From Pseudobdellovibrionaceae bacterium (GTDB taxonomy: Bacteria; Bdellovibrionota; Bdellovibrionia; Bdellovibrionales; UBA1609): 64,000 nucleotides of DNA. Below, piece after piece: positions 1 through 64,000 of this stretch (the first letter of the stretch is position 1; every line of letters starts with the position of its first letter). The stretch lies in NCBI GenBank assembly GCA_023954155.1, contig JAMLIO010000005.1:62001-126000 (forward strand), written 5' to 3'. The notes under the pieces were generated by a model. It saw only the letters and a list, made by a program, of their open reading frames with translations. It did not search any database and had not been told where the DNA came from. Both the position numbers and the translations under genes were made by a program.

Positions 1-1
1 T

Positions 2-217
2 CCTTTGGATGGAGGTAAAATTTTGGCGCGATTTTTACCCTCATCAGCTAATGAATGGTTGGAAAATAATAGCTCCACTTTGGGTGTAGCCCTTTTAGCT
101 TTAATTATTTTGGATGGCCTAACGGGTCGCGGGTCTACTCTTATTGGGGCTCCCGTGCGATTTTTATATGAAAATTTGGTGGGTGCGGTCGGTTACTTTT
201 TTACCTTTGTCATTTAG
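2..217 (+). CDS. Site-2 protease family (M50) membrane peptidase, C-terminal fragment
   Basis: Only the last 71 codons are in the window; the gene begins upstream. The fragment opens with PLDGGKIL, which matches the third conserved motif (N-x-x-P-x-x-x-L-D-G-G) of intramembrane zinc metalloproteases of the site-2 protease family, where the Asp is the third zinc ligand. Two hydrophobic stretches follow (around residues 26-38 and 56-71), as expected for the C-terminal membrane helices. The frame is open back to base 2, so the apparent TTG at base 5 is an internal Leu codon. The gene lies upstream of scpA with a gap of 118 bases. Substrate unknown. Confidence 0.7.
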   Translation, partial: PLDGGKILARFLPSSANEWLENNSSTLGVALLALIILDGLTGRGSTLIGAPVRFLYENLVGAVGYFFTFVI

Positions 218-335
218 GTCCGATTGCATAATTGTTCGGCGCGTTAGTGGGCTGAAAAAACTACCTTTTTTAATCTTGATCTTTGATCTTTGCCGAGGTC
301 CTTGGTTCAATAATCACTGTAGAGAGGTGGAGTGA

Positions 336-1520
336 GTGGCAGCAGGTGTAACAGTACATCTTCATCATTTTGAGGGTCCTTTAGGTCTTCTTTTGTATTT
401 GATTCGCAAAGAAGAGATGGACATCATGAACATCAATATTGGTCAAATCACAGACCAGTATCTGACCTATATTCGCAACATGGGCAGTTTGGATTTAGAA
501 AACGCGGGCGAGTTTGTGGCAATGGCCGCGACTCTGATTCATATCAAGTCTAAAATGCTTTTGCCTCACTATTCTGAAGACGAAGACGAACCCGCAGAAG
601 ACCCGCGTAAAGAACTCGTACAAAAACTCTTGGACTATCAAATTTATAAAGAGGCCTCTCAAGATCTTTATGGTCGCCCTCTCTTAGGACGTGATGTGTG
701 GATCAAAGGGGCTAAAGAGCCTTTGCCAGAAGCTCCCGATGATTTGATTGAAGTGGATGAAAACCCTCTTTTTTCCATGATTCTAAGTTATAGAAAAGTC
801 GTCAAACGAGTGAAGAAGGCGGTCCATCGTGTGGCGGGTCGTATGCAGTCGGTGGCTTCACGAATCTTAGAGATCAAAGAGTATCTAAAGCCAGGAAGTT
901 GGATGAGCTTTTTTGAATTGATGGACGTCACACGCCAAGAGTTGCAAGCACAAAAAGAACGTCGGGCTCAAGCCGAAAAAAATGGCGAAACATTGGCAGA
1001 AGAGTACGAGTATATTGCTGATGGCCCAGAGAAGACCAAACTTTTAATCACATTCTTGTCTTTGCTAGAATTAGGAAAGATTGGTTTTGTGAGACTTTTT
1101 CAGTCTGAAACCTATGGCGACATCCATGTCGAGACTTTACAGTCCGTAGAAAAAGATGTGATTTCACAAGTGGAAGAGTACGAAGTTTTAGACACAGAAG
1201 ACAGTGCCAATCAGCTTTTTGCGAAGAGCATGGCCGAAGAGCAAGTGGATATGAATTTTGAAGAGCCCACTGCGGACCTTTTGCAAGAGACTTCAGAAGC
1301 CTCCCTGCAAGGGGCACTGGACTTAGATGATCTTAATGACTCTTCTAAAGAGTTTAACGATTTCGATTCAGATACAGAAGACCTCTCTGAACAGAGCGAG
1401 CGCAGTGAACTGGCATTTGAGGCCGACAAGAATGCGGCGCTTGAAGAAGGATTCATTGAAGAAGCCGCTACAGACGAAGAGATCGAGGATGAAGAACGTA
1501 AATTAGGTTTAGAGATTTAA
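336..1520 (+). CDS. scpA: Segregation and condensation protein A (kleisin) with acidic C-terminal extension
   Basis: ScpA is the kleisin subunit that bridges the SMC dimer and recruits ScpB in bacterial condensin. The N-terminal region has the family signature FEGPLGLLLYLIRKEEMDI (about residues 12-30) and HIKSKMLLP near residue 70. The C-terminal winged-helix segment that binds the SMC head is visible near residues 236-270 (LLITFLSLLEL...). At 394 residues it is well over the usual 230-280. The excess is an acidic Glu/Asp/Ser-rich tail from about residue 285 to the end. The start is GTG, preceded by a purine-rich stretch (gagaggtggagtga). scpB follows 45 bases later, so the pair is probably one transcript. 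Confidence 0.92.
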   Translation: MAAGVTVHLHHFEGPLGLLLYLIRKEEMDIMNINIGQITDQYLTYIRNMGSLDLENAGEFVAMAATLIHIKSKMLLPHYSEDEDEPAEDPRKELVQKLLDYQIYKEASQDLYGRPLLGRDVWIKGAKEPLPEAPDDLIEVDENPLFSMILSYRKVVKRVKKAVHRVAGRMQSVASRILEIKEYLKPGSWMSFFELMDVTRQELQAQKERRAQAEKNGETLAEEYEYIADGPEKTKLLITFLSLLELGKIGFVRLFQSETYGDIHVETLQSVEKDVISQVEEYEVLDTEDSANQLFAKSMAEEQVDMNFEEPTADLLQETSEASLQGALDLDDLNDSSKEFNDFDSDTEDLSEQSERSELAFEADKNAALEEGFIEEAATDEEIEDEERKLGLEI

Positions 1521-1565
1521 TCAGAGCGTGAGTGATAAAGACAAAATCGCACAGGGAAAGAAAGC

Positions 1566-3077
1566 ATGAGTAAAAAGAACAAAAAGGCTAAAAATAAAAA
1601 AACTCAGAACAAAGAGATCAATGCCGTTCAGGGCGAATCTTCTGCTCTTGATTTTGAGGGCGTGGAGTTCAGTGTAGAAGCTGGGGACCCACTTTTAGCT
1701 CTCTCTGATGGGACGGCCGATACAGAGAAAAAAGCAAACCTGTGGGATGCTGCTGAGGATATTGATGACAATAATATCTCTGAAGAGGCGGCCAATGCAG
1801 AAGCTAAAGCACAGACTGCAGACGACGTAAATCTAGAAATGGAGTTAGGAGCTCAGGACGAGTTTGAACTGGAAACGGCTTTTGAGGAACAAGAAGAAGT
1901 TTCAGATGAAGACAGCATGGCGGTTTTAGCAGAAGAAGAAAACGAAGATGAGCCTGTGGCTGAAGTGAATGAAAATGGGGAAGTTTTAGAGCTTGTACAG
2001 TTGACAGATGACGAAGCCGTGTCAGTGATTGAGTCTTTGTTGTTCATTTCTGATCGACCAGTGGGAATGACCACGTTTAAAAATGCTTTTGTGGGCACAA
2101 ATGTGACCACCAAAAAGATCAAGACCTTGATTGCTGAACTGCAAGGGGATTTAGCCCAAACTCGTCGTGGGGTGAGTTTAGAAGAGGTCGATGGGGCCTT
2201 TCAACTGCGCACAAAAGTGGACAATCAAATCTATATTAAAAAGATCATCAAAGCACGTGTGTTTAAACTTACGGGACCGTCTTTAGAAACTTTAGCTGTA
2301 ATTGCCTATAAACAACCTTGCATTAAAGCCGATGTGGATGAAGTGCGTGGGGTTGAGTCGGGACACCTGGTGCGTGCACTTATGGATAAAGGACTTGTGG
2401 CCTTTGCAGGCAAGAGCGACCTACCTGGCAAGCCTATGTTTTATAAGACCACACGTAAATTTTTAGAAATTTTTGGCCTGCGCAATATCAACGAGCTTCC
2501 TACATTAAAAGAAATGGAAGAACTCCTTCCTGAAGGCATTGGCGAAGAAGAGGAAAAAGAAACCCTAAGTGATTTAACAGGAAAGTTATCTGAAAATTAC
2601 GAAGGCAACTATTCTGTGGCTGAAGATGAATTAGGTAAAATCACTGAACAGCTCGCGGGAATTTCTACGAACACCGAATTTTTTGAAGAAGAAAAGCGTA
2701 AACAAAAAGAAAAGCAAGATCGTGAACGTGCGGAAGCCTTACAAGAAGCTGTCGCCCTCGGTGATGAGGTCGATCCTAAAGATTTAAAATGGCTTGAAAA
2801 GTACGAAGCGAAATTGGCAGCAGAACTAGAACAAGCCGAAGCCAGTGCCGCACAAGCAGACGTCAGTCACGATCCAATTCTAGATGACGTGTCACAAGTG
2901 GCAGGCAGCAAAGAGAATGAAGAGCCTGCTGCAGCCGTCGACGTGGAATCAGCATCTTTCGACAGTGCTACAGAGGATTCGACTTTAGAAGATCTTGCGT
3001 TTGCCACTTATGAAGATGAAACTTTGACTGAGGAGCTAGAAGAGTCTGAGGAGTCAGATCCTTTGGATTTGTTATAA
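1566..3077 (+). CDS. scpB: Segregation and condensation protein B with long acidic N- and C-terminal extensions
   Basis: ScpB forms the dimer that binds ScpA in the SMC-ScpAB condensin. The recognisable tandem winged-helix core runs from about residue 148 to 325. It contains the typical opening of an ScpB domain (SVIESLLFISDRPV) and the motif ETLAVIAYKQP that is diagnostic of the family. The whole protein is 503 residues, against about 180-250 usually. The first 145 residues start with a Lys/Asn-rich stretch and become strongly acidic; the last 175 are Glu/Ala/Asp-rich and partly coiled-coil-like. The neighbouring ScpA has the same kind of acidic addition, so it is unlikely to be a start-site error. 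The ATG follows agggaaagaaagc. Confidence 0.92.
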   Translation: MSKKNKKAKNKKTQNKEINAVQGESSALDFEGVEFSVEAGDPLLALSDGTADTEKKANLWDAAEDIDDNNISEEAANAEAKAQTADDVNLEMELGAQDEFELETAFEEQEEVSDEDSMAVLAEEENEDEPVAEVNENGEVLELVQLTDDEAVSVIESLLFISDRPVGMTTFKNAFVGTNVTTKKIKTLIAELQGDLAQTRRGVSLEEVDGAFQLRTKVDNQIYIKKIIKARVFKLTGPSLETLAVIAYKQPCIKADVDEVRGVESGHLVRALMDKGLVAFAGKSDLPGKPMFYKTTRKFLEIFGLRNINELPTLKEMEELLPEGIGEEEEKETLSDLTGKLSENYEGNYSVAEDELGKITEQLAGISTNTEFFEEEKRKQKEKQDRERAEALQEAVALGDEVDPKDLKWLEKYEAKLAAELEQAEASAAQADVSHDPILDDVSQVAGSKENEEPAAAVDVESASFDSATEDSTLEDLAFATYEDETLTEELEESEESDPLDLL

Positions 3078-3080
3078 GGA

Positions 3081-3566
3081 ATGTCGGTTAAAAAGGCGGG
3101 AGAGTTTTTCATTTGTACTTTGATTGCTGTCCACATGGCCACGATCTTTATCATCTCTATTCCTAATACCATCTTTTATCACAAGCTGCCGAAATTTATT
3201 TTGGATTACACTAATCAAATGGGTCTAAGAAACTCGTGGAATATGTTTGCGCCTGATCCTGCGCCTGAGCAAAAGATTGAGCTGCAATACTTTACCAATC
3301 TTAAAAGTCCACCAGAAATCGTCATCGAACAGCCCGAAGGGACATTGTATAGTCTTTCTAGAATTCGACGTTTTTATGTTTACAATTATTTTTTAGCTTC
3401 AGATGAGAGAATCTTTAAAGAGCTTGAACCCGTAGCGTGCAGAAACAAAACAGGGGGATATTGGACTCTAAAAACTTGGGCTAAACTAGATCGCCAAAAC
3501 TACATGTTGACCCGTGATATGATGCTGGATTGTAGCAGTGAGGACAGTGGCAGTGTTCAAAAATAG
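3081..3566 (+). CDS. Small membrane-anchored partner of an HTTM protein
   Basis: A 161-residue protein with one N-terminal membrane segment (about residues 9-30) and an extracytoplasmic domain. It contains RNSWNMFAPDPAP (residues 49-61); a W-x-M-F-x-P-x-P motif recurs in small proteins encoded beside vitamin-K-carboxylase-like HTTM membrane proteins, and here the HTTM gene is next. It starts 3 bases after the scpB stop, and its last 29 bases overlap the HTTM gene, so co-expression is likely. The role is unknown; I infer that it acts together with the HTTM protein. Confidence 0.6.
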   Translation: MSVKKAGEFFICTLIAVHMATIFIISIPNTIFYHKLPKFILDYTNQMGLRNSWNMFAPDPAPEQKIELQYFTNLKSPPEIVIEQPEGTLYSLSRIRRFYVYNYFLASDERIFKELEPVACRNKTGGYWTLKTWAKLDRQNYMLTRDMMLDCSSEDSGSVQK

Positions 3567-4470
3567 ATGTATCTTCTGTCATCCTAAACTTAAAGCCCTC
3601 TTAAGCGCAGCTTGGGGACTAAAGTTTTTATTTCCTTTTAAAGAGCTTAATGCTTTGCAAACCTATGCCCGAGGCTTTGGGGCTCTGACTTTTGTGTACA
3701 GTCTTTTTAGAATTAAGGACTGGGACATTTTGTATGGCTCACACACCTTTGTGCCCAGAGACTTCGCGCTGTCTTACTTTCCTGAGGCCGTCAGACCTTG
3801 GGTGTACATCTTCCCCGAATCTCAATGGGGAGCCATAGTGATGTACGTTCTGATGACGCTGATCCTTTTGGCTTCAGCCTTTAGGCCTTTGCCTGTGCTT
3901 GTCAAAGCCGTGGCTTGGTTTTTACATCTGATGTTCTTTCATCGCAATTTACCAGGAATATACGGTGGCGATCTTATTTTAAATGCTTTTTATTTTTACT
4001 ATGTTTTTAGCGAAACCAAAAATCAGAACATTTATAAGATGCTGCTGGCCTCAGCCCAGTTGCAATTGATTGTGGTGTACTTTGTCTCAGCTCTGGCCAA
4101 GCTGACAGGAAAAACTTGGATTGAAGGTTCAGCTATTGGACTGGTGATGCAGAATGAACAGATGGTGATCTGGAGTTTTGATCTGCTCTCTTTGTCACCT
4201 ATGGTGAGTGCAATTTTGAGTTGGTGGGTTCTATTTTTTGAACTTGGAGCCCCTTTTGGTTTTACTGGGCGTAAAACCAAACCCTACTGGATTTGGACAG
4301 GGATTGGGATGCACTTTTTTATTGCGTGCTTTATGGGGCTTTGGTTTTTCTCTTCAAAAATGCTTTTGGCCTATGTGCTGTTCCGACCCAAAGAGTGGCC
4401 GAAGTCTTACTCTTCTTCCGCACCATCAAGTCCGATGGCCTCTACGGGGCACCCTTCAAGGGCCTCTTGA
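3538..4470 (+). CDS. HTTM domain integral membrane protein
   Basis: A polytopic protein of up to 310 residues with about six or seven hydrophobic helices. It looks like the HTTM (horizontally transferred transmembrane) domain, related to the membrane part of vitamin-K-dependent gamma-carboxylase. Supporting features are an N-terminal helix with ARGFGALTFVYSLFRIKDWDILYG, paired helices with FFHRNLPGIYGGD, and YFVSALAKLTGKTWIEG, which is very typical of the family (the K-L-x-G-x-x-W-x-x-G element). The start is uncertain: GTG at 3538, 3547 and 3553 are all in frame. The last 64 bases lie antisense to the 3-prime end of the ferredoxin gene, giving a Ser/Pro-rich tail with no conserved look. Biochemical activity of bacterial HTTM proteins is mostly unknown. 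Confidence 0.75.
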   Translation: MRTVAVFKNRCIFCHPKLKALLSAAWGLKFLFPFKELNALQTYARGFGALTFVYSLFRIKDWDILYGSHTFVPRDFALSYFPEAVRPWVYIFPESQWGAIVMYVLMTLILLASAFRPLPVLVKAVAWFLHLMFFHRNLPGIYGGDLILNAFYFYYVFSETKNQNIYKMLLASAQLQLIVVYFVSALAKLTGKTWIEGSAIGLVMQNEQMVIWSFDLLSLSPMVSAILSWWVLFFELGAPFGFTGRKTKPYWIWTGIGMHFFIACFMGLWFFSSKMLLAYVLFRPKEWPKSYSSSAPSSPMASTGHPSRAS

Positions 4471-4649
4471 CAACGCTCTAACTCTTCTTCGTTTTCGGGC
4501 TGTTTCATGACAAAAGCGTGATCATAATCTTCGGTGATTTGAAAATTGTCGGGGGCCGTCGTGTAGCATGCGTCGCAGGCAATGCAAGAGCGATCGACAT
4601 AGAACTTCCCTTTGGCGTTTTCATCGTATTTGTCATTTTTGTCGGCCAT
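4407..4649 (-). CDS. Single-cluster [4Fe-4S] ferredoxin
   Basis: An 80-residue, very acidic soluble protein. Cysteines 22, 25 and 28 form C-x-x-C-x-x-C (CIACDACY) and Cys67 followed by Pro supplies the fourth ligand (GCPVEAI), the pattern of a monocluster low-potential ferredoxin. Cys60 is extra and could form a disulfide or a cluster variant. The lysine-rich N-terminal stretch before the fold is short. It is encoded convergently with the HTTM gene and overlaps it by 64 bases. It is presumably an electron carrier; the partner enzyme cannot be told from this context. The ATG is preceded on its strand by ggaattcctt. Confidence 0.85.
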   Translation of the reverse strand: MADKNDKYDENAKGKFYVDRSCIACDACYTTAPDNFQITEDYDHAFVMKQPENEEELERCQEALEGCPVEAIGLDGAEEE

Positions 4650-4727
4650 AATAAGGAATTCCCACAGACCGCAGCACTTGGCAAAGCATTTTTCTAAATG
4701 TAAATTCTATGAAAAAATGCTAAGTAT

Positions 4728-4756
4728 TTGAAATTATTTGAAATAAGTTTTAAAAC
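4728..4756 (+). promoter_or_regulatory. Candidate sigma-70-type promoter for prfC
   Basis: TTGAAA at 4728-4733 and TAAAAC at 4751-4756 are separated by 17 bases in an AT-rich gap between the divergently read ferredoxin and prfC genes. The -35 matches consensus in five of six positions and the -10 in four. This is assigned from sequence alone. Confidence 0.35.
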
Positions 4757-4781
4757 TGAGCTTTTAGCGTAAGGATAAACT

Positions 4782-6368
4782 ATGGCTCTGAAGTTTGAAG
4801 ATGAAGTGGCTCGCCGTCGCACGTTTGCGATCATCTCCCACCCCGATGCAGGTAAAACCACCATCACCGAAAAGATTCTTTATAATGGACGAGTCATTCG
4901 TGAAGCAGGTGAGGTGCGTGGTAAAAAAGGAACAAAGGCCGCCACTTCTGATTGGATGACTTTAGAGCAAGAGCGTGGAGTTTCCATCACCTCTAGTGTG
5001 ATGAACTTTGATTTTGAGGGGTTGCGTATCAATCTTTTGGATACCCCAGGCCATAAAGATTTTGGTGAGGACACTTATCGTACTTTGCATGCTGCTGACT
5101 GTGCGGCGATGCTTATTGATGCGGCCAAGGGTGTGGAAACCCAGACACAAAAATTATATGAAGTGGCCCGCCGTCGTAAGATGCCGATTTTTACTTTTGC
5201 CAACAAGATGGACCGAGAAGGCAAAGACCCGTTGGACTTGATTGATGACGTGGAAAAGACTTTAGGGATGTCTTGCTTTCCAGTGACTTGGCCTATTGGT
5301 ATGGGGTCTTTATTTAAAGGTCTGTATCACCGTTTGGATCATAAACTTTACTTGTACACCAAAGGGGAAGAGCTTCCTGAAATCATTGATGTCACAGGTT
5401 GGGATGATCCCGTGATTAAAGATAAGGTGGGCGAGGAACTTTACCAATCTTTTGCTGAAACCATTGAACTTTTAGAGGGAGCCTTAGAACCTTTTTCTCA
5501 CGACGCCTTTTTAAAGGGTGAGATCAGTCCCATGACGTTTGGAAGTGCGAAGTACAATTGGGGAGTGGATGTGTTCTTGCGTTTATTTTGCGAGCAGGCC
5601 CCCGCCCCCATCAGTCGAATGACCACAACAGGAGAGTTAGACCCACAAAATAAACAGTTTTCAGGTTTTGTGTTTAAAATCCAAGCCAATATGGACAGAA
5701 AACACCGCGACCGTGTGGCTTTCATTCGGGTATGTAGCGGCAAGTTTGAACGAGGCATGAAGGTGTTTCATACTCGTTTAGAACGTGAAATTCGTTTATC
5801 TTATGCCAACCAATTTATGGCCCAGGAGCGAGAAACCGTAGATGAGGCTTTTAGCGGGGACATTGTCGGCGTGACTGACACAGGGAACTTTCAAATTGGG
5901 GATACGGTAACTTCGGGCAAAGACTTTAAATTTATGCCGATCCCGCGTTTTGCTCCAGAAATTTTTGGTCGTCTGAATGTCAAAGACCCTTTAAAGCGTC
6001 GTAAAATGCACGAAGCCATCCAGCATCTTGTAGAAGAGGGACTGATCCAGTTTTTTTATCATCCTTCTATCGGTCGACAAGATGCGATCTTGGGTGTGGT
6101 TGGGGAGCTGCAATTTGAAGTGCTTCTTTATCGTTTAGAAGATGAGTACGGGTTGGATGTGAAACTTGAGCGTTTGCCCTATGAGCTGGCGCGGTGGGTG
6201 TTTGATTCTGAAGGGCAATTTTACCGTGAAGCCCCTAAAGGTGTGGATGATTTATATCTGGATAATTTTGAAAACCCCGTTGTGCTTTTGCAAAATGAAT
6301 GGGATTTAAAATGGCTAGAACGAGACAACCCAGATCTAAGGTTTTCGCTTTCAGCCCTTTTAAGCTAA
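4782..6368 (+). CDS. prfC: Peptide chain release factor 3 (RF3 GTPase)
   Basis: RF3 is a translational GTPase that removes RF1/RF2 from the ribosome after termination and contributes to post-peptidyl-transfer quality control. At 528 residues it has the family's length. The G-domain motifs are all present: SHPDAGKT (19-26), the switch-II DTPGHKDF (from 87) and NKMD (141-144), plus the RF3-typical TLEQERGVSITSSVM. The C-terminal part contains LGVVGELQFEVLLYRLEDEYG, conserved in RF3 rather than in EF-G or LepA. The ATG is preceded by taaggataaact. It is read alone, with a candidate promoter just upstream. Confidence 0.96.
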   Translation: MALKFEDEVARRRTFAIISHPDAGKTTITEKILYNGRVIREAGEVRGKKGTKAATSDWMTLEQERGVSITSSVMNFDFEGLRINLLDTPGHKDFGEDTYRTLHAADCAAMLIDAAKGVETQTQKLYEVARRRKMPIFTFANKMDREGKDPLDLIDDVEKTLGMSCFPVTWPIGMGSLFKGLYHRLDHKLYLYTKGEELPEIIDVTGWDDPVIKDKVGEELYQSFAETIELLEGALEPFSHDAFLKGEISPMTFGSAKYNWGVDVFLRLFCEQAPAPISRMTTTGELDPQNKQFSGFVFKIQANMDRKHRDRVAFIRVCSGKFERGMKVFHTRLEREIRLSYANQFMAQERETVDEAFSGDIVGVTDTGNFQIGDTVTSGKDFKFMPIPRFAPEIFGRLNVKDPLKRRKMHEAIQHLVEEGLIQFFYHPSIGRQDAILGVVGELQFEVLLYRLEDEYGLDVKLERLPYELARWVFDSEGQFYREAPKGVDDLYLDNFENPVVLLQNEWDLKWLERDNPDLRFSLSALLS

Positions 6369-6429
6369 ATGGGAGTTTTAGCTGCACTGCGGTTGTTTTT
6401 TTCAGGAAGACCAAGGTTTAATTAAGGGT

Positions 6430-7230
6430 ATGAAAACAACACCTAAAATCCATCTTAATTTTATCCGCATGAATCCTTTAAAAACTTTGGCTTTTGTAAT
6501 GGGTGCCGCACTTTGTGTGAGCTCTTGTCAGATGACCACTCCTAAAAAAGCTAAAAACGTCGAAGAGATGCCCACATTTTCTATCAGCTCAGGTCAAAGT
6601 GATCCTCGTAGATGTAATGTGGCTGGTGAGATGGCAAACTGTAACGTGTATTGGACTGTGGAGTCTGGTGTGCTCACTCATAGACAAGTGTGTGCCGAAG
6701 ATAAGGCCAAGTACACGCCATTGATGTTCAACGCGATGGCGAAGTCTTTAAAAGAAGCCTGTCAGCTTAAGATCAGATATGTGCGTATGACTTCAAAGGA
6801 TGATGTGCAATCCGAACAGCGACTTGCTCGAATGATGACTCAGTCTAAAACTTGGAAGTCTTACAGCAAAGCCCCTCAGGCGAAACGTAAAAAACTATCC
6901 GATGCCTTTGTTACTAAAGTGGTGGATCACAAACAACTTTTTTCAGATGTCACTAAGGCTTTGAACTCAGTAGGCTATGAGTTCAAACTGGCAAAAGTAG
7001 ATGTTGTAGAGCTAAGCCCTCTTACACAAAGTCGTCATTTCAATTCACTTCGTACAGTGGGTGCTTCTCAGTCTTTCTTGGTGCCGCAAAATCTTCGTTT
7101 AGTTTGGGTGGACTCTAAGTATCGCCCTCGTCCAGTGCGTAGAAAGCCCACAGCAACTCCAAGAACTTCGGGTCAAATTCCTACACAGAATGAAATCCCG
7201 ACAGTTTTACCAGATAAGGTGTTAAACTAA
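6430..7230 (+). CDS. Predicted lipoprotein of unknown function
   Basis: A 266-residue exported protein. A hydrophobic stretch followed by VSSC, a plausible lipobox, puts the lipidated Cys near residue 33. Two in-frame starts exist: ATG 6430, with a purine-rich upstream (taagggt), and ATG 6469, which gives a more ordinary signal length but has no ribosome binding site. I use 6430. The mature part has several Cys residues (RRCNVAGEMANCNVYW...RQVC...EACQLK) and ends in a basic, Pro/Arg/Thr-rich tail. I do not recognise the family. Confidence 0.65.
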   Translation: MKTTPKIHLNFIRMNPLKTLAFVMGAALCVSSCQMTTPKKAKNVEEMPTFSISSGQSDPRRCNVAGEMANCNVYWTVESGVLTHRQVCAEDKAKYTPLMFNAMAKSLKEACQLKIRYVRMTSKDDVQSEQRLARMMTQSKTWKSYSKAPQAKRKKLSDAFVTKVVDHKQLFSDVTKALNSVGYEFKLAKVDVVELSPLTQSRHFNSLRTVGASQSFLVPQNLRLVWVDSKYRPRPVRRKPTATPRTSGQIPTQNEIPTVLPDKVLN

Positions 7231-7243
7231 AGAGTCAGAGAAG

Positions 7244-7282
7244 CCCTCTCGTTGTCAGTGACGGAGGGATATCTTCTTTTGC
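7244..7282 (+). terminator. Probable terminator after the 6430 lipoprotein gene
   Basis: Arms CCCTC (7244-7248) and GAGGG (7264-7268) pair, with an inner CGT/ACG extension. A T-rich stretch (atatcttctttt) follows. The T run is interrupted, so strength is uncertain. Confidence 0.45.
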
Positions 7283-7375
7283 CATATATGTGGTTAAATA
7301 CTCGGGGAGTCTGTGCTTAGGAACGGATGTCCCTAAGGGTGCTAATGTATGCTTCTAACTTAGCTTTGGAATCTG

Positions 7376-7405
7376 AATAAGAGATTTTTTGTTTAGTCTC
7401 TTATT
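7376..7405. repeat. Perfect 9-bp inverted repeat in the giant-lipoprotein leader region
   Basis: AATAAGAGA (7376-7384) and TCTCTTATT (7397-7405) are exact inverted copies around a 12-base loop. No T run follows on either strand, so an operator or leader hairpin is as likely as a terminator. Confidence 0.5.
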
Positions 7406-7673
7406 GCAGGTTTATTGTTCCATTTATGTTGCTTTTGACCCCGACTTTTGTCCTAAGGTGAGGCGAGGACTGTCTCAAAATGTACTGGTGCTTGTTCCTT
7501 TTTGATCCATCGGATGCGCTGTAAACTAAATTCGATTTTAGTCCTGCTTTATGCGGTCTAAAAATGTAAAAACTTAATGATACCAAAGGCTTTCACCGAT
7601 AGAATAATGTGGTGTTTTAAAGATGGGACGTATTTTGTTGACCCAAATTTCATTTAAAAAAAAGGACCTTTTT

Positions 7674-10600
7674 ATGAACGTAAAAAGTTTAGGACTTGGG
7701 ATATTATTTTTAAGTTTAGCGGGATGTGGTGGCTTTAGCGCAAGTAAAGTGGGAGCCCTGATTTCCATCGTAGCGCCCATGTACACCAATCAAACTTCTG
7801 TTGAAGTCCATGGAAAATGTGATCCTCGAAAAGAAGAACCTGTCACCCTTTCAGGTAACTTTGCAACATCGCCATTAGATGCTCTTTGTGAAGACAAAGC
7901 TTATACAGCAACGATTCCTTTACACGAAGAAGAGACCACTGTGGTTGTAGATCAAGCTGGAGCTTCAGCCCAAGCCACCATCATTTTTGATAACGTGCCA
8001 CCAGAAGTGCATGTGACCTTTCCTGTTCCAAGTGGAGTGATTGGAAGTAACGTTTATGTTTCAGGAACTTGTGAGTCGGGTTTGCCTGTTGAACTTTCTG
8101 GTGACATGAACCGATCTGTGACCACACCCTGTACGGACGGACAGTTCATTGCTAACGTGGTGATGAACTTAGAACCTGCTGAAGGTTCACGCTCTTTAAC
8201 TGCGACCCAAGTCGACCTTGCTACAAACGTGGGAACTGTCGACGCCACTTACACTTTTGATAACACAATTCCTAGTAATCCGTCTCTTACACTCACTGTG
8301 ACCAATCCTTACACCGCGGCCAATCCTGTGATCTCAACAGATACATCTCCTTCACTAGCGGGAAGTGTTGTGGGTGCGGATAACGGAAGAGTTCACGTTT
8401 ATGAAGTTTCTAATTGTTCAGGCATTCCTAAAACCAGCATCACAGTTCCTGTGGGAGGAGCCTTAAGCACTATACTAAGTTATGCCAGTGATGGTTCAGA
8501 TGATGGCATTCACAGGTACTATGCTAGAGCTTTGGGAGCAAACGGTGTAGCAAGCCCCAATAATTGTTTAAACACCAATCAGTCCTATCGTTTGGACACT
8601 CAACCACCAAATGTCACATTGACTTCTCATGCCAATGGAGCACGGGTTAGAGCGGGAGTGCAGCAGACTTTTCGTGGAGCGTGTGAAACAGGACTTCCTG
8701 TCACTTTAAAAGTAGGCAGTGAAACCTTTACTTTAAATTGTTCTGGTCGCTCTTACAGTCGTTCTATGAATATGCCTAATGAATTCGGACCACTTACGAT
8801 CACTTATTCTCAAACAGATTTTGTTGGTAACAGTTATACTGGCAGCACTACTATTGAAATCACTGAAAAGCCAGACAACACTCCGCCTGAATTGAACTTT
8901 ATTAACCTGTCTGCGGGCGATCAGTTAGTCAAAGGCCAGCTGTTCGGACTGACGGGCTTATGTGATCCTGATCTTCCTTTACAGGTATCGGGGAATGCTC
9001 TTGCAAGTCCTGTAAATGTAACTTGTAGTTCTGCGGGTGTATTCATGGCTAACGTTACTATCACCCAAAACACAGGTAACAATTTAACAGTGGAAGCTCG
9101 ACAGACCGATCTTTCTGGTAACCAAGGCAGATACTCAGTTAGAATTCGTGTGGTCAATCCAGAACCTGGCAATGGCCCTTACATCACCATTGCGTCTCCG
9201 TTAGCCAGTTCGAATTATGGTGTGGGTGCTCCTATTGTGATCAGTGGGGTATGTACTGCTAATCTTTCAGTGTCTATCACGGGGATGGCTTTAGCTACGG
9301 AATACACGACACCATGTACGGGTGCAGGGACTTACAGTGTGACAGCCAGTGTGGCGGCACAACCAGGAGAAGGGCTTTTGATTATCGCTTCTCAAAATGA
9401 TGGTGTGTACACTGGAGATTATTCCACACCTATTAACATTCTGACAGCACCGACTCATCCTTCACCTCCACCAGTTAAATTGATGTCACCAGTAGATGGT
9501 ACGAACTACAATATAAGCAGTCAGATCTTAGTGGCGGGAACTTGTGCTTATGGTTTACCAGTTAATATTTCGGGTGCAGCACTCACTGCGACCACTCAAG
9601 CCACATGTACAAGTGCAGGAACCTTCTTTGAAATCTTACAAGTGATTTCGACACCACAAAGTCATGCAGGAGTTGTAGTCACGCAAGTCAATAATTTTGG
9701 TGAAGTAGGAATGGACTTGGCCAATTTAAATATTGTAGAGAACACCGAAGACGTAAATCCACCTAACCTGACCATTTCTGCTCCGTCTAATGATAGCAGT
9801 CACGAAGCATCTAGTGTGATCACCGTCAGTGGGGCCTGTGAAAATGGCTCTGATGTGAATATTATGGGAGCGGCGTTGTCGGGATTTCATACGGCAACAT
9901 GTACGGCGGGAAATTATTCCGCTTTAGTTCCTACAACTTCTGTTGGTGGAAACTCTTTAAGTGTGATTGCGGCTCAAGGCGATGCGGCGGGGAACTTTAA
10001 AGTGGCCAGTCGAAATATTCGTATCACTGTGCCGTCTGACAATACAGCTCCTGATGTAAAGATCACCTTTCCTACTGATGGACTAGTGATCAATAGAAAC
10101 AGTTATGTGGTCGTGACAGGAACCTGCGAAGGGGGATTGAACGTGGCCATTACGGGTACAGCACTGGCCTCTGGGGGCAATGTCGATTGTCAACTGAGCG
10201 GAACTTTCAGTAAAGTGCTTTCGATTTCCAATGTGGCAGCTGTCAACCGCACGATTGTGGCCACCCAAAAAGATGCGTCTAATAATACAGGGCAATCCAC
10301 TGTGACTGTAGATGTGGGATTTAATCCAGATATTATTGCGCCTAATGTGACGATTTCCAATCCTGCGGCAAACTCTGAGCATCAAAACGGCAGAGTGATC
10401 ACTATCAGCGGAAGCTGTCAAAGCGGTATACCTGTTTTTGTAACAGGGTCAGCACTTGCTGATAGTGCGGTGGCTAATTGCAGCAGTGGGTCTTACACGA
10501 CAGGTGTGATGGCTTCAAGTTCTGGTGGTGATGATCTGGATATCATTGCTTACCAAATAGATGAGAGTGGCAATGTGGGTGTGGCTCAAAGAACAGTAAA

Positions 10601-13600
10601 TGTTTATGTTGTGCCTAACCCTAATCCTCCTAGCTTGACTGTAGACTTTCCGATTGCAAATGAAACTTATGGCCGTGGAGGGATCATTGTTGTGGCTGGG
10701 CAATGTATTCCAGGTTATCAGGTTTCTATTTCAGGGAATGCTTTAGCCAGAAGCAGTAGGGTCTCTTGTCCTTCTGGTGGAAGTTATAGCTTGATCACAA
10801 ATTTAAGAAACTCCGCAGCTACCAATGCCACGATTATGGCGACCCAAAGAGACAACTTCTGGCGTCTCTATTCGGCTTTTGTGCGAGTCAATGTGTCTTC
10901 TCAACCGCCACCACCAGCTCCTGAGATCAGCATTGTAAACCCTGCACCTTCTGCAGTGATTGATGCTGGGGCAAATATTCCTATTCAAGGTGTGTGTGTG
11001 ACAGGGGGATCGGCCGTTTATATCTTGGGATCTGCAATAGGAAAAACGATCACCACAGCTTGTAACGCGAACTCTTTTTCTATCAACACAAATGTAGTGC
11101 CTTATACACAACTGAATTCAAGTTTGATTGCGATTCAGATCAATTCAGGTGCGTTGTCTTATGCTTCTAATGTGGTGCATGTACAGCGTCCTCCAGTGCC
11201 TGTGCCACCAGTGGTGTCCTTTACAACACCTGCGAACAATTCAACGATTGTACAGGGAACAAAAGTGACGGTGACAGGAAGCTGTTCTACAGGACTGGCT
11301 GTGGACCTTTATGGAACAGCTATCACTTCTTCTATTTCAACAGGATGTCTAGCTAACGGAACATTCAGCACACAGGTTACAATCACTACGGCAATAGGTG
11401 CTAAAACCTTGACTGCAAGACAGGTTAACATTGCGGGACAGGTGGGTACGGCCTCTAGAAACTTTAATATTATTGAAACTCCAGCCTTGGATATTTCATC
11501 ACCACTTGCTGGTTCTTCTTTCATTCGTGGAGTGGGTATTACAGTAGATGGCGACTGTCGACCTGGGGTGACCGTAGAGATCACTGGGAATGCGGTTCTA
11601 GGAAACCCCACAACGGGTTGTGGAGTTGATGGTCGCTTTGGTTCCAGTGTGAATTTGGTGAATGTCGTAGCAAATAATTTAAATGTAACAGTGAGACAGA
11701 ACGTGGCTCCAGGGTATATTGCGACGGACTCAGTTAAGATTAACACCGTAGCTATTCCAGTGAATCCACAAGTGACCATTTCTGATCCTGAAGATAACTC
11801 GTCTCATCAATCGGGTTCTGCGGTGCAAATCACAGGAACTTGTACAGCGGGATACAACGTCACCGTATCGGGTACGGGACTGGCAAACCCTGTCACCACA
11901 CCTTGTACGAATGAGGGCACTTATGTCGCTAATGCCTTTGTGGTGACCTTGCCTGAACCTGAGCCACCAGATCCAGAAGACCCAGAAGAACCTGGTGAAG
12001 AGGAAGAAGAAGAGGAACAAAACTTAATCGTTCGTGCGGAACAGAACATTTCAGGAAATATAGGTTTCCGTGAGATCACCGTAATGATTTCTACAAATTC
12101 TTCTTATTCTCATTGTGGAAGTAATGTGATGAAAGACTGTTCTATTGATGGTCGTGGTAAAGAGAGTAACCCTTATCTGATTGGGACTTACTCATGCTTG
12201 GATAACATTCGTGTTTTAAGCAATAGAAAATGTCATTACCGCTTAAGCAAAAACATCACAGCACCTAGTAACAGTAACTGGGAGCCTTTGGGAACTTACA
12301 TCAAACCGTTTACGGGCAGTATTGATGGTGCTGGTCGAAAAATTATTGGTTTAAAGATCAACCGCCAAGATACTACAGATGTTGGACTTATTGGTGCCGC
12401 TGATGGGGCTACAATCAAGAACCTCACTTTAGAAAATGTGGACGTAAGAGGTAAGCAGTATGTGGGTGCTGTTGTTGGATACGGTGAAGACGGTACAACG
12501 ATAGATAACGTCCATCTTCGAGGTAAGATTACTGTAAGAGGAAGTGCGAGCAACTCTGTAGGTGTGCGTGCAGGAGGTATTGCAGGATTCTTAGAGGGGT
12601 CGATGCGAAACTGTACCATCAATGGTGAAGGAAGTGCGCAGTCAGGCCAAGATGATGAAGTCACAGAGATCAAAGTCTCAGGAATGATCAACACTAGATA
12701 CAATGGTGAAGAAGGCCATCGTGTGGGTGGTTTTGTCGGAGACATGATCGGGAATATGAGTAACAACAAGGCCCAAAACGCCGCCATTCGAATGGATGTG
12801 AGTGGGTATATTTATATTTACGAAAACGACTACGGTAAAGCGGGACACAGAGTGGGTGGTATTGTCGGCCGACTTAACGCCACAAGCTCGGCTATGAGTA
12901 ACAACTATGTCTTTACTGAAAACTCTTTTGAGCCAGGAATTGTGGCCCCCATTGTTGTAGGGGACATTTATGTGGAGCGCTCTGAAAGAGGACTCAATGG
13001 ACACAGGGTCGGAGGTCTGATTGGTGAGTCGGGTGCAGGTGTGATTGATAAATCTTCTATTCAAGGGATCAACACCACAAATGTGGCGGGGAGCTTTTGG
13101 GGAACGGTGGATGATAACACTCACAGAAATACGGGACATACAGTCGGATTTATTTTAGGCAGTAATATTAACGCTAGTCTGGTAATGGATAAAGTTTACT
13201 TAGAGTTACCACAAGATCTTGAAGATCCACCTATTGACCCTGTCACTGGTAAACCGATCTACGATATACCTGAGCTAGCCATGAGAGTGGTGGGGGACAA
13301 TGGAGTGCATGATGTGGGTGGTCTGATTGGTGAGACCATTGTGGCTCCTCTGTTCTCGAATATTCATGTGCAGTCTGCGGCTATGAAAGTGGAATCTATC
13401 AGTAATAGAGGAAACCATGTGGGAGGACTGATTGGGTCTGTTTATGCCAACAGTTATAGTGGAAGTTCATCTTCTCGATTTGGTATGAGCATCGCCTATA
13501 TTTCAGGTTTAAATTCTCAGATCATTGCTCGTTGTAATGGGACTCTTTGTGCGGGAAACAAGATTGGTGGAGCCATTGGGCGTATGGCCTACACTCGAAA

Positions 13601-14402
13601 CCCATCTGGCAGTGATAAATCTAAAGGCTTTGATATGATTGGTGTGGCTGTGGATGGTTACGCGACCATCTCATCTTACGGAACCCATGGGGAACACTAT
13701 GTGGGTGGACTGATTGGACAGATGATTGAGCCCCATGCCTTAAGCAACACGTCAAATATGTCCAGACTTCGTAGATCCTTTGTCTCTGAGATGGCTACTT
13801 TGAACTCCACAGCTCCTAATACCATTATGGGTGGGTTGATTGGTGAGTATCAACGTCGGGATAATAACGAGTACACTGGTGGAGGAAGTTCATTGCAGTA
13901 TTCATTCCTTGTAGAGAACACTCACTCGCATGCGGCCTATGTCTTACCGCAGACAGCGGCAAGCACATCAGCGCTAGGTTTTATTATGGGTCGTTGTAAC
14001 ATGGGGAATGTGAATCGCGGTGGACAGGTAGTATATCTTAGAAGATCCTATGGCGCACCGGTAGATGGAATTGATATTCCAGAGGATATGGTCAACTTGT
14101 CTGGAGTGATAGGGGTTTCCACAGGAACCAATCAAGGGCCAGCGAAGTGTCACATTCAAGATACAAGGTATGGGCATGCCAGTGGTATCCCTGCTCAAGC
14201 TTGCTTGGGGTGCGGTGCTTCGGGGAGTAATAATGGATTGACCGAAACTCAACTTCGAAACCGAGCGCTCTTCCCAATGACTTGGTCATTTAATAATGAT
14301 ACCCCTCCGCCTGCTGAGCTCATATGGACTATGGATCCTATCCCGTTCTTGATTGTTGATCCTGATTTAGACATCAACGATCCGCCAGAAGATGAGGGCT
14401 AA
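7674..14402 (+). CDS. Giant surface lipoprotein with Ig-like repeats and GLUG repeats (2,242 residues)
   Basis: Start ATG 7674 is chosen over an upstream in-frame ATG at 7623. It has an aaaaaggacc ribosome binding site and gives a textbook lipoprotein signal ending in LSLAGC (Cys19). From about residue 40 to 1455 there are about 14 repeats of 85-100 residues. Each begins with a proline-rich linker and a beta-rich G-x-C-x-x-G element (for example SGTCESG, TGTCEGG, SGSCQSG), with a second Cys about 20-25 residues later (TPC, TGC, VDC). This suggests Ig-like folds each closed by one disulfide. A Pro/Glu hinge (about 1425-1445) precedes a C-terminal half with about ten GLUG-type motifs (HRVGGFVG, HDVGGLIG, HYVGGLIG and so on), a repeat known from large secreted and adhesin-like proteins. 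The acidic C-terminus lacks any sorting motif I recognise. It is probably an adhesin or structural surface fibre anchored by lipid. Confidence 0.85.
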   Translation: MNVKSLGLGILFLSLAGCGGFSASKVGALISIVAPMYTNQTSVEVHGKCDPRKEEPVTLSGNFATSPLDALCEDKAYTATIPLHEEETTVVVDQAGASAQATIIFDNVPPEVHVTFPVPSGVIGSNVYVSGTCESGLPVELSGDMNRSVTTPCTDGQFIANVVMNLEPAEGSRSLTATQVDLATNVGTVDATYTFDNTIPSNPSLTLTVTNPYTAANPVISTDTSPSLAGSVVGADNGRVHVYEVSNCSGIPKTSITVPVGGALSTILSYASDGSDDGIHRYYARALGANGVASPNNCLNTNQSYRLDTQPPNVTLTSHANGARVRAGVQQTFRGACETGLPVTLKVGSETFTLNCSGRSYSRSMNMPNEFGPLTITYSQTDFVGNSYTGSTTIEITEKPDNTPPELNFINLSAGDQLVKGQLFGLTGLCDPDLPLQVSGNALASPVNVTCSSAGVFMANVTITQNTGNNLTVEARQTDLSGNQGRYSVRIRVVNPEPGNGPYITIASPLASSNYGVGAPIVISGVCTANLSVSITGMALATEYTTPCTGAGTYSVTASVAAQPGEGLLIIASQNDGVYTGDYSTPINILTAPTHPSPPPVKLMSPVDGTNYNISSQILVAGTCAYGLPVNISGAALTATTQATCTSAGTFFEILQVISTPQSHAGVVVTQVNNFGEVGMDLANLNIVENTEDVNPPNLTISAPSNDSSHEASSVITVSGACENGSDVNIMGAALSGFHTATCTAGNYSALVPTTSVGGNSLSVIAAQGDAAGNFKVASRNIRITVPSDNTAPDVKITFPTDGLVINRNSYVVVTGTCEGGLNVAITGTALASGGNVDCQLSGTFSKVLSISNVAAVNRTIVATQKDASNNTGQSTVTVDVGFNPDIIAPNVTISNPAANSEHQNGRVITISGSCQSGIPVFVTGSALADSAVANCSSGSYTTGVMASSSGGDDLDIIAYQIDESGNVGVAQRTVNVYVVPNPNPPSLTVDFPIANETYGRGGIIVVAGQCIPGYQVSISGNALARSSRVSCPSGGSYSLITNLRNSAATNATIMATQRDNFWRLYSAFVRVNVSSQPPPPAPEISIVNPAPSAVIDAGANIPIQGVCVTGGSAVYILGSAIGKTITTACNANSFSINTNVVPYTQLNSSLIAIQINSGALSYASNVVHVQRPPVPVPPVVSFTTPANNSTIVQGTKVTVTGSCSTGLAVDLYGTAITSSISTGCLANGTFSTQVTITTAIGAKTLTARQVNIAGQVGTASRNFNIIETPALDISSPLAGSSFIRGVGITVDGDCRPGVTVEITGNAVLGNPTTGCGVDGRFGSSVNLVNVVANNLNVTVRQNVAPGYIATDSVKINTVAIPVNPQVTISDPEDNSSHQSGSAVQITGTCTAGYNVTVSGTGLANPVTTPCTNEGTYVANAFVVTLPEPEPPDPEDPEEPGEEEEEEEQNLIVRAEQNISGNIGFREITVMISTNSSYSHCGSNVMKDCSIDGRGKESNPYLIGTYSCLDNIRVLSNRKCHYRLSKNITAPSNSNWEPLGTYIKPFTGSIDGAGRKIIGLKINRQDTTDVGLIGAADGATIKNLTLENVDVRGKQYVGAVVGYGEDGTTIDNVHLRGKITVRGSASNSVGVRAGGIAGFLEGSMRNCTINGEGSAQSGQDDEVTEIKVSGMINTRYNGEEGHRVGGFVGDMIGNMSNNKAQNAAIRMDVSGYIYIYENDYGKAGHRVGGIVGRLNATSSAMSNNYVFTENSFEPGIVAPIVVGDIYVERSERGLNGHRVGGLIGESGAGVIDKSSIQGINTTNVAGSFWGTVDDNTHRNTGHTVGFILGSNINASLVMDKVYLELPQDLEDPPIDPVTGKPIYDIPELAMRVVGDNGVHDVGGLIGETIVAPLFSNIHVQSAAMKVESISNRGNHVGGLIGSVYANSYSGSSSSRFGMSIAYISGLNSQIIARCNGTLCAGNKIGGAIGRMAYTRNPSGSDKSKGFDMIGVAVDGYATISSYGTHGEHYVGGLIGQMIEPHALSNTSNMSRLRRSFVSEMATLNSTAPNTIMGGLIGEYQRRDNNEYTGGGSSLQYSFLVENTHSHAAYVLPQTAASTSALGFIMGRCNMGNVNRGGQVVYLRRSYGAPVDGIDIPEDMVNLSGVIGVSTGTNQGPAKCHIQDTRYGHASGIPAQACLGCGASGSNNGLTETQLRNRALFPMTWSFNNDTPPPAELIWTMDPIPFLIVDPDLDINDPPEDEG

Positions 14403-14442
14403 AAAGTCGTTGGCTCACTCCTAGAGGCTGAAAATAGAAGTT

Positions 14443-14469
14443 CTCCCCACATATAATAAATGTGGGGAG
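14443..14469 (+). terminator. Strong hairpin after the giant lipoprotein gene
   Basis: CTCCCCACAT (14443-14452) and ATGTGGGGAG (14460-14469) form a perfect 10-bp stem with a 7-base AT loop, 40 bases after the stop. The downstream run is atgataaaaattt rather than pure T, so it may stop transcription or protect the mRNA 3-prime end. Confidence 0.6.
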
Positions 14470-14683
14470 ATGATAAAAATTTGACGCTCTCAATGGAATC
14501 ATTTCTAATCCGCACCAATTATCAAGACATAAGTCCAGCATTTAGGAGTCTACACCCCGAGTCAGTGACGTCCAGATTTGTGCGCTGCGAGGCCACCTTT
14601 TCCTTAAAAACATGTGACAATTAAACCATAGTAGGGGTTTAGACCCCTCTGGATTAAAGCTCATAAGTTTGAGGGGGAGGGTT

Positions 14684-16018
14684 ATGAGGTTTAAGACAGA
14701 AATGAAATTTCTGTTTTGCTTTTTGGGACTATGGTCACTTACTGGGCATCAAGTCCATGCTTTTGAAAAGGCACAACTCAGTGCCTCTTTAGATCAGTAC
14801 ATCAATGTGTCTGAATCAGGCCAAAGTAGTGACCAAGTGGTGTCAGCACAATTGCTAAGAAGCTCTTCCTTTCTTTTTGGTACGACTTACGTCATGGATG
14901 CAGACCTATTGTGGAGTGGTAACGAGCGTGCCCTCTTTTATAATATTAAAAATCTGAATGTGAGTTTAGGAAGTATTGAACGCCTGATCGTGGGCATCCA
15001 CCAAGAAGCTTGGAATGAAGGCCTAGATTTTTGGGGCTCTTCAGAATGGGGTCCACAGATGCAGAGAAATAAACTCCGAGTGGGTCAGGGTGGACTGCCT
15101 GGAGTTTTCTATAAAAAGCAAATGGAGGGGCTGACTTTTACGGCCATGTACTCTCCTTATTTTTTACCCCACATGGGACCTGATTATGATTTTGCAGGTG
15201 GGAATGTCATTTCGCAAAGCCCGTGGTTTTTACCACCGCCTGAAACAGTACCTTATGAAGGTGAAAGTTTTCAGACCAATTACAGTTTAGATGAACCTCG
15301 CATCATGAGTTTCTTACAAGTTCCTGCTTATGGGGTGGCCTTTGAATACTGGCCCAATAAAGAACTTTACTTGCGCATGAACTGGGTCAGAAAGGCCAAT
15401 CCTCACATGCTGCTGGATTTAAATTTTACTGCAAATGCCTCTGACCCCGATGTACCGATTGATGTACTCGTTAAACCGCGCATCGCTGAGCATGAGCTAA
15501 GAAGTTTGGAAGCCTCTTGGAAGGTCAGCAAAAGAACCCGATTACGAGCCTCTGTCTTACAAGAGGTCTTTGATCAACCTCGTTTTGATACTCATCAGTT
15601 CACTTATCAGACGTTTACGGATCAAACGGTGTACTCTCTGATTCTTAGTCAAGAGCGTTATGACTACACCTACTCTTTAGGGGTTCTGGTGCGTGATGGA
15701 GGCCACCTAGGTTCAGTAGGGGAACTTAGTTCAGCCCTCGTCCACCAAGGCGTCAGACACATTTATCAAAGAGCCGTGAAGGGCACTCTAGGATTAAAAA
15801 ATCTATGGTCTTGGGAGGCTGAAGGCAGTGTGGCTTACGACTGGACCCAGAGAGGCTTCATTGCCACTTTGAATGTAAAGCGGTCTATAAATAAAAACAC
15901 ATATATAGAGCTGGGTGTGGATGCCATCGAACCTTTTAAAGATGCTCCTGAAGGAAGTTTTATCTATCAATATAGAAATTTAGATCGAGTATGGGCAGGA
16001 GTGGCCTATGTGTTTTAA
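14684..16018 (+). CDS. Outer-membrane beta-barrel protein, first barrel/lipoprotein pair
   Basis: A 444-residue predicted barrel. Start ATG 14684 is preceded by gagggggagggtt; an ATG at 14702 and a TTG at 14669 are alternatives. The signal peptide ends near HQVHA. The mature protein has alternating hydrophobic strands rich in Tyr, Trp and Phe and ends in AYVF, an aromatic C-terminal residue typical of BAM substrates. It shares with the barrel at 18345 an S-P-W-F-x-x-x-P-x-T-V block followed by Y-x-L, and a similar order of segments, so the two are diverged paralogues. The next gene starts inside its last codons (11-base overlap), implying translational coupling. No known porin family is recognised. 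Confidence 0.75.
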   Translation: MRFKTEMKFLFCFLGLWSLTGHQVHAFEKAQLSASLDQYINVSESGQSSDQVVSAQLLRSSSFLFGTTYVMDADLLWSGNERALFYNIKNLNVSLGSIERLIVGIHQEAWNEGLDFWGSSEWGPQMQRNKLRVGQGGLPGVFYKKQMEGLTFTAMYSPYFLPHMGPDYDFAGGNVISQSPWFLPPPETVPYEGESFQTNYSLDEPRIMSFLQVPAYGVAFEYWPNKELYLRMNWVRKANPHMLLDLNFTANASDPDVPIDVLVKPRIAEHELRSLEASWKVSKRTRLRASVLQEVFDQPRFDTHQFTYQTFTDQTVYSLILSQERYDYTYSLGVLVRDGGHLGSVGELSSALVHQGVRHIYQRAVKGTLGLKNLWSWEAEGSVAYDWTQRGFIATLNVKRSINKNTYIELGVDAIEPFKDAPEGSFIYQYRNLDRVWAGVAYVF

Positions 16019-18242
16019 GTTAAAACCTGTGCTTAAAACACTCAGCCTTATCGGTCTATGTGTGACCTTCTGGGCCTGTTCCAATAAAGGAAAAGAGGGT
16101 GAGGGGATTTCGGTTCAGCTGTCTTATGATTCCAAGTGTCTCAATGGACTTGCTGATCGTGTCGCCAAGTGGTCTGAAGGCCGAGGGTCGGCCTCAACAA
16201 TCCAAGCCGATGTGAGTTGCATTGGGGACGCCATTGATTATTTTTTAAGACGGGTCAGAGGGGCTGATGCGACCTATTACACTCACACCGAAGTCTTTCA
16301 TATTTTACAAAAGTTTTTTAATTCCAGAGATTTCAATCAGGCCATCGTAGACGATATTTTAGAAGTCAAAACTTGGATTTTAGGCGGCGACTCTAAGATT
16401 CTCACACGTCATGAGTTAGAAAGTCTATCTACATTGTTACACGAGACAAAACCTTTACTAGCACGCCTGACTCCTGTGGCTTATCGTTTATTTTTTAAGC
16501 CCGCTCCCAAGCATAATCTTTCCCATCAGTTCACTTCTGTTGAGGCTACAGAGCTGCGTTCGATTTTAGGTCAAATCATAGAAAATCTAAATGAGGCCTC
16601 GGCACCCGTGGTCACTCCTGTGGATGTGCAAAGAGCCCATGAAGTGATCCAAAGAATTACCAAACATTTTGATGTGAGCTTTATCAACCCTGAAGAGTTA
16701 AAAAAATACTGGAGTGTCATCAATATTATATTGGGGCAGGAGTTAGAGTCAGACATTGCTTTGACTCCAGGGTCTAAAATCTACAAGTATATTGAAAAAG
16801 TTTACTTCTTGGCTATCAGGCTTAAGTATGGTGTGTTGGACTCGGGCTGGCGAAACCCTACAAACTTTTCTCATCTAGAACCCATTGTAGAAGAGGCCAT
16901 CCCCTTAGTGGGTGAATTTATTGAAAACCAAGATCGCCAAGTGCTAACACGTGCGCGTATTTTGAAACTGACTGAGATTGTGATCGACATTGTCGATATG
17001 CCAGAACTTGATGCTGAAATTCGAGAGATGCTCGTTGACAGATTTTATACTCGCTTTTTTCAAGTACAAGACGAGCTGGATTTGAAAAATTATCGTAAGC
17101 TTAAAGTAGAGTGGAATGAGTTTAGAAACTTTCAACACAACACTGAAGTCTTCTATGGTCGACGTTTTGACTCGAGTTTAATGAGTTTAGGTCTATCGCA
17201 AAGTTTATCTATTCATAACCAGTGGGCCATAGATTTTATGTGGCCTATGCTCAGCGATCAAGATGGCTATGTTTTGACCGACCTTAAACCTCGCATGGTA
17301 GAAGCCAATTACGGCAATCTTTTTAAGCTCAATTGGCAAAGAGCTTTAGCAAGAATCTTTGTGCTGATGTACACCGACGAACCTGTTCGTCGTTCTTTGC
17401 TTACTGGAGTCACCCTAGATGAGTTGCGCTTTGGTTACACCGATGTGTGGAAGTTTTTAAAAGCTTTAGATATTTTATCAGACACAGACGAAGGAGCGTG
17501 GTTTCGCATTTATAATGAAGCCAATCTATTTGTGCCTCGGGCTCTACCAGATTCTTATTTGAGTTACATTGAAGGTGTGGATTATTTTGCAATTTTATTT
17601 TCAGGCTTAGAGTTTTCGGGTTTGCAGCAAGAAGAGATGCGAAAAACTTGCACCCAAGATGATAAACGGTGTGATTTAGAATGGATTAAAAATTCACCTG
17701 CCAAATTCTGGCAACCTATGATCCCTCAATTTGGAACTTATCTGCGTTCAGGCTTAAGTACTGCCGAGTGGCAAGAGTGGGTTGAAGGAATGGAAGAGAT
17801 GGCCAGAGAAACCAAGCAGCCTCAAGCCTTTAAGCGTTCGGAGTTATTGGCTGTCAGCATTGCCTCTCAATACATCGAAGCCTTTTTAAGAAAGTATGAC
17901 GAGAACAAAGACGAGCTGATCGACTTTAAAGAGACCGTGAACTCTTTTGAAAATTTTAAGGCGGCACTTTTAGCACTGCCCCAGATTCAAGGCACCCAAG
18001 CTGAAGACGATCCACAGATTTTGCTTGCGGTGTACTCTTTCTTTTTGCGCAATGGACGTTTACCTAAAGAGGTCTTTGGTCAACCCATCGAACTTTATGG
18101 TTGGCTTAAACGTGTGCAAAGATGCACCATTATGGACGATCAAGGGCGAATCACCCTTGCTAGTAATGTGTCGACCTGCGAGTACACATCGAGCCGTTCA
18201 AAGTTGATGAAAATATTGGCATTTTTGTCTAATGCGATTTAA
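16008..18242 (+). CDS. Large lipoprotein with EF-hand-like loop, first pair
   Basis: A 744-residue lipoprotein. The signal peptide ends in a hydrophobic run with FWAC (Cys24). The mature part is mostly helical by composition. It contains a textbook EF-hand loop at residues 631-642 (DENKDELIDFKE: D1, N3, D5, I8, D9, E12) and a weaker D-x-D-G segment near residue 420 (DQDGYVLTD), so calcium binding is plausible. It is similar to the lipoprotein at 19723 at the N-terminus (Cys, then ID-x-F-x-RR, then GGDS) and in the C-terminal half (EAN-x-F, Y-x-EG-x-x-x-FA, YIE...YD). The ATG at 16008 lies within the barrel gene, with gcaggag as a ribosome binding site. The family is unknown; it probably works with its barrel partner. 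Confidence 0.75.
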   Translation: MCFKLKPVLKTLSLIGLCVTFWACSNKGKEGEGISVQLSYDSKCLNGLADRVAKWSEGRGSASTIQADVSCIGDAIDYFLRRVRGADATYYTHTEVFHILQKFFNSRDFNQAIVDDILEVKTWILGGDSKILTRHELESLSTLLHETKPLLARLTPVAYRLFFKPAPKHNLSHQFTSVEATELRSILGQIIENLNEASAPVVTPVDVQRAHEVIQRITKHFDVSFINPEELKKYWSVINIILGQELESDIALTPGSKIYKYIEKVYFLAIRLKYGVLDSGWRNPTNFSHLEPIVEEAIPLVGEFIENQDRQVLTRARILKLTEIVIDIVDMPELDAEIREMLVDRFYTRFFQVQDELDLKNYRKLKVEWNEFRNFQHNTEVFYGRRFDSSLMSLGLSQSLSIHNQWAIDFMWPMLSDQDGYVLTDLKPRMVEANYGNLFKLNWQRALARIFVLMYTDEPVRRSLLTGVTLDELRFGYTDVWKFLKALDILSDTDEGAWFRIYNEANLFVPRALPDSYLSYIEGVDYFAILFSGLEFSGLQQEEMRKTCTQDDKRCDLEWIKNSPAKFWQPMIPQFGTYLRSGLSTAEWQEWVEGMEEMARETKQPQAFKRSELLAVSIASQYIEAFLRKYDENKDELIDFKETVNSFENFKAALLALPQIQGTQAEDDPQILLAVYSFFLRNGRLPKEVFGQPIELYGWLKRVQRCTIMDDQGRITLASNVSTCEYTSSRSKLMKILAFLSNAI

Positions 18243-18344
18243 TTGGATTTGAGCTTGTAAAAATTTCAACTGGCTCTATTTTGAGTCCACTTTAGGTCAC
18301 TTTTTTAATGAAAGCCAACTGGTGGTAAGGTAAAACTGAGGACT

Positions 18345-19733
18345 ATGTGCCACACCAGACGCGCTTTTTTTATAATCTTAGCGGGGATCGCCCTTTGGCA
18401 GCCGTCCACTTTTGCGCAGTCTTTTCAGAATCTGATTTATAAATCGACCTCTTCAAATCTGGGTGAAACCGTTGATTTGCGTTTAGATAATTTTGTCTCT
18501 TCCCCCAGCAACGTCATTTCATCAGATCAAGACTTGATCTTTATGTTGCACTCACGCCGCAACGGGGATTTTGGCAGCGGGCTTTACAATTGGGATTTGG
18601 GTGGGCGTTATTCGCGTTACGAGAGATTTCAACTTTGGGTGAGAGAAGCTTACCTGTCTTCGGGTAAGATGAACATTTTGGGAAATGAATCCCGTTTGAG
18701 CCTAGGGCGTAAGTACTTTTCAAATCTTAAGTTAGATTCTGTGTGGAACTTAGGGGCTATGGAGTCTCAATTTCGTGGTGACCCTCTTGATCCTATCCAT
18801 CAGGGTTTAACAGGATTATTTTTTGATATGTCCCTTTCTTCGTCACTGAAGTTTAAACTTTTTGCGTCTGTGGTCAGCTTTCCTGATTTAGGTACAAGCT
18901 TTGATGTGAAAAACGGAGCTGTCAGTTCTACGAGTCCATGGTTTGTTTCGGCCCCTAGAACGGTGACTGTCAATGGGAATGAAGTGCCTTTGACCTACGA
19001 TCTTTCTATTTCCAATCAGTATGAGAAGCTCTTTCGTTTTTCCGCCATGACTGGGGTAGAGTGGTCTGGGGACACGGTGGACATCAATATCAATGCAGGG
19101 GTTTTGCCTTCAAGACGATGGACGTTGAATGTAAGACCGACAGCAGTAGTGAGAAATGGGGCTACGGAAGTCGTGGCCAATATCAATCCCGAACTTTTGA
19201 ATCGTATTGTGGGTTCGGTGTCTTTTGATAAAAAGATCGGCGAGGACTATGTGCTTTCTGGAGAGTACTTTGCTGAATCTTACCTAGAAGATATGACCGA
19301 AGGGGCCACGATCAATGATATGCAGTCCAATGCACGAGAAAGCTCTTTTCTGCACATGGGGTTGCAACGTCAGAACATCAGACTGGGCGATGTGGAGATT
19401 CAAACGGGGCTTCATTATATGCGTCGTCTGAAGCAGACTCTTTTAAATGTATTGCAAGATTTTGAGTACAACGATTTTAATTTTGACGAAGCCCTTTCAT
19501 TGCAAGTGGCTGCGGCCTATCAGCCTTGGAATTTACAAATGCAGTTCAAAGCTTTTTATGACTTCACATACCAGTCTATCCTGCTATCACCTCGAATTGA
19601 ATACCAAGCTCAGAAGGATCTGACTTTGTACTCACGTTTTGATCTGGTGGGCACCAACTCCACTGAAAGTTCTTTTTTGGGCAACCAAAAGGCCAACGAC
19701 AGATTTTTATTTGGGATGACCTATGCCATGTAG
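18345..19733 (+). CDS. Outer-membrane beta-barrel protein, second barrel/lipoprotein pair
   Basis: 462 residues. The ATG follows ctgaggact. The signal peptide ends near STFAQ. The mature sequence alternates polar and aromatic residues in strands of 8-12 residues, with short turns and longer loops. It shares with the first-pair barrel the block containing SPWF...P-R-T-V and the overall segment order, and ends in GMTYAM where the other ends in GVAYVF. The C-terminal Met is atypical, as the last residue of BAM substrates is usually Phe or Trp. The lipoprotein gene overlaps the stop by 11 bases, exactly as in the first pair. Confidence 0.75.
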   Translation: MCHTRRAFFIILAGIALWQPSTFAQSFQNLIYKSTSSNLGETVDLRLDNFVSSPSNVISSDQDLIFMLHSRRNGDFGSGLYNWDLGGRYSRYERFQLWVREAYLSSGKMNILGNESRLSLGRKYFSNLKLDSVWNLGAMESQFRGDPLDPIHQGLTGLFFDMSLSSSLKFKLFASVVSFPDLGTSFDVKNGAVSSTSPWFVSAPRTVTVNGNEVPLTYDLSISNQYEKLFRFSAMTGVEWSGDTVDININAGVLPSRRWTLNVRPTAVVRNGATEVVANINPELLNRIVGSVSFDKKIGEDYVLSGEYFAESYLEDMTEGATINDMQSNARESSFLHMGLQRQNIRLGDVEIQTGLHYMRRLKQTLLNVLQDFEYNDFNFDEALSLQVAAAYQPWNLQMQFKAFYDFTYQSILLSPRIEYQAQKDLTLYSRFDLVGTNSTESSFLGNQKANDRFLFGMTYAM

Positions 19734-22119
19734 TCAAAGTGTTAAACTCTTACTTCTTAGTATGAGCAGCGTGTTGCTGTTTTCCTCATGTAAATGGTTG
19801 GGTGAAGAAAGTTATAAAGCCAAAGCCATAGAAGTCGACAGTCAGCATGAGAACTGCTTTGTGGACTTTAATGAGTTTGTAAAAGATTATTTTTCTTCTA
19901 CCGTCACGGAAGAAAAAGTGAATACTTTTTTTAGCTGTGTGGAGCGTTCTATTGACGATTTTATGCGTAGAACATCAGAGTCGGACAAAGCTAAGGGCTA
20001 CAACGCCGAAGAGATTGCAAGACTTCTAGAGTCCTTTGTTTTAGATACTAAAGAAGGTGATGTGTACTCTCAGAGATTCCTTCTAGTAAAAAGAATGTTT
20101 GTAGGTGGGGATTCTGCGCACTTTAAAAGAGAAGAGTGGCAAAAGGTGAAAGTCCTCTGGCCCGTCATTCGCCAAGCAATTTTAGATACAAGACTTCTGA
20201 CTGATAGCTATTACTTTTATAATCAAGATAAAGAATACCATAAAGCCATCACCAAAAAGCAGGATCAATTTGCTCAGGCCCTAAGTGATCTGACAGACAA
20301 ATTGACTGCCGCAGGTGGGGAGATGAACACCGAAGAGCTTCTGTTCTTCAAAGACCAGATTTTGAGTATGCAAAGCCTACAAAGGTTTAAACCTGTTTTT
20401 GATGGACTATTTGATCTGTATATCTCTTTTTCTTCTTCTCAGCCCAAGAACTGGTCTAATGCGTTTAAATTTATTGAAAAGACTCTAAGAATCAATGCTC
20501 ATATTCGAAGATCAAAAATGGAAAAGGAGATCTTCACACCTAACAGTACGGTCTACTACGCCCTTGTGATCAAATCTATTGTGGATACTGTGGACTATGC
20601 TCACGAGCTGAACTGGGACAATCCTATAGAGCAAAAGGCCATCGAAGACGTGGTGGTGGGACTCTATGAATCAAAAATTTTATTTAAAAATGTTCAGTCG
20701 CGCAGTGATTTTTTGACTGCTGTAAGAAAGATGGGGGCCAACCTCTTTACTGCACAGTATGACGACAAATGGAGTGTCACTAAAGAAGACGTGCTGTTTT
20801 TCAAATATAAGTTTAACACTTGGATGCTGACTTTATCTAAGGTTTTAGAAGAATATAATGACAGAAGCTTTATGTCAGAATACACAGATTTGACTTATGA
20901 TATTGATTACATCAAGGACCCTGATACAGTGGCTGGAGAGCTGTACCAAGAGGTGGTTTTAAAGTCTAAAATTTATAACCCTATGTTCAGTGATGTTTTT
21001 AGTTATAAATCTCACTTTGTAAGTGCACCAGAAAAAAGTATTCGTTCATCCACTCATGGTGTTTTAAATCACTTTTATCAGGGTAATTTAGCCAACATCG
21101 TGTCGTTCTTTTTTGACTCTTATGGAAAGCAAAAGTCTATAGCGCACGAAGTGGATAAACTGGTGACAGAAAACACAGTGGACCGTGTGTACCGCGATAT
21201 CCGGCCGATTACAGTGGCTGAAGGGATCATCAATCCTCTGTCATGCTCTTCGGGTTCAAGATCCTTTTTGGAAGCCAATATCTTTTCTTATTCGGGCAAT
21301 GGGGATAGTAAAGTTGATATGTATGAAGGGATTCAGTGGTTTGCCTCTATCCTTTCGGCAAGTACGACATCCCGAGATGTTTATCGTGGGGCTTTAGACA
21401 GTGGATGTGCCATCCCTGGAACATCGAAGTATCAAAATTTCGCTTATATTGATGCCACCTGTTTTAAAGACTACTTTAAGAAAGATTATTCTAAGCATCT
21501 ATACCATATCCCTGGGTTTTTAAATTTTATCAATGCAGGGGATTTTGATAAGTTTTATAACCAATACTTTAGCATGGTTAGAACATGTAAAAATAACGAG
21601 CTTCCATTTAGTTTTGATGAAGTTCAGTACGCTGTCGCTCTATTACAATATATAGAAACTCTATTTGAAGTGTACGATACAGAAGCTTCAGAATGGTACT
21701 TCTTTACACGTCAGAAGAACAACGAGCTTGAGTTTTCTGAGTTGTGGACTGCTTTTCATGATAGATTCAAAGATGTGGTCAAACGCCTTGGTGAGGCCCA
21801 AGCGGGCACAGAGCTTTCAGATATGGTTGTCGAGCACATTTACCGTAAGCTGATCACAGACAAAAAAATGCCTTATACACCTGATGGCACTTGGGATTCG
21901 GCAATGTGGTTTATAGGCAGTCGTAGCTTGACTGACCCTCCTCCGTATAATCGTTTAGACATCTATGAAATTTTTGACAGTGTACTGACAGCCATTTCAG
22001 GAACAGGTGGCAAGGTCACCAGTGAGTACTGCCAGTCTGTTAAATTGGCTTGGGAAGAGTATAAACTTAACAATACCTTCTACGTCAAAGAGCCTGTGGG
22101 CGCGTGTACGGCGGACTAG
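19723..22119 (+). CDS. Large lipoprotein, second pair, paralogue of the 16008 product
   Basis: 798 residues with a lipoprotein signal (LLFSSC, Cys23). A loop SGNGDSKVDMYE (residues 524-535) fits the EF-hand pattern except that position 1 is Ser, so calcium binding is possible but weaker than in the first-pair protein. Shared features with that protein are an N-terminal Cys-rich region with IDDFMRR and GGDS, a central EAN-x-F...YEG-x-x-WFA segment, and a C-terminal YIETLFEVYD region. The start ATG lies within the barrel stop region. I do not recognise the family. The pair is best read as a duplicated two-gene operon. Confidence 0.75.
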   Translation: MPCSQSVKLLLLSMSSVLLFSSCKWLGEESYKAKAIEVDSQHENCFVDFNEFVKDYFSSTVTEEKVNTFFSCVERSIDDFMRRTSESDKAKGYNAEEIARLLESFVLDTKEGDVYSQRFLLVKRMFVGGDSAHFKREEWQKVKVLWPVIRQAILDTRLLTDSYYFYNQDKEYHKAITKKQDQFAQALSDLTDKLTAAGGEMNTEELLFFKDQILSMQSLQRFKPVFDGLFDLYISFSSSQPKNWSNAFKFIEKTLRINAHIRRSKMEKEIFTPNSTVYYALVIKSIVDTVDYAHELNWDNPIEQKAIEDVVVGLYESKILFKNVQSRSDFLTAVRKMGANLFTAQYDDKWSVTKEDVLFFKYKFNTWMLTLSKVLEEYNDRSFMSEYTDLTYDIDYIKDPDTVAGELYQEVVLKSKIYNPMFSDVFSYKSHFVSAPEKSIRSSTHGVLNHFYQGNLANIVSFFFDSYGKQKSIAHEVDKLVTENTVDRVYRDIRPITVAEGIINPLSCSSGSRSFLEANIFSYSGNGDSKVDMYEGIQWFASILSASTTSRDVYRGALDSGCAIPGTSKYQNFAYIDATCFKDYFKKDYSKHLYHIPGFLNFINAGDFDKFYNQYFSMVRTCKNNELPFSFDEVQYAVALLQYIETLFEVYDTEASEWYFFTRQKNNELEFSELWTAFHDRFKDVVKRLGEAQAGTELSDMVVEHIYRKLITDKKMPYTPDGTWDSAMWFIGSRSLTDPPPYNRLDIYEIFDSVLTAISGTGGKVTSEYCQSVKLAWEEYKLNNTFYVKEPVGACTAD

Positions 22120-22307
22120 ATCATTTTTCAGACTTCGATGACATTTTTGATCACCTCCTTCTGTAAGAGATTTACAGGAATAAAATTCAATTCCCCTTCA
22201 TTTCAAAAATAAAGACGTTTAAGGCAAATTTGAAAACGGCCTTAGGATTGCTCTGTATTTTCTTATGTTAGCACGCAGTTAGTTATGAAGCTGACAAGAG
22301 ATATAAG

Positions 22308-22334
22308 CTCTAAGCCAGAGGGATGTGCTTAGAG
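22308..22334 (+). promoter_or_regulatory. Leader hairpin just upstream of the 22354 gene
   Basis: CTCTAAGC (22308-22315) and GCTTAGAG (22327-22334) are perfect inverted copies. The hairpin ends about 7 bases before the ribosome binding site cggagg, so it would lie in the 5-prime leader and could influence translation or mRNA stability. Confidence 0.4.
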
Positions 22335-22353
22335 AGTTTGCACGGAGGAAGAA

Positions 22354-22788
22354 ATGGGAACAATAAAAGTATGTTTACTTAGTCTTTTGATGATGATGCC
22401 AATCAGCTCTTGGGCCTGTGACAATCAGGGAAGTTTGATTGAGGGATTTTTACAAAGAAACAAGCATTGGGTCGAGGTGGAAAATCAACACTCTACAAAC
22501 ATCGCAAAAAGAAACCCAATACTGATTGATATCAACTTTAGAAATCCAGAGAAGAGTAAAATTTTAACATTCAAGAACCAAAATGATCTCTTAGGCGCTA
22601 TCAAAAGTAGAGATTACTCTGCAGGTGAAGAGCAACTGTCTTCCATCAATAGCATCTGTTTAAAGAACAATGTTTTAGAAATTAAAAGTAATCAAGGTGA
22701 TGCCAAATTATTCTATACGGGCAAAGTCTTAAATGCCGAAGTCAGATACGGAATTTTTGGCAGCACGTTTTACTTTAAGAAGCACTAA
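22354..22788 (+). CDS. Small secreted protein of unknown function
   Basis: 144 residues with a signal peptide ending near SSWA (about residue 21). The ATG is preceded by an excellent ribosome binding site (cacggaggaagaa). The mature part has two cysteines (22 and about 101), a hydrophobic C-terminal half and a basic end. It is convergent with the next gene, only 6 bases apart. No family is recognised. It sits between the second and third barrel/lipoprotein operons but on its own transcript. Confidence 0.65.
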   Translation: MGTIKVCLLSLLMMMPISSWACDNQGSLIEGFLQRNKHWVEVENQHSTNIAKRNPILIDINFRNPEKSKILTFKNQNDLLGAIKSRDYSAGEEQLSSINSICLKNNVLEIKSNQGDAKLFYTGKVLNAEVRYGIFGSTFYFKKH

Positions 22789-22794
22789 TGTCTT

Positions 22795-24111
22795 TTAGAG
22801 GTTCTGCCTAGCGACGGTCCACTTGGACACAATGTCGTGTCCAATCCACCAGACGGCATCACCTAAGTCATAAGACTTGTCTAACATGAGGCCACCGCAG
22901 GCCTTAAATACAATTTCACTTAAGTCCGCAGTGCATAGATTTTTAGAGTCTGTGTGCATGTCCATCAGCTCAGCTGAAGCGCGTTTCATTCTGTCCATTT
23001 GCTCAGGCTGATTGTGAGTAGGCCATTTGTTAAATTCACTTTCAAAATCTTTAGTGTCCGCATTCAAATACTTTTGCACATAAGCTTCGATGTCTTGCAA
23101 AGTGTATCCTTCTTTAAGTTTGCTTTGGCTTTCTTTAAAAAGCGGATGACTAGGACTGAGTCCCTCATGTCTTAAAGCCGTAAGAAGGGGATAGAGACAC
23201 ACCTCAATGCCTAAAAAGACACTGCTAGAGTTAGTTAAAATTTCTGGCGCATTAAAGACCGAGGCTTGAATGTTTTGTTTTAATGAGTCTTCAGCAATGG
23301 TTTCTAATTTGATCTTCGCCCAACCTTGCAGGTAAGGAGAATAGCTTTGCCAGATGTAATCATCTTTGGATTCCACATAAGTATCACAACCATGATAGCC
23401 ATAAGCCACATAAGACACCTTAAAGCCTTCTTTAGTCTTTTTCTCTCTTAGAGCTTGGGTTTCATCAATAAGAATTTGGTAAGTGTTAGCTGTCACCTCA
23501 TCAAAAGAACGATCACACAGGTATCCAAGATCCGTATTCCAAAACTCTTCTGAAGATTGGTATCTGTCACCACTGCCTTTAAAGATTTTATTTAAACAAG
23601 GCATGATGATTTTCGCACGTGGAATGCCTCCTGCCATAGTGTGAGCAAAAACAATGTGTCCCTCTAAAGGGATGTCTTTTTCTAGGGTTTTAATCATATC
23701 TGCTGTGCGAGCTTTAAAGTCTTTGCGACTTTGTAGAATGATGTCTTCAAGCTCTTTTCTGTCTACAGCGACTTTATCCCACTCGCTCATCTTGTAACCA
23801 GAGATCTTGTCTACTAAGGTTTGTCCATCAGACCAGGGAATAAGATCAAAGCCCGCTTCAAGAGGAACATTGACGAGTGGGGTCTGCTGCTTTTCTTTAA
23901 GTTCTTCAGGGGTTAAGGGGCGAAGCTTTTGGGTGTCAGCATCACGGCGACCTACGGTGGTGTAGACCACCTTCATGCCTTTGCGCTCGGCCTCTTCGAT
24001 CAGACCGTTGACGTAACCACGACTGAAAACCTCACCGAACACCACAAGCGTGTCCTTAGGGCCATAGTTTGCAGAAAGGGGAAGTTGTCTAAGGGGATTA
24101 AACTTTGCCAT
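22795..24111 (-). CDS. Conserved cytoplasmic protein with Rossmann-like N-terminus; possibly FabMG-type enoyl-ACP reductase family
   Basis: 438 residues with no signal peptide. The N-terminal segment TLVVFGEVFSRGYVNGLIEEA, followed by KVVYTTVGRRD, looks like the first strand-helix-strand of a nucleotide-binding Rossmann fold. Other blocks that look conserved are HTMAGGIPRAK, YGYHGCDTY, and a C-terminal ACGGLMLDK. I have a weak recollection of similar proteins being named enoyl-ACP reductase FabMG family in spirochaetes and Bdellovibrio. I cannot confirm this, so the enzymatic role is unproven. It is encoded alone on the minus strand, interrupting the barrel/lipoprotein block. Confidence 0.55.
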   Translation of the reverse strand: MAKFNPLRQLPLSANYGPKDTLVVFGEVFSRGYVNGLIEEAERKGMKVVYTTVGRRDADTQKLRPLTPEELKEKQQTPLVNVPLEAGFDLIPWSDGQTLVDKISGYKMSEWDKVAVDRKELEDIILQSRKDFKARTADMIKTLEKDIPLEGHIVFAHTMAGGIPRAKIIMPCLNKIFKGSGDRYQSSEEFWNTDLGYLCDRSFDEVTANTYQILIDETQALREKKTKEGFKVSYVAYGYHGCDTYVESKDDYIWQSYSPYLQGWAKIKLETIAEDSLKQNIQASVFNAPEILTNSSSVFLGIEVCLYPLLTALRHEGLSPSHPLFKESQSKLKEGYTLQDIEAYVQKYLNADTKDFESEFNKWPTHNQPEQMDRMKRASAELMDMHTDSKNLCTADLSEIVFKACGGLMLDKSYDLGDAVWWIGHDIVSKWTVARQNL

Positions 24112-24717
24112 ATTGTCAGCTCCTATAAGTGCTCATGTTCAAATCTATGAGTTGAATGATTTTGAGTCGAGATTCAACCTATAAATTCTTAAAAATTTCC
24201 TACCACCATATTGGAATTTGAGTATAAAAGACAGCTTAAGTGCGCCACAGGCAAAGCCCTAAGGGAGCATGTGAAAATGCTCATCAATACAGCCCTTAAA
24301 GTTGTCCCATAATTCGAGCATAAATTATTATGATTTTGTCAGGACCTGCTTAAAGTATCCATACTGTAATAATTTCAATCTGAGCATATATTAAGCTATA
24401 TAGCCTTTCATATCTAATATATTTGATTTGGTCTAATTTTATGGATTTTAAGAATCTGTACAAATTTTAAAATATCCTAAAAAAACAACAATTTAGAACC
24501 TAATCATGTAATTTTTTAGGTTTATTTTTCACGGTTTTTTTGGTTCTTATAGGGTCTGTGAGTACATGCAGTGACTATTTTTGTCTTCAAAAGCAAGGGT
24601 CACTCTCAAAATGGCAATTTTAGATTTTAGAAAAGGATATATTCGATTTGAGTGCTAAAGGCTTGAGAATACTTCTTGAATCATAAATCTAAGATAAAGA
24701 CTGAAAGAGGGAGAGAC
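24112..24717. other. 606-base AT-rich intergenic region before the third barrel operon
   Basis: No open frame with a credible start is seen. A short perfect hairpin GAGCAT/ATGCTC occurs at 24265-24282 and several A/T tracts follow. It separates two divergently read genes, so it should carry promoters for both. I cannot pick a convincing -35/-10 pair. Confidence 0.5.
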
Positions 24718-25974
24718 TTGAAAACGCTAGTGAGGACCGCTTTTGTTATGGGACCTAAACTTAGAGCTATGGTGCATGGCTTTAAGGGCCTTCTCACACC
24801 TGCAAAAATCCTATTCCTTACCCTCACTTTCTCTGCGACCACGTCATGGGCTTACAATGACTTTCTGTTTAGAACCAGTTCTTTTTCCAGAGAATCCAGA
24901 AAAGACTTTCAAAAATTTGATCAAGACGATCGCTTAATGCTTAACTGGTCTTTGCGATCTGCGGGTGAGTCTTATGCTGACCAGATTGATGAAGATTTTG
25001 TTTATGCTGTAGGTGGCCGTTCAGAGATCAAATACCGCCTGTTAGATCGTTTGATTTTTACCACGACCATTGACGTTCAATTTAGAAGTGGACGTGTGCA
25101 GTCGCGCTTTGGAGAATTTACTCCAAGCGGAATCTACCTGCACTATGGTTATTTTGATTTAGATATTTTGAATGATGATATGTTTCATCTGATGTTTGGA
25201 ACTTTAGATCAAAGAAGAGTCTTTTCGGGTTTTGTTATGGCTCAACGATCTTTTCCTGGTTTAGAGGAAAGAGTGAACATCAAAGCTATGGACGGAAAAA
25301 TGCTGTACAGGTTTTCTACGCAGCAGGTGATTCCTACGTCTTACACTTTTAATACAGAGTTAGTGGCTAAAGAAGAACTTCCCACTTTATTTTCTGCTGT
25401 GGCCAGTGCGACTTATGAAAGCGGAAGAAGTTATGATATGAGTGCCTACGTTGGTGGCTTTAGCTATAACAATTTACCCTCTAAGGTGGCCGACTCTTCT
25501 CGATTCTTAGGCAACAGCGTGATAGGGACAGGGGCTGCCAGTCAGTTCATTTTTGGTTTTGAAGGCTGGATGGCAGGTATTGCGGGAAGATACGATTTTA
25601 ACCGCGACATCGCCGTGGGGTTTAGTCTTGATATGCTAGAAAACACCAGCGCTCCTGATACGTTTAACCAAGCGCAGATGATTCGTGTATTTGCCTCTAG
25701 ACGTCTTAATGCTGATCTGGGCTTAGATTTTAACGTTGGCAATTACTTTGTCGAATCTGACGCCGTTCCTGGATATTACACATCTACGGTTATGGGAAAC
25801 ACAAATAGAAAAGGGAATTTTGTGGAGCTGGGTCTAGAGTGGATTCCTAAAAAAGTACGTGTGTCAGGTAGATATGTAAAAGCGGATTTGATTAACAAAG
25901 ACACTTCGGGCCGTCAGTATGATGCAGATATTATTACGATACATTTGGAGACATCTTATGATCGCCTCTTCTAA
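24718..25974 (+). CDS. Outer-membrane beta-barrel protein, third barrel/lipoprotein pair
   Basis: 418 residues from TTG 24718, chosen because gagggagagac lies just upstream. Other in-frame starts are TTG 24676, GTG 24730 and ATG 24748. The hydrophobic signal ends at TTSWA. The mature protein has barrel-like alternation (for example YRLLDRLIFTTTIDVQF) and ends with Phe. Similarity to the two other barrels in the block is not obvious, so it may be a different barrel family in the same arrangement. The lipoprotein gene overlaps its last 17 bases. Confidence 0.7.
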   Translation: MKTLVRTAFVMGPKLRAMVHGFKGLLTPAKILFLTLTFSATTSWAYNDFLFRTSSFSRESRKDFQKFDQDDRLMLNWSLRSAGESYADQIDEDFVYAVGGRSEIKYRLLDRLIFTTTIDVQFRSGRVQSRFGEFTPSGIYLHYGYFDLDILNDDMFHLMFGTLDQRRVFSGFVMAQRSFPGLEERVNIKAMDGKMLYRFSTQQVIPTSYTFNTELVAKEELPTLFSAVASATYESGRSYDMSAYVGGFSYNNLPSKVADSSRFLGNSVIGTGAASQFIFGFEGWMAGIAGRYDFNRDIAVGFSLDMLENTSAPDTFNQAQMIRVFASRRLNADLGLDFNVGNYFVESDAVPGYYTSTVMGNTNRKGNFVELGLEWIPKKVRVSGRYVKADLINKDTSGRQYDADIITIHLETSYDRLF

Positions 25975-28900
25975 AGCTCTTTTGAAACACACACACATTT
26001 TTGCAGCTCTAATTCTGGGCGTGCTTGTGCTGACTACGGGATGTATGAGACATAAAACTCATGACCCTAAAGTCAAAGCCGAATTGGTCTTTGGTGACAA
26101 TGCGGACTTTGATATTTTAAAAGTGGATGCAAGGCCCCTCAACCAAGAGAACAGTTTATATAAAGCTCAAGGTTGGAAAGTTCCTTATTATAAAAATTAT
26201 GAATTTATTGTGACCTTACGTGACGGTCTGCAAGGACGAAGTCTACGTGATTTTAGATTCGAGGTGCTTGAAGCGTCTGGGAAGCCCGTGTGTGATGCAA
26301 GATCCACTGGAGAAACACCAAAGTGTGAGTTCACCGCTAATGCGGCCAGCGAGATCCGTTGGACAGAATCTATTCCCTACGATTTCTTTAAGCGCGACAG
26401 TCAGTCTGCACTTTTAGCAAGAAAGATCAAAGGTACAGGCAGTCGTACGGGGCAAAGAACCGTAGTGCTTGAGATCAATCCATGGTCAACATTAAGAGGT
26501 TTAAGTGTTCCTGAAGTGAGGGATATCACTTTTAACCTCAGTGAAGAGCAAGCCAAGATGCTCAAAGAGGCAAGCTATGATCCTTACGGAGCCTTAAAGA
26601 TTTCTGGTAACAACCCTGAACAAAAAGCCAAAGTGATCATTGATAGTATTGGCACGCAAGTGATCCAGTCCATTGAACCCTTTGTGGCTATGAGATCAGA
26701 CTCCGCCATTCAGCAGTCACTAGATGATCGTGAAGAAGGCAGTTTAAGATTTCAAAATTTGGTGTACAGCAGATACAGTAAGAACGAGTTTGTCAGTCGT
26801 CAAAAAGATGCGGGTCTTGAAGGTGACTTTACCTTCTTACGTAAGGAAGGCACTGGCAATAAGGCTGTGTATGTGTATGAAGACATCGACAGTTCACAAA
26901 ATATTGATGGTCTGAAATTCAACTTTGATCTTAAGATGAATTTAAAATATGAGTATCAAACTCCAGAGGGAGTCACTCAAAATAAACCTTTAATGGATGG
27001 ACGTTTTAGAGTTTTATCCCAATTAGTCCTTGAGCCATCAAGTGGTGCAGACCCTATTATTCTGACCCCTAATATGAACGCCATTGTAGGTGAGATTTTT
27101 GAAGGTAAGTTATTTGCCAACTATCAAGCGATTATCCCGTATCTACCTTCAACAGGAAATATTAAATTAGCTGTTCGTTTGATCCCATTGGGTGTAGAAG
27201 ATCAGCTTTCTTATGTGGATTACTTGTACACTCTGGGGCCTTATAAGAGTCTGATTGGTCGTATGGGTGATTTATATCCCGATGAGCGTACGATTAAAAG
27301 AATCTTTAACTATGATGAGTATATAGCAAGAGCCACAGGTGGTAATGAGGCCATCAATAATGGCTATGCTTATAAAATCAGAGACTACAGTTTTGGTACT
27401 ATGAACATTAAATTCAGTACAGTCGAAGCGGGTGAAACGGCTTCGCAAAGAACTGTGATCTTTAGAGTCAGTGCGAAAGTTTACGATGAAGCTACAGGCT
27501 CAACAGCAGCTCCTAATACGCCTTTTGAAATTGTGTCTTTGCATACAGGTATTTCTAATCCCACGGATAAAACAAAGTGGAAGTTTATGAAGATCACAAA
27601 TGCCAAAGACGTTAAGGATCCTAGTCGTGTGAATCGTGATGGCGAAATCTTTTGGTATGATAAAATGTCTCACAAGTATTACCATCGTGAAAAGTTGGTT
27701 GAGAGAAGAGTTTTTATTGCCAGATGGAAGCCTGAATTTGAATCTGGAAATTTTGATTTTGTTGAAGAAGTGAAAAATTTTGTTGAGGGTAAACCCACTT
27801 CAAAAGGCGTGAACATTCAAGAGCTTAAGATGTACATCAACCCATGGGATGAAAGATTCGGAACCTTTGGTACGGATGCTAGCATTGCCTCGGAATCCTT
27901 TATTAAAAATATTGAAGGTCGTGAAAAAATTGAATCACGTTTCTTTATTGGGAATTTCAGATATGAAACTTTACGTTTTAGATATGAAATTGGTAAATCC
28001 ATGGATCTTAACGTTAAAAAGACGGTGCTTTTGACGTTAGACCCCTTGGTGCTTAGATACTCTTCGATTCTGCAAGGGATCAATGCTGTAGATCGCATTC
28101 GTGACGGATTTTATATTCTTAAGGCAGCTCTGCAAAAGGACTATCTTGATCCTGCGGCCAGAGACTATGTTCTGCAACCAGAACCTGTCGATGCCGCCGA
28201 AGAGCTTTTAGATGAAAGAGACATGCGTGAGATCGTGGTGGATGCTCCTCCTGGAGACAGTAAACTTATGTATGGAGATGACTATGTGGGAACTCAGCAT
28301 GGAATTCCTTACGGTGATCCCAGACGTAAACGTTCGATCAGTTTTGTTAAAAAACTGGTGCGTGTGAACTCTGGTCGAATCATTACTCCTATTGAATTTT
28401 CTATTGAAGATTTACGTTTAATGAGAATCAGATCACAAATCTTTGTGCAACTGCAACTGGTCAATCAAGTGAAATTGCAAGTGGTGAACATTGTTAAAGA
28501 ACGTTTTGAAAAGATCTTTCAATTTGAAACAGGAAAAGTCAGCCCTATTCTTGCTAAGTTATCTGAACAAGATCAAACTCTGATTAAGTTTCAAATGCAA
28601 AAAGTCTTAGATGCTATTGCAGATAGTATTGATGATGACATTTATATCACTCAAGTCGAAGATCTTGAAAAGATCATTCAAGACCCTAAGGTGATCTCTG
28701 CTATGGATGATCTTGAGCGCTCGAAATTAGGATACTTACTTAAGGATGTTTTGATTGATCTTAAGCGTGAGTTTGAATCTAAGATTGCCTCGACGATCGC
28801 TGTTACTGATGACACACTTTCAGAAGTCGTAGACGAAAGAAATCAAGAGCTGGCGGAGCGTGAGCAAGTGGCTACGGAAGCCGCACGCCTTGCCGCAGAG

Positions 28901-31213
28901 TCCAGACGTCAAGCTGTGGACCCTGTCACCCAAGGTGCAGCAGGGCAGTGTGAGAGCTTAAACCCTGTTAAAGTGTTGTCTACAGGGGAAGTTAAATTTG
29001 ATCTTTCAAAAGAAAATGCAGACATTGATCCTGTGACTATGGCCTATATCCCATTTGATACAGGTGTTTTTCCTGAAAACTATGCGGATCGTCTGTCGCA
29101 ATTTCAGCCTTTTAAAGATGCAGGTAAACAGTTCTTTAAAAATCTTTTAAATGAGGCCACTCTCAATAGAATTTTAACCAATGACTTCACTGTATCTGCG
29201 GCATTTGGACCCGTGTCTGACTTAGACAAGTTACATGATAAAGACTCGGGTATTCGAAGTCGTACTTTTGTGGGCCCAATGACCTTCCTATACAATACCA
29301 ACTCAGGAAGTTTAAGACCTACAGACAACTTAGATGAAGCTTATTGTGTGACAGATGATTGTAATTCTTTAAATACATCTTTGGCCTCTCAGTACGGAGT
29401 CATTGAAAACTTTGAATATGAAAAGTCTCCTTACCATGGATCTATCGCCCATTTTCAAAACGTAGTGTTTGAAGATCAAACTTTTGTGGACGAATCAGGG
29501 CAAACCAAAGTGATTGAAGGTATTGAAAGCATGTACAAAAGGCTTAAGGCGGCCAAAGAGGTTCGTGCGCAAGTCGATGGTATGCTCACACGCTTTTTAG
29601 ACACGTATGATCTGTCCTACTTGTCATTAAAAGACATCGCTCCAGATCGTTTGGTGTGTACAGACAACGTGCTTAAAGGCTCTCACTGTTATAAGAAAGA
29701 CACGCAAAGATATATTCCTCTGAATAGATTTTTTGAGAACTATTCCGAAGTGGTCAAAGGCATTGTCGACCAAGATTATAAAAATAAAAATAAGTACGAG
29801 GCGAACTTTCAAAACTTATTGGGAAGTTTAGCTTCAGTGCCTAATCGTTCGGCGGGTCACAATTTACCCTTAGAGATGCCTTACGGATTTATATCTGAGC
29901 AGTACAACGTCGGGTTAGATCGTTGCCAAAATGTACAGAGCAATGTTTGCCAAGAGAGCAACAAGTCTCCTGGTCTATGGGGTCTGACTACAAATTATGA
30001 TGTGGCTTTGGATTATGTGGCTCCTACTCGTGATGAGCTGTTAAAGATCATCAAACAGCCTTATAAAGGACAAAGTATGGTAGCTTCGGGTCATGCTAAG
30101 TTCACACCAGAAGATCAATTTAAAATGTGTGACTTGTTTGTATACGGAGAGATTGCTCCTAAGGCTTATAAGAAGTATGGCAATGATAAGCGTAAGCTTG
30201 CCCGTCTGCGAGCCAACCTGTTTGCTATGGCCACAACTTGTAAAGATGATGTGACAAAAGGACTTGAGCCTTTGGCCTTAGAGCGACGCTTTAGAATCAA
30301 TGAAACAGGTCGTTACTACTTCTTAGGTGGTAAGTCTATGAACGTTCAATCCACACAGGATGTGAAACTGTCGTCTTCACTGCGTGTTTCAAGAGCTTTT
30401 GGAGTCAGACCTTTAAGACTTATTACTGGAATCATTGAAAAGGGATCGACATTCTCATCAAAAATTTCTGGTTTACTTTTAGGGTCTTTAGATTTCACAT
30501 ACAATATGGCTAGGGACCGTGGCTTTAACGAAGGTTCAGGTGTGAACAAAGGAACCTATCTTGTGATGCAAAACGCAGAGTTTGAGATTGAACTTAAATC
30601 TTATGAGCAGTGTATTGTGGCAAGATGGAACCCTGTGTTTGTGGAAAGACAAGACCGTCGTTTTGGATTTTCTGAGGGTGAATTTACAGAAGATATCGTT
30701 GCGGGAATGATGATCTGTAGTGGTGAAGTTGAAAATACTCCTATTGCGGTCAAAGAAAAATATTACTACTTCACTCAGCATTTTACTGAAGGGGATATGT
30801 TAGACCCTGCGGACATTCATAACCATCCTTGGTTGCTGGCTCTGCGTGGAGTGCGTGAGTTCAATACTTTTATGCTGGCACTTCAGTCTTATGAGCAAGA
30901 CGGTGCGGGTAATAAGACAGAGCGTGAAGTTGTAGATGCCGAAGAGATGATTGGTTACTTTGATATGTGGCAGAACGATGCTGAAAACGTAAAACAGCGC
31001 ATGGCAGGTTCTTATAATCCCACAGATCATTATAAAATCGCGAAACGCACAGATTGGCCGATTGATCAAATGGTAAAAACCTACAATCGTACTATGCCGA
31101 CCTTCCCAGGAATGTACACTCAACTAGATGAAGAGGAGTACAACGAAAGAACTTGGCCTTGGGGCGCTGAAGCACCAGGTGAGGTGATGAAGGCCAGTGC
31201 TCGCTGTCAGTAA
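25958..31213 (+). CDS. Very large lipoprotein (1,751 residues), third pair
   Basis: Start ATG 25958 is preferred to 25919: it has tttggagacatctt upstream and gives a good lipoprotein signal ending LTTGC. The N-terminal 200 residues look beta-rich. The middle has a charged helical segment with coiled-coil character near residues 830-1000 (LEDLERSK..., EREQVATEAARLAAESRRQA). A central section is rich in acidic residues, and the C-terminal 250 residues have scattered Cys and aromatic residues. No named domain or paralogy to the two other lipoproteins of the block is recognised. It reads into the convergent waaA-like gene with a 7-base overlap of the two stops. It is likely an outer-membrane-anchored partner of the preceding barrel. 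Confidence 0.75.
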   Translation: MIASSKALLKHTHIFAALILGVLVLTTGCMRHKTHDPKVKAELVFGDNADFDILKVDARPLNQENSLYKAQGWKVPYYKNYEFIVTLRDGLQGRSLRDFRFEVLEASGKPVCDARSTGETPKCEFTANAASEIRWTESIPYDFFKRDSQSALLARKIKGTGSRTGQRTVVLEINPWSTLRGLSVPEVRDITFNLSEEQAKMLKEASYDPYGALKISGNNPEQKAKVIIDSIGTQVIQSIEPFVAMRSDSAIQQSLDDREEGSLRFQNLVYSRYSKNEFVSRQKDAGLEGDFTFLRKEGTGNKAVYVYEDIDSSQNIDGLKFNFDLKMNLKYEYQTPEGVTQNKPLMDGRFRVLSQLVLEPSSGADPIILTPNMNAIVGEIFEGKLFANYQAIIPYLPSTGNIKLAVRLIPLGVEDQLSYVDYLYTLGPYKSLIGRMGDLYPDERTIKRIFNYDEYIARATGGNEAINNGYAYKIRDYSFGTMNIKFSTVEAGETASQRTVIFRVSAKVYDEATGSTAAPNTPFEIVSLHTGISNPTDKTKWKFMKITNAKDVKDPSRVNRDGEIFWYDKMSHKYYHREKLVERRVFIARWKPEFESGNFDFVEEVKNFVEGKPTSKGVNIQELKMYINPWDERFGTFGTDASIASESFIKNIEGREKIESRFFIGNFRYETLRFRYEIGKSMDLNVKKTVLLTLDPLVLRYSSILQGINAVDRIRDGFYILKAALQKDYLDPAARDYVLQPEPVDAAEELLDERDMREIVVDAPPGDSKLMYGDDYVGTQHGIPYGDPRRKRSISFVKKLVRVNSGRIITPIEFSIEDLRLMRIRSQIFVQLQLVNQVKLQVVNIVKERFEKIFQFETGKVSPILAKLSEQDQTLIKFQMQKVLDAIADSIDDDIYITQVEDLEKIIQDPKVISAMDDLERSKLGYLLKDVLIDLKREFESKIASTIAVTDDTLSEVVDERNQELAEREQVATEAARLAAESRRQAVDPVTQGAAGQCESLNPVKVLSTGEVKFDLSKENADIDPVTMAYIPFDTGVFPENYADRLSQFQPFKDAGKQFFKNLLNEATLNRILTNDFTVSAAFGPVSDLDKLHDKDSGIRSRTFVGPMTFLYNTNSGSLRPTDNLDEAYCVTDDCNSLNTSLASQYGVIENFEYEKSPYHGSIAHFQNVVFEDQTFVDESGQTKVIEGIESMYKRLKAAKEVRAQVDGMLTRFLDTYDLSYLSLKDIAPDRLVCTDNVLKGSHCYKKDTQRYIPLNRFFENYSEVVKGIVDQDYKNKNKYEANFQNLLGSLASVPNRSAGHNLPLEMPYGFISEQYNVGLDRCQNVQSNVCQESNKSPGLWGLTTNYDVALDYVAPTRDELLKIIKQPYKGQSMVASGHAKFTPEDQFKMCDLFVYGEIAPKAYKKYGNDKRKLARLRANLFAMATTCKDDVTKGLEPLALERRFRINETGRYYFLGGKSMNVQSTQDVKLSSSLRVSRAFGVRPLRLITGIIEKGSTFSSKISGLLLGSLDFTYNMARDRGFNEGSGVNKGTYLVMQNAEFEIELKSYEQCIVARWNPVFVERQDRRFGFSEGEFTEDIVAGMMICSGEVENTPIAVKEKYYYFTQHFTEGDMLDPADIHNHPWLLALRGVREFNTFMLALQSYEQDGAGNKTEREVVDAEEMIGYFDMWQNDAENVKQRMAGSYNPTDHYKIAKRTDWPIDQMVKTYNRTMPTFPGMYTQLDEEEYNERTWPWGAEAPGEVMKASARCQ

Positions 31214-32607
31214 TAAAAAGAACTTGTGATGTATTGGGTGAGGTCCGCAGAGGGAGAACTCAAAGTCTCTTTACACATGGGATGCTCCCACGCGCTTGTC
31301 AAATAAGATGCGGGATCTTTTTGAAGCTTTATATATCTTTGATGTAGGGCTTCGATCTGTTGCTGTAGTTGTTTGGCATCTTGACATAGGTTTACAACTC
31401 TTAATGATTGGGCGTCTGGGCTGACACGCATCACTTCTAACGTTTGAGTCTCTTGGCTTGGGTTTATACTTTCTAATGGTTTAAAGTTGGGATCTGTTGC
31501 ATTCGCTGTTAGTGGTGGATCGTATAGAGGGATTTTGCTGTACTGTGTGGCTTCTCGGTTGTTGGTGTAATGGGGGCCTACGATCACAGGAGTTTGGCAG
31601 ACCAAAGCTTCCATGACACTGTGAACTTTCTTTTTAAAAGATCCCCCGATGAAAGCCCCATAGGCACCTAAATACGATTTATATAAAATTCCCATCTGAT
31701 CTATAAGAAGCACTTCTCCCTCTGGGGTTTCAAATCCGTTTTGAGCTGAAGAGAACTTGCTATAACGATGGCTTCTTAAATTTAAACTCTCTAGTTGTCG
31801 TTCTAAATTTTGCAAACCTGTTTCATGGATCTCATGAGGAGCAATGACTAGAGTGCCATAGGCGGGTCTCCAAGCCTTGAGCAGAGGCATTAAGTCTTCG
31901 TCCCATGTTGAACCTGCTACAAAAAAGGGATGAGGTAAAAAGGCTTGTGTCTTTAAGGGTAAAATTTTACTAAAGGCCTGATCCCAACGAGTGTCTCCAT
32001 GAGTCAGCACGTGGGGGCGTTGATCTAGGGGGGTGCCCTCTAAAATTTTTAACACATTTTGATGGTCCTCTTGGGACACCACAGAAATGCTATGGAGTTG
32101 TTTGTAGATCCAGCGTTTGATCCAAATTTTAAATGGATTTGTTGTCGCCTCTTCGGTGCGTGAAAACAGAAGAGTGGGAATTTTTTTTCTTTGAGCCTGA
32201 TGTAAAAATTCGGGCCACACATCCGTGCGACTGATGAGAATCAGTTGAGGGCGAAGTTGTGATAAAAAGAAACGCAATGGCCCTGGGAGATCCAAAGGCA
32301 AGGGTAAAGCCAAGTCCACATAAGGATGGGTTTTAATCTTGTCCACATAACTTGGGGAGTAGTAACTGCACACAATAAAGCTATTAGGAATTTCTTCTTT
32401 AAGACGCTTGGCCAAAGGGAAGGCATATTCCGCTTCACCAGAGGCGGCATGAATCAAGATGACAAACTGATCTCGAGGTGGCGGAGTAAACTTACCTTGT
32501 TTTAAACGCATCAAAAAATATTGACGTAATTTTTTTGAAAACAGAGGACCCAGCAACAATGCAAGAATTAAGACAAAGGCATAAAGGGGTCGGTATAGAC
32601 GGATCAT
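31207..32607 (-). CDS. waaA: Kdo transferase-like glycosyltransferase (WaaA/KdtA family)
   Basis: WaaA adds Kdo from CMP-Kdo to lipid A at the inner membrane. The 466-residue protein starts with a membrane anchor (residues 8-24) and then shows the family's landmarks: HAASGE (the usual form is H-x-V-S-V-G-E, so one residue is missing here), R-T-D-V-W-P-E-F near residue 127 (E-T-E-x-W-P in most members), an AGSTWDED block, and the C-terminal GGSFKKKVHSVMEAL...GPHYTNN nucleotide-sugar site. An insertion and a longer C-terminus make it slightly larger than the usual 420-430. Its start overlaps the upstream heptosyltransferase stop by 4 bases (ATGA), so the two form one operon. Confidence 0.8.
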   Translation of the reverse strand: MIRLYRPLYAFVLILALLLGPLFSKKLRQYFLMRLKQGKFTPPPRDQFVILIHAASGEAEYAFPLAKRLKEEIPNSFIVCSYYSPSYVDKIKTHPYVDLALPLPLDLPGPLRFFLSQLRPQLILISRTDVWPEFLHQAQRKKIPTLLFSRTEEATTNPFKIWIKRWIYKQLHSISVVSQEDHQNVLKILEGTPLDQRPHVLTHGDTRWDQAFSKILPLKTQAFLPHPFFVAGSTWDEDLMPLLKAWRPAYGTLVIAPHEIHETGLQNLERQLESLNLRSHRYSKFSSAQNGFETPEGEVLLIDQMGILYKSYLGAYGAFIGGSFKKKVHSVMEALVCQTPVIVGPHYTNNREATQYSKIPLYDPPLTANATDPNFKPLESINPSQETQTLEVMRVSPDAQSLRVVNLCQDAKQLQQQIEALHQRYIKLQKDPASYLTSAWEHPMCKETLSSPSADLTQYITSSFYY

Positions 32608-33626
32608 AAAAGGTGTAAGATCTCTTGTTTGACGTTATGAGGATAAATTTCTTTTAAACATTTTTGTGTCTCTTTAATCTTACATTGTCCTCGACCATCT
32701 TTGGTGCAAGGAGAACAAGATAGATTTAGATTCATTATAGTTGTGCTTTTTCTAAAAGGCACACCAAAAGCGGTGGGACCTAGAAGGCCCACGCTAGGCA
32801 CTCCCATATAGTCAGCCCAGTGTAAAACTCCAGTGTCGGCACTGACAAGAGCCCGAGCCTCTTTGATGGCCTTCCCCGTATCGGCCCAACTCAGCTGACC
32901 GATGGTATTGGTCAAGCGAGGGGTCTGCAATTCGTGAGTGAACGTGTCCTCGGCTCCACCGATCACAATAAAGTCCCAATCAGGCATGCTGTCCATCAGG
33001 CTTTGAAAATGAGTGAGTGGCCAGCGTTTGAGAGGCCACGCCGCACTAGGAGCCAAGCAGATGTAGGGTCTGGGATGAGTGAAGGCAGACGCCTTTAAAA
33101 TGTTCTGATTGTAAGTGTCGTTCACGGGAAGTTTCTGTGCTTGAGGATTTTGTGTCAGTACCTTATTTTTTATAAGAGGATTTAAAAAGGAATCGGCACT
33201 GACAAAGGGCAAAGGAAATCGGTCTATTCTTAATTTAAATAATAAAAAGCGTTTAAAGCGAGACTTTGGGCGCCTTACGGTGAGTGCTTTACCTGAAAAG
33301 AGTCTAAGACGTAAACGCAAAAAGAAGGTAGAGATCAAGATTAAGGTAGAACGTAAATTATTGTGGGCATCATAAATGCAGTCGTACTCTTGAGTGCGGA
33401 TCAAATCTTTTACTTTACGCAGCTCTTGCCATAAAGAAGAGCCTTGGGTTTCAAAAGTATAAATCTGACGAATCTGGGGATGGGCCTTAAGGGGGGCTAA
33501 AAAGGCCTTTTTGGTTAAAAAATCAACATCATAAGACTCTGCCGCAAGCGCGTCCACACAAGGAAGAGTCTGAATGATGTCTCCAAAAGACGACAGTCTG
33601 AGGATTAAGATTTTTTTTGCCTTCAT
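32604..33626 (-). CDS. LPS heptosyltransferase, glycosyltransferase family 9
   Basis: This family transfers ADP-heptose to the LPS inner core at the cytoplasmic face. The start is set at ATG 33626, giving MKAKKILILRLSSFGDI, the canonical GT9 opening. ATG 33638 and 33665 are in frame but none has a clear ribosome binding site. The sequence then shows APSAAWPLKRWP and SADTGVLHWADYMGVPSVGLLGP, the donor-binding block. A C-terminal cluster of Cys (CSPCTKDGRGQCKIKETQKC) is common in WaaF/WaaC-type enzymes. It is about 340 residues, a normal length. It is divergent from the DUF2799 gene and co-transcribed with the Kdo transferase. Confidence 0.85.
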   Translation of the reverse strand: MKAKKILILRLSSFGDIIQTLPCVDALAAESYDVDFLTKKAFLAPLKAHPQIRQIYTFETQGSSLWQELRKVKDLIRTQEYDCIYDAHNNLRSTLILISTFFLRLRLRLFSGKALTVRRPKSRFKRFLLFKLRIDRFPLPFVSADSFLNPLIKNKVLTQNPQAQKLPVNDTYNQNILKASAFTHPRPYICLAPSAAWPLKRWPLTHFQSLMDSMPDWDFIVIGGAEDTFTHELQTPRLTNTIGQLSWADTGKAIKEARALVSADTGVLHWADYMGVPSVGLLGPTAFGVPFRKSTTIMNLNLSCSPCTKDGRGQCKIKETQKCLKEIYPHNVKQEILHLL

Positions 33627-33719
33627 AATGGCTTGCATTATGAACTTTTTTTGTGAAAAAGTCATGATGTAAGAGTAATCTTTAACTTTAATTATTGTCT
33701 TATTTGGGAGGTATTTAAA

Positions 33720-34271
33720 ATGGCAAGTAAGAGCGTTTGGATGTGTGTGGCTTTGGTGTTTTTTATGATGACAGAGGCTCATGCGATCTCTGAATCTAAA
33801 TGTCGTAGCAACGACTGGTTTGCTGTGGGTCGTGAGTATGGAATCAAAGGTGAAGCCGAAGATAAGGTTCTTAAAGACCAAGAAGCTTGTCAGAAAAGAG
33901 GGGTAGAGATTCCTTTAGAGCAGTATAAAAAAGGCTGGCTCATGGGGATCAATGACTACTGTAGCCCAGATAATGCCTATAAAATGGGCGTTACTAAAAA
34001 GAAACCCACAAAGAATTGCCCTTTGGTGATCAAGCCCACTTTTGATCAGTTTTATAACTGGGGCACCGATGCTGCAAAAATAGAAAAGGACATTGCTAAG
34101 ACGGATAAATATCTTAAGAGCAAAAAGAAGTCTCTTGAAAAGGCTCAGAAGGATGTCAGAAAATTCGATAAAGAAGTGGAAAAGCTAGAGAAGCAGTCCA
34201 AGTCTTTAAAAGCTAAAGTGGCTGAAATTGAACAAGAGATGGCTAGAAAACGAACTCAAATCACTAAATAA
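33720..34271 (+). CDS. DUF2799 family periplasmic protein with C-terminal coiled coil
   Basis: 183 residues with a signal peptide ending near EAHA (residue 21). The next 80 residues match the DUF2799 pattern: CRSNDWFAVGREYGIKG, a second block with W-x-x-G-x-x-x-YCSPDNAYKMG, and a closing NCP. The last 60 residues are a Lys/Glu-rich coiled coil (residues about 120-183). The ATG is preceded by ttgggaggtattt, a strong ribosome binding site. Function of the family is not established to my knowledge. Confidence 0.75.
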   Translation: MASKSVWMCVALVFFMMTEAHAISESKCRSNDWFAVGREYGIKGEAEDKVLKDQEACQKRGVEIPLEQYKKGWLMGINDYCSPDNAYKMGVTKKKPTKNCPLVIKPTFDQFYNWGTDAAKIEKDIAKTDKYLKSKKKSLEKAQKDVRKFDKEVEKLEKQSKSLKAKVAEIEQEMARKRTQITK

Positions 34272-34279
34272 GAAAATCA

Positions 34280-34302
34280 AAAGGGCCTTAGAAAGGCTCT
34301 TT
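34280..34302 (+). terminator. Probable terminator after the DUF2799 gene
   Basis: AAAGGGCCT (34280-34288) and AGGCTCTTT (34294-34302) pair over nine positions with one G-U wobble and a five-base loop, just after the stop. The following sequence is A-rich rather than T-rich. Confidence 0.4.
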
Positions 34303-34379
34303 AAAATAGAACGACCTCATAAAGATACGGAGTTTACGTTCTTAGTTTATCATGTACGCAACATTTTCAGGGAGTAGAT

Positions 34380-34979
34380 ATGAAAAAAATGATATTTAGT
34401 TTATGGATGATGTTAGTCATGGGAGCCTCTACGGCACACGCGGGGATCTTTGACCTTATGTATGTTAAAGCGCAGGTAGGACTTCCTGTTGTAACAGATG
34501 GAAGCATTGATGGCACTGACATTGATACCAGCTTTGATCCTCCTTACCCGATCACGTTGGGTTTTGGGGTTTACATGTCCCCTTTAACTTCCCTCGCTTT
34601 GGAAGTGAATTACGAAACTGCCGAGTTGACCGACCTTCCACCAAGTATGCTTGGGGGCAGTGATGATATGAAACAGTTTGGAGCTTTATTAAACTTTTAC
34701 TTTCACTTTCCTGCTTTGATGATTGTAGAGCCTTTTGCGGGTGTGGGTTTAGGCTATTCCATTGTGACCATTGATAATAATGACTATGATGGGAAAGGTT
34801 TCATCTGGCAGATTTCGGCAGGGGTGGACATTAACCTTAAAGAGTTTATGGCTTTAACAGCAGAGGCTCGTTTGTTAGAACCTATCAGCATTGATATCAA
34901 AGACGGTGGGGGAGTAGATGTGGGAGAGTTAGACTACACCCACGCACGTCTGATGGTGGGATTAAAGTTTAAACTTTAA
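34380..34979 (+). CDS. Small outer-membrane beta-barrel protein
   Basis: 199 residues with a signal peptide ending STAHA (residue 21). The mature protein looks like an eight-strand barrel: MYVKAQVGLP, ITLGFGVYM, SLALEVNYET, GALLNFYFHF, EPFAGVGLGYS, WQISAGVDINL, LTAEARLLEP and a final HARLMVGLKFKL. It resembles the broad OmpW/Opacity-type barrel class without a clear subfamily. It ends in Leu. The ATG follows cagggagtagat. It is probably monocistronic and convergent with the DUF1295 gene. Confidence 0.7.
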   Translation: MKKMIFSLWMMLVMGASTAHAGIFDLMYVKAQVGLPVVTDGSIDGTDIDTSFDPPYPITLGFGVYMSPLTSLALEVNYETAELTDLPPSMLGGSDDMKQFGALLNFYFHFPALMIVEPFAGVGLGYSIVTIDNNDYDGKGFIWQISAGVDINLKEFMALTAEARLLEPISIDIKDGGGVDVGELDYTHARLMVGLKFKL

Positions 34980-34997
34980 TCCTAGTACGAGTTTTCT

Positions 34998-35825
34998 TTA
35001 GTAGATCCAAGGTATCCAGTTATATTTAGGCCGTAAGTGAGGAGCACTTTTTTGAGTGCTTCTTTTCTTTTCCAGCAGACCGATTCCTGTCCAGCGAGTC
35101 AGAAGTAAGAGACTCACAATAGGGGTGAGAAGTCCTATATATCCGTATTTAAAGGGTAGAGCTAAAAGTCCAAAGCTCAGCCAAATTAAAAACTCTCCGA
35201 AGTAATTGGGATATTTGATCCATCTCCAGACCCCACCTGTGTAAGTGAGGTTATGGTTTTTGGGGTCTTTCTTAAATCTATAAAGTTGTAAGTCAGCAAG
35301 TGTTTGTAAAATCAGTCCAAATAAAAACACCCATGCCAGCGGCACGTTCCAAGCGGGCGACGACCAACCTGTATCAGGTGAAGACAGGTAAATATAAAAA
35401 CCTGTTGCCAAAAGAATATGGGCGATCATCTGAGGTAAAATTACATAAACTAAAGAGTTGGCTTTAAAATGCTGAGGCTGCCATTTGCGTGTGAGTTCTT
35501 GGTATCTTGAGTCCTTAGGAACGTGTCTTAAGCGTAAAAAATGAAAGAGACTTTGGCGAAGAGCCCAAAGGCACACCATTGCAAACATGATGATGTTGGC
35601 ATGTTTCATCCCATCAAGATAAAAATCCAGAGCAAAAGGAACCAGAAAACTTAAAAACCAAAACCCATGACTAAGGGTTAAAGCTGTTACGGTGGGGGAG
35701 TTCGTGGGTGATGAAGTGCCAGCTTGTAACTGTGTCGCTCTTTGTTTCACAATCAGCAGCACAAACCAAATGACAAAAAAGTAAATGGCCGCAAGAAAGA
35801 TGGAGCATAGAATCTGATTTAACAT
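34998..35825 (-). CDS. DUF1295 / steroid 5-alpha-reductase-like membrane enzyme
   Basis: 275 residues with six or seven hydrophobic helices. The C-terminal half carries YTGGVWRWIKYPNYFGEFLIW, the hallmark of the DUF1295 and isoprenylcysteine methyltransferase/3-oxo-5-alpha-steroid dehydrogenase superfamily, where this block helps bind NADPH or SAM. The substrate cannot be told from sequence. Its start overlaps the upstream asparaginase stop by 7 bases, so the two are probably on one transcript. No functional link between them is obvious. Confidence 0.75.
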   Translation of the reverse strand: MLNQILCSIFLAAIYFFVIWFVLLIVKQRATQLQAGTSSPTNSPTVTALTLSHGFWFLSFLVPFALDFYLDGMKHANIIMFAMVCLWALRQSLFHFLRLRHVPKDSRYQELTRKWQPQHFKANSLVYVILPQMIAHILLATGFYIYLSSPDTGWSSPAWNVPLAWVFLFGLILQTLADLQLYRFKKDPKNHNLTYTGGVWRWIKYPNYFGEFLIWLSFGLLALPFKYGYIGLLTPIVSLLLLTRWTGIGLLEKKRSTQKSAPHLRPKYNWIPWIY

Positions 35826-36367
35826 GAAGTTTGCTCCTCAAAGGTGCGGCGTTTTTTATTTTTGGTCACATGAGGGGCTTTGAATAGATGATTGTGAAAG
35901 GAGATGTAAAATCCTGCGGGGACCACTTGGCAAAGGGCCAGAGCCTCACAAAAATTTTGTAAGGCATCGGAGTCTTCAAAACCTATGGGCATCATCGCAC
36001 CCGTAAAGATCACAGCGACAGGTGGGGTTGGGCACTGCTCATAGCAGTAACGTAGACTGATCTCCATAGTATCTGTGCCGTGCAAAACCAGAATAGGGGT
36101 ACCTTCGGCAAACTTTTGTTCTATGGTCTGCCAGATCAGTTGGCGATCCTTGTCGTCCATATCTAAAGAGTCTTTAGACATGATTTCAAAAACTGAAATG
36201 TCAGTATGGGGCAGACGGAGTTTAGTCAGTATTTTATTTTTTAACTGGGACTGTCTGGTTTTTAACGAGTAAGAGACGTCTCTGTTTTTTAACGATCCGT
36301 CGTCTTCATTATAGATTTTTTCTATGGTTCCACCTGTCGTTAAAATGGTGACCTTCATCTTTTCCAT
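35819..36367 (-). CDS. Short asparaginase (N-terminal domain only)
   Basis: 182 residues against about 330 for type I/II L-asparaginases. The catalytic N-terminal domain is intact: TTGGTIE (nucleophile Thr), an MSKDSLDM block that in full-length enzymes contributes the SxE/D pocket, HGTDTM with the second catalytic Thr/Asp, and TGAMMPIGFEDSDALQN. The C-terminal domain is absent; the frame simply ends after a basic stretch. Single-domain asparaginase-like proteins are known as annotated families, so this need not be a pseudogene. ATG 36358 is an alternative start. Confidence 0.75.
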   Translation of the reverse strand: MEKMKVTILTTGGTIEKIYNEDDGSLKNRDVSYSLKTRQSQLKNKILTKLRLPHTDISVFEIMSKDSLDMDDKDRQLIWQTIEQKFAEGTPILVLHGTDTMEISLRYCYEQCPTPPVAVIFTGAMMPIGFEDSDALQNFCEALALCQVVPAGFYISFHNHLFKAPHVTKNKKRRTFEEQTSC

Positions 36368-36409
36368 AACACGCCCCTAGCTCTGTATTGCTAGAGCCTA
36401 CTTTGGCAC

Positions 36410-36423
36410 TTTTCCTAGGAAAA
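36410..36423. promoter_or_regulatory. 14-bp perfect palindrome between asparaginase and lysC
   Basis: TTTTCCTAGGAAAA reads the same on both strands and sits centrally in the 130-base divergent intergenic region. The position suits an operator for either gene; no known regulator is assigned. Confidence 0.3.
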
Positions 36424-36497
36424 TCAATGGGCAAGGGCGGATTCTCAGTCATTTTCGCCTTGCATTTATAAGACAGCATGTTAGTTCTTTAGCCCTT

Positions 36498-37718
36498 ATG
36501 TCAAAATTAGATATTCGAGTTAAGAAATTTGGTGGCACCTCTGTGGGATCTATCGAGCGCATTGAACATGTGGCGGACCGACTGTACAAAGCCTACCAAA
36601 ATGGGGAACGTTTTGTGGTGGTGGCTTCTGCTATGGCAGGAGAAACAAATCGTCTTGTCCGTTTGGCCAATGAAATTCACAGCGGCTTTAAAGGCCCTGC
36701 TTATGATATGCTCCTTGCTTCAGGTGAGCAGGTGTCCATTGCGCTTTTGTCTTTAGCTTTGCAGAAAAGAGGTTTGAAGTCTCAACCACTGCTCGCTTAC
36801 CAATTGCGAATTTCTACAGACTCCATTTATTCTAAAGCTAGAATCAAAAACATTGATGCCGACAGATTGATTTCGATGGTGGAGCAAAATGAAATTCCGA
36901 TTGTAGCGGGATTTCAAGGTGTAGATGATCATGACCGTATCACCACTTTAGGTCGAGGGGGCTCAGACACCACTGCTGTGGCTCTGGCCGCAGCACTTGA
37001 AGGGTCTGTGTGTGAGATCTATACGGATGTGGAGGGAGTGTATTCGGCTGACCCTCGTTTGGTTCCAGACGCTAAAAAGATTGAAGTTTTAAATTATGAT
37101 GAAATGATGGAGATGGCAGCTCTAGGTTCAAAAGTGTTACACTTTCGCTGTGTAGAGATTGCGGCCAAGTACAATGTTCCCATTCATGTTTTGTCTACGT
37201 TTTCAGAAAACTCTGGCACTATGATCCAAAAGGAGGTCGCCGCCATGGAATTAGAATCCCCCGTTGTCTCTTCGGTCACTCATGATAGCAAGGTGGCCAT
37301 TTTGCAAGCTGAACCTGTTCCGAATGGTGTAGAGTTCCTAGCCGATCTTTTTAATACTCTTTCAGAAAAAGAGATCATCGTGGATATCATTGCTCAAGCC
37401 CAAGGAATTAAGGGACAGCGTGTGGCCTTTTCGATTTCTGATGAAGATGTTGGGGAAGGCTTTGACGTTCTTAAGTCTTTAGTGCCTGAAAGTACAAGTA
37501 TTACGACTTTGGAAAACATGGCTAAGGTTTCCATTATTGGTGTGGGGATGCGTTCACACTCAGGTGTTGCGGCCAGATTTTTTAAAGTGCTTGCCGCAAG
37601 AGATGTAGATTTAAAACTTGTCACCACTTCTGATATCAAAATGAGCGCGGTGATCCCTAGGGCTTTGGTCAATGAGATCGTTCAGGCGTTACATGCCGAG
37701 TTCAGTTTAGGGCAATAA
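36498..37718 (+). CDS. lysC: Aspartate kinase
   Basis: It catalyses ATP-dependent phosphorylation of L-aspartate, the first step toward lysine, DAP, threonine and methionine. 406 residues, the length of the class with two C-terminal ACT domains. Visible motifs are KKFGGTSVGS at the N-terminus, TTLGRGGSDTTAVALAAAL in the middle and EIYTDVEGVYSADPRLV. The ACT region (from about residue 265) has VSIIGVGMRSHSGVAARFFKVLA, the regulatory allosteric site. The stop is 8 bases from lysA, so one operon supplies DAP and lysine, which fits demand for peptidoglycan. Confidence 0.96.
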   Translation: MSKLDIRVKKFGGTSVGSIERIEHVADRLYKAYQNGERFVVVASAMAGETNRLVRLANEIHSGFKGPAYDMLLASGEQVSIALLSLALQKRGLKSQPLLAYQLRISTDSIYSKARIKNIDADRLISMVEQNEIPIVAGFQGVDDHDRITTLGRGGSDTTAVALAAALEGSVCEIYTDVEGVYSADPRLVPDAKKIEVLNYDEMMEMAALGSKVLHFRCVEIAAKYNVPIHVLSTFSENSGTMIQKEVAAMELESPVVSSVTHDSKVAILQAEPVPNGVEFLADLFNTLSEKEIIVDIIAQAQGIKGQRVAFSISDEDVGEGFDVLKSLVPESTSITTLENMAKVSIIGVGMRSHSGVAARFFKVLAARDVDLKLVTTSDIKMSAVIPRALVNEIVQALHAEFSLGQ

Positions 37719-37726
37719 AAATTAAG

Positions 37727-38941
37727 ATGATGGAACAGAAAAGTTTTAGCTACAAGAATCACAGATTAGGAGCGGTCACCGAAGGCAAATGGATTGATCT
37801 GTTAGAGGTGCTCCCTAGTGACCCTCATCCTACGTATTTTTATAATCTGCATTCTGTAAAAAACCGCATCGACCAATTGAAGGCCAGTTTAGGTGGGCTT
37901 CAAAGTAAAATTCATTATGCGGTCAAGGCTAATGCCCATCCTCACATCCTAGAGATGGTCAGACAACAGGGGTGTGGTGTGGACACTGTCTCTTTGGGCG
38001 AGATGCTGCATTCTTTAGAGCATGGTTTTAACCCCAAAGACATCATCTTATCAGGTGTCGGAAAAAGTAAAAAAGAACTGACACAAAGCCTGCTTTTGGG
38101 GATCAAACAAATAAATGTAGAAAGTTTATCGGAACTGAAAAGATTAGGTGAGATCGCCTCTGTCTATCAACGCGAATGTCGATTTGGAATTCGTTTAAAC
38201 CCAGATATTCAAGTGGACACTCATCCTTACATTTCAACGGGCTTTCGTGAAAATAAATTTGGTCTGCCTGAAAAACAAATTCCAGAGGTCTTAGAGATCG
38301 TAAAGCAGTATAGCCCTTGGTTAAAATGGCAGGGCTTAAGCGTTCATATTGGATCACAAATCCGAGATGTGGAGCCTTTACTGCAAGCCGCAAAAGCCTT
38401 AGTGCGTGTCAGACATAACCTGACGTTTTATGATCAGGACATTACAAGTCTTGATATTGGTGGGGGCGTGGGCATTGATTACAAGAGCGCTGATGAGACA
38501 GCGGAGCTTGAGATGCTAAAAGCCTATGGTAAGGGTTTGCAAAATATCTTTTCTGATTTCAAAGGCGAGATTCTTTTAGAGCCAGGCCGTTTTTTAGTAG
38601 CAAGGGCGGGAGTGCTGGTCACTCAAGTGGAATACATCAAGAACAATGGGTTTAAAAACTTTATTGTGGTGGATTCTGGGATGAACCACTTATTGCGTCC
38701 CAGTTTATATCAAGCCTATCACAGAATTTTACCTTTAAATGAAAATGCTAAAGCCAAAAAGAACATCTTTGATGTGGTCGGACCTATCTGTGAATCTTCG
38801 GATGTCTTGGGTTATGAAAGATATTTACCAGAACCTCAAGAAGGGGATTGGTTGGCGGTGATGGATGTAGGGGCTTATGGGTACTCGATGTCTAGTGATT
38901 ACAACATGCACGATAAGCCGCATGAAATTTGTCTTTTATAA
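37727..38941 (+). CDS. lysA: Diaminopimelate decarboxylase
   Basis: PLP enzyme converting meso-diaminopimelate to L-lysine. 404 residues. The PLP lysine is K67 in YAVKANAHP. GCGVDTVSLGEM follows, and the group IV decarboxylase blocks LSVHIGSQI (His ligand), DIGGGVGIDY (phosphate binding) and EPGRFLVARAG are all present. The C-terminal CESSDVLG supplies the Cys that completes the active site across the dimer. ATG 37730 is an equally possible start. It is co-transcribed with lysC. Confidence 0.95.
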   Translation: MMEQKSFSYKNHRLGAVTEGKWIDLLEVLPSDPHPTYFYNLHSVKNRIDQLKASLGGLQSKIHYAVKANAHPHILEMVRQQGCGVDTVSLGEMLHSLEHGFNPKDIILSGVGKSKKELTQSLLLGIKQINVESLSELKRLGEIASVYQRECRFGIRLNPDIQVDTHPYISTGFRENKFGLPEKQIPEVLEIVKQYSPWLKWQGLSVHIGSQIRDVEPLLQAAKALVRVRHNLTFYDQDITSLDIGGGVGIDYKSADETAELEMLKAYGKGLQNIFSDFKGEILLEPGRFLVARAGVLVTQVEYIKNNGFKNFIVVDSGMNHLLRPSLYQAYHRILPLNENAKAKKNIFDVVGPICESSDVLGYERYLPEPQEGDWLAVMDVGAYGYSMSSDYNMHDKPHEICLL

Positions 38942-39008
38942 TTGAAAAATAATTTTTAGAAACTCCCATGGTATGCAAAAACCCTTGGTGTTGGCAGGCT
39001 TCGTAGTG

Positions 39009-39039
39009 TGGTGAGCCTTTTAGGTCACTCTCTTTTTTA
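39009..39039 (+). terminator. Terminator after lysA
   Basis: GTGA-g-CC (39011-39017) pairs with GG-TCAC (39023-39028) across a 5-base loop, followed by tctctttttt. It lies 70 bases after the lysA stop. Confidence 0.6.
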
Positions 39040-39077
39040 TAGTTTATAAGGATTCAGGATTGCAAGTCAGACTAAAT

Positions 39078-40127
39078 TTAAATGAAGTCGTACAAATATT
39101 TTTTACATGTAGGCATAGGGCGTTTGGATCTTGTTTGGGGAACTAGATCTTCTAAATTTTTAGGTTCAGGCAGACGACCCGTATCTATCAAAATATTAAG
39201 TGCTCTGAGTATGTTCCTTGTCTTTTGAGAGGGTGAAATTTTTAAATTTTGTTGAGCTTGAAGTAAGGATTCTAGTTGCTCCACTGCTGCTGCCACATGA
39301 GCTAGGTTGAGTGTGAATATCCCAGTGATCACTTCGGGAGTCATCAGGTGAGGGTATTTGTGGATGAGGTGATAAAGCTCGGGTCTTAAAGCCAAGTAAA
39401 AACTCTGTACACCGTCATTATGTTGAGTGTCTTTATAGGGATTAAAAAAACGTGCATAGAGAGCATCGCCAATCTTGTTCAAGTCCGTTTTTGAGTGTGC
39501 AAAAAATCCCGACCAGTTTTGCCAGTAGTCTAAGGTTCTGGTTTTACTGGTTTGTGCGCCCTCAAGCCACCAGTGTCTAAGGACATAACTTCTAAAACTA
39601 CGTGTTTCAGGACCATTGATAGAGGAGAAAATGCGCAGGTGAAGCATCAGCTCCAGAAAGGTTGTCCATGCAGGGATGTCTATATTGAGGATATGAAAGG
39701 GGTTGGAGTGATCTGTTTTTAAAAAGAACTGCTCTAAGATAAACAGTTTGTGAGTCTCTTTGTTTGCAGGGAGAAGTTGTTGCCAAAATACTATATTTTC
39801 TTTTATGCGATCCCACTGTGGGTGTGCTGAGGGTGAATTGATATTGGCAAGTTTTAGTAAACTGTGAGTGTCTATATTTTGAGCCTTATCAAGGACTGCG
39901 GGTGAAAACCCCAAGTCACGAATAAGCTCAGCAAACTCCACATATAGGGTGGTGAGTTGCTTTTGATCCAGTTTGTAGATCAAAGCCACATCAAGGTCTC
40001 TGGGTGTAAAAGTTTTGATTTGTATAGGGGTTTCTTCTGTTGTGGTTGCTCCTTGGGCTTGAGGGACGCATACGACAAATTCAAAAGTGCAGCACAAAAA
40101 GAGAAAGAGGTATTTTGTAAGAGTCAT
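39078..40127 (-). CDS. Secreted protein of unknown function, encoded with a protease
   Basis: 349 residues with a signal peptide ending near PQAQGA (residue 27). The mature part is mostly helical, with several Trp/His-rich blocks (SYVLRHWWLEGAQ, LDYWQNWSGFFAH) and leucine-rich helices toward the C-terminus (ESLLQAQQNLK). No domain is recognised. It follows the lipoprotein protease gene by 5 bases on the same strand, so the two are likely co-expressed. It could be a partner, substrate or inhibitor of that protease, but this is inference from position alone. Confidence 0.65.
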   Translation of the reverse strand: MTLTKYLFLFLCCTFEFVVCVPQAQGATTTEETPIQIKTFTPRDLDVALIYKLDQKQLTTLYVEFAELIRDLGFSPAVLDKAQNIDTHSLLKLANINSPSAHPQWDRIKENIVFWQQLLPANKETHKLFILEQFFLKTDHSNPFHILNIDIPAWTTFLELMLHLRIFSSINGPETRSFRSYVLRHWWLEGAQTSKTRTLDYWQNWSGFFAHSKTDLNKIGDALYARFFNPYKDTQHNDGVQSFYLALRPELYHLIHKYPHLMTPEVITGIFTLNLAHVAAAVEQLESLLQAQQNLKISPSQKTRNILRALNILIDTGRLPEPKNLEDLVPQTRSKRPMPTCKKYLYDFI

Positions 40128-40132
40128 GATGA

Positions 40133-41143
40133 TTATTCCTTGGTGTTGTCGGCTTTGATCTTTTCTGTAAGGGCGCTGAGAATGTTTCTAGAATCCATAC
40201 TGAGATGAAATTTGCTGGATAAGTCTTTGTCGATCTCTTTTTCAAGAGCACTCATGGGGACGATATAGTTGTACTCTTTCCATAACGTGGGTGACTGTGC
40301 ATTGAGGTCAGAAAGCAGTTGGTTTGAGCTTTGACTCAGTTTAGGAAACTTTCCTGTCCACAAAAGCCCTTTAAGGCGTAAATTTTTATCATATACGGGT
40401 GCGCCAGAGTCGCCGTGCTTTCCGTCGCATCCCACAGGTAGAGACCAAGATTGTAAAAGGGCTCCGCTGACATTGCAGTCGGGGTCTTCTAAAACTTTTT
40501 CTTCGGTACTTAAAAGTCGGCAGTCTTTTTGGTCGTCCACTTTCCAATCAAAATTATAGTCGTAGTCGTTGTCCACGCTGATCAGATTTAAGGCTTCCCC
40601 TGTTTGATGTTCAGTATTGAATTCAACGGGTTTAAGTAAATTAAGGTGCTCTGGGTTTTCGGTAGTGATCGAAAAGATCATGGCGTCGTTTTCGGCAAAT
40701 TTGTAATGCCAGTCATCACAAGTCACATAAAAACGTAGGGATTTGTATCGAACTAAAAAGTTCACTTCATTGTGGCAAGAGTTCAGGTCGTCATACACAT
40801 GTCCCGCGGTCATAACGATGTGTTTGTCTGCAAATTTTCCCAAATAAAAACCTGTTCCTACTTGTCCCATTCCTGTTCTAAAAAGTTGAAAGACTTGGTA
40901 GGGAAATTCACCTGGATCTTCCATCGACTTGCGGTTCCAAGAGTCACCCACTTGGTAGGACTTGTAGTCCTCTTGGCCTTCCGTTAGGCCTTCAAAGATA
41001 GGGGAACTGGGTGGGGTACAGATTTTTTTATTGTAAGTAGGAAAAAGAGGGCGTTGACAGGCCGTAAGGATCAAAACACTGGTGAGCACCCAGATTTGTA
41101 AAAATAGATATTTGGAAGCGGGGGGATGGGGGTTAGTGTTCAA
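40133..41143 (-). CDS. Trypsin-like serine protease, predicted lipoprotein
   Basis: The TTG start at 41143 is my choice. It follows aaaggaccca and produces a short N-region and the lipobox LILTAC with Cys29, whereas the longer frame (to 41275) would bury the signal behind a 44-residue charged stretch. The catalytic triad of the S1/V8-like fold is visible: H115 in TAGHVY, D153 in ENDAMIF and S246 in GDSGAPV. The protein is 336 residues and carries many cysteines. Lipid anchoring would place the protease on the outer membrane, inner or outer leaflet. The gene downstream encodes an exported protein of unknown function 5 bases away. Confidence 0.8.
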   Translation of the reverse strand: MNTNPHPPASKYLFLQIWVLTSVLILTACQRPLFPTYNKKICTPPSSPIFEGLTEGQEDYKSYQVGDSWNRKSMEDPGEFPYQVFQLFRTGMGQVGTGFYLGKFADKHIVMTAGHVYDDLNSCHNEVNFLVRYKSLRFYVTCDDWHYKFAENDAMIFSITTENPEHLNLLKPVEFNTEHQTGEALNLISVDNDYDYNFDWKVDDQKDCRLLSTEEKVLEDPDCNVSGALLQSWSLPVGCDGKHGDSGAPVYDKNLRLKGLLWTGKFPKLSQSSNQLLSDLNAQSPTLWKEYNYIVPMSALEKEIDKDLSSKFHLSMDSRNILSALTEKIKADNTKE

Positions 41144-41368
41144 TTGGGTCCTTTGAGGTTCTCTTCTGAGAGTTTTTTTGCCTTTTTTACTCTCTGGTTT
41201 TCCTTTAGGGTTTATCTCTAACATGCTAAAAATCATGAAGTATTTAGGTTTAATTTCAAAAAATATGCCGCCCATAGAGGGCTAAAGTCGCATAAATAAG
41301 AGATTAGGATTTAAGGGAGCTTAGCTTGGGTATTTGGGGGTCGCAGAGAGACAATTCTTGCCCAAGAT

Positions 41369-41539
41369 GAGTCCTTCCTCCTATTTGTCTTCTCTTTTAG
41401 GGTATCTCCTTGAAGGTGGACCTCCAGCAAGCGGGACGCGCTTTGCCCCAAAGGGGCAAATGCTGGCAGAGCCCATGGATGGGCGTGTCCGCCTTCAAGG
41501 AGATACCCTAAAAGAGAAGACAAATAGGAGGAAGGACTC
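41369..41539. mobile_element. 171-bp foldback (MITE-like) element with 53-bp terminal inverted repeats
   Basis: Bases 41369-41421 and 41487-41539 are inverted copies over 53 positions with a single mismatch (41417 against 41491). Inside lie more palindromes: CCAGCA/TGCTGG, TTTGCCCC/GGGGCAAA and GCCCAT/ATGGGC. The element is flanked on both sides by GAT (41366-41368 and 41540-41542), which would fit a 3-bp target duplication but could be chance. No transposase is encoded. It sits between the protease and lytic-transglycosylase genes, just beyond the latter's terminator. Alternatives are a large terminator-like or processing hairpin shared by both flanking genes. Confidence 0.6.
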
Positions 41540-41554
41540 GATTGTTTTATGTCA

Positions 41555-41580
41555 TAAAAAAACCCCTCTTTTGAGGGGCT
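41555..41580 (-). terminator. Rho-independent terminator after the lytic transglycosylase gene
   Basis: On the minus strand CCCCTC, a loop AAAA, GAGGGG and then seven T residues follow the 41618 stop. It is a classic intrinsic terminator. Confidence 0.9.
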
Positions 41581-41617
41581 AGGGTTTATAACATGAGTGA
41601 AAAGTTTAAATGAATTT

Positions 41618-42514
41618 TTAGATGGTGATTTCGCCAAAGATTTCTTCGGCCACGCACTGGTCGGGGTCATTGCTGAGCTGACAGGCTAGGGACTGGATGT
41701 CTTCGGTGTAAATGTCTTCGTAACACATGAAATCTACTTTTTGTACTGCGCCTGTTACTTCTGTAACATAATGTTTGTTGCCGCCGCCGTTGTACCTGGC
41801 AATACCACCAGGTTGGTTTCCAGGGACTATATATCCGCCTGCAAGGGCCACCATAAGTTTAAGGTATATGGCAGAACCTAAAATATCTAAATCAAGGTCT
41901 TTACCCGCGCGTAAACTTTTTTGTAGGTCAGAAGGGGATTTTGAAAATAGGGCAATAAAGTCATTATAACGTTTGCTGTTTCCCGCTTGGGCAAAACAGT
42001 CTTTAGCCATTTTATGTAGGCCATCAGTGACGGCTTTGACCGCATTGTTTTTAGCCTGTTGTCCAGGAAGTCGCATTTGGCTTTTAAATTCTTTAATGGC
42101 AGGAGTGGTAAATTGCCCACAGCCTGAATCTCCACCGCCTGTATTGTGGCGATTACGACAGTATCTAGATTCTGTTTCTAATACTCCAGCTAAATAAGTA
42201 AAGTCGTTTCCTGTACAGGATGCGGCCCAAACTACGAGGTCTGCGATGTCGCTCGTGCTGTAACCGTTTACACCATTATGGTAGGCCTTCACGCGACGCT
42301 CGACACGTTTTTGCTGATCGGCTTTGCTGACATCCATATTTCGAGCCTCAGTGCGGTTAGATGTGAGGATATTTACCTGACTGTTTGTAAAGTGATAGGC
42401 AATATCGTGCTGCTCGACACCTTCGCAGACTAACTGAGCGGCATGGCTTGTAAAACTTGTTGCAAAGAAACTTAAGCTCAATGCTGTTTTTAAAACGAAG
42501 TTTTTTGTGATCAT
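41618..42514 (-). CDS. Secreted lytic transglycosylase (SLT-like)
   Basis: 298 residues from ATG 42514, chosen because aaaggagagag stands before it and the signal peptide (ending SHAA) is then of normal length. The central block LAGVLETESRYC, followed about 12 residues later by SGCGQFT, fits the lytic transglycosylase fold: catalytic Glu in E-x-x, then G-x-x-Q-x. A later ARYNGGG and GGYIVPGNQPG are also typical. Eight or so cysteines suggest disulfides outside the cytoplasm. It likely cleaves peptidoglycan. In a predatory bacterium such enzymes may act on self or prey wall; nothing here decides which. Confidence 0.7.
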   Translation of the reverse strand: MITKNFVLKTALSLSFFATSFTSHAAQLVCEGVEQHDIAYHFTNSQVNILTSNRTEARNMDVSKADQQKRVERRVKAYHNGVNGYSTSDIADLVVWAASCTGNDFTYLAGVLETESRYCRNRHNTGGGDSGCGQFTTPAIKEFKSQMRLPGQQAKNNAVKAVTDGLHKMAKDCFAQAGNSKRYNDFIALFSKSPSDLQKSLRAGKDLDLDILGSAIYLKLMVALAGGYIVPGNQPGGIARYNGGGNKHYVTEVTGAVQKVDFMCYEDIYTEDIQSLACQLSNDPDQCVAEEIFGEITI

Positions 42515-42767
42515 TTTTTCTCTCTCCTTTAACGTACTGTTATGTATATGGGGGACTGTTTTCCTTTCGTTCCCTTGTCCCCGTGTGCCAGTCTCAAAGC
42601 AGACACTGTGCCTGAATGCCTTACTGTGAAGACATTTCACGGTTTTTTCTGAGAGAAAAATGAAGTGTGTTAGAAAATTTGTGAGCGAGAAAAAAATTCA
42701 GAAAACAAAACTATAAAATTTTGTGATTGGACTTAAATGGGCTATCTAAGAGCGCATAAATGTCAAT

Positions 42768-43241
42768 TTAGTTGTGAACTTCTAAAGTTTGAATTTCTGC
42801 ATCTTCCTCATGAGTGAGGGTCTGAGCTAAAAATTCTCCACCTGGATTGCCGATAACAATCAGCTTAAAACCTTCAGAGGTGATAGTGCAGTCGGGGCAA
42901 AGTGTTCTGGCCTTTTCGATAAGTGTGGGGTCATCAGTTTTACCTGCCCAAAATCCTTCTTCATCGCCAGGACCTGTAGAGACGACACCGACAACAAAGT
43001 CGGCCTTTTCGGGCTGTGAAAAACTTGAAAAGTCCACGTTTTCAAAGGAGTCTGTGCTGATTTGGTGAATCAAAATGTGTGTTCTGAGTTGGAGCAGAAG
43101 CACTTTGGCCTGTGTTTTATAAACTGAAGTCACAGTCTTTTGCTGAAAGTCCTTCATGCCTTTGGTGAAAGCGATAAAGCCAATACTGATCACAACAGCA
43201 AATCCAATTAAAATTCCGACGATAAGTTTACTTTTTCCCAT
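42768..43241 (-). CDS. Single-pass membrane protein of unknown function
   Basis: 157 residues with a short cytoplasmic N-terminus, one membrane helix (residues 6-26) and an extracytoplasmic domain. The domain has a helical stalk (TSVYKTQAKVLLLQLRTHI) that recalls pilin-like proteins, but no prepilin peptidase site is visible. A C-P-D-C pair in the C-terminal part may form a disulfide or bind metal. It is divergent from the methyltransferase, 28 bases apart. Confidence 0.55.
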   Translation of the reverse strand: MGKSKLIVGILIGFAVVISIGFIAFTKGMKDFQQKTVTSVYKTQAKVLLLQLRTHILIHQISTDSFENVDFSSFSQPEKADFVVGVVSTGPGDEEGFWAGKTDDPTLIEKARTLCPDCTITSEGFKLIVIGNPGGEFLAQTLTHEEDAEIQTLEVHN

Positions 43242-43269
43242 GACTTCATGAGATCATAAGATTAGCCTG

Positions 43270-44172
43270 ATGACAATGAGCAATTTAAAATGGTCCAAAG
43301 ATCGTGGAAAAAAATGGCGGGAGTTAAGTGCTTCACTTGAAGCGATGATGGCTCCTATAGATGAACCTCTCATCAAAAGGCTAGACCTTCCTAAGAATAT
43401 CTCAAAGGATTTTGTGGTGGCGGATGTGGCGTGCGGAGCTGGGGGGACAACATTACAGATCGCACGTGCTTTATCTTTATGGCCTCAGTCTTCATCACCT
43501 CAGCCACCATCACCATCTTCTTCTTCTTCTGCCGTAGCGTCGCAAGTGATGGGATTTGATATTTCTCCTGAGCTGATCGAAGAGGCTCAGCTGAGGGCGG
43601 CAGCACAAAAATTGGATATCTCATTTCAAGTGATGGATGTGGGAACGCAGTGTCCAGCGCAAGCGCCCTTTGATCGGGTGGTTTCGCGCTTTGGAACCAT
43701 GTTTTTTGATGACCCACTAAAGGCTTTTAAAAATCTACACAAGTGGTTAGCCCCAAGTGGGCAATTTGTTTTTGCGGTGTGGGGGCCACGCGAAGAAAAC
43801 CCATGGGTAGATGACATCAATAAAATTTTGGCTAAATTGATTCCGATTACACCTCCTGAGCCAGATAGCCCAGGTCCCTTTAGATATGCAGATATGAATC
43901 GATATACAGAGCTCTTGTCGCACTCGGGGTTTAAAAATATCAACTCTCAAAAGTGGGAAGGGCGTTTGGCCATAGGGGGAGGCATGAGTCCTCATGAAGC
44001 GGCCAGATTCTCTTTAAGTATGTTTAGCGTGGCCCAGATGTTAGCCGCACACACCGATGAGGTGCGCACTCAGGCCTTTGAGATGTTGAGCGACTATTAC
44101 GCCTCATCGTTAAAAGAAGACGAAGTGGTCAAAGCCTCTGCCAGCGTATGGTTAGTCTCAGGCCAAGCCTAA
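43270..44172 (+). CDS. Class I SAM-dependent methyltransferase (UbiE/Methyltransf_25-like)
   Basis: 300 residues. The SAM-binding glycine motif is VADVACGAGGTTLQIA (residues about 51-66), with an acidic strand end at FDISPELIEEAQ and a motif II block FDRVVSRFGTMFF. C-terminal to this there is AVWGPREENPWVDDI, as in the UbiE-type enzymes acting on small molecules. Between motif I and the next strand there is a low-complexity Ser/Pro/Gln insertion of about 20 residues (residues 76-95) that the fold does not need. Substrate unknown. Start ATG 43270; ATG 43276 also possible. Confidence 0.8.
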   Translation: MTMSNLKWSKDRGKKWRELSASLEAMMAPIDEPLIKRLDLPKNISKDFVVADVACGAGGTTLQIARALSLWPQSSSPQPPSPSSSSSAVASQVMGFDISPELIEEAQLRAAAQKLDISFQVMDVGTQCPAQAPFDRVVSRFGTMFFDDPLKAFKNLHKWLAPSGQFVFAVWGPREENPWVDDINKILAKLIPITPPEPDSPGPFRYADMNRYTELLSHSGFKNINSQKWEGRLAIGGGMSPHEAARFSLSMFSVAQMLAAHTDEVRTQAFEMLSDYYASSLKEDEVVKASASVWLVSGQA

Positions 44173-44429
44173 GTTTTTAGAACCTATTTTTGTAATAAAA
44201 GAGGAAACACAACAGGATGTGGGAGAGAGGGTTGTGAGTTCTTTGGGCGAATTTGACGTCGTCCTTGCTGATTTATAAATCTCTAGACCGCTTTGAGCCA
44301 CCAACTCTTCTATATTTGTTCTGTATGTAGATATAAACACATAGTGTATGGAGCACGATGTTGTTTATTTTAAAGGCATAAAATGTTTTGTAGTCTGAGT
44401 CACAGATTTGAAATAAGGGGAGAATCTAT

Positions 44430-44912
44430 ATGAAAAATTTAATCTATTTATTGTTATTTCTTTTGCCTGCGCAGGCGTACGCTAAGAACTGCTTTATAGC
44501 TGCGGGAACGTATTTAATGATTGAAGGCGCTGGGGCCAATGCGATCATTGATATTGATCATCCTTTTGAGGACTGTGAGGGCGAAACTCTAAGATTTCGT
44601 TACGGCGCACTTAGGGGTGGGGATCACATCAATTATGTGATTGATATTCAGGCTGAGATTGGTCCTGGTTTAAAGACTTATATTGACGAATTTGGGAATG
44701 AATTTAAATACGAACTCCTTTTTCACGAAAGGTCTTTTGAACTCACAGTGATCTCAACATTTGATGGAGTATGTGAAACCAAAGGTGGATTTGGTTATGA
44801 CAGTTACGATAACCCTGTTGATCACAGCACATTCACTTTAAATCTCACCACGACTTGTGAAGACGGCAGAGATGTCGAAGATATGAGTTTTAAACTCTAT
44901 AAGATCTATTAA
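44430..44912 (+). CDS. Secreted protein of unknown function
   Basis: 160 residues with a signal peptide ending at AYAK (residue 19). Cysteines (CFIAA, DCEG, VCET, TCED) suggest two disulfides in a compact beta-rich domain. It contains many Asp/Gly turns. The ATG follows aaggggagaatctat. It is probably monocistronic, with a hairpin after the stop. No family recognised. Confidence 0.6.
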   Translation: MKNLIYLLLFLLPAQAYAKNCFIAAGTYLMIEGAGANAIIDIDHPFEDCEGETLRFRYGALRGGDHINYVIDIQAEIGPGLKTYIDEFGNEFKYELLFHERSFELTVISTFDGVCETKGGFGYDSYDNPVDHSTFTLNLTTTCEDGRDVEDMSFKLYKIY

Positions 44913-44923
44913 AAATCCTAATC

Positions 44924-44953
44924 CAGCCAAATAGAATATAAAAGATTTGGCTG
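44924..44953 (+). terminator. Hairpin after the 44430 gene
   Basis: CAGCCAAAT (44924-44932) and ATTTGGCTG (44945-44953) form a perfect 9-bp stem with a 12-base loop. There is no T run, so it may be a weak terminator or stabilising hairpin. Confidence 0.4.
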
Positions 44954-45103
44954 TCTAAAGGTTAATCATTATGTGTAAGGGTCTAAATAAAAGAACTTTT
45001 TTATTGTTAGAGTCTTATTCTAGGGTCTAGTTTAGCCGATAAAAATCTAGATTTTCGGCACCATGATATTCCATACTTATAGTGTAGTTTGAAGGATTCC
45101 AAA

Positions 45104-45631
45104 ATGAAATATATGATCTCTTTTTTAATGCCCTTGTTTTTGAGTCTAAGTGTCGCGCAGGCTCAAGGGTCTAATTTAACCTTAGTTTGTAAGGTGGGCG
45201 ACAAGGACTTTCGGGCCACTTATTCTCTGACCCAAAGTGGGCATGTGTCCCTTGTGGGCCAAGTAAATCAAAGTAAATTTGCTTGCGATTTGCAATTACA
45301 AGAAATCAAAGATGAGCGTAAAGGTCGAGGGATTTCCAAATACAGTGTGCAATCTTTACGTACAGATGCCAAGTGCAACCAGGATTTGTCTTTTGATTTA
45401 AAAAGAGGCTTGCAAGAGCATGTGGATCTGGTGATCTATAAAAACTACGCCGAACTTTATCTATTTGAAGGGTATAGCAAAATCCGTTGTGATTTTTTTG
45501 AATATAACGAAAAGAACCTCCTAGAGGTGTCAAAGGCCGTCAATCAAAGAAAAATAAACTCTTTGACCCCTAAGCGAAAAGCCGTACCTTTAAAAATCAA
45601 GTCCTTACAAAACAAGAAGTCAAAGAGATAA
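45104..45631 (+). CDS. Secreted protein of unknown function, upstream of the PAD homologue
   Basis: 175 residues from ATG 45104, preceded by gaaggattccaaa. The signal peptide ends VAQAQ (residue 22). The mature part has three or four cysteines, a central acidic block and a strongly basic C-terminus (QRKINSLTPKRKAVPLKIKS...). The stop is followed by the PAD-like gene after 4 bases, so the two are co-transcribed. It could be a chaperone, inhibitor or substrate of the deiminase; this is inferred only from position. No family recognised. Confidence 0.6.
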   Translation: MKYMISFLMPLFLSLSVAQAQGSNLTLVCKVGDKDFRATYSLTQSGHVSLVGQVNQSKFACDLQLQEIKDERKGRGISKYSVQSLRTDAKCNQDLSFDLKRGLQEHVDLVIYKNYAELYLFEGYSKIRCDFFEYNEKNLLEVSKAVNQRKINSLTPKRKAVPLKIKSLQNKKSKR

Positions 45632-45635
45632 AAAT

Positions 45636-47096
45636 ATGAAAATTATATTTTCATTAAGTATATTTTTAATATTTATAAATACATCTCTGGCAAATAACTG
45701 TGCGGATCATTCTGCGAGTGACCCTAGTGTTCCCCTGTGTCCCGAGGGAGCAGGAATTTTATCAGAAGTTTATCCAGTCAGGATGGCCACAGTTTCAACT
45801 GAAGTTGATGGCGGTGCTGTGCATGCGGGAAGCTTTGTGAGTCAGCTCTTTGCAAGTCAGCCAGATAAGCCTCCTGCCGTGATCATATCAGGTAAAAATA
45901 CGGACTGTGCGTGGGCAAAACAAATAGTAGCTAGGCGTGCCCCTGCAAGTAAAAGGGCTCTTTGGGTGAGTAATATTCAGTGCAACCCTGAGAGTGAATG
46001 GAATTGGCAACAAGATTTTATGCAAGGTTATGTGAACAGTTCAGGGCAGCCTGTAGTCAGGTTTAATCCTGAGTATTATAATGGGGAAGGTCGTGCGGTT
46101 TATAAAGGTCTTCCTGAGCGAATTCAAAAATGTGGCTTTGAAACAAATGAAGAAGGGAGAGGGGGCACTAATCCATACATGGGAGGAAATATTGAGGGGA
46201 TGCCTCCTGACTTCTGTGTGATTGGGGATAATGTTCCAGAAGCCGAACGCTCCTTTATGTGTAATGGTGCAAAGAATATTATGGTTGCGCCCACAGGTTT
46301 TATGAAAGTGGGACATACAGATGAGATCATGAAGACCGTTCATACAGGCGGTCCACCTCCTTGTAACTTTAAGGTGTTGGTGGGATCAGTAGATTTAGCT
46401 AAAGAGCTTATGGCGGCAGCTCCGCAGGACGAGGATTTTATCCCAACTCCTACAGACATAACCAGTAATGTCTGTGGTTTTGAAACTGAAGCGAATCTTT
46501 CTCCAGGAAGTGGTGGGAGTTCTACTACAACTACTCAAAATTTCTTATTACAGTATTTAATGCCTCAAAGTGCATTTGCAGACTTGCGTGTAGAGGGTCC
46601 AGACGGGAGCCGAGCTCCTTCTCGAGAAGGTAGAGATAGAAGAAGTGGGTCTGAGAGTTCTGAACAGGGATCTAGTGAGCCACTTAAAACTTGTACACCG
46701 CAAAAGTTTTTGCGAAATCTTGAGCGTAGTGAAGAAGGTTCTCGTAACAATGAAATTGGTGCAAAACTTGATAATTTTGCAGAGGGTGTGAAAAAAACCA
46801 TGGGTTCCAAGCTCCCGCAATGTGGAGATGTGGTTGAGCGTGTACCGATGTTGTTTACAGCCAGACAAGATGATGATGCGGTATCTATCTTTCCTAACCC
46901 TACAAACGGGGTGAATATCAATGGGACTATGATCTATTCAGATCCCAACAATAAAATCTTTGACAAGTATTTAACAGATTTGAGTCGAAAAATAGGCGTA
47001 AAGAAAAGAACTGTAAATACAGCAGAGCCTCATAGGTTAAATGGCAATTTGCATTGCTCGACAAACTTATTAAGATACTGTCGCCCTAGAAAATAA
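45636..47096 (+). CDS. Secreted protein-arginine deiminase (PAD) homologue
   Basis: PADs hydrolyse peptidyl-arginine to citrulline using Asp, His, Asp and Cys. In this 486-residue protein all four can be placed from remembered PAD4 sequence: D127 in WNWQQDFMQGY (PAD4 RWIQDEMEIGY), H227 and D229 in VGHTDE (PAD4 VGHVDE) and C474 in GNLHCSTN (PAD4 GEVHCGTN). GGNIEGMPP also matches the PAD GNLEVSPP block, and FPNPTNGVNING resembles PAD FPNMVNM and VING. A signal peptide (ending SLAN, residue 20) predicts export. The two N-terminal Ig-like domains of animal PADs are absent, and a Gly/Ser/Thr-rich plus charged insert (about 286-350) interrupts the domain. Closest relatives cannot be named without a search. 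It is not of the agmatine-deiminase-like Porphyromonas type, judging by these motifs. Confidence 0.8.
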   Translation: MKIIFSLSIFLIFINTSLANNCADHSASDPSVPLCPEGAGILSEVYPVRMATVSTEVDGGAVHAGSFVSQLFASQPDKPPAVIISGKNTDCAWAKQIVARRAPASKRALWVSNIQCNPESEWNWQQDFMQGYVNSSGQPVVRFNPEYYNGEGRAVYKGLPERIQKCGFETNEEGRGGTNPYMGGNIEGMPPDFCVIGDNVPEAERSFMCNGAKNIMVAPTGFMKVGHTDEIMKTVHTGGPPPCNFKVLVGSVDLAKELMAAAPQDEDFIPTPTDITSNVCGFETEANLSPGSGGSSTTTTQNFLLQYLMPQSAFADLRVEGPDGSRAPSREGRDRRSGSESSEQGSSEPLKTCTPQKFLRNLERSEEGSRNNEIGAKLDNFAEGVKKTMGSKLPQCGDVVERVPMLFTARQDDDAVSIFPNPTNGVNINGTMIYSDPNNKIFDKYLTDLSRKIGVKKRTVNTAEPHRLNGNLHCSTNLLRYCRPRK

Positions 47097-47104
47097 TTGA
47101 GGAA

Positions 47105-47180
47105 TGGAGCGGGAGACGGGATTCAAACCCGCGACCTTCGCCTTGGCAAGGCGACGCTCTATCAGCTGAGCTACTCCCGC
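47105..47180 (-). tRNA. tRNA-Gly (GCC anticodon)
   Basis: On the minus strand the acceptor arms GCGGGAG and CTCCCGC pair, followed by a T discriminator and an encoded CCA (47107-47105). The anticodon loop reads TTGCCAA, giving anticodon GCC for glycine. The T arm (GCGGGTTTGAATCCCGT) and D arm are canonical. It is 76 nt including CCA. It lies between the PAD homologue and pgsA. Confidence 0.97.
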
Positions 47181-47219
47181 AGGTCGCATTAGGAAGCACA
47201 GAGTATGCAAATAAGTTTT

Positions 47220-47762
47220 TTATCTGTCAACACTGGTTTTTTTATAGCTTAAAACATAGTCAAATGCCGATGTGATGCTAAAGACTACACTTAGAATCAG
47301 GGCAACTTGGCCCATTCTGACGGTGGGTAGGCCAAAGGCGTCCTGAGGCAGAAGCAAGAGTGGGATCGCAATCATTTGCAGTGTGGCCTTATATTTGCCT
47401 AAAGGACGTGCAGCAATCACTCGGCCCACACTGGCCGCATAAGAACGAAGGCCGTTAATTAAAAAGTCTCGAGACAAAATAATAAGAATGAAAGCAGGAT
47501 TGACCTCTTTGCTGACGGTTAAAATCACCATCCCAAAGAGCACCATCACTTTATCCCCAATCGGGTCAAAGAGCTTTCCAAAATCAGAGGTCAAATTGTA
47601 CTTTCGGGCCAAGTGTCCATCAAAAAAGTCAGTGAGACTCAAACAGATAAAGACAAAGCTGGAAACGTACCAAGTCCACTCGCCAGAAAAGTACCACGGC
47701 ATGAGGATCAGAGGGGAAAGAATAATTCTTGCTAAGGTCAGTCCATTGATAAAATAAAACAT
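47220..47762 (-). CDS. pgsA: CDP-diacylglycerol-glycerol-3-phosphate 3-phosphatidyltransferase
   Basis: It makes phosphatidylglycerophosphate from CDP-diacylglycerol and glycerol-3-phosphate at the inner membrane. The CDP-alcohol phosphotransferase signature is complete: D-x-x-D-G-x-x-A-R (DFFDGHLAR), then eight residues, G-x-x-x-D-x-x-x-D (GKLFDPIGD). ATG 47762 gives the usual short lead (MFYFINGLTLARI) and 180 residues; an upstream TTG at 47801 would add 13 residues. Several membrane helices flank the motif. It is divergent from the thioesterase gene. Confidence 0.9.
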   Translation of the reverse strand: MFYFINGLTLARIILSPLILMPWYFSGEWTWYVSSFVFICLSLTDFFDGHLARKYNLTSDFGKLFDPIGDKVMVLFGMVILTVSKEVNPAFILIILSRDFLINGLRSYAASVGRVIAARPLGKYKATLQMIAIPLLLLPQDAFGLPTVRMGQVALILSVVFSITSAFDYVLSYKKTSVDR

Positions 47763-47853
47763 AGTGCCATCAAAGATAACGGTTGTTTTTAAAAACGACA
47801 ACTCTTGTAACTCGAACTTTATCTTTAAGCCGTAAGGTGTTAAAACTGGGAAG

Positions 47854-48291
47854 ATGACGGAAAATAAAGAGCTAAATTCTTATAAAAAATTTGTGCAGTA
47901 TCATGAGACCGACATGATGGGTGTTGCGCATCATTCCAACTACATCAAATGGATGGAAGAGGCGAGGGTGGATTTACTGCGAAACACGACACTCAAAGAG
48001 TGTCATGCTCCGTATATCGATTACACTTTGGCAGTTTTGCAGACCTCTTGCATTCATAAACGCCCATGCCGTTTTGGTGATGAAGTCGAGGTCAAAACCA
48101 AGGTGTATTCAGAAGGGTCAAAATTTAGATTTGTGTATGAGATTTACAATGGGGAAACTTTATGTGCTCTTGGTTTTACATTGCATATTGGTGTAGATCG
48201 TGATCTGAAGGTCGTAAAGCACCCCCCTAAAGAGTATGCAAAATATGTGGAGGATGGAGTATGGACAGAAACCTGGCCCTCGAATTTGTAA
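47854..48291 (+). CDS. Hotdog-fold acyl-CoA thioesterase (YbgC/4-hydroxybenzoyl-CoA type)
   Basis: 145 residues. The active-site block VQYHETDMMGVAHHSNYIKWMEEAR fits the YbgC family: the Asp in ETD acts as base and the adjacent H-x-x-N segment binds substrate. FadM- and 4HBT-type enzymes share this motif, so the substrate (short-chain acyl-CoA or ACP) is not decided. ATG 47854 follows actgggaag. The last 31 bases overlap the start of glpX. Confidence 0.85.
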   Translation: MTENKELNSYKKFVQYHETDMMGVAHHSNYIKWMEEARVDLLRNTTLKECHAPYIDYTLAVLQTSCIHKRPCRFGDEVEVKTKVYSEGSKFRFVYEIYNGETLCALGFTLHIGVDRDLKVVKHPPKEYAKYVEDGVWTETWPSNL

Positions 48292-49247
48292 GAGTCACCG
48301 AAGCCGCAGCTTTATCCTGCTCACGCTATATGGGGCGAGGTGAAAAAGACAAGGCCGACCAAGCGGCTGTGGATGCCATGCGCCGCGCGTTTGATGGGGT
48401 GTTCTTTCAAGGTGTAGTGGTGATTGGGGAAGGCGAAAGAGACGAAGCCCCGATGCTCTATATCGGAGAAAAAGTGGGCGGTGGGGATTCCAGTTCTCCA
48501 CAGATTGATATTGCATTAGACCCTTTAGAGGGCACCAACCTTTGTGCTTACGGTCAGCCAGGGGCTCTTGCTGTTGTGGCGGTGGCCGAGCGAGGAAACT
48601 TCTTACACGCTCCCGATACGTATATGAATAAAATTGCTGTGGGTCCGAAAGCACGTGGTGTCATCAATATCGAAGCCTCTGTCGAAGACAATGTGCGAGC
48701 GGTGGCTAAAGCGTTAAACAAAGATGTGACAGACATCACTGTGGTGGTTTTAGATCGCCCTCGTCATGAGACGCTGATTCAAACTTTAAGAGCTCTAGGC
48801 ACACGCATTCAGCTCATTGGAGACGGCGATGTTTCCGCAGCCCTTGCAACAGCGTGGGAAGATTCGGGTATTGATATGCTGCTGGGTACAGGAGGCGCAC
48901 CTGAAGGTGTGATTACGGCGGCGGCCATGAAGTGTTTGGGTGGAGATTTTCAAGGACGTTTGGAATTTAGAAATGAAGAAGAAAAATCTAGGGCTCAAAA
49001 AATGGGAGTCAAAGATTTAAATCAAATTTACACCATTGATGATCTGGCACGGGGTGAGGTGATGTTCATCGCTACAGGTGTCACCGATGGTCCTTTGCTT
49101 AAAGGAGTTCGCATTTTGCCAGGACGCAAAGCCATGACTGAGTCTATTGTTATGCGCTCACAAACAGGCACCATTCGTAAAATTCAGGCCACTCACAATT
49201 TAGAACGCAAGCCTTCGAGCTTTAATTTTTTAAATCACAAAGGTTAG
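48261..49247 (+). CDS. glpX: Class II fructose-1,6-bisphosphatase (GlpX)
   Basis: Gluconeogenic hydrolysis of fructose-1,6-bisphosphate. 328 residues, normal for the class. Signature segments are KADQAAVDAMRRAF, GEGERDEAPMLYIGE, the phosphatase block IALDPLEGTN, and TGGAPEGVITAAAMKCLGG. The class II start is well conserved (MDRNLALEFVRVTEAAA), which supports the long overlap with the thioesterase gene. The ribosome binding site is gtggaggatggagt, lying within the upstream gene. Confidence 0.95.
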   Translation: MDRNLALEFVRVTEAAALSCSRYMGRGEKDKADQAAVDAMRRAFDGVFFQGVVVIGEGERDEAPMLYIGEKVGGGDSSSPQIDIALDPLEGTNLCAYGQPGALAVVAVAERGNFLHAPDTYMNKIAVGPKARGVINIEASVEDNVRAVAKALNKDVTDITVVVLDRPRHETLIQTLRALGTRIQLIGDGDVSAALATAWEDSGIDMLLGTGGAPEGVITAAAMKCLGGDFQGRLEFRNEEEKSRAQKMGVKDLNQIYTIDDLARGEVMFIATGVTDGPLLKGVRILPGRKAMTESIVMRSQTGTIRKIQATHNLERKPSSFNFLNHKG

Positions 49248-49255
49248 GTTGTAAG

Positions 49256-49555
49256 TTGCAGGTAAGGTGTTTTCATTGCCAAAAGATCAATCAGATTTCT
49301 GATAAGGTTCACTTTCGTGATGAATGCGAATCTTGCGGACAGGATTTGCACAGCTGCAAACAGTGTCAGAACTATGATGAAGGCAGTTACAACGAGTGCA
49401 AGGACCCTTCTGCGGATCGTATTTTGAATAAAGAAAAGTCTAATTACTGCGATTTCTATATAGTCCAAACGGGAGTAGCGGGAGAAACATCTTCGACAAC
49501 TCCAAGTAAATCAGATCTATTGGCGCAAGCAGAAGCATTGTTTAAAAAGAAATAA
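49256..49555 (+). CDS. Small zinc-ribbon-like protein
   Basis: 99 residues from TTG 49256 (ttaggttgtaag upstream), 8 bases after glpX. Two C-x-x-C pairs (CFHC and CESC) in the first 30 residues look like a zinc ribbon. A following block SCKQCQNYDEGSYNECKDPSADRI...EKSNYCDFY resembles a conserved Cys-rich family of small delta-proteobacterial proteins that I recall from many genomes without an established function. The remainder is a short helix. It is probably co-transcribed with glpX. Confidence 0.65.
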   Translation: MQVRCFHCQKINQISDKVHFRDECESCGQDLHSCKQCQNYDEGSYNECKDPSADRILNKEKSNYCDFYIVQTGVAGETSSTTPSKSDLLAQAEALFKKK

Positions 49556-49556
49556 G

Positions 49557-50126
49557 CTATTGACTCATCCTCATTTTATCAATCTGAAAGACAAGAGCTT
49601 GTGTAGCGCTAAGGACCCTGTCGTCTTCGGACTCGTTGCCATCGCAAGCACGGTCACGGATTTTAAAAGGCGCGATACGGATTTGAGAAAAACTGGTGTC
49701 TTCGTGAAAGGCAATGGTCAATTTGCCGCCTTCACAGGAGCTTAAGCAATTCCACTTTGTGGCGTCATCAGAGACATAGCAGTCCATTTGAATGGGCGCT
49801 TTGGGTGAGTTTTTGTGAGCTAAAGCCGAAGAAAAACTAATGAAGTTTCCAAATGGAGTGAGGTTTAAGGATAAATCTTTGAAAACTTTAGCGCTACCTG
49901 CTTGAGGGGTATAGTGAATGTTTACAATTTCAAAAGACCTAGCGTTTGCAGTTTTTCGCATAGGAGCATTGGGCTTTTGTAGACGATCCATTTGGCCTTT
50001 GCCTGTAGGAGCCTGTCGCGCAGAAGGAGTCATCTTAGCGGGCGCTTTATTGTAAGCCTTTTGTGTGTTGGCGTGGGCGGCCACAGAAACCATGAGAGCT
50101 AAAGTGAAAGATAAAATTCTAAACAT
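49557..50126 (-). CDS. Secreted protein of unknown function
   Basis: 189 residues from ATG 50126, selected because gcaaaggattttt precedes it and the signal peptide (ending AAHA) is then ordinary. After a basic N-terminal region rich in Lys/Pro the mature part is beta-rich with several Cys (MDCYVSDDATKWNCLSSC). No domain recognised. The gene lies 13 bases downstream of the L,D-transpeptidase gene on the same strand, so co-transcription is likely. Confidence 0.6.
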   Translation of the reverse strand: MFRILSFTLALMVSVAAHANTQKAYNKAPAKMTPSARQAPTGKGQMDRLQKPNAPMRKTANARSFEIVNIHYTPQAGSAKVFKDLSLNLTPFGNFISFSSALAHKNSPKAPIQMDCYVSDDATKWNCLSSCEGGKLTIAFHEDTSFSQIRIAPFKIRDRACDGNESEDDRVLSATQALVFQIDKMRMSQ

Positions 50127-50139
50127 AAAAATCCTTTGC

Positions 50140-51060
50140 CTAACAATCGGGTTGAGGCTTTTCTTCGTCTTCAGGAGTATGAACATACATCAATGAACGC
50201 TTCACCTTGTCTTTGTAATCTTCAAAAAGCTGCGGACAGATGGCGGGACAGCCCGCACTGCTGGAGCACATGTTTTCAGCGTAGCTCGCACGATGGAAGA
50301 CGACACTTCGATCTAAAGCTTTGTCATTTACCCCACCCAGCAGGCCACGTAAGTTTAAGGCATTGTGACCGCTGCTTCTGGGGCTTCCGCTATTAAAGGT
50401 GTTTTGACTGGATCTGTATCCCTCGTCAGTAAGATAAAAGCCTCTGGAGGTGGCCCCACCGCCACTGCGGTTGTTGACCTCGGAGGTGATTTTGCATTTG
50501 ATCTTACCGTTGCATCGGACTTGATGCTCGGGAGGACAGTTGCTATTTGATCCGTATCCATGCGCCACAGGACAGCTTTCGACCTTTCCTGATTTCATAT
50601 CTAGAATAAAAAATCGATCAGCTACGTGGGGCTTAGTGTAATCCACAAGTAGGATAAAATCCTGATTGTCGATTTTATTAACGGCATCTAACTTCTCTCC
50701 GCGGGGAGAGCTGGTGGCATCTAAGTCTCCACCACAAGAGCGGGGAATGCCGTCTTTATTTTTAGCGTAAAAGGCTAAGACCCTTTGCAAGGCCACTTCG
50801 GACCCCTTGAGCTCTTCGTTATCTTTAAATTTGTTATAAAGTTGAACAAATTCTTCGCGGGCTCTGTGATTCACAACTCCATCTGGACTTTGCTCAAAAT
50901 ATCTTAAAGGAATAGAGACGTCTGAGCTACCACTTGGAACAGGGGTGGTCGTGGTTGCGGCCCCTGTAGCATCAGACGTCTCCGCGACAGCCGTGTGGCT
51001 GAAAAGAAAAAGAAGAAGGGTCGTGGATTTTAGAAAGTTAAAAAGTTTATTCATTTTCAT
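50140..51060 (-). CDS. Murein L,D-transpeptidase catalytic domain protein (YkuD_2 family)
   Basis: About 306 residues from ATG 51060 (ATG 51054 is an alternative). The signal peptide ends near TAVAE. The catalytic region matches the YkuD_2 type: KVESCPVAHGYG, RGFYLTDEGY, a GHNALNLRGLLGG block, and RSVVFHRASYA...SAGCPAIC, where His and Cys are the expected active-site pair (S-x-G-C). The family is predicted to remodel peptidoglycan cross-links in the periplasm; activity of this subtype is less studied than classical YkuD enzymes. A Thr/Ser/Ala-rich linker follows the signal peptide. Confidence 0.8.
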   Translation of the reverse strand: MKMNKLFNFLKSTTLLLFLFSHTAVAETSDATGAATTTTPVPSGSSDVSIPLRYFEQSPDGVVNHRAREEFVQLYNKFKDNEELKGSEVALQRVLAFYAKNKDGIPRSCGGDLDATSSPRGEKLDAVNKIDNQDFILLVDYTKPHVADRFFILDMKSGKVESCPVAHGYGSNSNCPPEHQVRCNGKIKCKITSEVNNRSGGGATSRGFYLTDEGYRSSQNTFNSGSPRSSGHNALNLRGLLGGVNDKALDRSVVFHRASYAENMCSSSAGCPAICPQLFEDYKDKVKRSLMYVHTPEDEEKPQPDC

Positions 51061-51313
51061 AGTTCTAAAAATATCAGAAATTAGCAGCAAAATATTCTAA
51101 GGCTCACCATTACTGGACCTAAGTATTGGATGAAAAAACAGGCACAATTGCGGCTTTGATTTTAAGAATTTGGCTTGAGGTGAAAGGGGGTGGATTTTTA
51201 AACTGGAATGGGGCCAAATGTGCAAAGAATCAGGGTTTAAACGCATTGTGGACTTGACCTTAAGGGCATCTCTTTTGACACTATAAGTAGTGCCTAGGGG
51301 GGGTAACCTTTTC

Positions 51314-53497
51314 ATGAAACTAATGCTACGGATATCGAAACTCTTGATCCTTTCACTGACGTTAATGCTGCTGTTCTTTCATCAAGCCTTCGCCAACATT
51401 GAAGGTGGACCAACGCAGAACTTTAACCCTGTTTATGGAGGCAGAGACTTTACTACTGTGCACTCCACAAGCACTGTTAAAAAATATCACCTTAACGTCG
51501 GGCTGTTTTTAGACTATTCCATAGAAACTCTTCCTGTTTACCCTACAATCATTAACCCTGATATTGATGACCGCGCTCTTTACTCCACTTTAGGTTTGGG
51601 TTTTGGTCTGACTGACAGATGGGATGTGGGGGTGTCGATCCCTTATATGGCCAATCAATCGGTGGATGATGTTCAGTTGCGTGGACAGTTCAAAACAAAA
51701 GGTATGACTGAAATTCGTTTACTTTCAAAGTACAGACTGATGAACTTTGAAAGCGGTGGGGGTTTAGCGGTTTTAGGTTCTGTGGGACTGAACCAAACTA
51801 AAAATTTACCTTTTGTGGGGGATAGTCCTGATCCAACTTTTAATATTCAAGTTTTAATCGACCATCTTGTAGGGCAGTGGAGACTTGCTGGGAACATTGG
51901 ATACCGTATGGTGTCTCCAGGTCCTCAGATCCCAGGTTTCACTCATTTCCAACCTCTGGGAGATTCCTTTATCATGTCCGCAGCGGCTCGTTATCAGTTT
52001 AATGAAAACTGGTTTGGTTTAGGGGAGCTATGGGCAGCGATGCCAAATGCAGATATGGGAGGCGTGGACCGCGCTGAAAATTCTTATGAGGCCCTTTTAG
52101 GCGGGATTTATAAGCAGGAGTATGAATCCTCTGAAGAGCTCAATGTTCATTTTGGTGTGACCAAAGGGATCAATAAGGGGATTTCGACTCCGACGATCAG
52201 AGGGTATGTGGGTGTGAACTATATGTTTGGTCCACTCTTTGGCGGCTCGGGCCCTGTTGTGAAAAAAGCCGCCACGAAAAAAGTCGCAGAGAAAAAGCCA
52301 CCTAAACCTCTGGCAGAAATTTCAGATGATTTTGGTCAGTCCTTTTATAACGAAGGTTATCGTCAAGGTTATATGGCTGGTTATGGTATTGGTCCCTATG
52401 CGGGCTTGGGTCCTGAAGAGGGACGAACTCATGATGGTGGACAGGATTACCCTGAAGGCTTTTATGATGGCTATATTGATGGCGGAGGTCCACTTCCTGG
52501 GGATCCTAATCGACCGAATTGGGCGAAGTGCTATCGCACGGGCTTCCAAGGTAAGCTTGGCAATGGACCTGGAGCCAACAAAGGGCAAAAATATGGTTCC
52601 CAGTTAAAGCTCGGCAAAGATTGTCCTGATGGTTTTGAAACAGGTTGGTTAGATGCTCCTGACAGTTTTGTAGAGCCGTCTCAGGACGATGAGGCTCAAG
52701 AGTCTTTTTACAACCCTGGTTATCGTGAAGGGTATAAGGCAGGTTATGGCATTGGACCTTATGCCGGCATGGGCCCAGAGCATGGGCAAACTTTAGATGG
52801 TGGTTTTGAATACCCAGAAGGTTTTTATGATGGTTACATTGATGCCGTAGGGCCTTACCCTGGTGATCCTAACCGTCGTATTTACGGAAAGGGCTATCGC
52901 ACAGGCTTCCAAGGTAAGCTTGGTAACGGGCCTGGTAAAGGTAAAGACCAGTACTACGGGTCTCAGCTTAACTCTGACCCTGATTACATCTTGGGCTTTG
53001 AGCACGGATGGATTGATGCTCCTGATACCGCAACACCTGCTCCTGAGGCAGAACCTCAAGATGTGAGTGATGGGTACACGGGATATGAAGCCAACCCGAA
53101 TGCCTTTACCATCAATACAGATGAGGACGTGTTTAAAGACAGAGTTCCAGAAGAAGAGGAAGTGTTAAACATTGAAAACATCAACTTTAACACGGCTTCG
53201 GCATTGATTCTGCCTTCGTCTTATCCCGTGTTGGGCAATGTGGTGAACTACTTAAACAAGTATGAGTTTAAAACTCTAGAGATTTGGGGGCACACAGACA
53301 GTCGCGGTGCCGCTCTCTATAACGAAAGACTCAGTCTTGAGAGAGCGCGTTCGGTCTATCAATATCTGATCGAGCAAGGCATTGACGGCAGCAAGATCAC
53401 TTTTGATGGTTGGGGCGAGAGAAAACCAGTGGTGCCCAACACTACACCAGAGAATTTACGTAAGAACCGTCGAGTGGAGTTCATCATCCGCCGTTAA
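51314..53497 (+). CDS. OmpA-family outer-membrane protein with two 121-residue tandem repeats
   Basis: 727 residues from ATG 51314 (aggggggt upstream). The signal peptide ends at QAFA. An N-terminal barrel (to about residue 310) shows YSTLGLGFGLTDRWDVGVSIPYM-type strands. Next comes a Lys/Pro linker, then two tandem units of 121 residues (52325-52687 and 52688-53050) rich in Gly, Tyr and Asp, each with Y-R-x-G-Y-x-A-G-Y-G-I-G-P-Y-A-G and D-P-N-R...TGFQGKLGNGPG. The C-terminal 120 residues are an OmpA peptidoglycan-binding domain (INFNTASALILPSS, GHTDSRGAALYNERLSLERARSV, NRRVEFIIRR). It joins outer membrane to wall; the repeat module may be exposed or periplasmic. Confidence 0.85.
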   Translation: MKLMLRISKLLILSLTLMLLFFHQAFANIEGGPTQNFNPVYGGRDFTTVHSTSTVKKYHLNVGLFLDYSIETLPVYPTIINPDIDDRALYSTLGLGFGLTDRWDVGVSIPYMANQSVDDVQLRGQFKTKGMTEIRLLSKYRLMNFESGGGLAVLGSVGLNQTKNLPFVGDSPDPTFNIQVLIDHLVGQWRLAGNIGYRMVSPGPQIPGFTHFQPLGDSFIMSAAARYQFNENWFGLGELWAAMPNADMGGVDRAENSYEALLGGIYKQEYESSEELNVHFGVTKGINKGISTPTIRGYVGVNYMFGPLFGGSGPVVKKAATKKVAEKKPPKPLAEISDDFGQSFYNEGYRQGYMAGYGIGPYAGLGPEEGRTHDGGQDYPEGFYDGYIDGGGPLPGDPNRPNWAKCYRTGFQGKLGNGPGANKGQKYGSQLKLGKDCPDGFETGWLDAPDSFVEPSQDDEAQESFYNPGYREGYKAGYGIGPYAGMGPEHGQTLDGGFEYPEGFYDGYIDAVGPYPGDPNRRIYGKGYRTGFQGKLGNGPGKGKDQYYGSQLNSDPDYILGFEHGWIDAPDTATPAPEAEPQDVSDGYTGYEANPNAFTINTDEDVFKDRVPEEEEVLNIENINFNTASALILPSSYPVLGNVVNYLNKYEFKTLEIWGHTDSRGAALYNERLSLERARSVYQYLIEQGIDGSKITFDGWGERKPVVPNTTPENLRKNRRVEFIIRR
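52325..53050 (+). repeat. Two tandem 363-bp (121-codon) repeats inside the OmpA-like gene
   Basis: Unit 1 (about 52325-52687) and unit 2 (52688-53050) are offset by exactly 363 bases and keep nearly the same residues, with most changes at third positions or in the middle segment. They encode the Gly/Tyr-rich modules between the barrel and the OmpA domain. Confidence 0.85.
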
Positions 53498-53527
53498 GAC
53501 GGTACTCGGAATTAAAACTCGTTCATT

Positions 53528-53562
53528 ACGCCTTGCTTGCTGACAGCAGGGCGTTTTTTTTT
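53528..53562 (+). terminator. Terminator after the OmpA-like gene
   Basis: ACGCC (53528-53532) and GGCGT (53549-53553) form the base, with an inner TGCT/AGCA extension. A run of eight or nine T follows. Confidence 0.9.
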
Positions 53563-53589
53563 AACATTCAGGTCTGGGCGGGTAGGACT

Positions 53590-53607
53590 GCAAACGCATC
53601 CGTTTGC
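53590..53607 (+). promoter_or_regulatory. Small leader hairpin before the SRPBCC gene
   Basis: GCAAACG (53590-53596) and CGTTTGC (53601-53607) are perfect inverted copies around a 4-base loop, about 110 bases before the start. Operator or leader structure; low certainty. Confidence 0.25.
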
Positions 53608-53715
53608 GCGTGTCATTGCATGAGGTTGGGTTCAAGTGGGTGCAAAAGATATGTCAACAGACCAAGTGGTGTTGCAGTTTGGGTTAAGAAACAAAAAAGA
53701 ATAAGAGGTATAAAC

Positions 53716-54150
53716 ATGGCTTCAGCAAAAAAAGTAGAAATTTTTGATTTTCCTATTGAACAGATTTATGCGGTCATTTCTGATTTTGAAAAGTACTCGG
53801 AGTTTTTACCCGAGGTGAAAGCCTCAAAGATTCTTAAAGACAATGGCAATAAAAAAACAGTGCAGCTTTCTGTATCCATGATCAAAGAGTTCACTTACAA
53901 CATCATAGCGACATTAGATGAACCCAACGGCCTGAGTTGGGTTTTTGAAAGTGGCGAGATTTTTAAATCCAACAACGGCAGTTGGAAGCTTAAGGCCATT
54001 TCTCCTACGCAGACCCAAGTGACCTATGAGGTGGGGGCAGAGTTTAAACTTTTTGTCCCAGGAGCGATTGCAAAAAAATTGATCGCTGTGAACTTACCTC
54101 AGATGCTGGCAACCTATAAAAAAAGAGTGGCAGAAGTTTACTCTTCATGA
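53716..54150 (+). CDS. SRPBCC (Coq10/RatA-like) ligand-binding protein
   Basis: 144 residues from ATG 53716, preceded by aagaggtataaac; the frame extends upstream but those 61 residues look unrelated. IEQIYAVISDFEKYSEFLPEVKASKI and the following beta-strands fit the START-like SRPBCC fold of the Coq10/RatA group: a helix-grip pocket for hydrophobic ligands. Function in bacteria is debated (ubiquinone handling, ribosome association). It overlaps tilS by 4 bases, so they share an operon with ftsH. Confidence 0.75.
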   Translation: MASAKKVEIFDFPIEQIYAVISDFEKYSEFLPEVKASKILKDNGNKKTVQLSVSMIKEFTYNIIATLDEPNGLSWVFESGEIFKSNNGSWKLKAISPTQTQVTYEVGAEFKLFVPGAIAKKLIAVNLPQMLATYKKRVAEVYSS

Positions 54151-55112
54151 ATCTTAGCGCATTTGAGCATCATTTTATTCGCACCTTCAAATCCCATTTT
54201 GGCGACCATAGGGTTTTGGGGGAAAGACGATTTTTAGTGGCGGTTTCAGGGGGCGCTGACTCTGTGGCGTGTGCTCAGCTGTTTTCGCAGTTTCAACCAC
54301 GGTTTCAATACGAGTGGAGGATCGCTCATGTTCATCATGGGCTGACAGATGACTCACATTTGCAAGACTTTCGTCAGCAAAGTGTGCAGCTTGTCGGGGA
54401 CTTAAGTGAGATGTGGGGAGTAGAGTTTTTGACCAATTCTTTACAGGAAGCACCTTTGTCTTTGCGTACCGAAGAGCAGCTTCGGAATTTTCGCTATGAA
54501 TGCTTTAAGAATTGGCAGTCTGAAGGAGAAATCTTAGTCTTGGGGCATCATTTGGAAGATCAGTTGGAATCACAGATCATGGACCTGTTGCGAGGAAGTC
54601 ACTTTCAGAGTTGGGACAGATTTAAGGTTTATCACCAAGGGCTGTTTAGGCCCTTAAGTCTCTGCGATAAAAAAGACATTGTGGCGCACTTAGAGCAAAA
54701 ACAAATCCCTTATCTTGAAGATCCTAGCAATCAAGATGTGACGATCACACGCAATTGGATCAGACATGAGCTGCTTCTGGCTCTAGAAGGGCGTTTCCCA
54801 GGGGCAAAGCTGAGTTTGAGTCAGAATTTAAAAAAACTGTATGACTTTGAGGCACTCGGAGAACCTCTAGAGGTTGTTGATGTGCCTACAGAGATTTTAC
54901 TCTCTGAATGGTTGCTTTTTACCTACAGTCAAAAGCAGAAATTTGTGTTAAACTCTTACTTAAGACTGGCTCACAAAAGCTTGACACAAGGGCAGATTGA
55001 AGAAGTGATCAAGCAACTTGACCAAAGGCAAAAAGAGCACAGATTTCAAACTGGCCCCATCTTTTGGACGAAAAATGCCGAAAAGATCACTGCACGTAGG
55101 GAGAATTTATGA
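54147..55112 (+). CDS. tilS: tRNA(Ile)-lysidine synthetase
   Basis: It modifies the wobble cytidine of tRNA-Ile(CAU) with lysine. The PP-loop [13 protein letters not shown] (residues about 29-41) binds ATP, and the later block [20 protein letters not shown] is a TilS signature. At 321 residues it lacks the C-terminal substrate-binding domain of long TilS proteins such as the E. coli one (about 430), as in several other lineages. It overlaps both neighbours by 4 bases (ATGA-type junctions) and so is translationally coupled. Confidence 0.9.
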
Positions 55113-57112
55113 AGAATAGAGTGCCAAAGTCATCGCAAAAAACTTTAGGCGTATGGCTTGTTGTATTAGTCATCGGAATTTTTTTCGTTCAACAGATGTC
55201 ACAACGTGAGAACGAAATTATAAAAGAATTTTCTTACCCTCAATTTGTAAAAGCTTTGGAAGAGAAAAAAGTCGAATCAGTCACTTTTTACACCGTTAAG
55301 GGTGAAGTAGAGGGTGTGATCAAACCAGAGTTTACCGATGAATTCAAAAAAGAATTTGGCGGAACTAAGTTTAAAATTCCTGGTAACATTTCTGACAAAG
55401 GTTATGAAATTGTTGAACAGTATGGCATTACGCCCAACTACAACAACGAAGACTCTTCTCTTATGCTCAGTGTGTTTATGAACATGCTGCCGTTGATTTT
55501 GATTTTTGTATTATTCGTAATCTTTATGCGCCAACTGCAAGCGGGTGGGGGTAAAGCTTTTAACTTTGGTAAAAGTAGAGCCAAACTTTTAAATGAAAAC
55601 AAAAAAGTCGTCACCTTCAAAGATGTGGCAGGTGTGAACGAGGCCAAAGAAGAACTTGAAGAGATTGTGGACTTTTTAAAAGAACCGCGCCGTTACACGC
55701 GCCTTGGTGGTAAGATTCCAAAAGGTGTGTTGCTTGTGGGACCTCCTGGCACAGGTAAAACTTTGCTGGCTAGGGCAGTTGCAGGAGAGGCGGGAGTGCC
55801 TTTCTTTTCTATTTCTGGTTCGGATTTTGTCGAGATGTTTGTAGGTGTGGGAGCCAGTCGTGTGCGTGACATGTTTGAGCAGGCTCACAAAAGTGCACCG
55901 TGTATCGTGTTCATTGACGAGATTGATGCTGTGGGAAGACACCGTGGCGCAGGTATGGGTGGTGGACACGATGAGCGTGAGCAGACCCTAAACCAACTTC
56001 TTGTGGAGATGGATGGATTTGGCGATCACCAAGGGATCATTATCATTGCAGCGACCAACCGCCCTGACGTGCTTGACCCTGCTTTGTTAAGACCAGGTCG
56101 CTTTGACCGTCGAGTGGTGGTGGGCAAACCTGATCTTGAAGGTCGTATGGCGATTTTAAAAGTGCACACTCGTAAAACTCCTTTGTCCGATGAAGTGGAT
56201 CTTAAAGTGGTGGCTAGGGGTACTCCAGGGTTTTCGGGAGCAGACCTTGCTAACCTGATCAACGAGGCGGCTTTACTCGCAGCGCGCGCTCGTAAAAAGA
56301 TCATTGATAACGATGATCTTGAGAATGCGCGCGATAAAATTTTGATGGGTGCAGAACGTAAGTCTATGACGATGTCTGAAGAGGAAAAGCTCAATACCGC
56401 TTATCATGAAGCGGGACACACTCTTGTGGGACGCTCACTTCCAGGTTTGGACCCTGTTCATAAGGTCACTATCATTCCTAGAGGTATGGCTCTGGGTGTG
56501 ACTCAGACTTTACCTGAAAGAGATCAGATCAGTTACAGCAAAAGCCAAGCCGAAAACATGATCGCGTTTTTATTTGGTGGTCGGGTGGCTGAGGAGATCA
56601 TCTTTAAGGACTTCACCACGGGTGCCAGCAACGACATTGAACGTGCGACAGAGATCGCTAGAAAGATGGTCACAGAGTGGGGCATGAGTTCTAAAGTAGG
56701 TCCTTTGGCTTATGAAAAGAATGAAGGCCCTGTGTTTTTAGGATTGCAAAGTGGTCAGCGCAGCCGTGACTACTCGGATGCTAAGGCTCAAGAGATTGAT
56801 GCCGAGATTCATCGTATTATTATGGAAGGCTATAAAAAAGCCACCGACATCCTCACTGAAAAGAAAGACGCTTTAGAACGTCTGACTCAAGCTCTTATGG
56901 AGTTTGAAACTATTGATGGACGTGAGGTGGATGAGCTGATTGCGGGGAAATCCGTAGAAGACCTGCGTAAGGGTCGTGAACAGCGTTCAGCCAGTTTAAA
57001 AGAAGAGAACGACAAAAAATCAAAAGGACTTAAAGATGAAGTGTCATCCCAAACCCCTGATGATGATAAATCAGGTTTAGGTGACCCCAGTCCAGTAGGG
57101 AGTCCCGCCTAG
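55109..57112 (+). CDS. ftsH: ATP-dependent zinc metalloprotease FtsH
   Basis: A hexameric membrane protease that degrades membrane and short-lived cytosolic proteins. 667 residues. There are two N-terminal membrane helices (about residues 12-27 and 111-130). The Walker A is GPPGTGKT (211-218), then Walker [12 protein letters not shown], the second region of homology RPGRFDRRV, and the zinc motif HEAGH (433-437). The C-terminal tail of about 50 residues is Lys/Asp/Ser-rich. Operon position after tilS is common in bacteria. Confidence 0.97.
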
Positions 57113-57139
57113 TTTTTAAAACAGGATACAACTTAGAAT

Positions 57140-57946
57140 ATGACAGCATTGATCAACTCCTACCACATGATACTTAGCTTCGCACAGTCCTTTGTGCTTC
57201 AGCTGACGTATAAAGATATCTTTGATCTGTTGATCCTTTGGGTGTTGGTCTATCGGGTGATGCGCATGACTGAAAAGTCAGGCATCATTAAGATTCTTGC
57301 GGGGATTTTGTTTTTAGCCGCCTTATACGGAGTCAGTTACAACTTTAAACTGATGTCTGTGTATTTTATCTTAGACAACTTTTTCTCTAACTTGCTTTTG
57401 ATTCTGGTGATCTTATTCCAAAATGAAATCCGTAAGGTCTTGATTGAAATTGGAGCCCCTTTATTTTCGAGAAACATCTCTCGAGTAGAGGCTAATCGTA
57501 TTGCTGAAGAGGTGACGAAGGCTCTTAAGGAACTCACACGTAGAAACTGGGGGGCTTTGATCATTGTTGAAAAGGACATGAACATTGATTCCTTTATTGA
57601 AAACGGTGTGATGATCAATGCGGATGTGACTTCAGAGCTTTTGGTCAGTTTATTTCAACCCTCAACACCTTTACATGATGGAGCGGTGTTGATTCGTGAA
57701 GGACGTATTGAATCCGCAGGAAACTTTTTGCCCTTAAGTCAGAATCCTGCTTTAGATAAAAAATTGGGGACTCGTCATCGTGCTGCTTTTGGAATCACAG
57801 AATTGACAGATGCTAAGGTTTTCATTGTCAGTGAAGAACGACGCGCGATTGGATTTGTGGAGTTCGGAACTATGCACAGCACCCAAGACGTTGCGGATTT
57901 GAAACAGGATGTGGTGGAGTTTTTAGAGTTTGGAGATGAAGAATGA
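57140..57946 (+). CDS. cdaA: Diadenylate cyclase CdaA
   Basis: It makes cyclic di-AMP from two ATP. There are three N-terminal hydrophobic segments (to about residue 95), then a DAC domain with D180-G-A (LHDGAVLI) and R212-H-R (TRHRAAFG), the two catalytic motifs. 268 residues, normal for CdaA. It is followed by a YbbR/CdaR-like gene and glmM, the same order as the cdaA-cdaR-glmM operon of Gram-positive bacteria, where CdaR and GlmM regulate the cyclase. The next gene overlaps by 4 bases. Confidence 0.92.
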   Translation: MTALINSYHMILSFAQSFVLQLTYKDIFDLLILWVLVYRVMRMTEKSGIIKILAGILFLAALYGVSYNFKLMSVYFILDNFFSNLLLILVILFQNEIRKVLIEIGAPLFSRNISRVEANRIAEEVTKALKELTRRNWGALIIVEKDMNIDSFIENGVMINADVTSELLVSLFQPSTPLHDGAVLIREGRIESAGNFLPLSQNPALDKKLGTRHRAAFGITELTDAKVFIVSEERRAIGFVEFGTMHSTQDVADLKQDVVEFLEFGDEE

Positions 57947-58377
57947 TTGTTTTAAAACCTAAAGAATCTTTACTCCAACGAACTGTCAAATCCATTAAGG
58001 GTTTGTTTTTCCATAACACAAAACAAAAAGGTCTGGCACTGGTTGTGGCAGGTATTATGTGGGTGTTCATCTTAGGCCAGAAAGAGAACAGTGTAGAAAA
58101 GGACGTGCTGTTAGAGTATCAACTGCGTTCGGGAGTGGAGATGCTCGAGTCCGTGCAAAAGGTGAAGGTGTACTTCACGGGACCAAGCAGTGCGCTTCGT
58201 AAGTTGAACGAATCTCCTTTAAATTTAAAAATTGATATCACTCAATATCCAGTGGGTGGATTATTTACAGTCGAGGTGCCAAAGGATGGTCTTAACCTTC
58301 CTCTTGGAGTAAAAGTGGAGTCTTTAAAACCCAGCCGAGTGCCAGTGGTTTTAAGAAAAGCCTCCCAAAAGGATTAG
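57943..58377 (+). CDS. YbbR-like (CdaR) regulator of diadenylate cyclase
   Basis: 144 residues with an N-terminal membrane anchor (about residues 29-44: LALVVAGIMWVFILG). It is followed by one YbbR-type beta domain (LEYQLRSGVEMLESVQKVKVYFTGP...), where Gram-positive CdaR carries three or four. Such proteins bind and regulate CdaA outside the cytoplasm. It is coupled to cdaA by a 4-base overlap, and glmM begins 4 bases after its stop. Confidence 0.75.
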   Translation: MIVLKPKESLLQRTVKSIKGLFFHNTKQKGLALVVAGIMWVFILGQKENSVEKDVLLEYQLRSGVEMLESVQKVKVYFTGPSSALRKLNESPLNLKIDITQYPVGGLFTVEVPKDGLNLPLGVKVESLKPSRVPVVLRKASQKD

Positions 58378-58381
58378 ACTT

Positions 58382-60079
58382 ATGAGTAAAAAAACGGATT
58401 CAAATAAAAAAACAGGGGCTACAAAAGATGTAGCTGAAACAACGGTAAACAAAGAAACGGGCTCAAATAAAAATGCAATGTCTACAAAAGAGACAGTTGC
58501 AACTGTGACGGCAAACAAAGACACTGCCCCTGTGGTAGGAAGTCATACCGTATCTGCTACGAATTCTAAATCTTTGAACGCAGTGGAAGTTAAAACTGTA
58601 GATTCTAGAATCTTAGATACTGAAATAAAAATGAGTTCTGATGGTCCTAGTTCTTTTGGAGCCGTCAAGGTGGGTTCCGAAGGTTCTAGTGGTCCAGACT
58701 CTACGGGTGGAGCGTCTTCCTCTGTCGGCAAAAAATTATTTGGCACAGATGGTGTGCGGGGTACGGCGGGAAAGTTTCCTATCACTCCTGACATTATTGT
58801 GAAACTAGGACAGGCTCTTGGGTTTGTGCTTCGTAAAAAAGAAGAGCGCCCCAAGGTTGTGATCGGTAAAGACACCCGACTTTCAGGATATATGGTCGAG
58901 CAGTGTTTGGCTGCGGGGTTAAATTCTATGGGTGTGCATGTGCAACTTGTAGGTCCGCTGCCAACACCTGGGATTGGTTTTTTAGCGACAAACATGCGAG
59001 CTTCTGCGGGGATTGTGATCTCGGCTTCGCATAATCCTTTTTATGATAATGGAATTAAAATTTTTGGACCAGATGGTTTTAAAATTTCTGATGAGCAAGA
59101 ATTAGAAATTGAAAACTTAGTCTTACATCAAGACATGAATAAATTCTTAAAAAGCCACGATGAAATTGGTCGCACCAAAAGAATTGATGACGCTTTAGGA
59201 AGATATTTAGTTTATGTCAAAAGCACCTTTCCTTTGGATTTATCGCTTGAAGGGCTTCGGATTGTTTTGGATTGTGCCAATGGGGCCTCTTATAAGGTAG
59301 CACCCATGGTGTTTGAAGAATTAGGTGCGGAAGTCATTGTGATTGGTAATAGACCTGATGGGTTTAATGTGAATAAAAAATCAGGGGCTCTGAATCCTGA
59401 ACAGATTTCGGAAAACGTGCGAAAGTACCGTGCTGACATTGGTGTTTCTTTGGATGGGGATGCGGACAGAGTGATCCTATGTGACGAAGAGGGCGAGATC
59501 ATGGATGGGGATAGAATCCTTGCGATCTGCGCTTTGCAATTGAAAGAAGAGGGACGTCTGCTGAAAAACACAGTGGTGGCGACTCACATGAGTAACATTG
59601 GATTAGATCAGTTGCTTAAAAAGCATGACATCAAAGTTCATCGCGCCAATGTGGGGGATAAATATGTAGTCGAAGCCATGCGCAACCAAGGTTTTATTCT
59701 TGGTGGCGAGCAGTCTGGACATGTGATCTTTTTGGACCACTCCACAACGGGGGACGGACTTGTGGCGGCTTTAAAGATTTTGGAAGTGGCGCTGAAAAAA
59801 AACAAAAAGCTTAGCGAGCTACGTAATATCATGACCAATGCTCCGCAAATTTTAAAAAATATTCCTGTATCACAAAAAATTCCTTTAGAAGAAATTCCAG
59901 GTTACTACGAGATGATTTCCAAAGTGGAAGCCAAACTTAAAGATTCAGGTCGAGTCTTTGTGCGCTATTCAGGAACAGAACCCTTGATTCGCGTATTGGT
60001 CGAAGCCTCAGAAGTAGAACTCGCTGTCAGTTGCTCCGAAGAAATTTCTAACTGGATAAAGTCTCAGTTGCAGCTTTAA
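58382..60079 (+). CDS. glmM: Phosphoglucosamine mutase with repeat-rich N-terminal extension
   Basis: It converts glucosamine-6-phosphate to glucosamine-1-phosphate for peptidoglycan and LPS. The conserved enzyme starts only at residue 117 (KKLFGTDGVRGTAG). The phosphoserine is S216 in SASHNP, the metal site DGDADR starts at 358, and RYSGTEPLIRV is near the C-terminus. The first 116 residues are Thr/Lys/Asn/Ser-rich. Residues 5-47 are two degenerate copies of a unit of 21-22 residues (58394-58456 and 58457-58522). GlmM elsewhere is about 445-450 residues and lacks this. The frame is open and the start has aaaggattagactt upstream, so the extension is probably translated. It ends in a 33-bp duplication. 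Confidence 0.93.
   Translation: MSKKTDSNKKTGATKDVAETTVNKETGSNKNAMSTKETVATVTANKDTAPVVGSHTVSATNSKSLNAVEVKTVDSRILDTEIKMSSDGPSSFGAVKVGSEGSSGPDSTGGASSSVGKKLFGTDGVRGTAGKFPITPDIIVKLGQALGFVLRKKEERPKVVIGKDTRLSGYMVEQCLAAGLNSMGVHVQLVGPLPTPGIGFLATNMRASAGIVISASHNPFYDNGIKIFGPDGFKISDEQELEIENLVLHQDMNKFLKSHDEIGRTKRIDDALGRYLVYVKSTFPLDLSLEGLRIVLDCANGASYKVAPMVFEELGAEVIVIGNRPDGFNVNKKSGALNPEQISENVRKYRADIGVSLDGDADRVILCDEEGEIMDGDRILAICALQLKEEGRLLKNTVVATHMSNIGLDQLLKKHDIKVHRANVGDKYVVEAMRNQGFILGGEQSGHVIFLDHSTTGDGLVAALKILEVALKKNKKLSELRNIMTNAPQILKNIPVSQKIPLEEIPGYYEMISKVEAKLKDSGRVFVRYSGTEPLIRVLVEASEVELAVSCSEEISNWIKSQLQL
58394..58522 (+). repeat. Two tandem 63/66-bp repeats in the glmM 5-prime extension
   Basis: Units 58394-58456 and 58457-58522 encode TDSNKKTGATKD...VNKE and TGSNKNAMSTKE...ANKD. 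About half the residues are shared, placed identically. They form the start of the extension not found in other GlmM proteins. Confidence 0.7.
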
Positions 60080-60119
60080 GTGAAAAGGATAAAGTCTCAA
60101 TTACAGATTTAAGTGAAAA
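60054..60119 (+). repeat. 33-bp tandem duplication across the glmM stop
   Basis: 60054-60086 and 60087-60119 match in 30 of 33 positions, with a partial third copy (GGATAAAG) at 60120. The first copy contains the glmM C-terminus and stop; the second is untranslated. The period is 11 codons. Confidence 0.85.
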
Positions 60120-60304
60120 GGATAAAGCTTTAGAAACTATGAGTTATAAGAGGATATGTAAAAAGTTATAATCAATATTCTGGTGTGAAAGTATAAAAGA
60201 TTTGAAATTATAATAGAAGAGTATGTATTTGGAAGATTGTAATTGAAGCTCATTATTTGTAAGTAGAAGACGAAACAATTTTAAATAAGAAAAAGAGTGA
60301 ATAA

Positions 60305-61027
60305 GTGGAATTACATAGTGCGGAAAAAGAACTCAAAGATCACCTAGGGCTATTTTTTGATAGTCTGAAGGTGGGCGATATAGTGCTTTTGCGTGCTGAT
60401 CTCGGAATGGGTAAAACCACTTTAGTACGAAACTTTGTCGAAGATCGTTTTGCCAAAATAGAAAAAGACACTCTATTTGTCGAAACAGAGAAAGACGCCC
60501 AGCTTACCGAAATAGAAAAAAATACAACAGAGAATCGTTTTACCCAAGTAGGAGAAGCCGCTAAACCTAACTTACGTGCCGTTCAGTTCTCATCTCCCAG
60601 TTATAATTTAATTCAAGAGTACAAGCTTAAGAATTACACCATCTATCACATTGATCTCTATCGTCTAGAAGACGAAGATCAAATTGCTTCAGTAGGATTA
60701 TGGGATGTCTTAGATGATCCTAAATCCATCATTTTTATCGAATGGGCCGAAAGAATTGATCCAGAAGATCTACCAAATCGCCCCACCTATGAAATCAAAA
60801 TCACCCACCCAGATTATGTATTAGAAGACACCGTTAGCGCACTTGATGATGAACCTAAAAATAAGTTTATTAACGAATCTGATGGTGACTCCCAAAACAA
60901 TTCCATTCATAAATCTGATAATGGGTCTAAAAAAAATCCTACTCACATTCTTGAAAGCGAAGATGAATTTCTCAATGACTCCCGCCAATACACAATTACA
61001 AAAATCAACAGTCCTTTAAATTTTTAA
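60305..61027 (+). CDS. tsaE: tRNA threonylcarbamoyladenosine protein TsaE with two repeat insertions
   Basis: TsaE is the ATPase that works with TsaB-TsaD to place t6A37 on tRNA. Recognised blocks are ADLGMGKTT (residues 31-39, Walker A), SSPSYNLIQEY, YHIDLYRLEDE and FIEWAERI. At 240 residues it is well above the usual 140-160. Two parts account for this. Residues 52-78 are three degenerate 9-residue repeats (27 bp each, I/T-E-K-D/N pattern). The last 60 residues, from about 185, hold degenerate 12-13-residue Asn/Asp/Ser-rich repeats. The catalytic motifs are intact, so the protein may be functional. The start is GTG with only weak aagaaaaagag upstream. Confidence 0.85.
   Translation: MELHSAEKELKDHLGLFFDSLKVGDIVLLRADLGMGKTTLVRNFVEDRFAKIEKDTLFVETEKDAQLTEIEKNTTENRFTQVGEAAKPNLRAVQFSSPSYNLIQEYKLKNYTIYHIDLYRLEDEDQIASVGLWDVLDDPKSIIFIEWAERIDPEDLPNRPTYEIKITHPDYVLEDTVSALDDEPKNKFINESDGDSQNNSIHKSDNGSKKNPTHILESEDEFLNDSRQYTITKINSPLNF
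60458..60538 (+). repeat. Three tandem 27-bp repeats inside tsaE
   Basis: Units of 27 bases at 60458, 60485 and 60512 encode IEKDTLFVE, TEKDAQLTE and IEKNTTENR. They lie between the Walker A motif and the switch region. Confidence 0.75.
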
Positions 61028-61615
61028 ATTATATCTGGTTTTTTTAATTTTTACCTCGTCTAAAAATTGAGGGCTCAGTAATTTTCTATAGATGACACCC
61101 AACTCAGCACCAAGCCTCAAGTTATTCTATATCAAATATCAATGTTATGCGAGCAGCTTGATGATGTCCAAGTCAACCACCAAGCCGCAATTTGTTCTAT
61201 ACTAAACATCGGCAGCATGTGAGCCACCCACAACGCTCAACTCAGCCACCAAGTCTCATATTTATTCTATGTCTCTCTGGTTACAGTGAAAACATAACAG
61301 TCGCAAATTATGCACGTGAGTCTGCCCACCAGGTTATGCTGTTTGATATGATCTAAGTGTAAATTAGTAGGAATGACATCGAGTGCACTGGGCTTTATCT
61401 CTATGCCAAATGATGCTTTCTATCTTTATGAATATATCTAGGATTTTTATTAAAATGATCTTTAATAATGACAAGTTGATTGTTGCAAATCACCCTGAAC
61501 GTTCAGGGTAGAGAGTTGTTTTTTTACAAGAGCTTGAACTTGTTTTATGAAGAATTAAATTCAGTGTCGTGAGTCGTTGAACTCGAAATTGTAGATTGTT
61601 GATGAGAAACGCCTT
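61028..61615. other. 588-base non-coding stretch with degenerate repeats and a palindrome
   Basis: No frame of useful length is open with a credible start. It holds three 69-bp-period repeats (listed separately) and an 18-bp perfect palindrome ACCCTGAACGTTCAGGGT at 61492-61509, whose core TGAACGTTCA recurs in the repeats near 62.7-62.9 kb. The rest is AT-rich unique sequence. Confidence 0.6.
61100..61270. repeat. Three degenerate direct repeats with 69-bp period
   Basis: Copies start at 61100, 61169 and 61238. Each begins CAA-x-TCA-x-C-x-CCAAG and ends in TTCTAT about 31 bases later. The spacer following copies 1 and 2 also shows similarity (AAA-x-ATC, ATG-x-GAGC). The period is a multiple of three, but the stretch is not open in any frame. 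Confidence 0.65.
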
Positions 61616-62222
61616 CTATAGCTTCTTTTTGCCAAACTTCTTTTCTTGAAGTTTTTCAGAGGCAAGATCAGCTAGGGTTTCAATGAACTCTGCCATAGAC
61701 ATATTATAGGCTGGTCCCACAGAGATTTCGTGGCTTCTAGTTTTTGCTCTAACAATTTTGACATGTTAAAGCTCACATGAGTATGTGTGGGACTGACTTG
61801 TTTTTGAGTTTCTTGGGGCAAGGGCGGGGAAAGCGAAATTTCTTTTTGTCCCTCACGAACAGATTTATTTGACGAGTTTTTTAAGGATTGAAGCTGGGGT
61901 TTAGTATTTTGTTTTCATTAAAAAACCTTGAGCTTGATTGATATTAGAAAGACTAAGTTCACCAGAGTTAATCTTTGAGCCATACTTTCAGGTATTTGCT
62001 TTAAAAGTCTCATGGCTTGAATTGTCTATATTTGATCTGAAGAGTATTTGGGTTCCCTGCAAGCATAATCAAATAAAGCTACTGCATTTATATTCCACAA
62101 AAGTTTACGCTGTTCACTTCTTTAAGATGATACAGAATAGTTGTTAGGAGAGTTCTTTCTTCTGCAACTAGTTTTCTTAAATCAGAATTCAGTTGATCGT
62201 CAGTTAAGTGTTTTAAGTTCAT
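61616..62222 (-). pseudogene. Decayed HNH endonuclease family gene (no HNH domain left)
   Basis: Read on the minus strand, fragments of one protein appear in order but in different frames: MNLKHLTDDQLNSDLRKLVAEE and TILYHLKEVN from ATG 62222; YSSDQI and TIQAMRLLKQIPE; KINSGELSLSNINQAQGFF; SLKNSSNKSVREGQKEISLSP; THVSFNMSKLLEQKL; RSHEISVGPAYNMSMAEF; EKLQEKKFGKKK to a stop at 61616. The order matches the N-terminal region of the HNH-endonuclease-motif proteins that I recall as abundant in Bdellovibrio-type genomes. At least four frameshifts and several stops separate the pieces. No Cys/His HNH segment follows. Confidence 0.75.
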
Positions 62223-62271
62223 GATTTGGTATCCAGGGTTAAACATATTTTGTAAGCTAGTGAATGCTTTT

Positions 62272-62391
62272 TTTCTATTTCTATTTCTATTTCTATTTCT
62301 ATTTCTATTTCTATTTCTATTTCTATTTCTATTTCTATTTCTATTTCTATTTCTATTTCTATTTCTATTTCTATTTCTATTTCTATTTCTA
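62272..62391. repeat. (TTTCTA)20 hexanucleotide microsatellite
   Basis: Twenty perfect copies of TTTCTA occupy exactly 120 bases, followed by a partial unit. On the minus strand it reads AAATAG repeated and would encode alternating Asn-Arg. It lies about 50 bases upstream of the ATG of the decayed HNH-family gene on that strand. Confidence 0.97.
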
Positions 62392-62696
62392 TTCAACACA
62401 GATATACCACGAGTTTTAAAAATGTAATTTTCTAAGGTTTGAAGTGCAGTATAAATACCAGTATATAAGAGATATAAAGCAATTCTAAAGAAGCTCCGAA
62501 TGCTTGAGACAAAAGTTTTGGGATAACTAAATAGCAATTATTGTCGGAGGTTTTAGGGATCAAGAAAATGTGTCAAATTATTTTTGTAATTTTATATTTT
62601 GCGTTGGATATTTATGATGTAACATCATTTGGATTTTTAATTTTTATAGATGAAAATTTGAAGCAGAAATGAGAGCAATTTATTTAAAGTTTTTTT

Positions 62697-62903
62697 ACTC
62701 TGAACATTCATGAATATGAATATTTCACGGTCTGATAGAGACGATCTAGATTCTTCATTCAGAGAAAAATCTGAGTCGCTCAAATGACAGATACATGCTA
62801 AACCATTTCACTCTGAATGTTCATAAATATGGACATCTGAAATGCTGATAACTACGATCTAAATTTTCTACTCTGAACGTTCACAAATCTAAACGTCTCG
62901 CGA
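62697..62903. repeat. Degenerate 60-bp direct repeats with TGAACGTTCA-like core
   Basis: Copies start at 62697, 62810 and 62870 (the last partial). Each opens ACTCTGAA, then a variable pair and TTCA, and the first two share GATCTA near base 48 of the unit. A 53-base gap between copies 1 and 2 may be a more decayed copy. The core resembles the palindrome at 61492. Confidence 0.7.
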
Positions 62904-62915
62904 CTTAACTGCTTA

Positions 62916-63389
62916 TTAACCTACTTTTTTGAAAATATCTTGGTTATTTGTATTGGTGTTTGTGAACTCATACACCTCAGACACTTCAACGTTGGCATTA
63001 AAAGTTTTAAAAATTTCAAAAGTAGTGGGGGACACCAGAATTAAAAGTTCATCGTCCTGTTTGGCATAAAATTCGGGATAAAAACAAGCCACATATTTCA
63101 TGTCCTTGTATTTGTAAAAGGCAATGCTCTCGTGACCTTGTGTGAATTTAAGTTGGCTTTTACCACAGTAAGTTTGAATCTGTGTCAGCAGCTCAATATT
63201 ATCCAAAGCATTGTCCAGCATAAAAGGAATATTGTATTTTTTGGTGGCCCATTTTTTATAGTCTTCAAAGTTTAGGGCTCCTGACTTTAAACCATAAAAT
63301 AAAGGTGAGCATCCCATAGGAGCTTTGTCCTTAAGCTCGGCATATTTTTGTGCACTGACGTTTAAAGCCTCACACCACGATTCCAACAT
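62916..63389 (-). CDS. Small cytoplasmic protein of unknown function
   Basis: 157 residues, ATG 63389 with agagggatgta upstream. No signal peptide or membrane helix. It has four Cys (CEALN, GCSP, YCGK, CFYP), aromatic clusters (FYKYKDMKYVACFYPEFYAK) and an Asn/Thr-rich C-terminus. The sequence looks globular and is not repetitive, in contrast to everything around it. No family recognised. It stands alone on the minus strand within the repeat-rich zone. Confidence 0.6.
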   Translation of the reverse strand: MLESWCEALNVSAQKYAELKDKAPMGCSPLFYGLKSGALNFEDYKKWATKKYNIPFMLDNALDNIELLTQIQTYCGKSQLKFTQGHESIAFYKYKDMKYVACFYPEFYAKQDDELLILVSPTTFEIFKTFNANVEVSEVYEFTNTNTNNQDIFKKVG

Positions 63390-63524
63390 ACATCCCTCTT
63401 TTCTGTAGCGATATTAAATTATCGGTAAAACGAACCCGTAATTGAGCTAAGACAGGAAATATAGCCTTTGGCATGGGATTTATTTCCCCTATCTGTATTT
63501 AAACCCATACAGGTAAATAGTGTT

Positions 63525-63640
63525 GCTAGAAAGTCCAAGAAATATCTTGGAAATCTAGGATTTTGCAAGAAAGCCTAAGAAATGTTGGAGATCTAGAGTT
63601 CTGCCAAAAAATCTAAGTGACGATGGAGTATAGTCTTATT
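63525..63640. repeat. Three degenerate 38-40-bp tandem repeats
   Basis: Units at 63525-63564, 63565-63602 and 63603-63640 share GC-x-A-x-AAA-x-x-C-x-AAG and GGA-x-AT-x-TAG. The first contains a CCAAGA/TCTTGG inverted pair. Not open in any frame. Confidence 0.6.
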
Positions 63641-63805
63641 AAGAGGTTCTAGCGCTGAGTGAGCTTCCTGTGGGGCACGATCTCTACCTAGCTCATAATA
63701 AATGCCATTGCCAGAAGGCTGAAAAGCCTCTAAAAAGTGTAGGAGATATCACAGGTTAAAGGGCTTGGAAATGGAGCGAAAGCAGCGACTTTGATAAACT
63801 CTCAC

Positions 63806-63911
63806 CTAGGGAGGCACGTCTTTTGAAATGGAATCAAAAGTTACGGCTTCAACACTACGAGTGTTGGCTCCCTAGAGAGGCTCGCTATTTGAAATGGAAA
63901 AGAGACGCTCC
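63806..63911 (+). repeat. Two 66-bp-period repeats
   Basis: CTAG-x-GAGGC-x-CG...TTTGAAATGGAA occurs at 63806 and again at 63872. In the open frame this encodes PREARLLKW and PREARYLKW, 22 codons apart. An even weaker upstream copy gives AWKWSES. Confidence 0.6.
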
Positions 63912-64000
63912 TAAGAACGAAGAAGATAATAAAGCTAAAAGGCTATTAAATGGAATCTATAGTATATTTGGATCATAATGAGACAAAACTATCATCGACG

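What the first reader, a model, noticed from the sequence alone, without database searches (positions are those of the whole stretch)
45636..47096. A secreted bacterial homologue of protein-arginine deiminase with an intact catalytic set
Seen: D127, H227, D229 and C474 lie in motifs matching those of vertebrate PAD catalytic residues, in the right order. Known: PAD enzymes citrullinate proteins; bacterial PAD_C homologues are reported from cyanobacteria, whereas the Porphyromonas enzyme is of another subfamily. Inference: exported citrullination in a predator-like bacterium could modify proteins of another cell. A 65-residue Ser/Thr-rich and charged insert splits the domain, which I have not seen described. 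Calcium ligands of animal PADs were not traced.
Basis: partly seen in the sequence, partly recalled or inferred. Interest (0 to 1): 0.85.

Follow-up and report, generated by a model that had tools for sequence, protein, structure and literature searches.

The report
Secreted bacterial citrullinating-type enzyme with partner
A Bdellovibrio-type bacterium carries an exported relative of the animal enzymes that turn protein arginine into citrulline; it belongs to a family found in about a fifth of sampled genomes of its phylum, and in over half of the copies examined it is encoded directly beside a previously unnamed small exported protein that probably controls it.

Summary
Window 45636-47096 encodes a 486-aa protein with a Sec-type signal peptide and a PAD catalytic domain. 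Alone it scores below Pfam's cut-off (18.1 of 25 bits), but a profile of it and 36 phylum relatives matches human PAD1-4 (E about 1e-32 to 1e-26), and its AlphaFold model matches PADs first in the PDB. D127, H227, D229 and C474 align with PAD4 D350, H471, D473 and C645.

New here: (1) the family is common in the phylum (63 of 291 genomes) and lacks PAD_N and PAD_M; (2) calcium site 1 is largely kept, site 2 is lost, and PAD4's R372/R374 are not conserved; (3) the insert is a disordered loop, long in partner-bearing PADs, usually with a hydrophobic-AxA motif; (4) a small exported protein (45104-45631, four bases upstream) belongs to an unnamed family found beside PAD genes in 26 of the 27 genomes that have it, usually with a four-base ATGA overlap.

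Best reading: an exported, probably active arginine deiminase made together with a dedicated periplasmic partner (inhibitor, chaperone or activator). Activity, the partner's role and any action on prey are unproven. New variant of a known kind.

The parts
45636..47096 (+). Exported PAD-family (PAD_C only) arginine deiminase homologue, 486 aa
45636..45692 (+). Sec-type signal peptide MKIIFSLSIFLIFINTSLA/NN, no lipobox
   Evidence: Sequence; hydrophobic scan; helix 2-15 in the model. Cleavage site inferred
46005..46025 (+). WQQDFMQ (aa 124-130): W347/Q349/D350/E353 equivalents; catalytic D127; calcium-1 ligand positions Q126 and Q130 (the latter E in most relatives)
46182..46196 (+). GGNIE (aa 183-187): PAD4 F407-E411, calcium-1 ligand loop
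46308..46325 (+). VGHTDE (aa 225-230): H227 and D229 = PAD4 H471 and D473
46434..46685 (+). Ser/Thr-rich and charged disordered loop (about aa 267-350), with a hydrophobic-AxA motif FLLQYLMPQSAFA/D between C280 and C353
   Evidence: pLDDT below 50; loop lengths; motif against shuffles and loop Cys; Cys positions
47052..47066 (+). HCSTN (aa 473-477): nucleophile C474 = PAD4 C645
45104..45631 (+). Small exported partner protein (175 aa from ATG 45104; 180 aa from TTG 45089), all-beta model, cysteines C29, C61, C91, C129, basic C-terminal tail; stop codon 4 nt before the PAD start

Best explanation
The gene encodes an exported, single-domain PAD-type enzyme that, with C474 as nucleophile and D127, H227 and D229 as its helpers, most likely hydrolyses the guanidinium of arginine, probably in peptides or proteins, to citrulline. 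It is made together with, and most likely bound by, a dedicated small all-beta exported protein from the adjacent gene. My preferred role for the partner is to hold the soluble enzyme in check or help it fold in the periplasm until it reaches its target; the long disordered loop, with its hydrophobic-AxA motif, is a candidate docking or cleavage site. Shown: homology, aligned catalytic residues, absence of PAD_M/PAD_N and of calcium site 2, conserved gene pairing. Inferred: activity, substrate, physical binding, the partner's role, and any target outside the cell.
For: The profile matches PAD1-4 at E down to 2.7e-32, against 0.4-0.8 for agmatine deiminase and the Porphyromonas enzyme. Model pLDDT is 83.5, pTM 0.83, and the 50 Foldseek matches listed are PADs apart from one cytoplasmic-lattice entry (a PAD6-containing assembly), best E 9.4e-16. 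D/H/D/C are kept in all complete phylum PADs aligned except L019, and dN is far below dS for PAD and partner in the close relative pairs tested. Of 291 phylum genomes, 63 have PAD and 27 have the partner; 26 of those 27 have PAD, Fisher p 9e-19. The partner search did not use position, yet 9 of 10 genomes that contributed no seed sequence gave the hit beside PAD. Of 27 downstream pairs, 18 share a 4-nt overlap and all lie within 25 nt. The pair is spread across seven or more family codes. By eye, partner-bearing PADs carry soluble-type signal peptides, whereas about 12 of 19 partner-less phylum PADs look lipidated or membrane-anchored.
Against: No activity data. PAD4 R372 and R374 are not at the aligned positions (a conserved R142 may substitute; the alignment there is gappy), so the substrate may not be peptidyl-arginine. 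Calcium site 2 is lost; PAD4 N373A is reported dead (PMC11402830). Many phylum PADs have no detectable partner, so it is not needed for every PAD. The partner has no significant relative in Pfam or the PDB, so its role rests on genomic context. The PAD-partner distance correlation (Mantel r 0.92) is largely what shared ancestry would give.
Confidence: 0.6

Rival explanations
1. Active deiminase whose partner is an obligatory chaperone or activator, replacing the ordering that calcium site 2 gives animal PADs, instead of an inhibitor.
For: Calcium-2 ligands are lost throughout; protein or peptide binding near sites 1/2 is reported to activate PAD4 (PMC11402830); translational coupling and a co-exported small protein also fit a foldase-enzyme pair.
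Against: Partner-less relatives keep the same catalytic set, so a foldase is not a general need; no significant fold match of any kind.
Confidence: 0.3
2. The enzyme acts on a small guanidino compound (free arginine, agmatine, methylarginine) and is a scavenging enzyme, not a protein-modifying one.
For: PAD4 R372/R374, which contact the substrate peptide (general knowledge), are not conserved at the aligned positions; other members of the deiminase fold superfamily act on small molecules (general knowledge).
Against: The profile prefers PADs over agmatine deiminase by some 30 orders of magnitude in E; W124 is invariant; a dedicated exported partner is not expected for a scavenging enzyme.
Confidence: 0.2
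3. The partner is the PAD's dedicated substrate or pseudosubstrate: its basic, often arginine-ending C-terminal tail enters the active site.
For: Basic tails ending in arginine in the window, L001, L005, L006 and the L008/L096/L097/L100 genus; consistent genomic pairing.
Against: Several other partners (e.g. L052, L111, L120, L045, L049) have very short tails or none ending in arginine, so it cannot hold for all pairs.
Confidence: 0.12
4. A decayed or catalytically dead PAD kept as a binding protein.
For: E353 is Q in this sub-clade; a dead-looking relative exists (L019: GMVNE, and QS in place of HC).
Against: All four catalytic residues are present in the window protein and its nearest relatives, dN is well below dS in the close relative pairs tested, and L019 is an exception.
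Confidence: 0.08

Closest known systems
Vertebrate PAD4/PAD2 (protein-arginine deiminase, PF03068, PAD_C)
   Same: Catalytic fold; W347, D350, H471, D473, N588 and C645 equivalents; most of the calcium-1 site (Q349 and E411 kept, E353 is Q)
   Different: No PAD_N or PAD_M; calcium-2 ligands lost; R372/R374 not conserved; exported; long disordered loop; partner gene
Two-domain PADs of actinobacteria, proteobacteria and fungi (Cummings et al. 2021, PMC8826395)
   Same: Non-animal PAD_C; calcium site 2 not conserved, site 1 kept
   Different: Those are reported with a divergent PAD_M; the Streptomyces homologue L062 is a 722-aa open frame with a long N-terminal part; here about 100 aa after the signal peptide precede the W124 motif, and there is a partner gene, which the passages read do not mention
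Porphyromonas peptidylarginine deiminase (PPAD)
   Same: Exported bacterial arginine deiminase of the wider fold superfamily (general knowledge)
   Different: Another subfamily; profile match only E 0.55, over a short N-terminal stretch
Enzyme-inhibitor or enzyme-foldase gene pairs (e.g. staphopain-staphostatin, lipase-foldase; recalled, not tested)
   Same: Exported enzyme gene followed by a closely linked small gene
   Different: No tested sequence relation; the partner has no significant fold match; a periplasmic lysozyme inhibitor, PliC, appears only at rank 48, E 1.2

Membership tests
PAD family (PF03068, PAD_C) | Significant match to the family | tested here: met
   Single sequence below cut-off; profile against PAD4 E 2.7e-32; all 37 aligned members match PF03068
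PAD family (PF03068, PAD_C) | Catalytic D, H, D, C in order and aligned with D350/H471/D473/C645 | tested here: met
PAD family (PF03068, PAD_C) | PAD fold | tested here: met
   AlphaFold model, PAD matches E down to 9.4e-16
PAD family (PF03068, PAD_C) | Four catalytic residues brought together in space | not testable with these tools
PAD family (PF03068, PAD_C) | Peptidyl-arginine deimination | not testable with these tools
   Needs an assay
Animal/cyanobacterial clade-A PAD | PAD_N and PAD_M domains | tested here: not met
   Only PF03068 found in 37 members; about 100 aa after the signal peptide precede the W124 motif
Animal/cyanobacterial clade-A PAD | Calcium-2 ligands E351, D369, N373 | tested here: not met
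   E351 is F128, D369 is F143; N373 aligns with N149 only across gaps
PADs generally | Calcium-1 ligands Q349, E353, E411 | tested here: inconclusive
   Q126 and E187 kept; E353 is Q130 here, E in most relatives
PADs generally | Substrate residues R372 and R374 | tested here: inconclusive
   Not at the aligned positions, but the loop is gappy and R142 is a conserved candidate replacement
PPAD-type deiminase | Sequence match | tested here: not met
   E 0.55 over a short N-terminal stretch

The most novel reading that the evidence does not exclude
A two-component exported citrullination system characteristic of Bdellovibrionota: a soluble PAD modifies proteins of prey or of the bacterium's own envelope, and a dedicated periplasmic protein keeps it inactive, or delivers it, until the loop is bound or cut at the AxA site. 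It would be, as far as I know, the first bacterial PAD with a cognate regulator.
Probability: 0.25. Interest if true: 0.85.

Novelty: new variant of a known kind. Interest (0 to 1): 0.62.

Why it matters
Bacterial PADs are known from sequence, but outside the active cyanobacterial enzyme their roles are open. A phylum in which roughly one sampled genome in five has a PAD, many with a co-encoded exported partner, gives a tractable place to ask what bacteria use citrullination for, and offers a natural protein that may inhibit or activate a PAD lacking the calcium-2 switch. That bears on PAD regulation in general, since protein and peptide regulators of human PADs are of interest.

Tried and rejected
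Single-sequence PDB search: no PAD. Phage search: none. Plasmid search with the relative L032 gave one distant Streptomyces PAD. NCBIfam: nothing for PAD, partner or the neighbouring small ORF. Partner in Pfam and PDB by sequence and fold: only scattered chance-level hits; a lysozyme-inhibitor fold for the partner was considered and not supported (E 1.2). Recent foreign origin: GC of the PAD gene is at the 47th percentile of the window, no sign. Conserved wider operon: neighbours of L001 and L002 differ from the window except for the partner. Using a record of another phylum as search centre was not accepted by the tool, so presence of the partner outside Bdellovibrionota is untested. Papers: no paper found in the library on citrullination or PADs of Bdellovibrio.

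Full report
Observation. The ORF, coordinates and four residues are as reported. Relatives settled it: a genome-contig scan gave two Bdellovibrionales genomes at 38% and 31% identity, a whole-genome search of 59 relatives gave 17 with matches, the window's own included, and PF03068 itself rang in 48 of 291 genomes of the phylum. An alignment of 37 sequences (A1) keeps W124, D127, G184, N185, E230, C243, C396, P404, N424, H466 and G470 invariant and H227, D229, H473 and C474 nearly so. As a profile it hits human PAD4 at 2.7e-32 and PAD1, 3, 2 and 6, with agmatine deiminase and the Porphyromonas enzyme only at 0.4-0.8. The model (pLDDT 83.5, pTM 0.83) matches PADs first, best E 9.4e-16. TM-scores near 0.5 plausibly reflect the disordered loop and the extra PAD domains of the targets. 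I could not measure distances between the catalytic side chains.

Anatomy against PAD4. Kept: W347, Q349, D350, L410 (as I), E411, V469, H471, D473, N588, H644, C645. Calcium site 1 (Q349, E353, E411; PMC11402830) is kept apart from E353, which is Q130 here and in several near relatives, E in most others. Calcium site 2 (E351, D369, N373) is lost, in line with what Cummings et al. report for PADs outside the animal/cyanobacterial clade (PMC8826395). R372 and R374 are not at aligned positions; an arginine (R142) in that loop is conserved in the window's clade and aligned with one in the Streptomyces homologue. There is no PAD_N or PAD_M match; the Streptomyces homologue has a long N-terminal part. 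So the family looks like a stripped, single-domain PAD.

The insert. Residues 274-348 are mostly predicted disordered. In an alignment of 49 PADs the loop is 87-181 aa in the 29 that have the partner gene and 54-119 aa in the 20 that do not (Mann-Whitney p 1e-8, not corrected for ancestry). It holds a hydrophobic stretch followed by AxA and a small, acidic or amide residue in 20 of 29 partner-bearing PADs, against 1.6 expected and at most 7 in 2000 shuffles; two cysteines are present in the loop in 29 of 29. The motif resembles the end of a signal peptide; whether it is cut or bound is unknown.

The partner. The gene ending four bases upstream of the PAD start encodes a small exported protein. 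Iterated profile searches showed it to be homologous to ORFs next to PAD genes in many relatives, with a sharp drop from E 4e-20 to 0.3. A profile of 19 members (A2; invariant C61 and C91) finds one copy in the window's own genome, next to PAD. In 291 phylum genomes it finds 27 genomes; 26 have a PAD, and in all 26 the two genes are neighbours; the exception, G211, is a partial match at E 7e-4. Nine of the ten genomes that contributed no seed sequence also had the hit beside PAD. In most loci the partner follows PAD; in the window and G113 it precedes it. Of 27 downstream cases 18 overlap by 4 nt and all are within 25 nt (one search had an off-by-one on the minus strand, corrected). The partner model is mostly beta (pLDDT 83) with no significant fold or family match. 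Both genes are under purifying selection in close pairs.

Tree. The window protein is sister to L001 (100/99) inside a supported 28-row clade in which 24 carry the partner; a second supported clade of five all carry it. The four partner-less members of the large clade are L009, L014, L055 and L057; three of them have the longest branches there, so their place is unsure, and L009 has lost calcium-1 residues. Outside these clades the sampled PADs lack the partner and many look membrane-anchored or lipidated by simple inspection. This suggests, but does not prove, that the partner goes with soluble, exported PADs.

Mechanism and limits. I commit to an exported arginine deiminase with a co-made periplasmic partner. 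Inhibitor and chaperone/activator are close rivals; translational coupling and strict co-occurrence fit both. The gene pair being kept over several families of the phylum argues for a functional relation. My searches were confined to this phylum, so the partner's wider distribution is unknown, and the co-occurrence statistics ignore shared ancestry.

Noticed in passing
window 44430-44912 (+): Another small exported-looking protein (160 aa) upstream of the pair, no Pfam or NCBIfam match.
   Followed up: no
window 47105-47180 (-): tRNA-Gly (gcc) directly downstream of the PAD gene, on the other strand.
   Followed up: no
L019:1393-2913 (-): A PAD relative with catalytic residues replaced (GMVNE, and QS in place of HC): likely a dead pseudoenzyme.
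   Followed up: partly
L009:826-2361 (-): PAD of the partner-bearing clade with no partner found beside it and with calcium-1 residues lost (WQKD, AGNIG), catalytic four intact.
   Followed up: partly
genome G268: One genome carries five PAD places by the family profile (seven PF03068 matches), an expansion worth study.
   Followed up: no
window 45545-45628: Partner proteins of several lineages have a basic tail ending in arginine, a possible substrate or pseudosubstrate of the neighbouring PAD.
   Followed up: partly
window 51290-53497 (+): OmpA-like exported protein with two similar internal repeats (YREGYKAGYGIGPYAG type).
   Followed up: no
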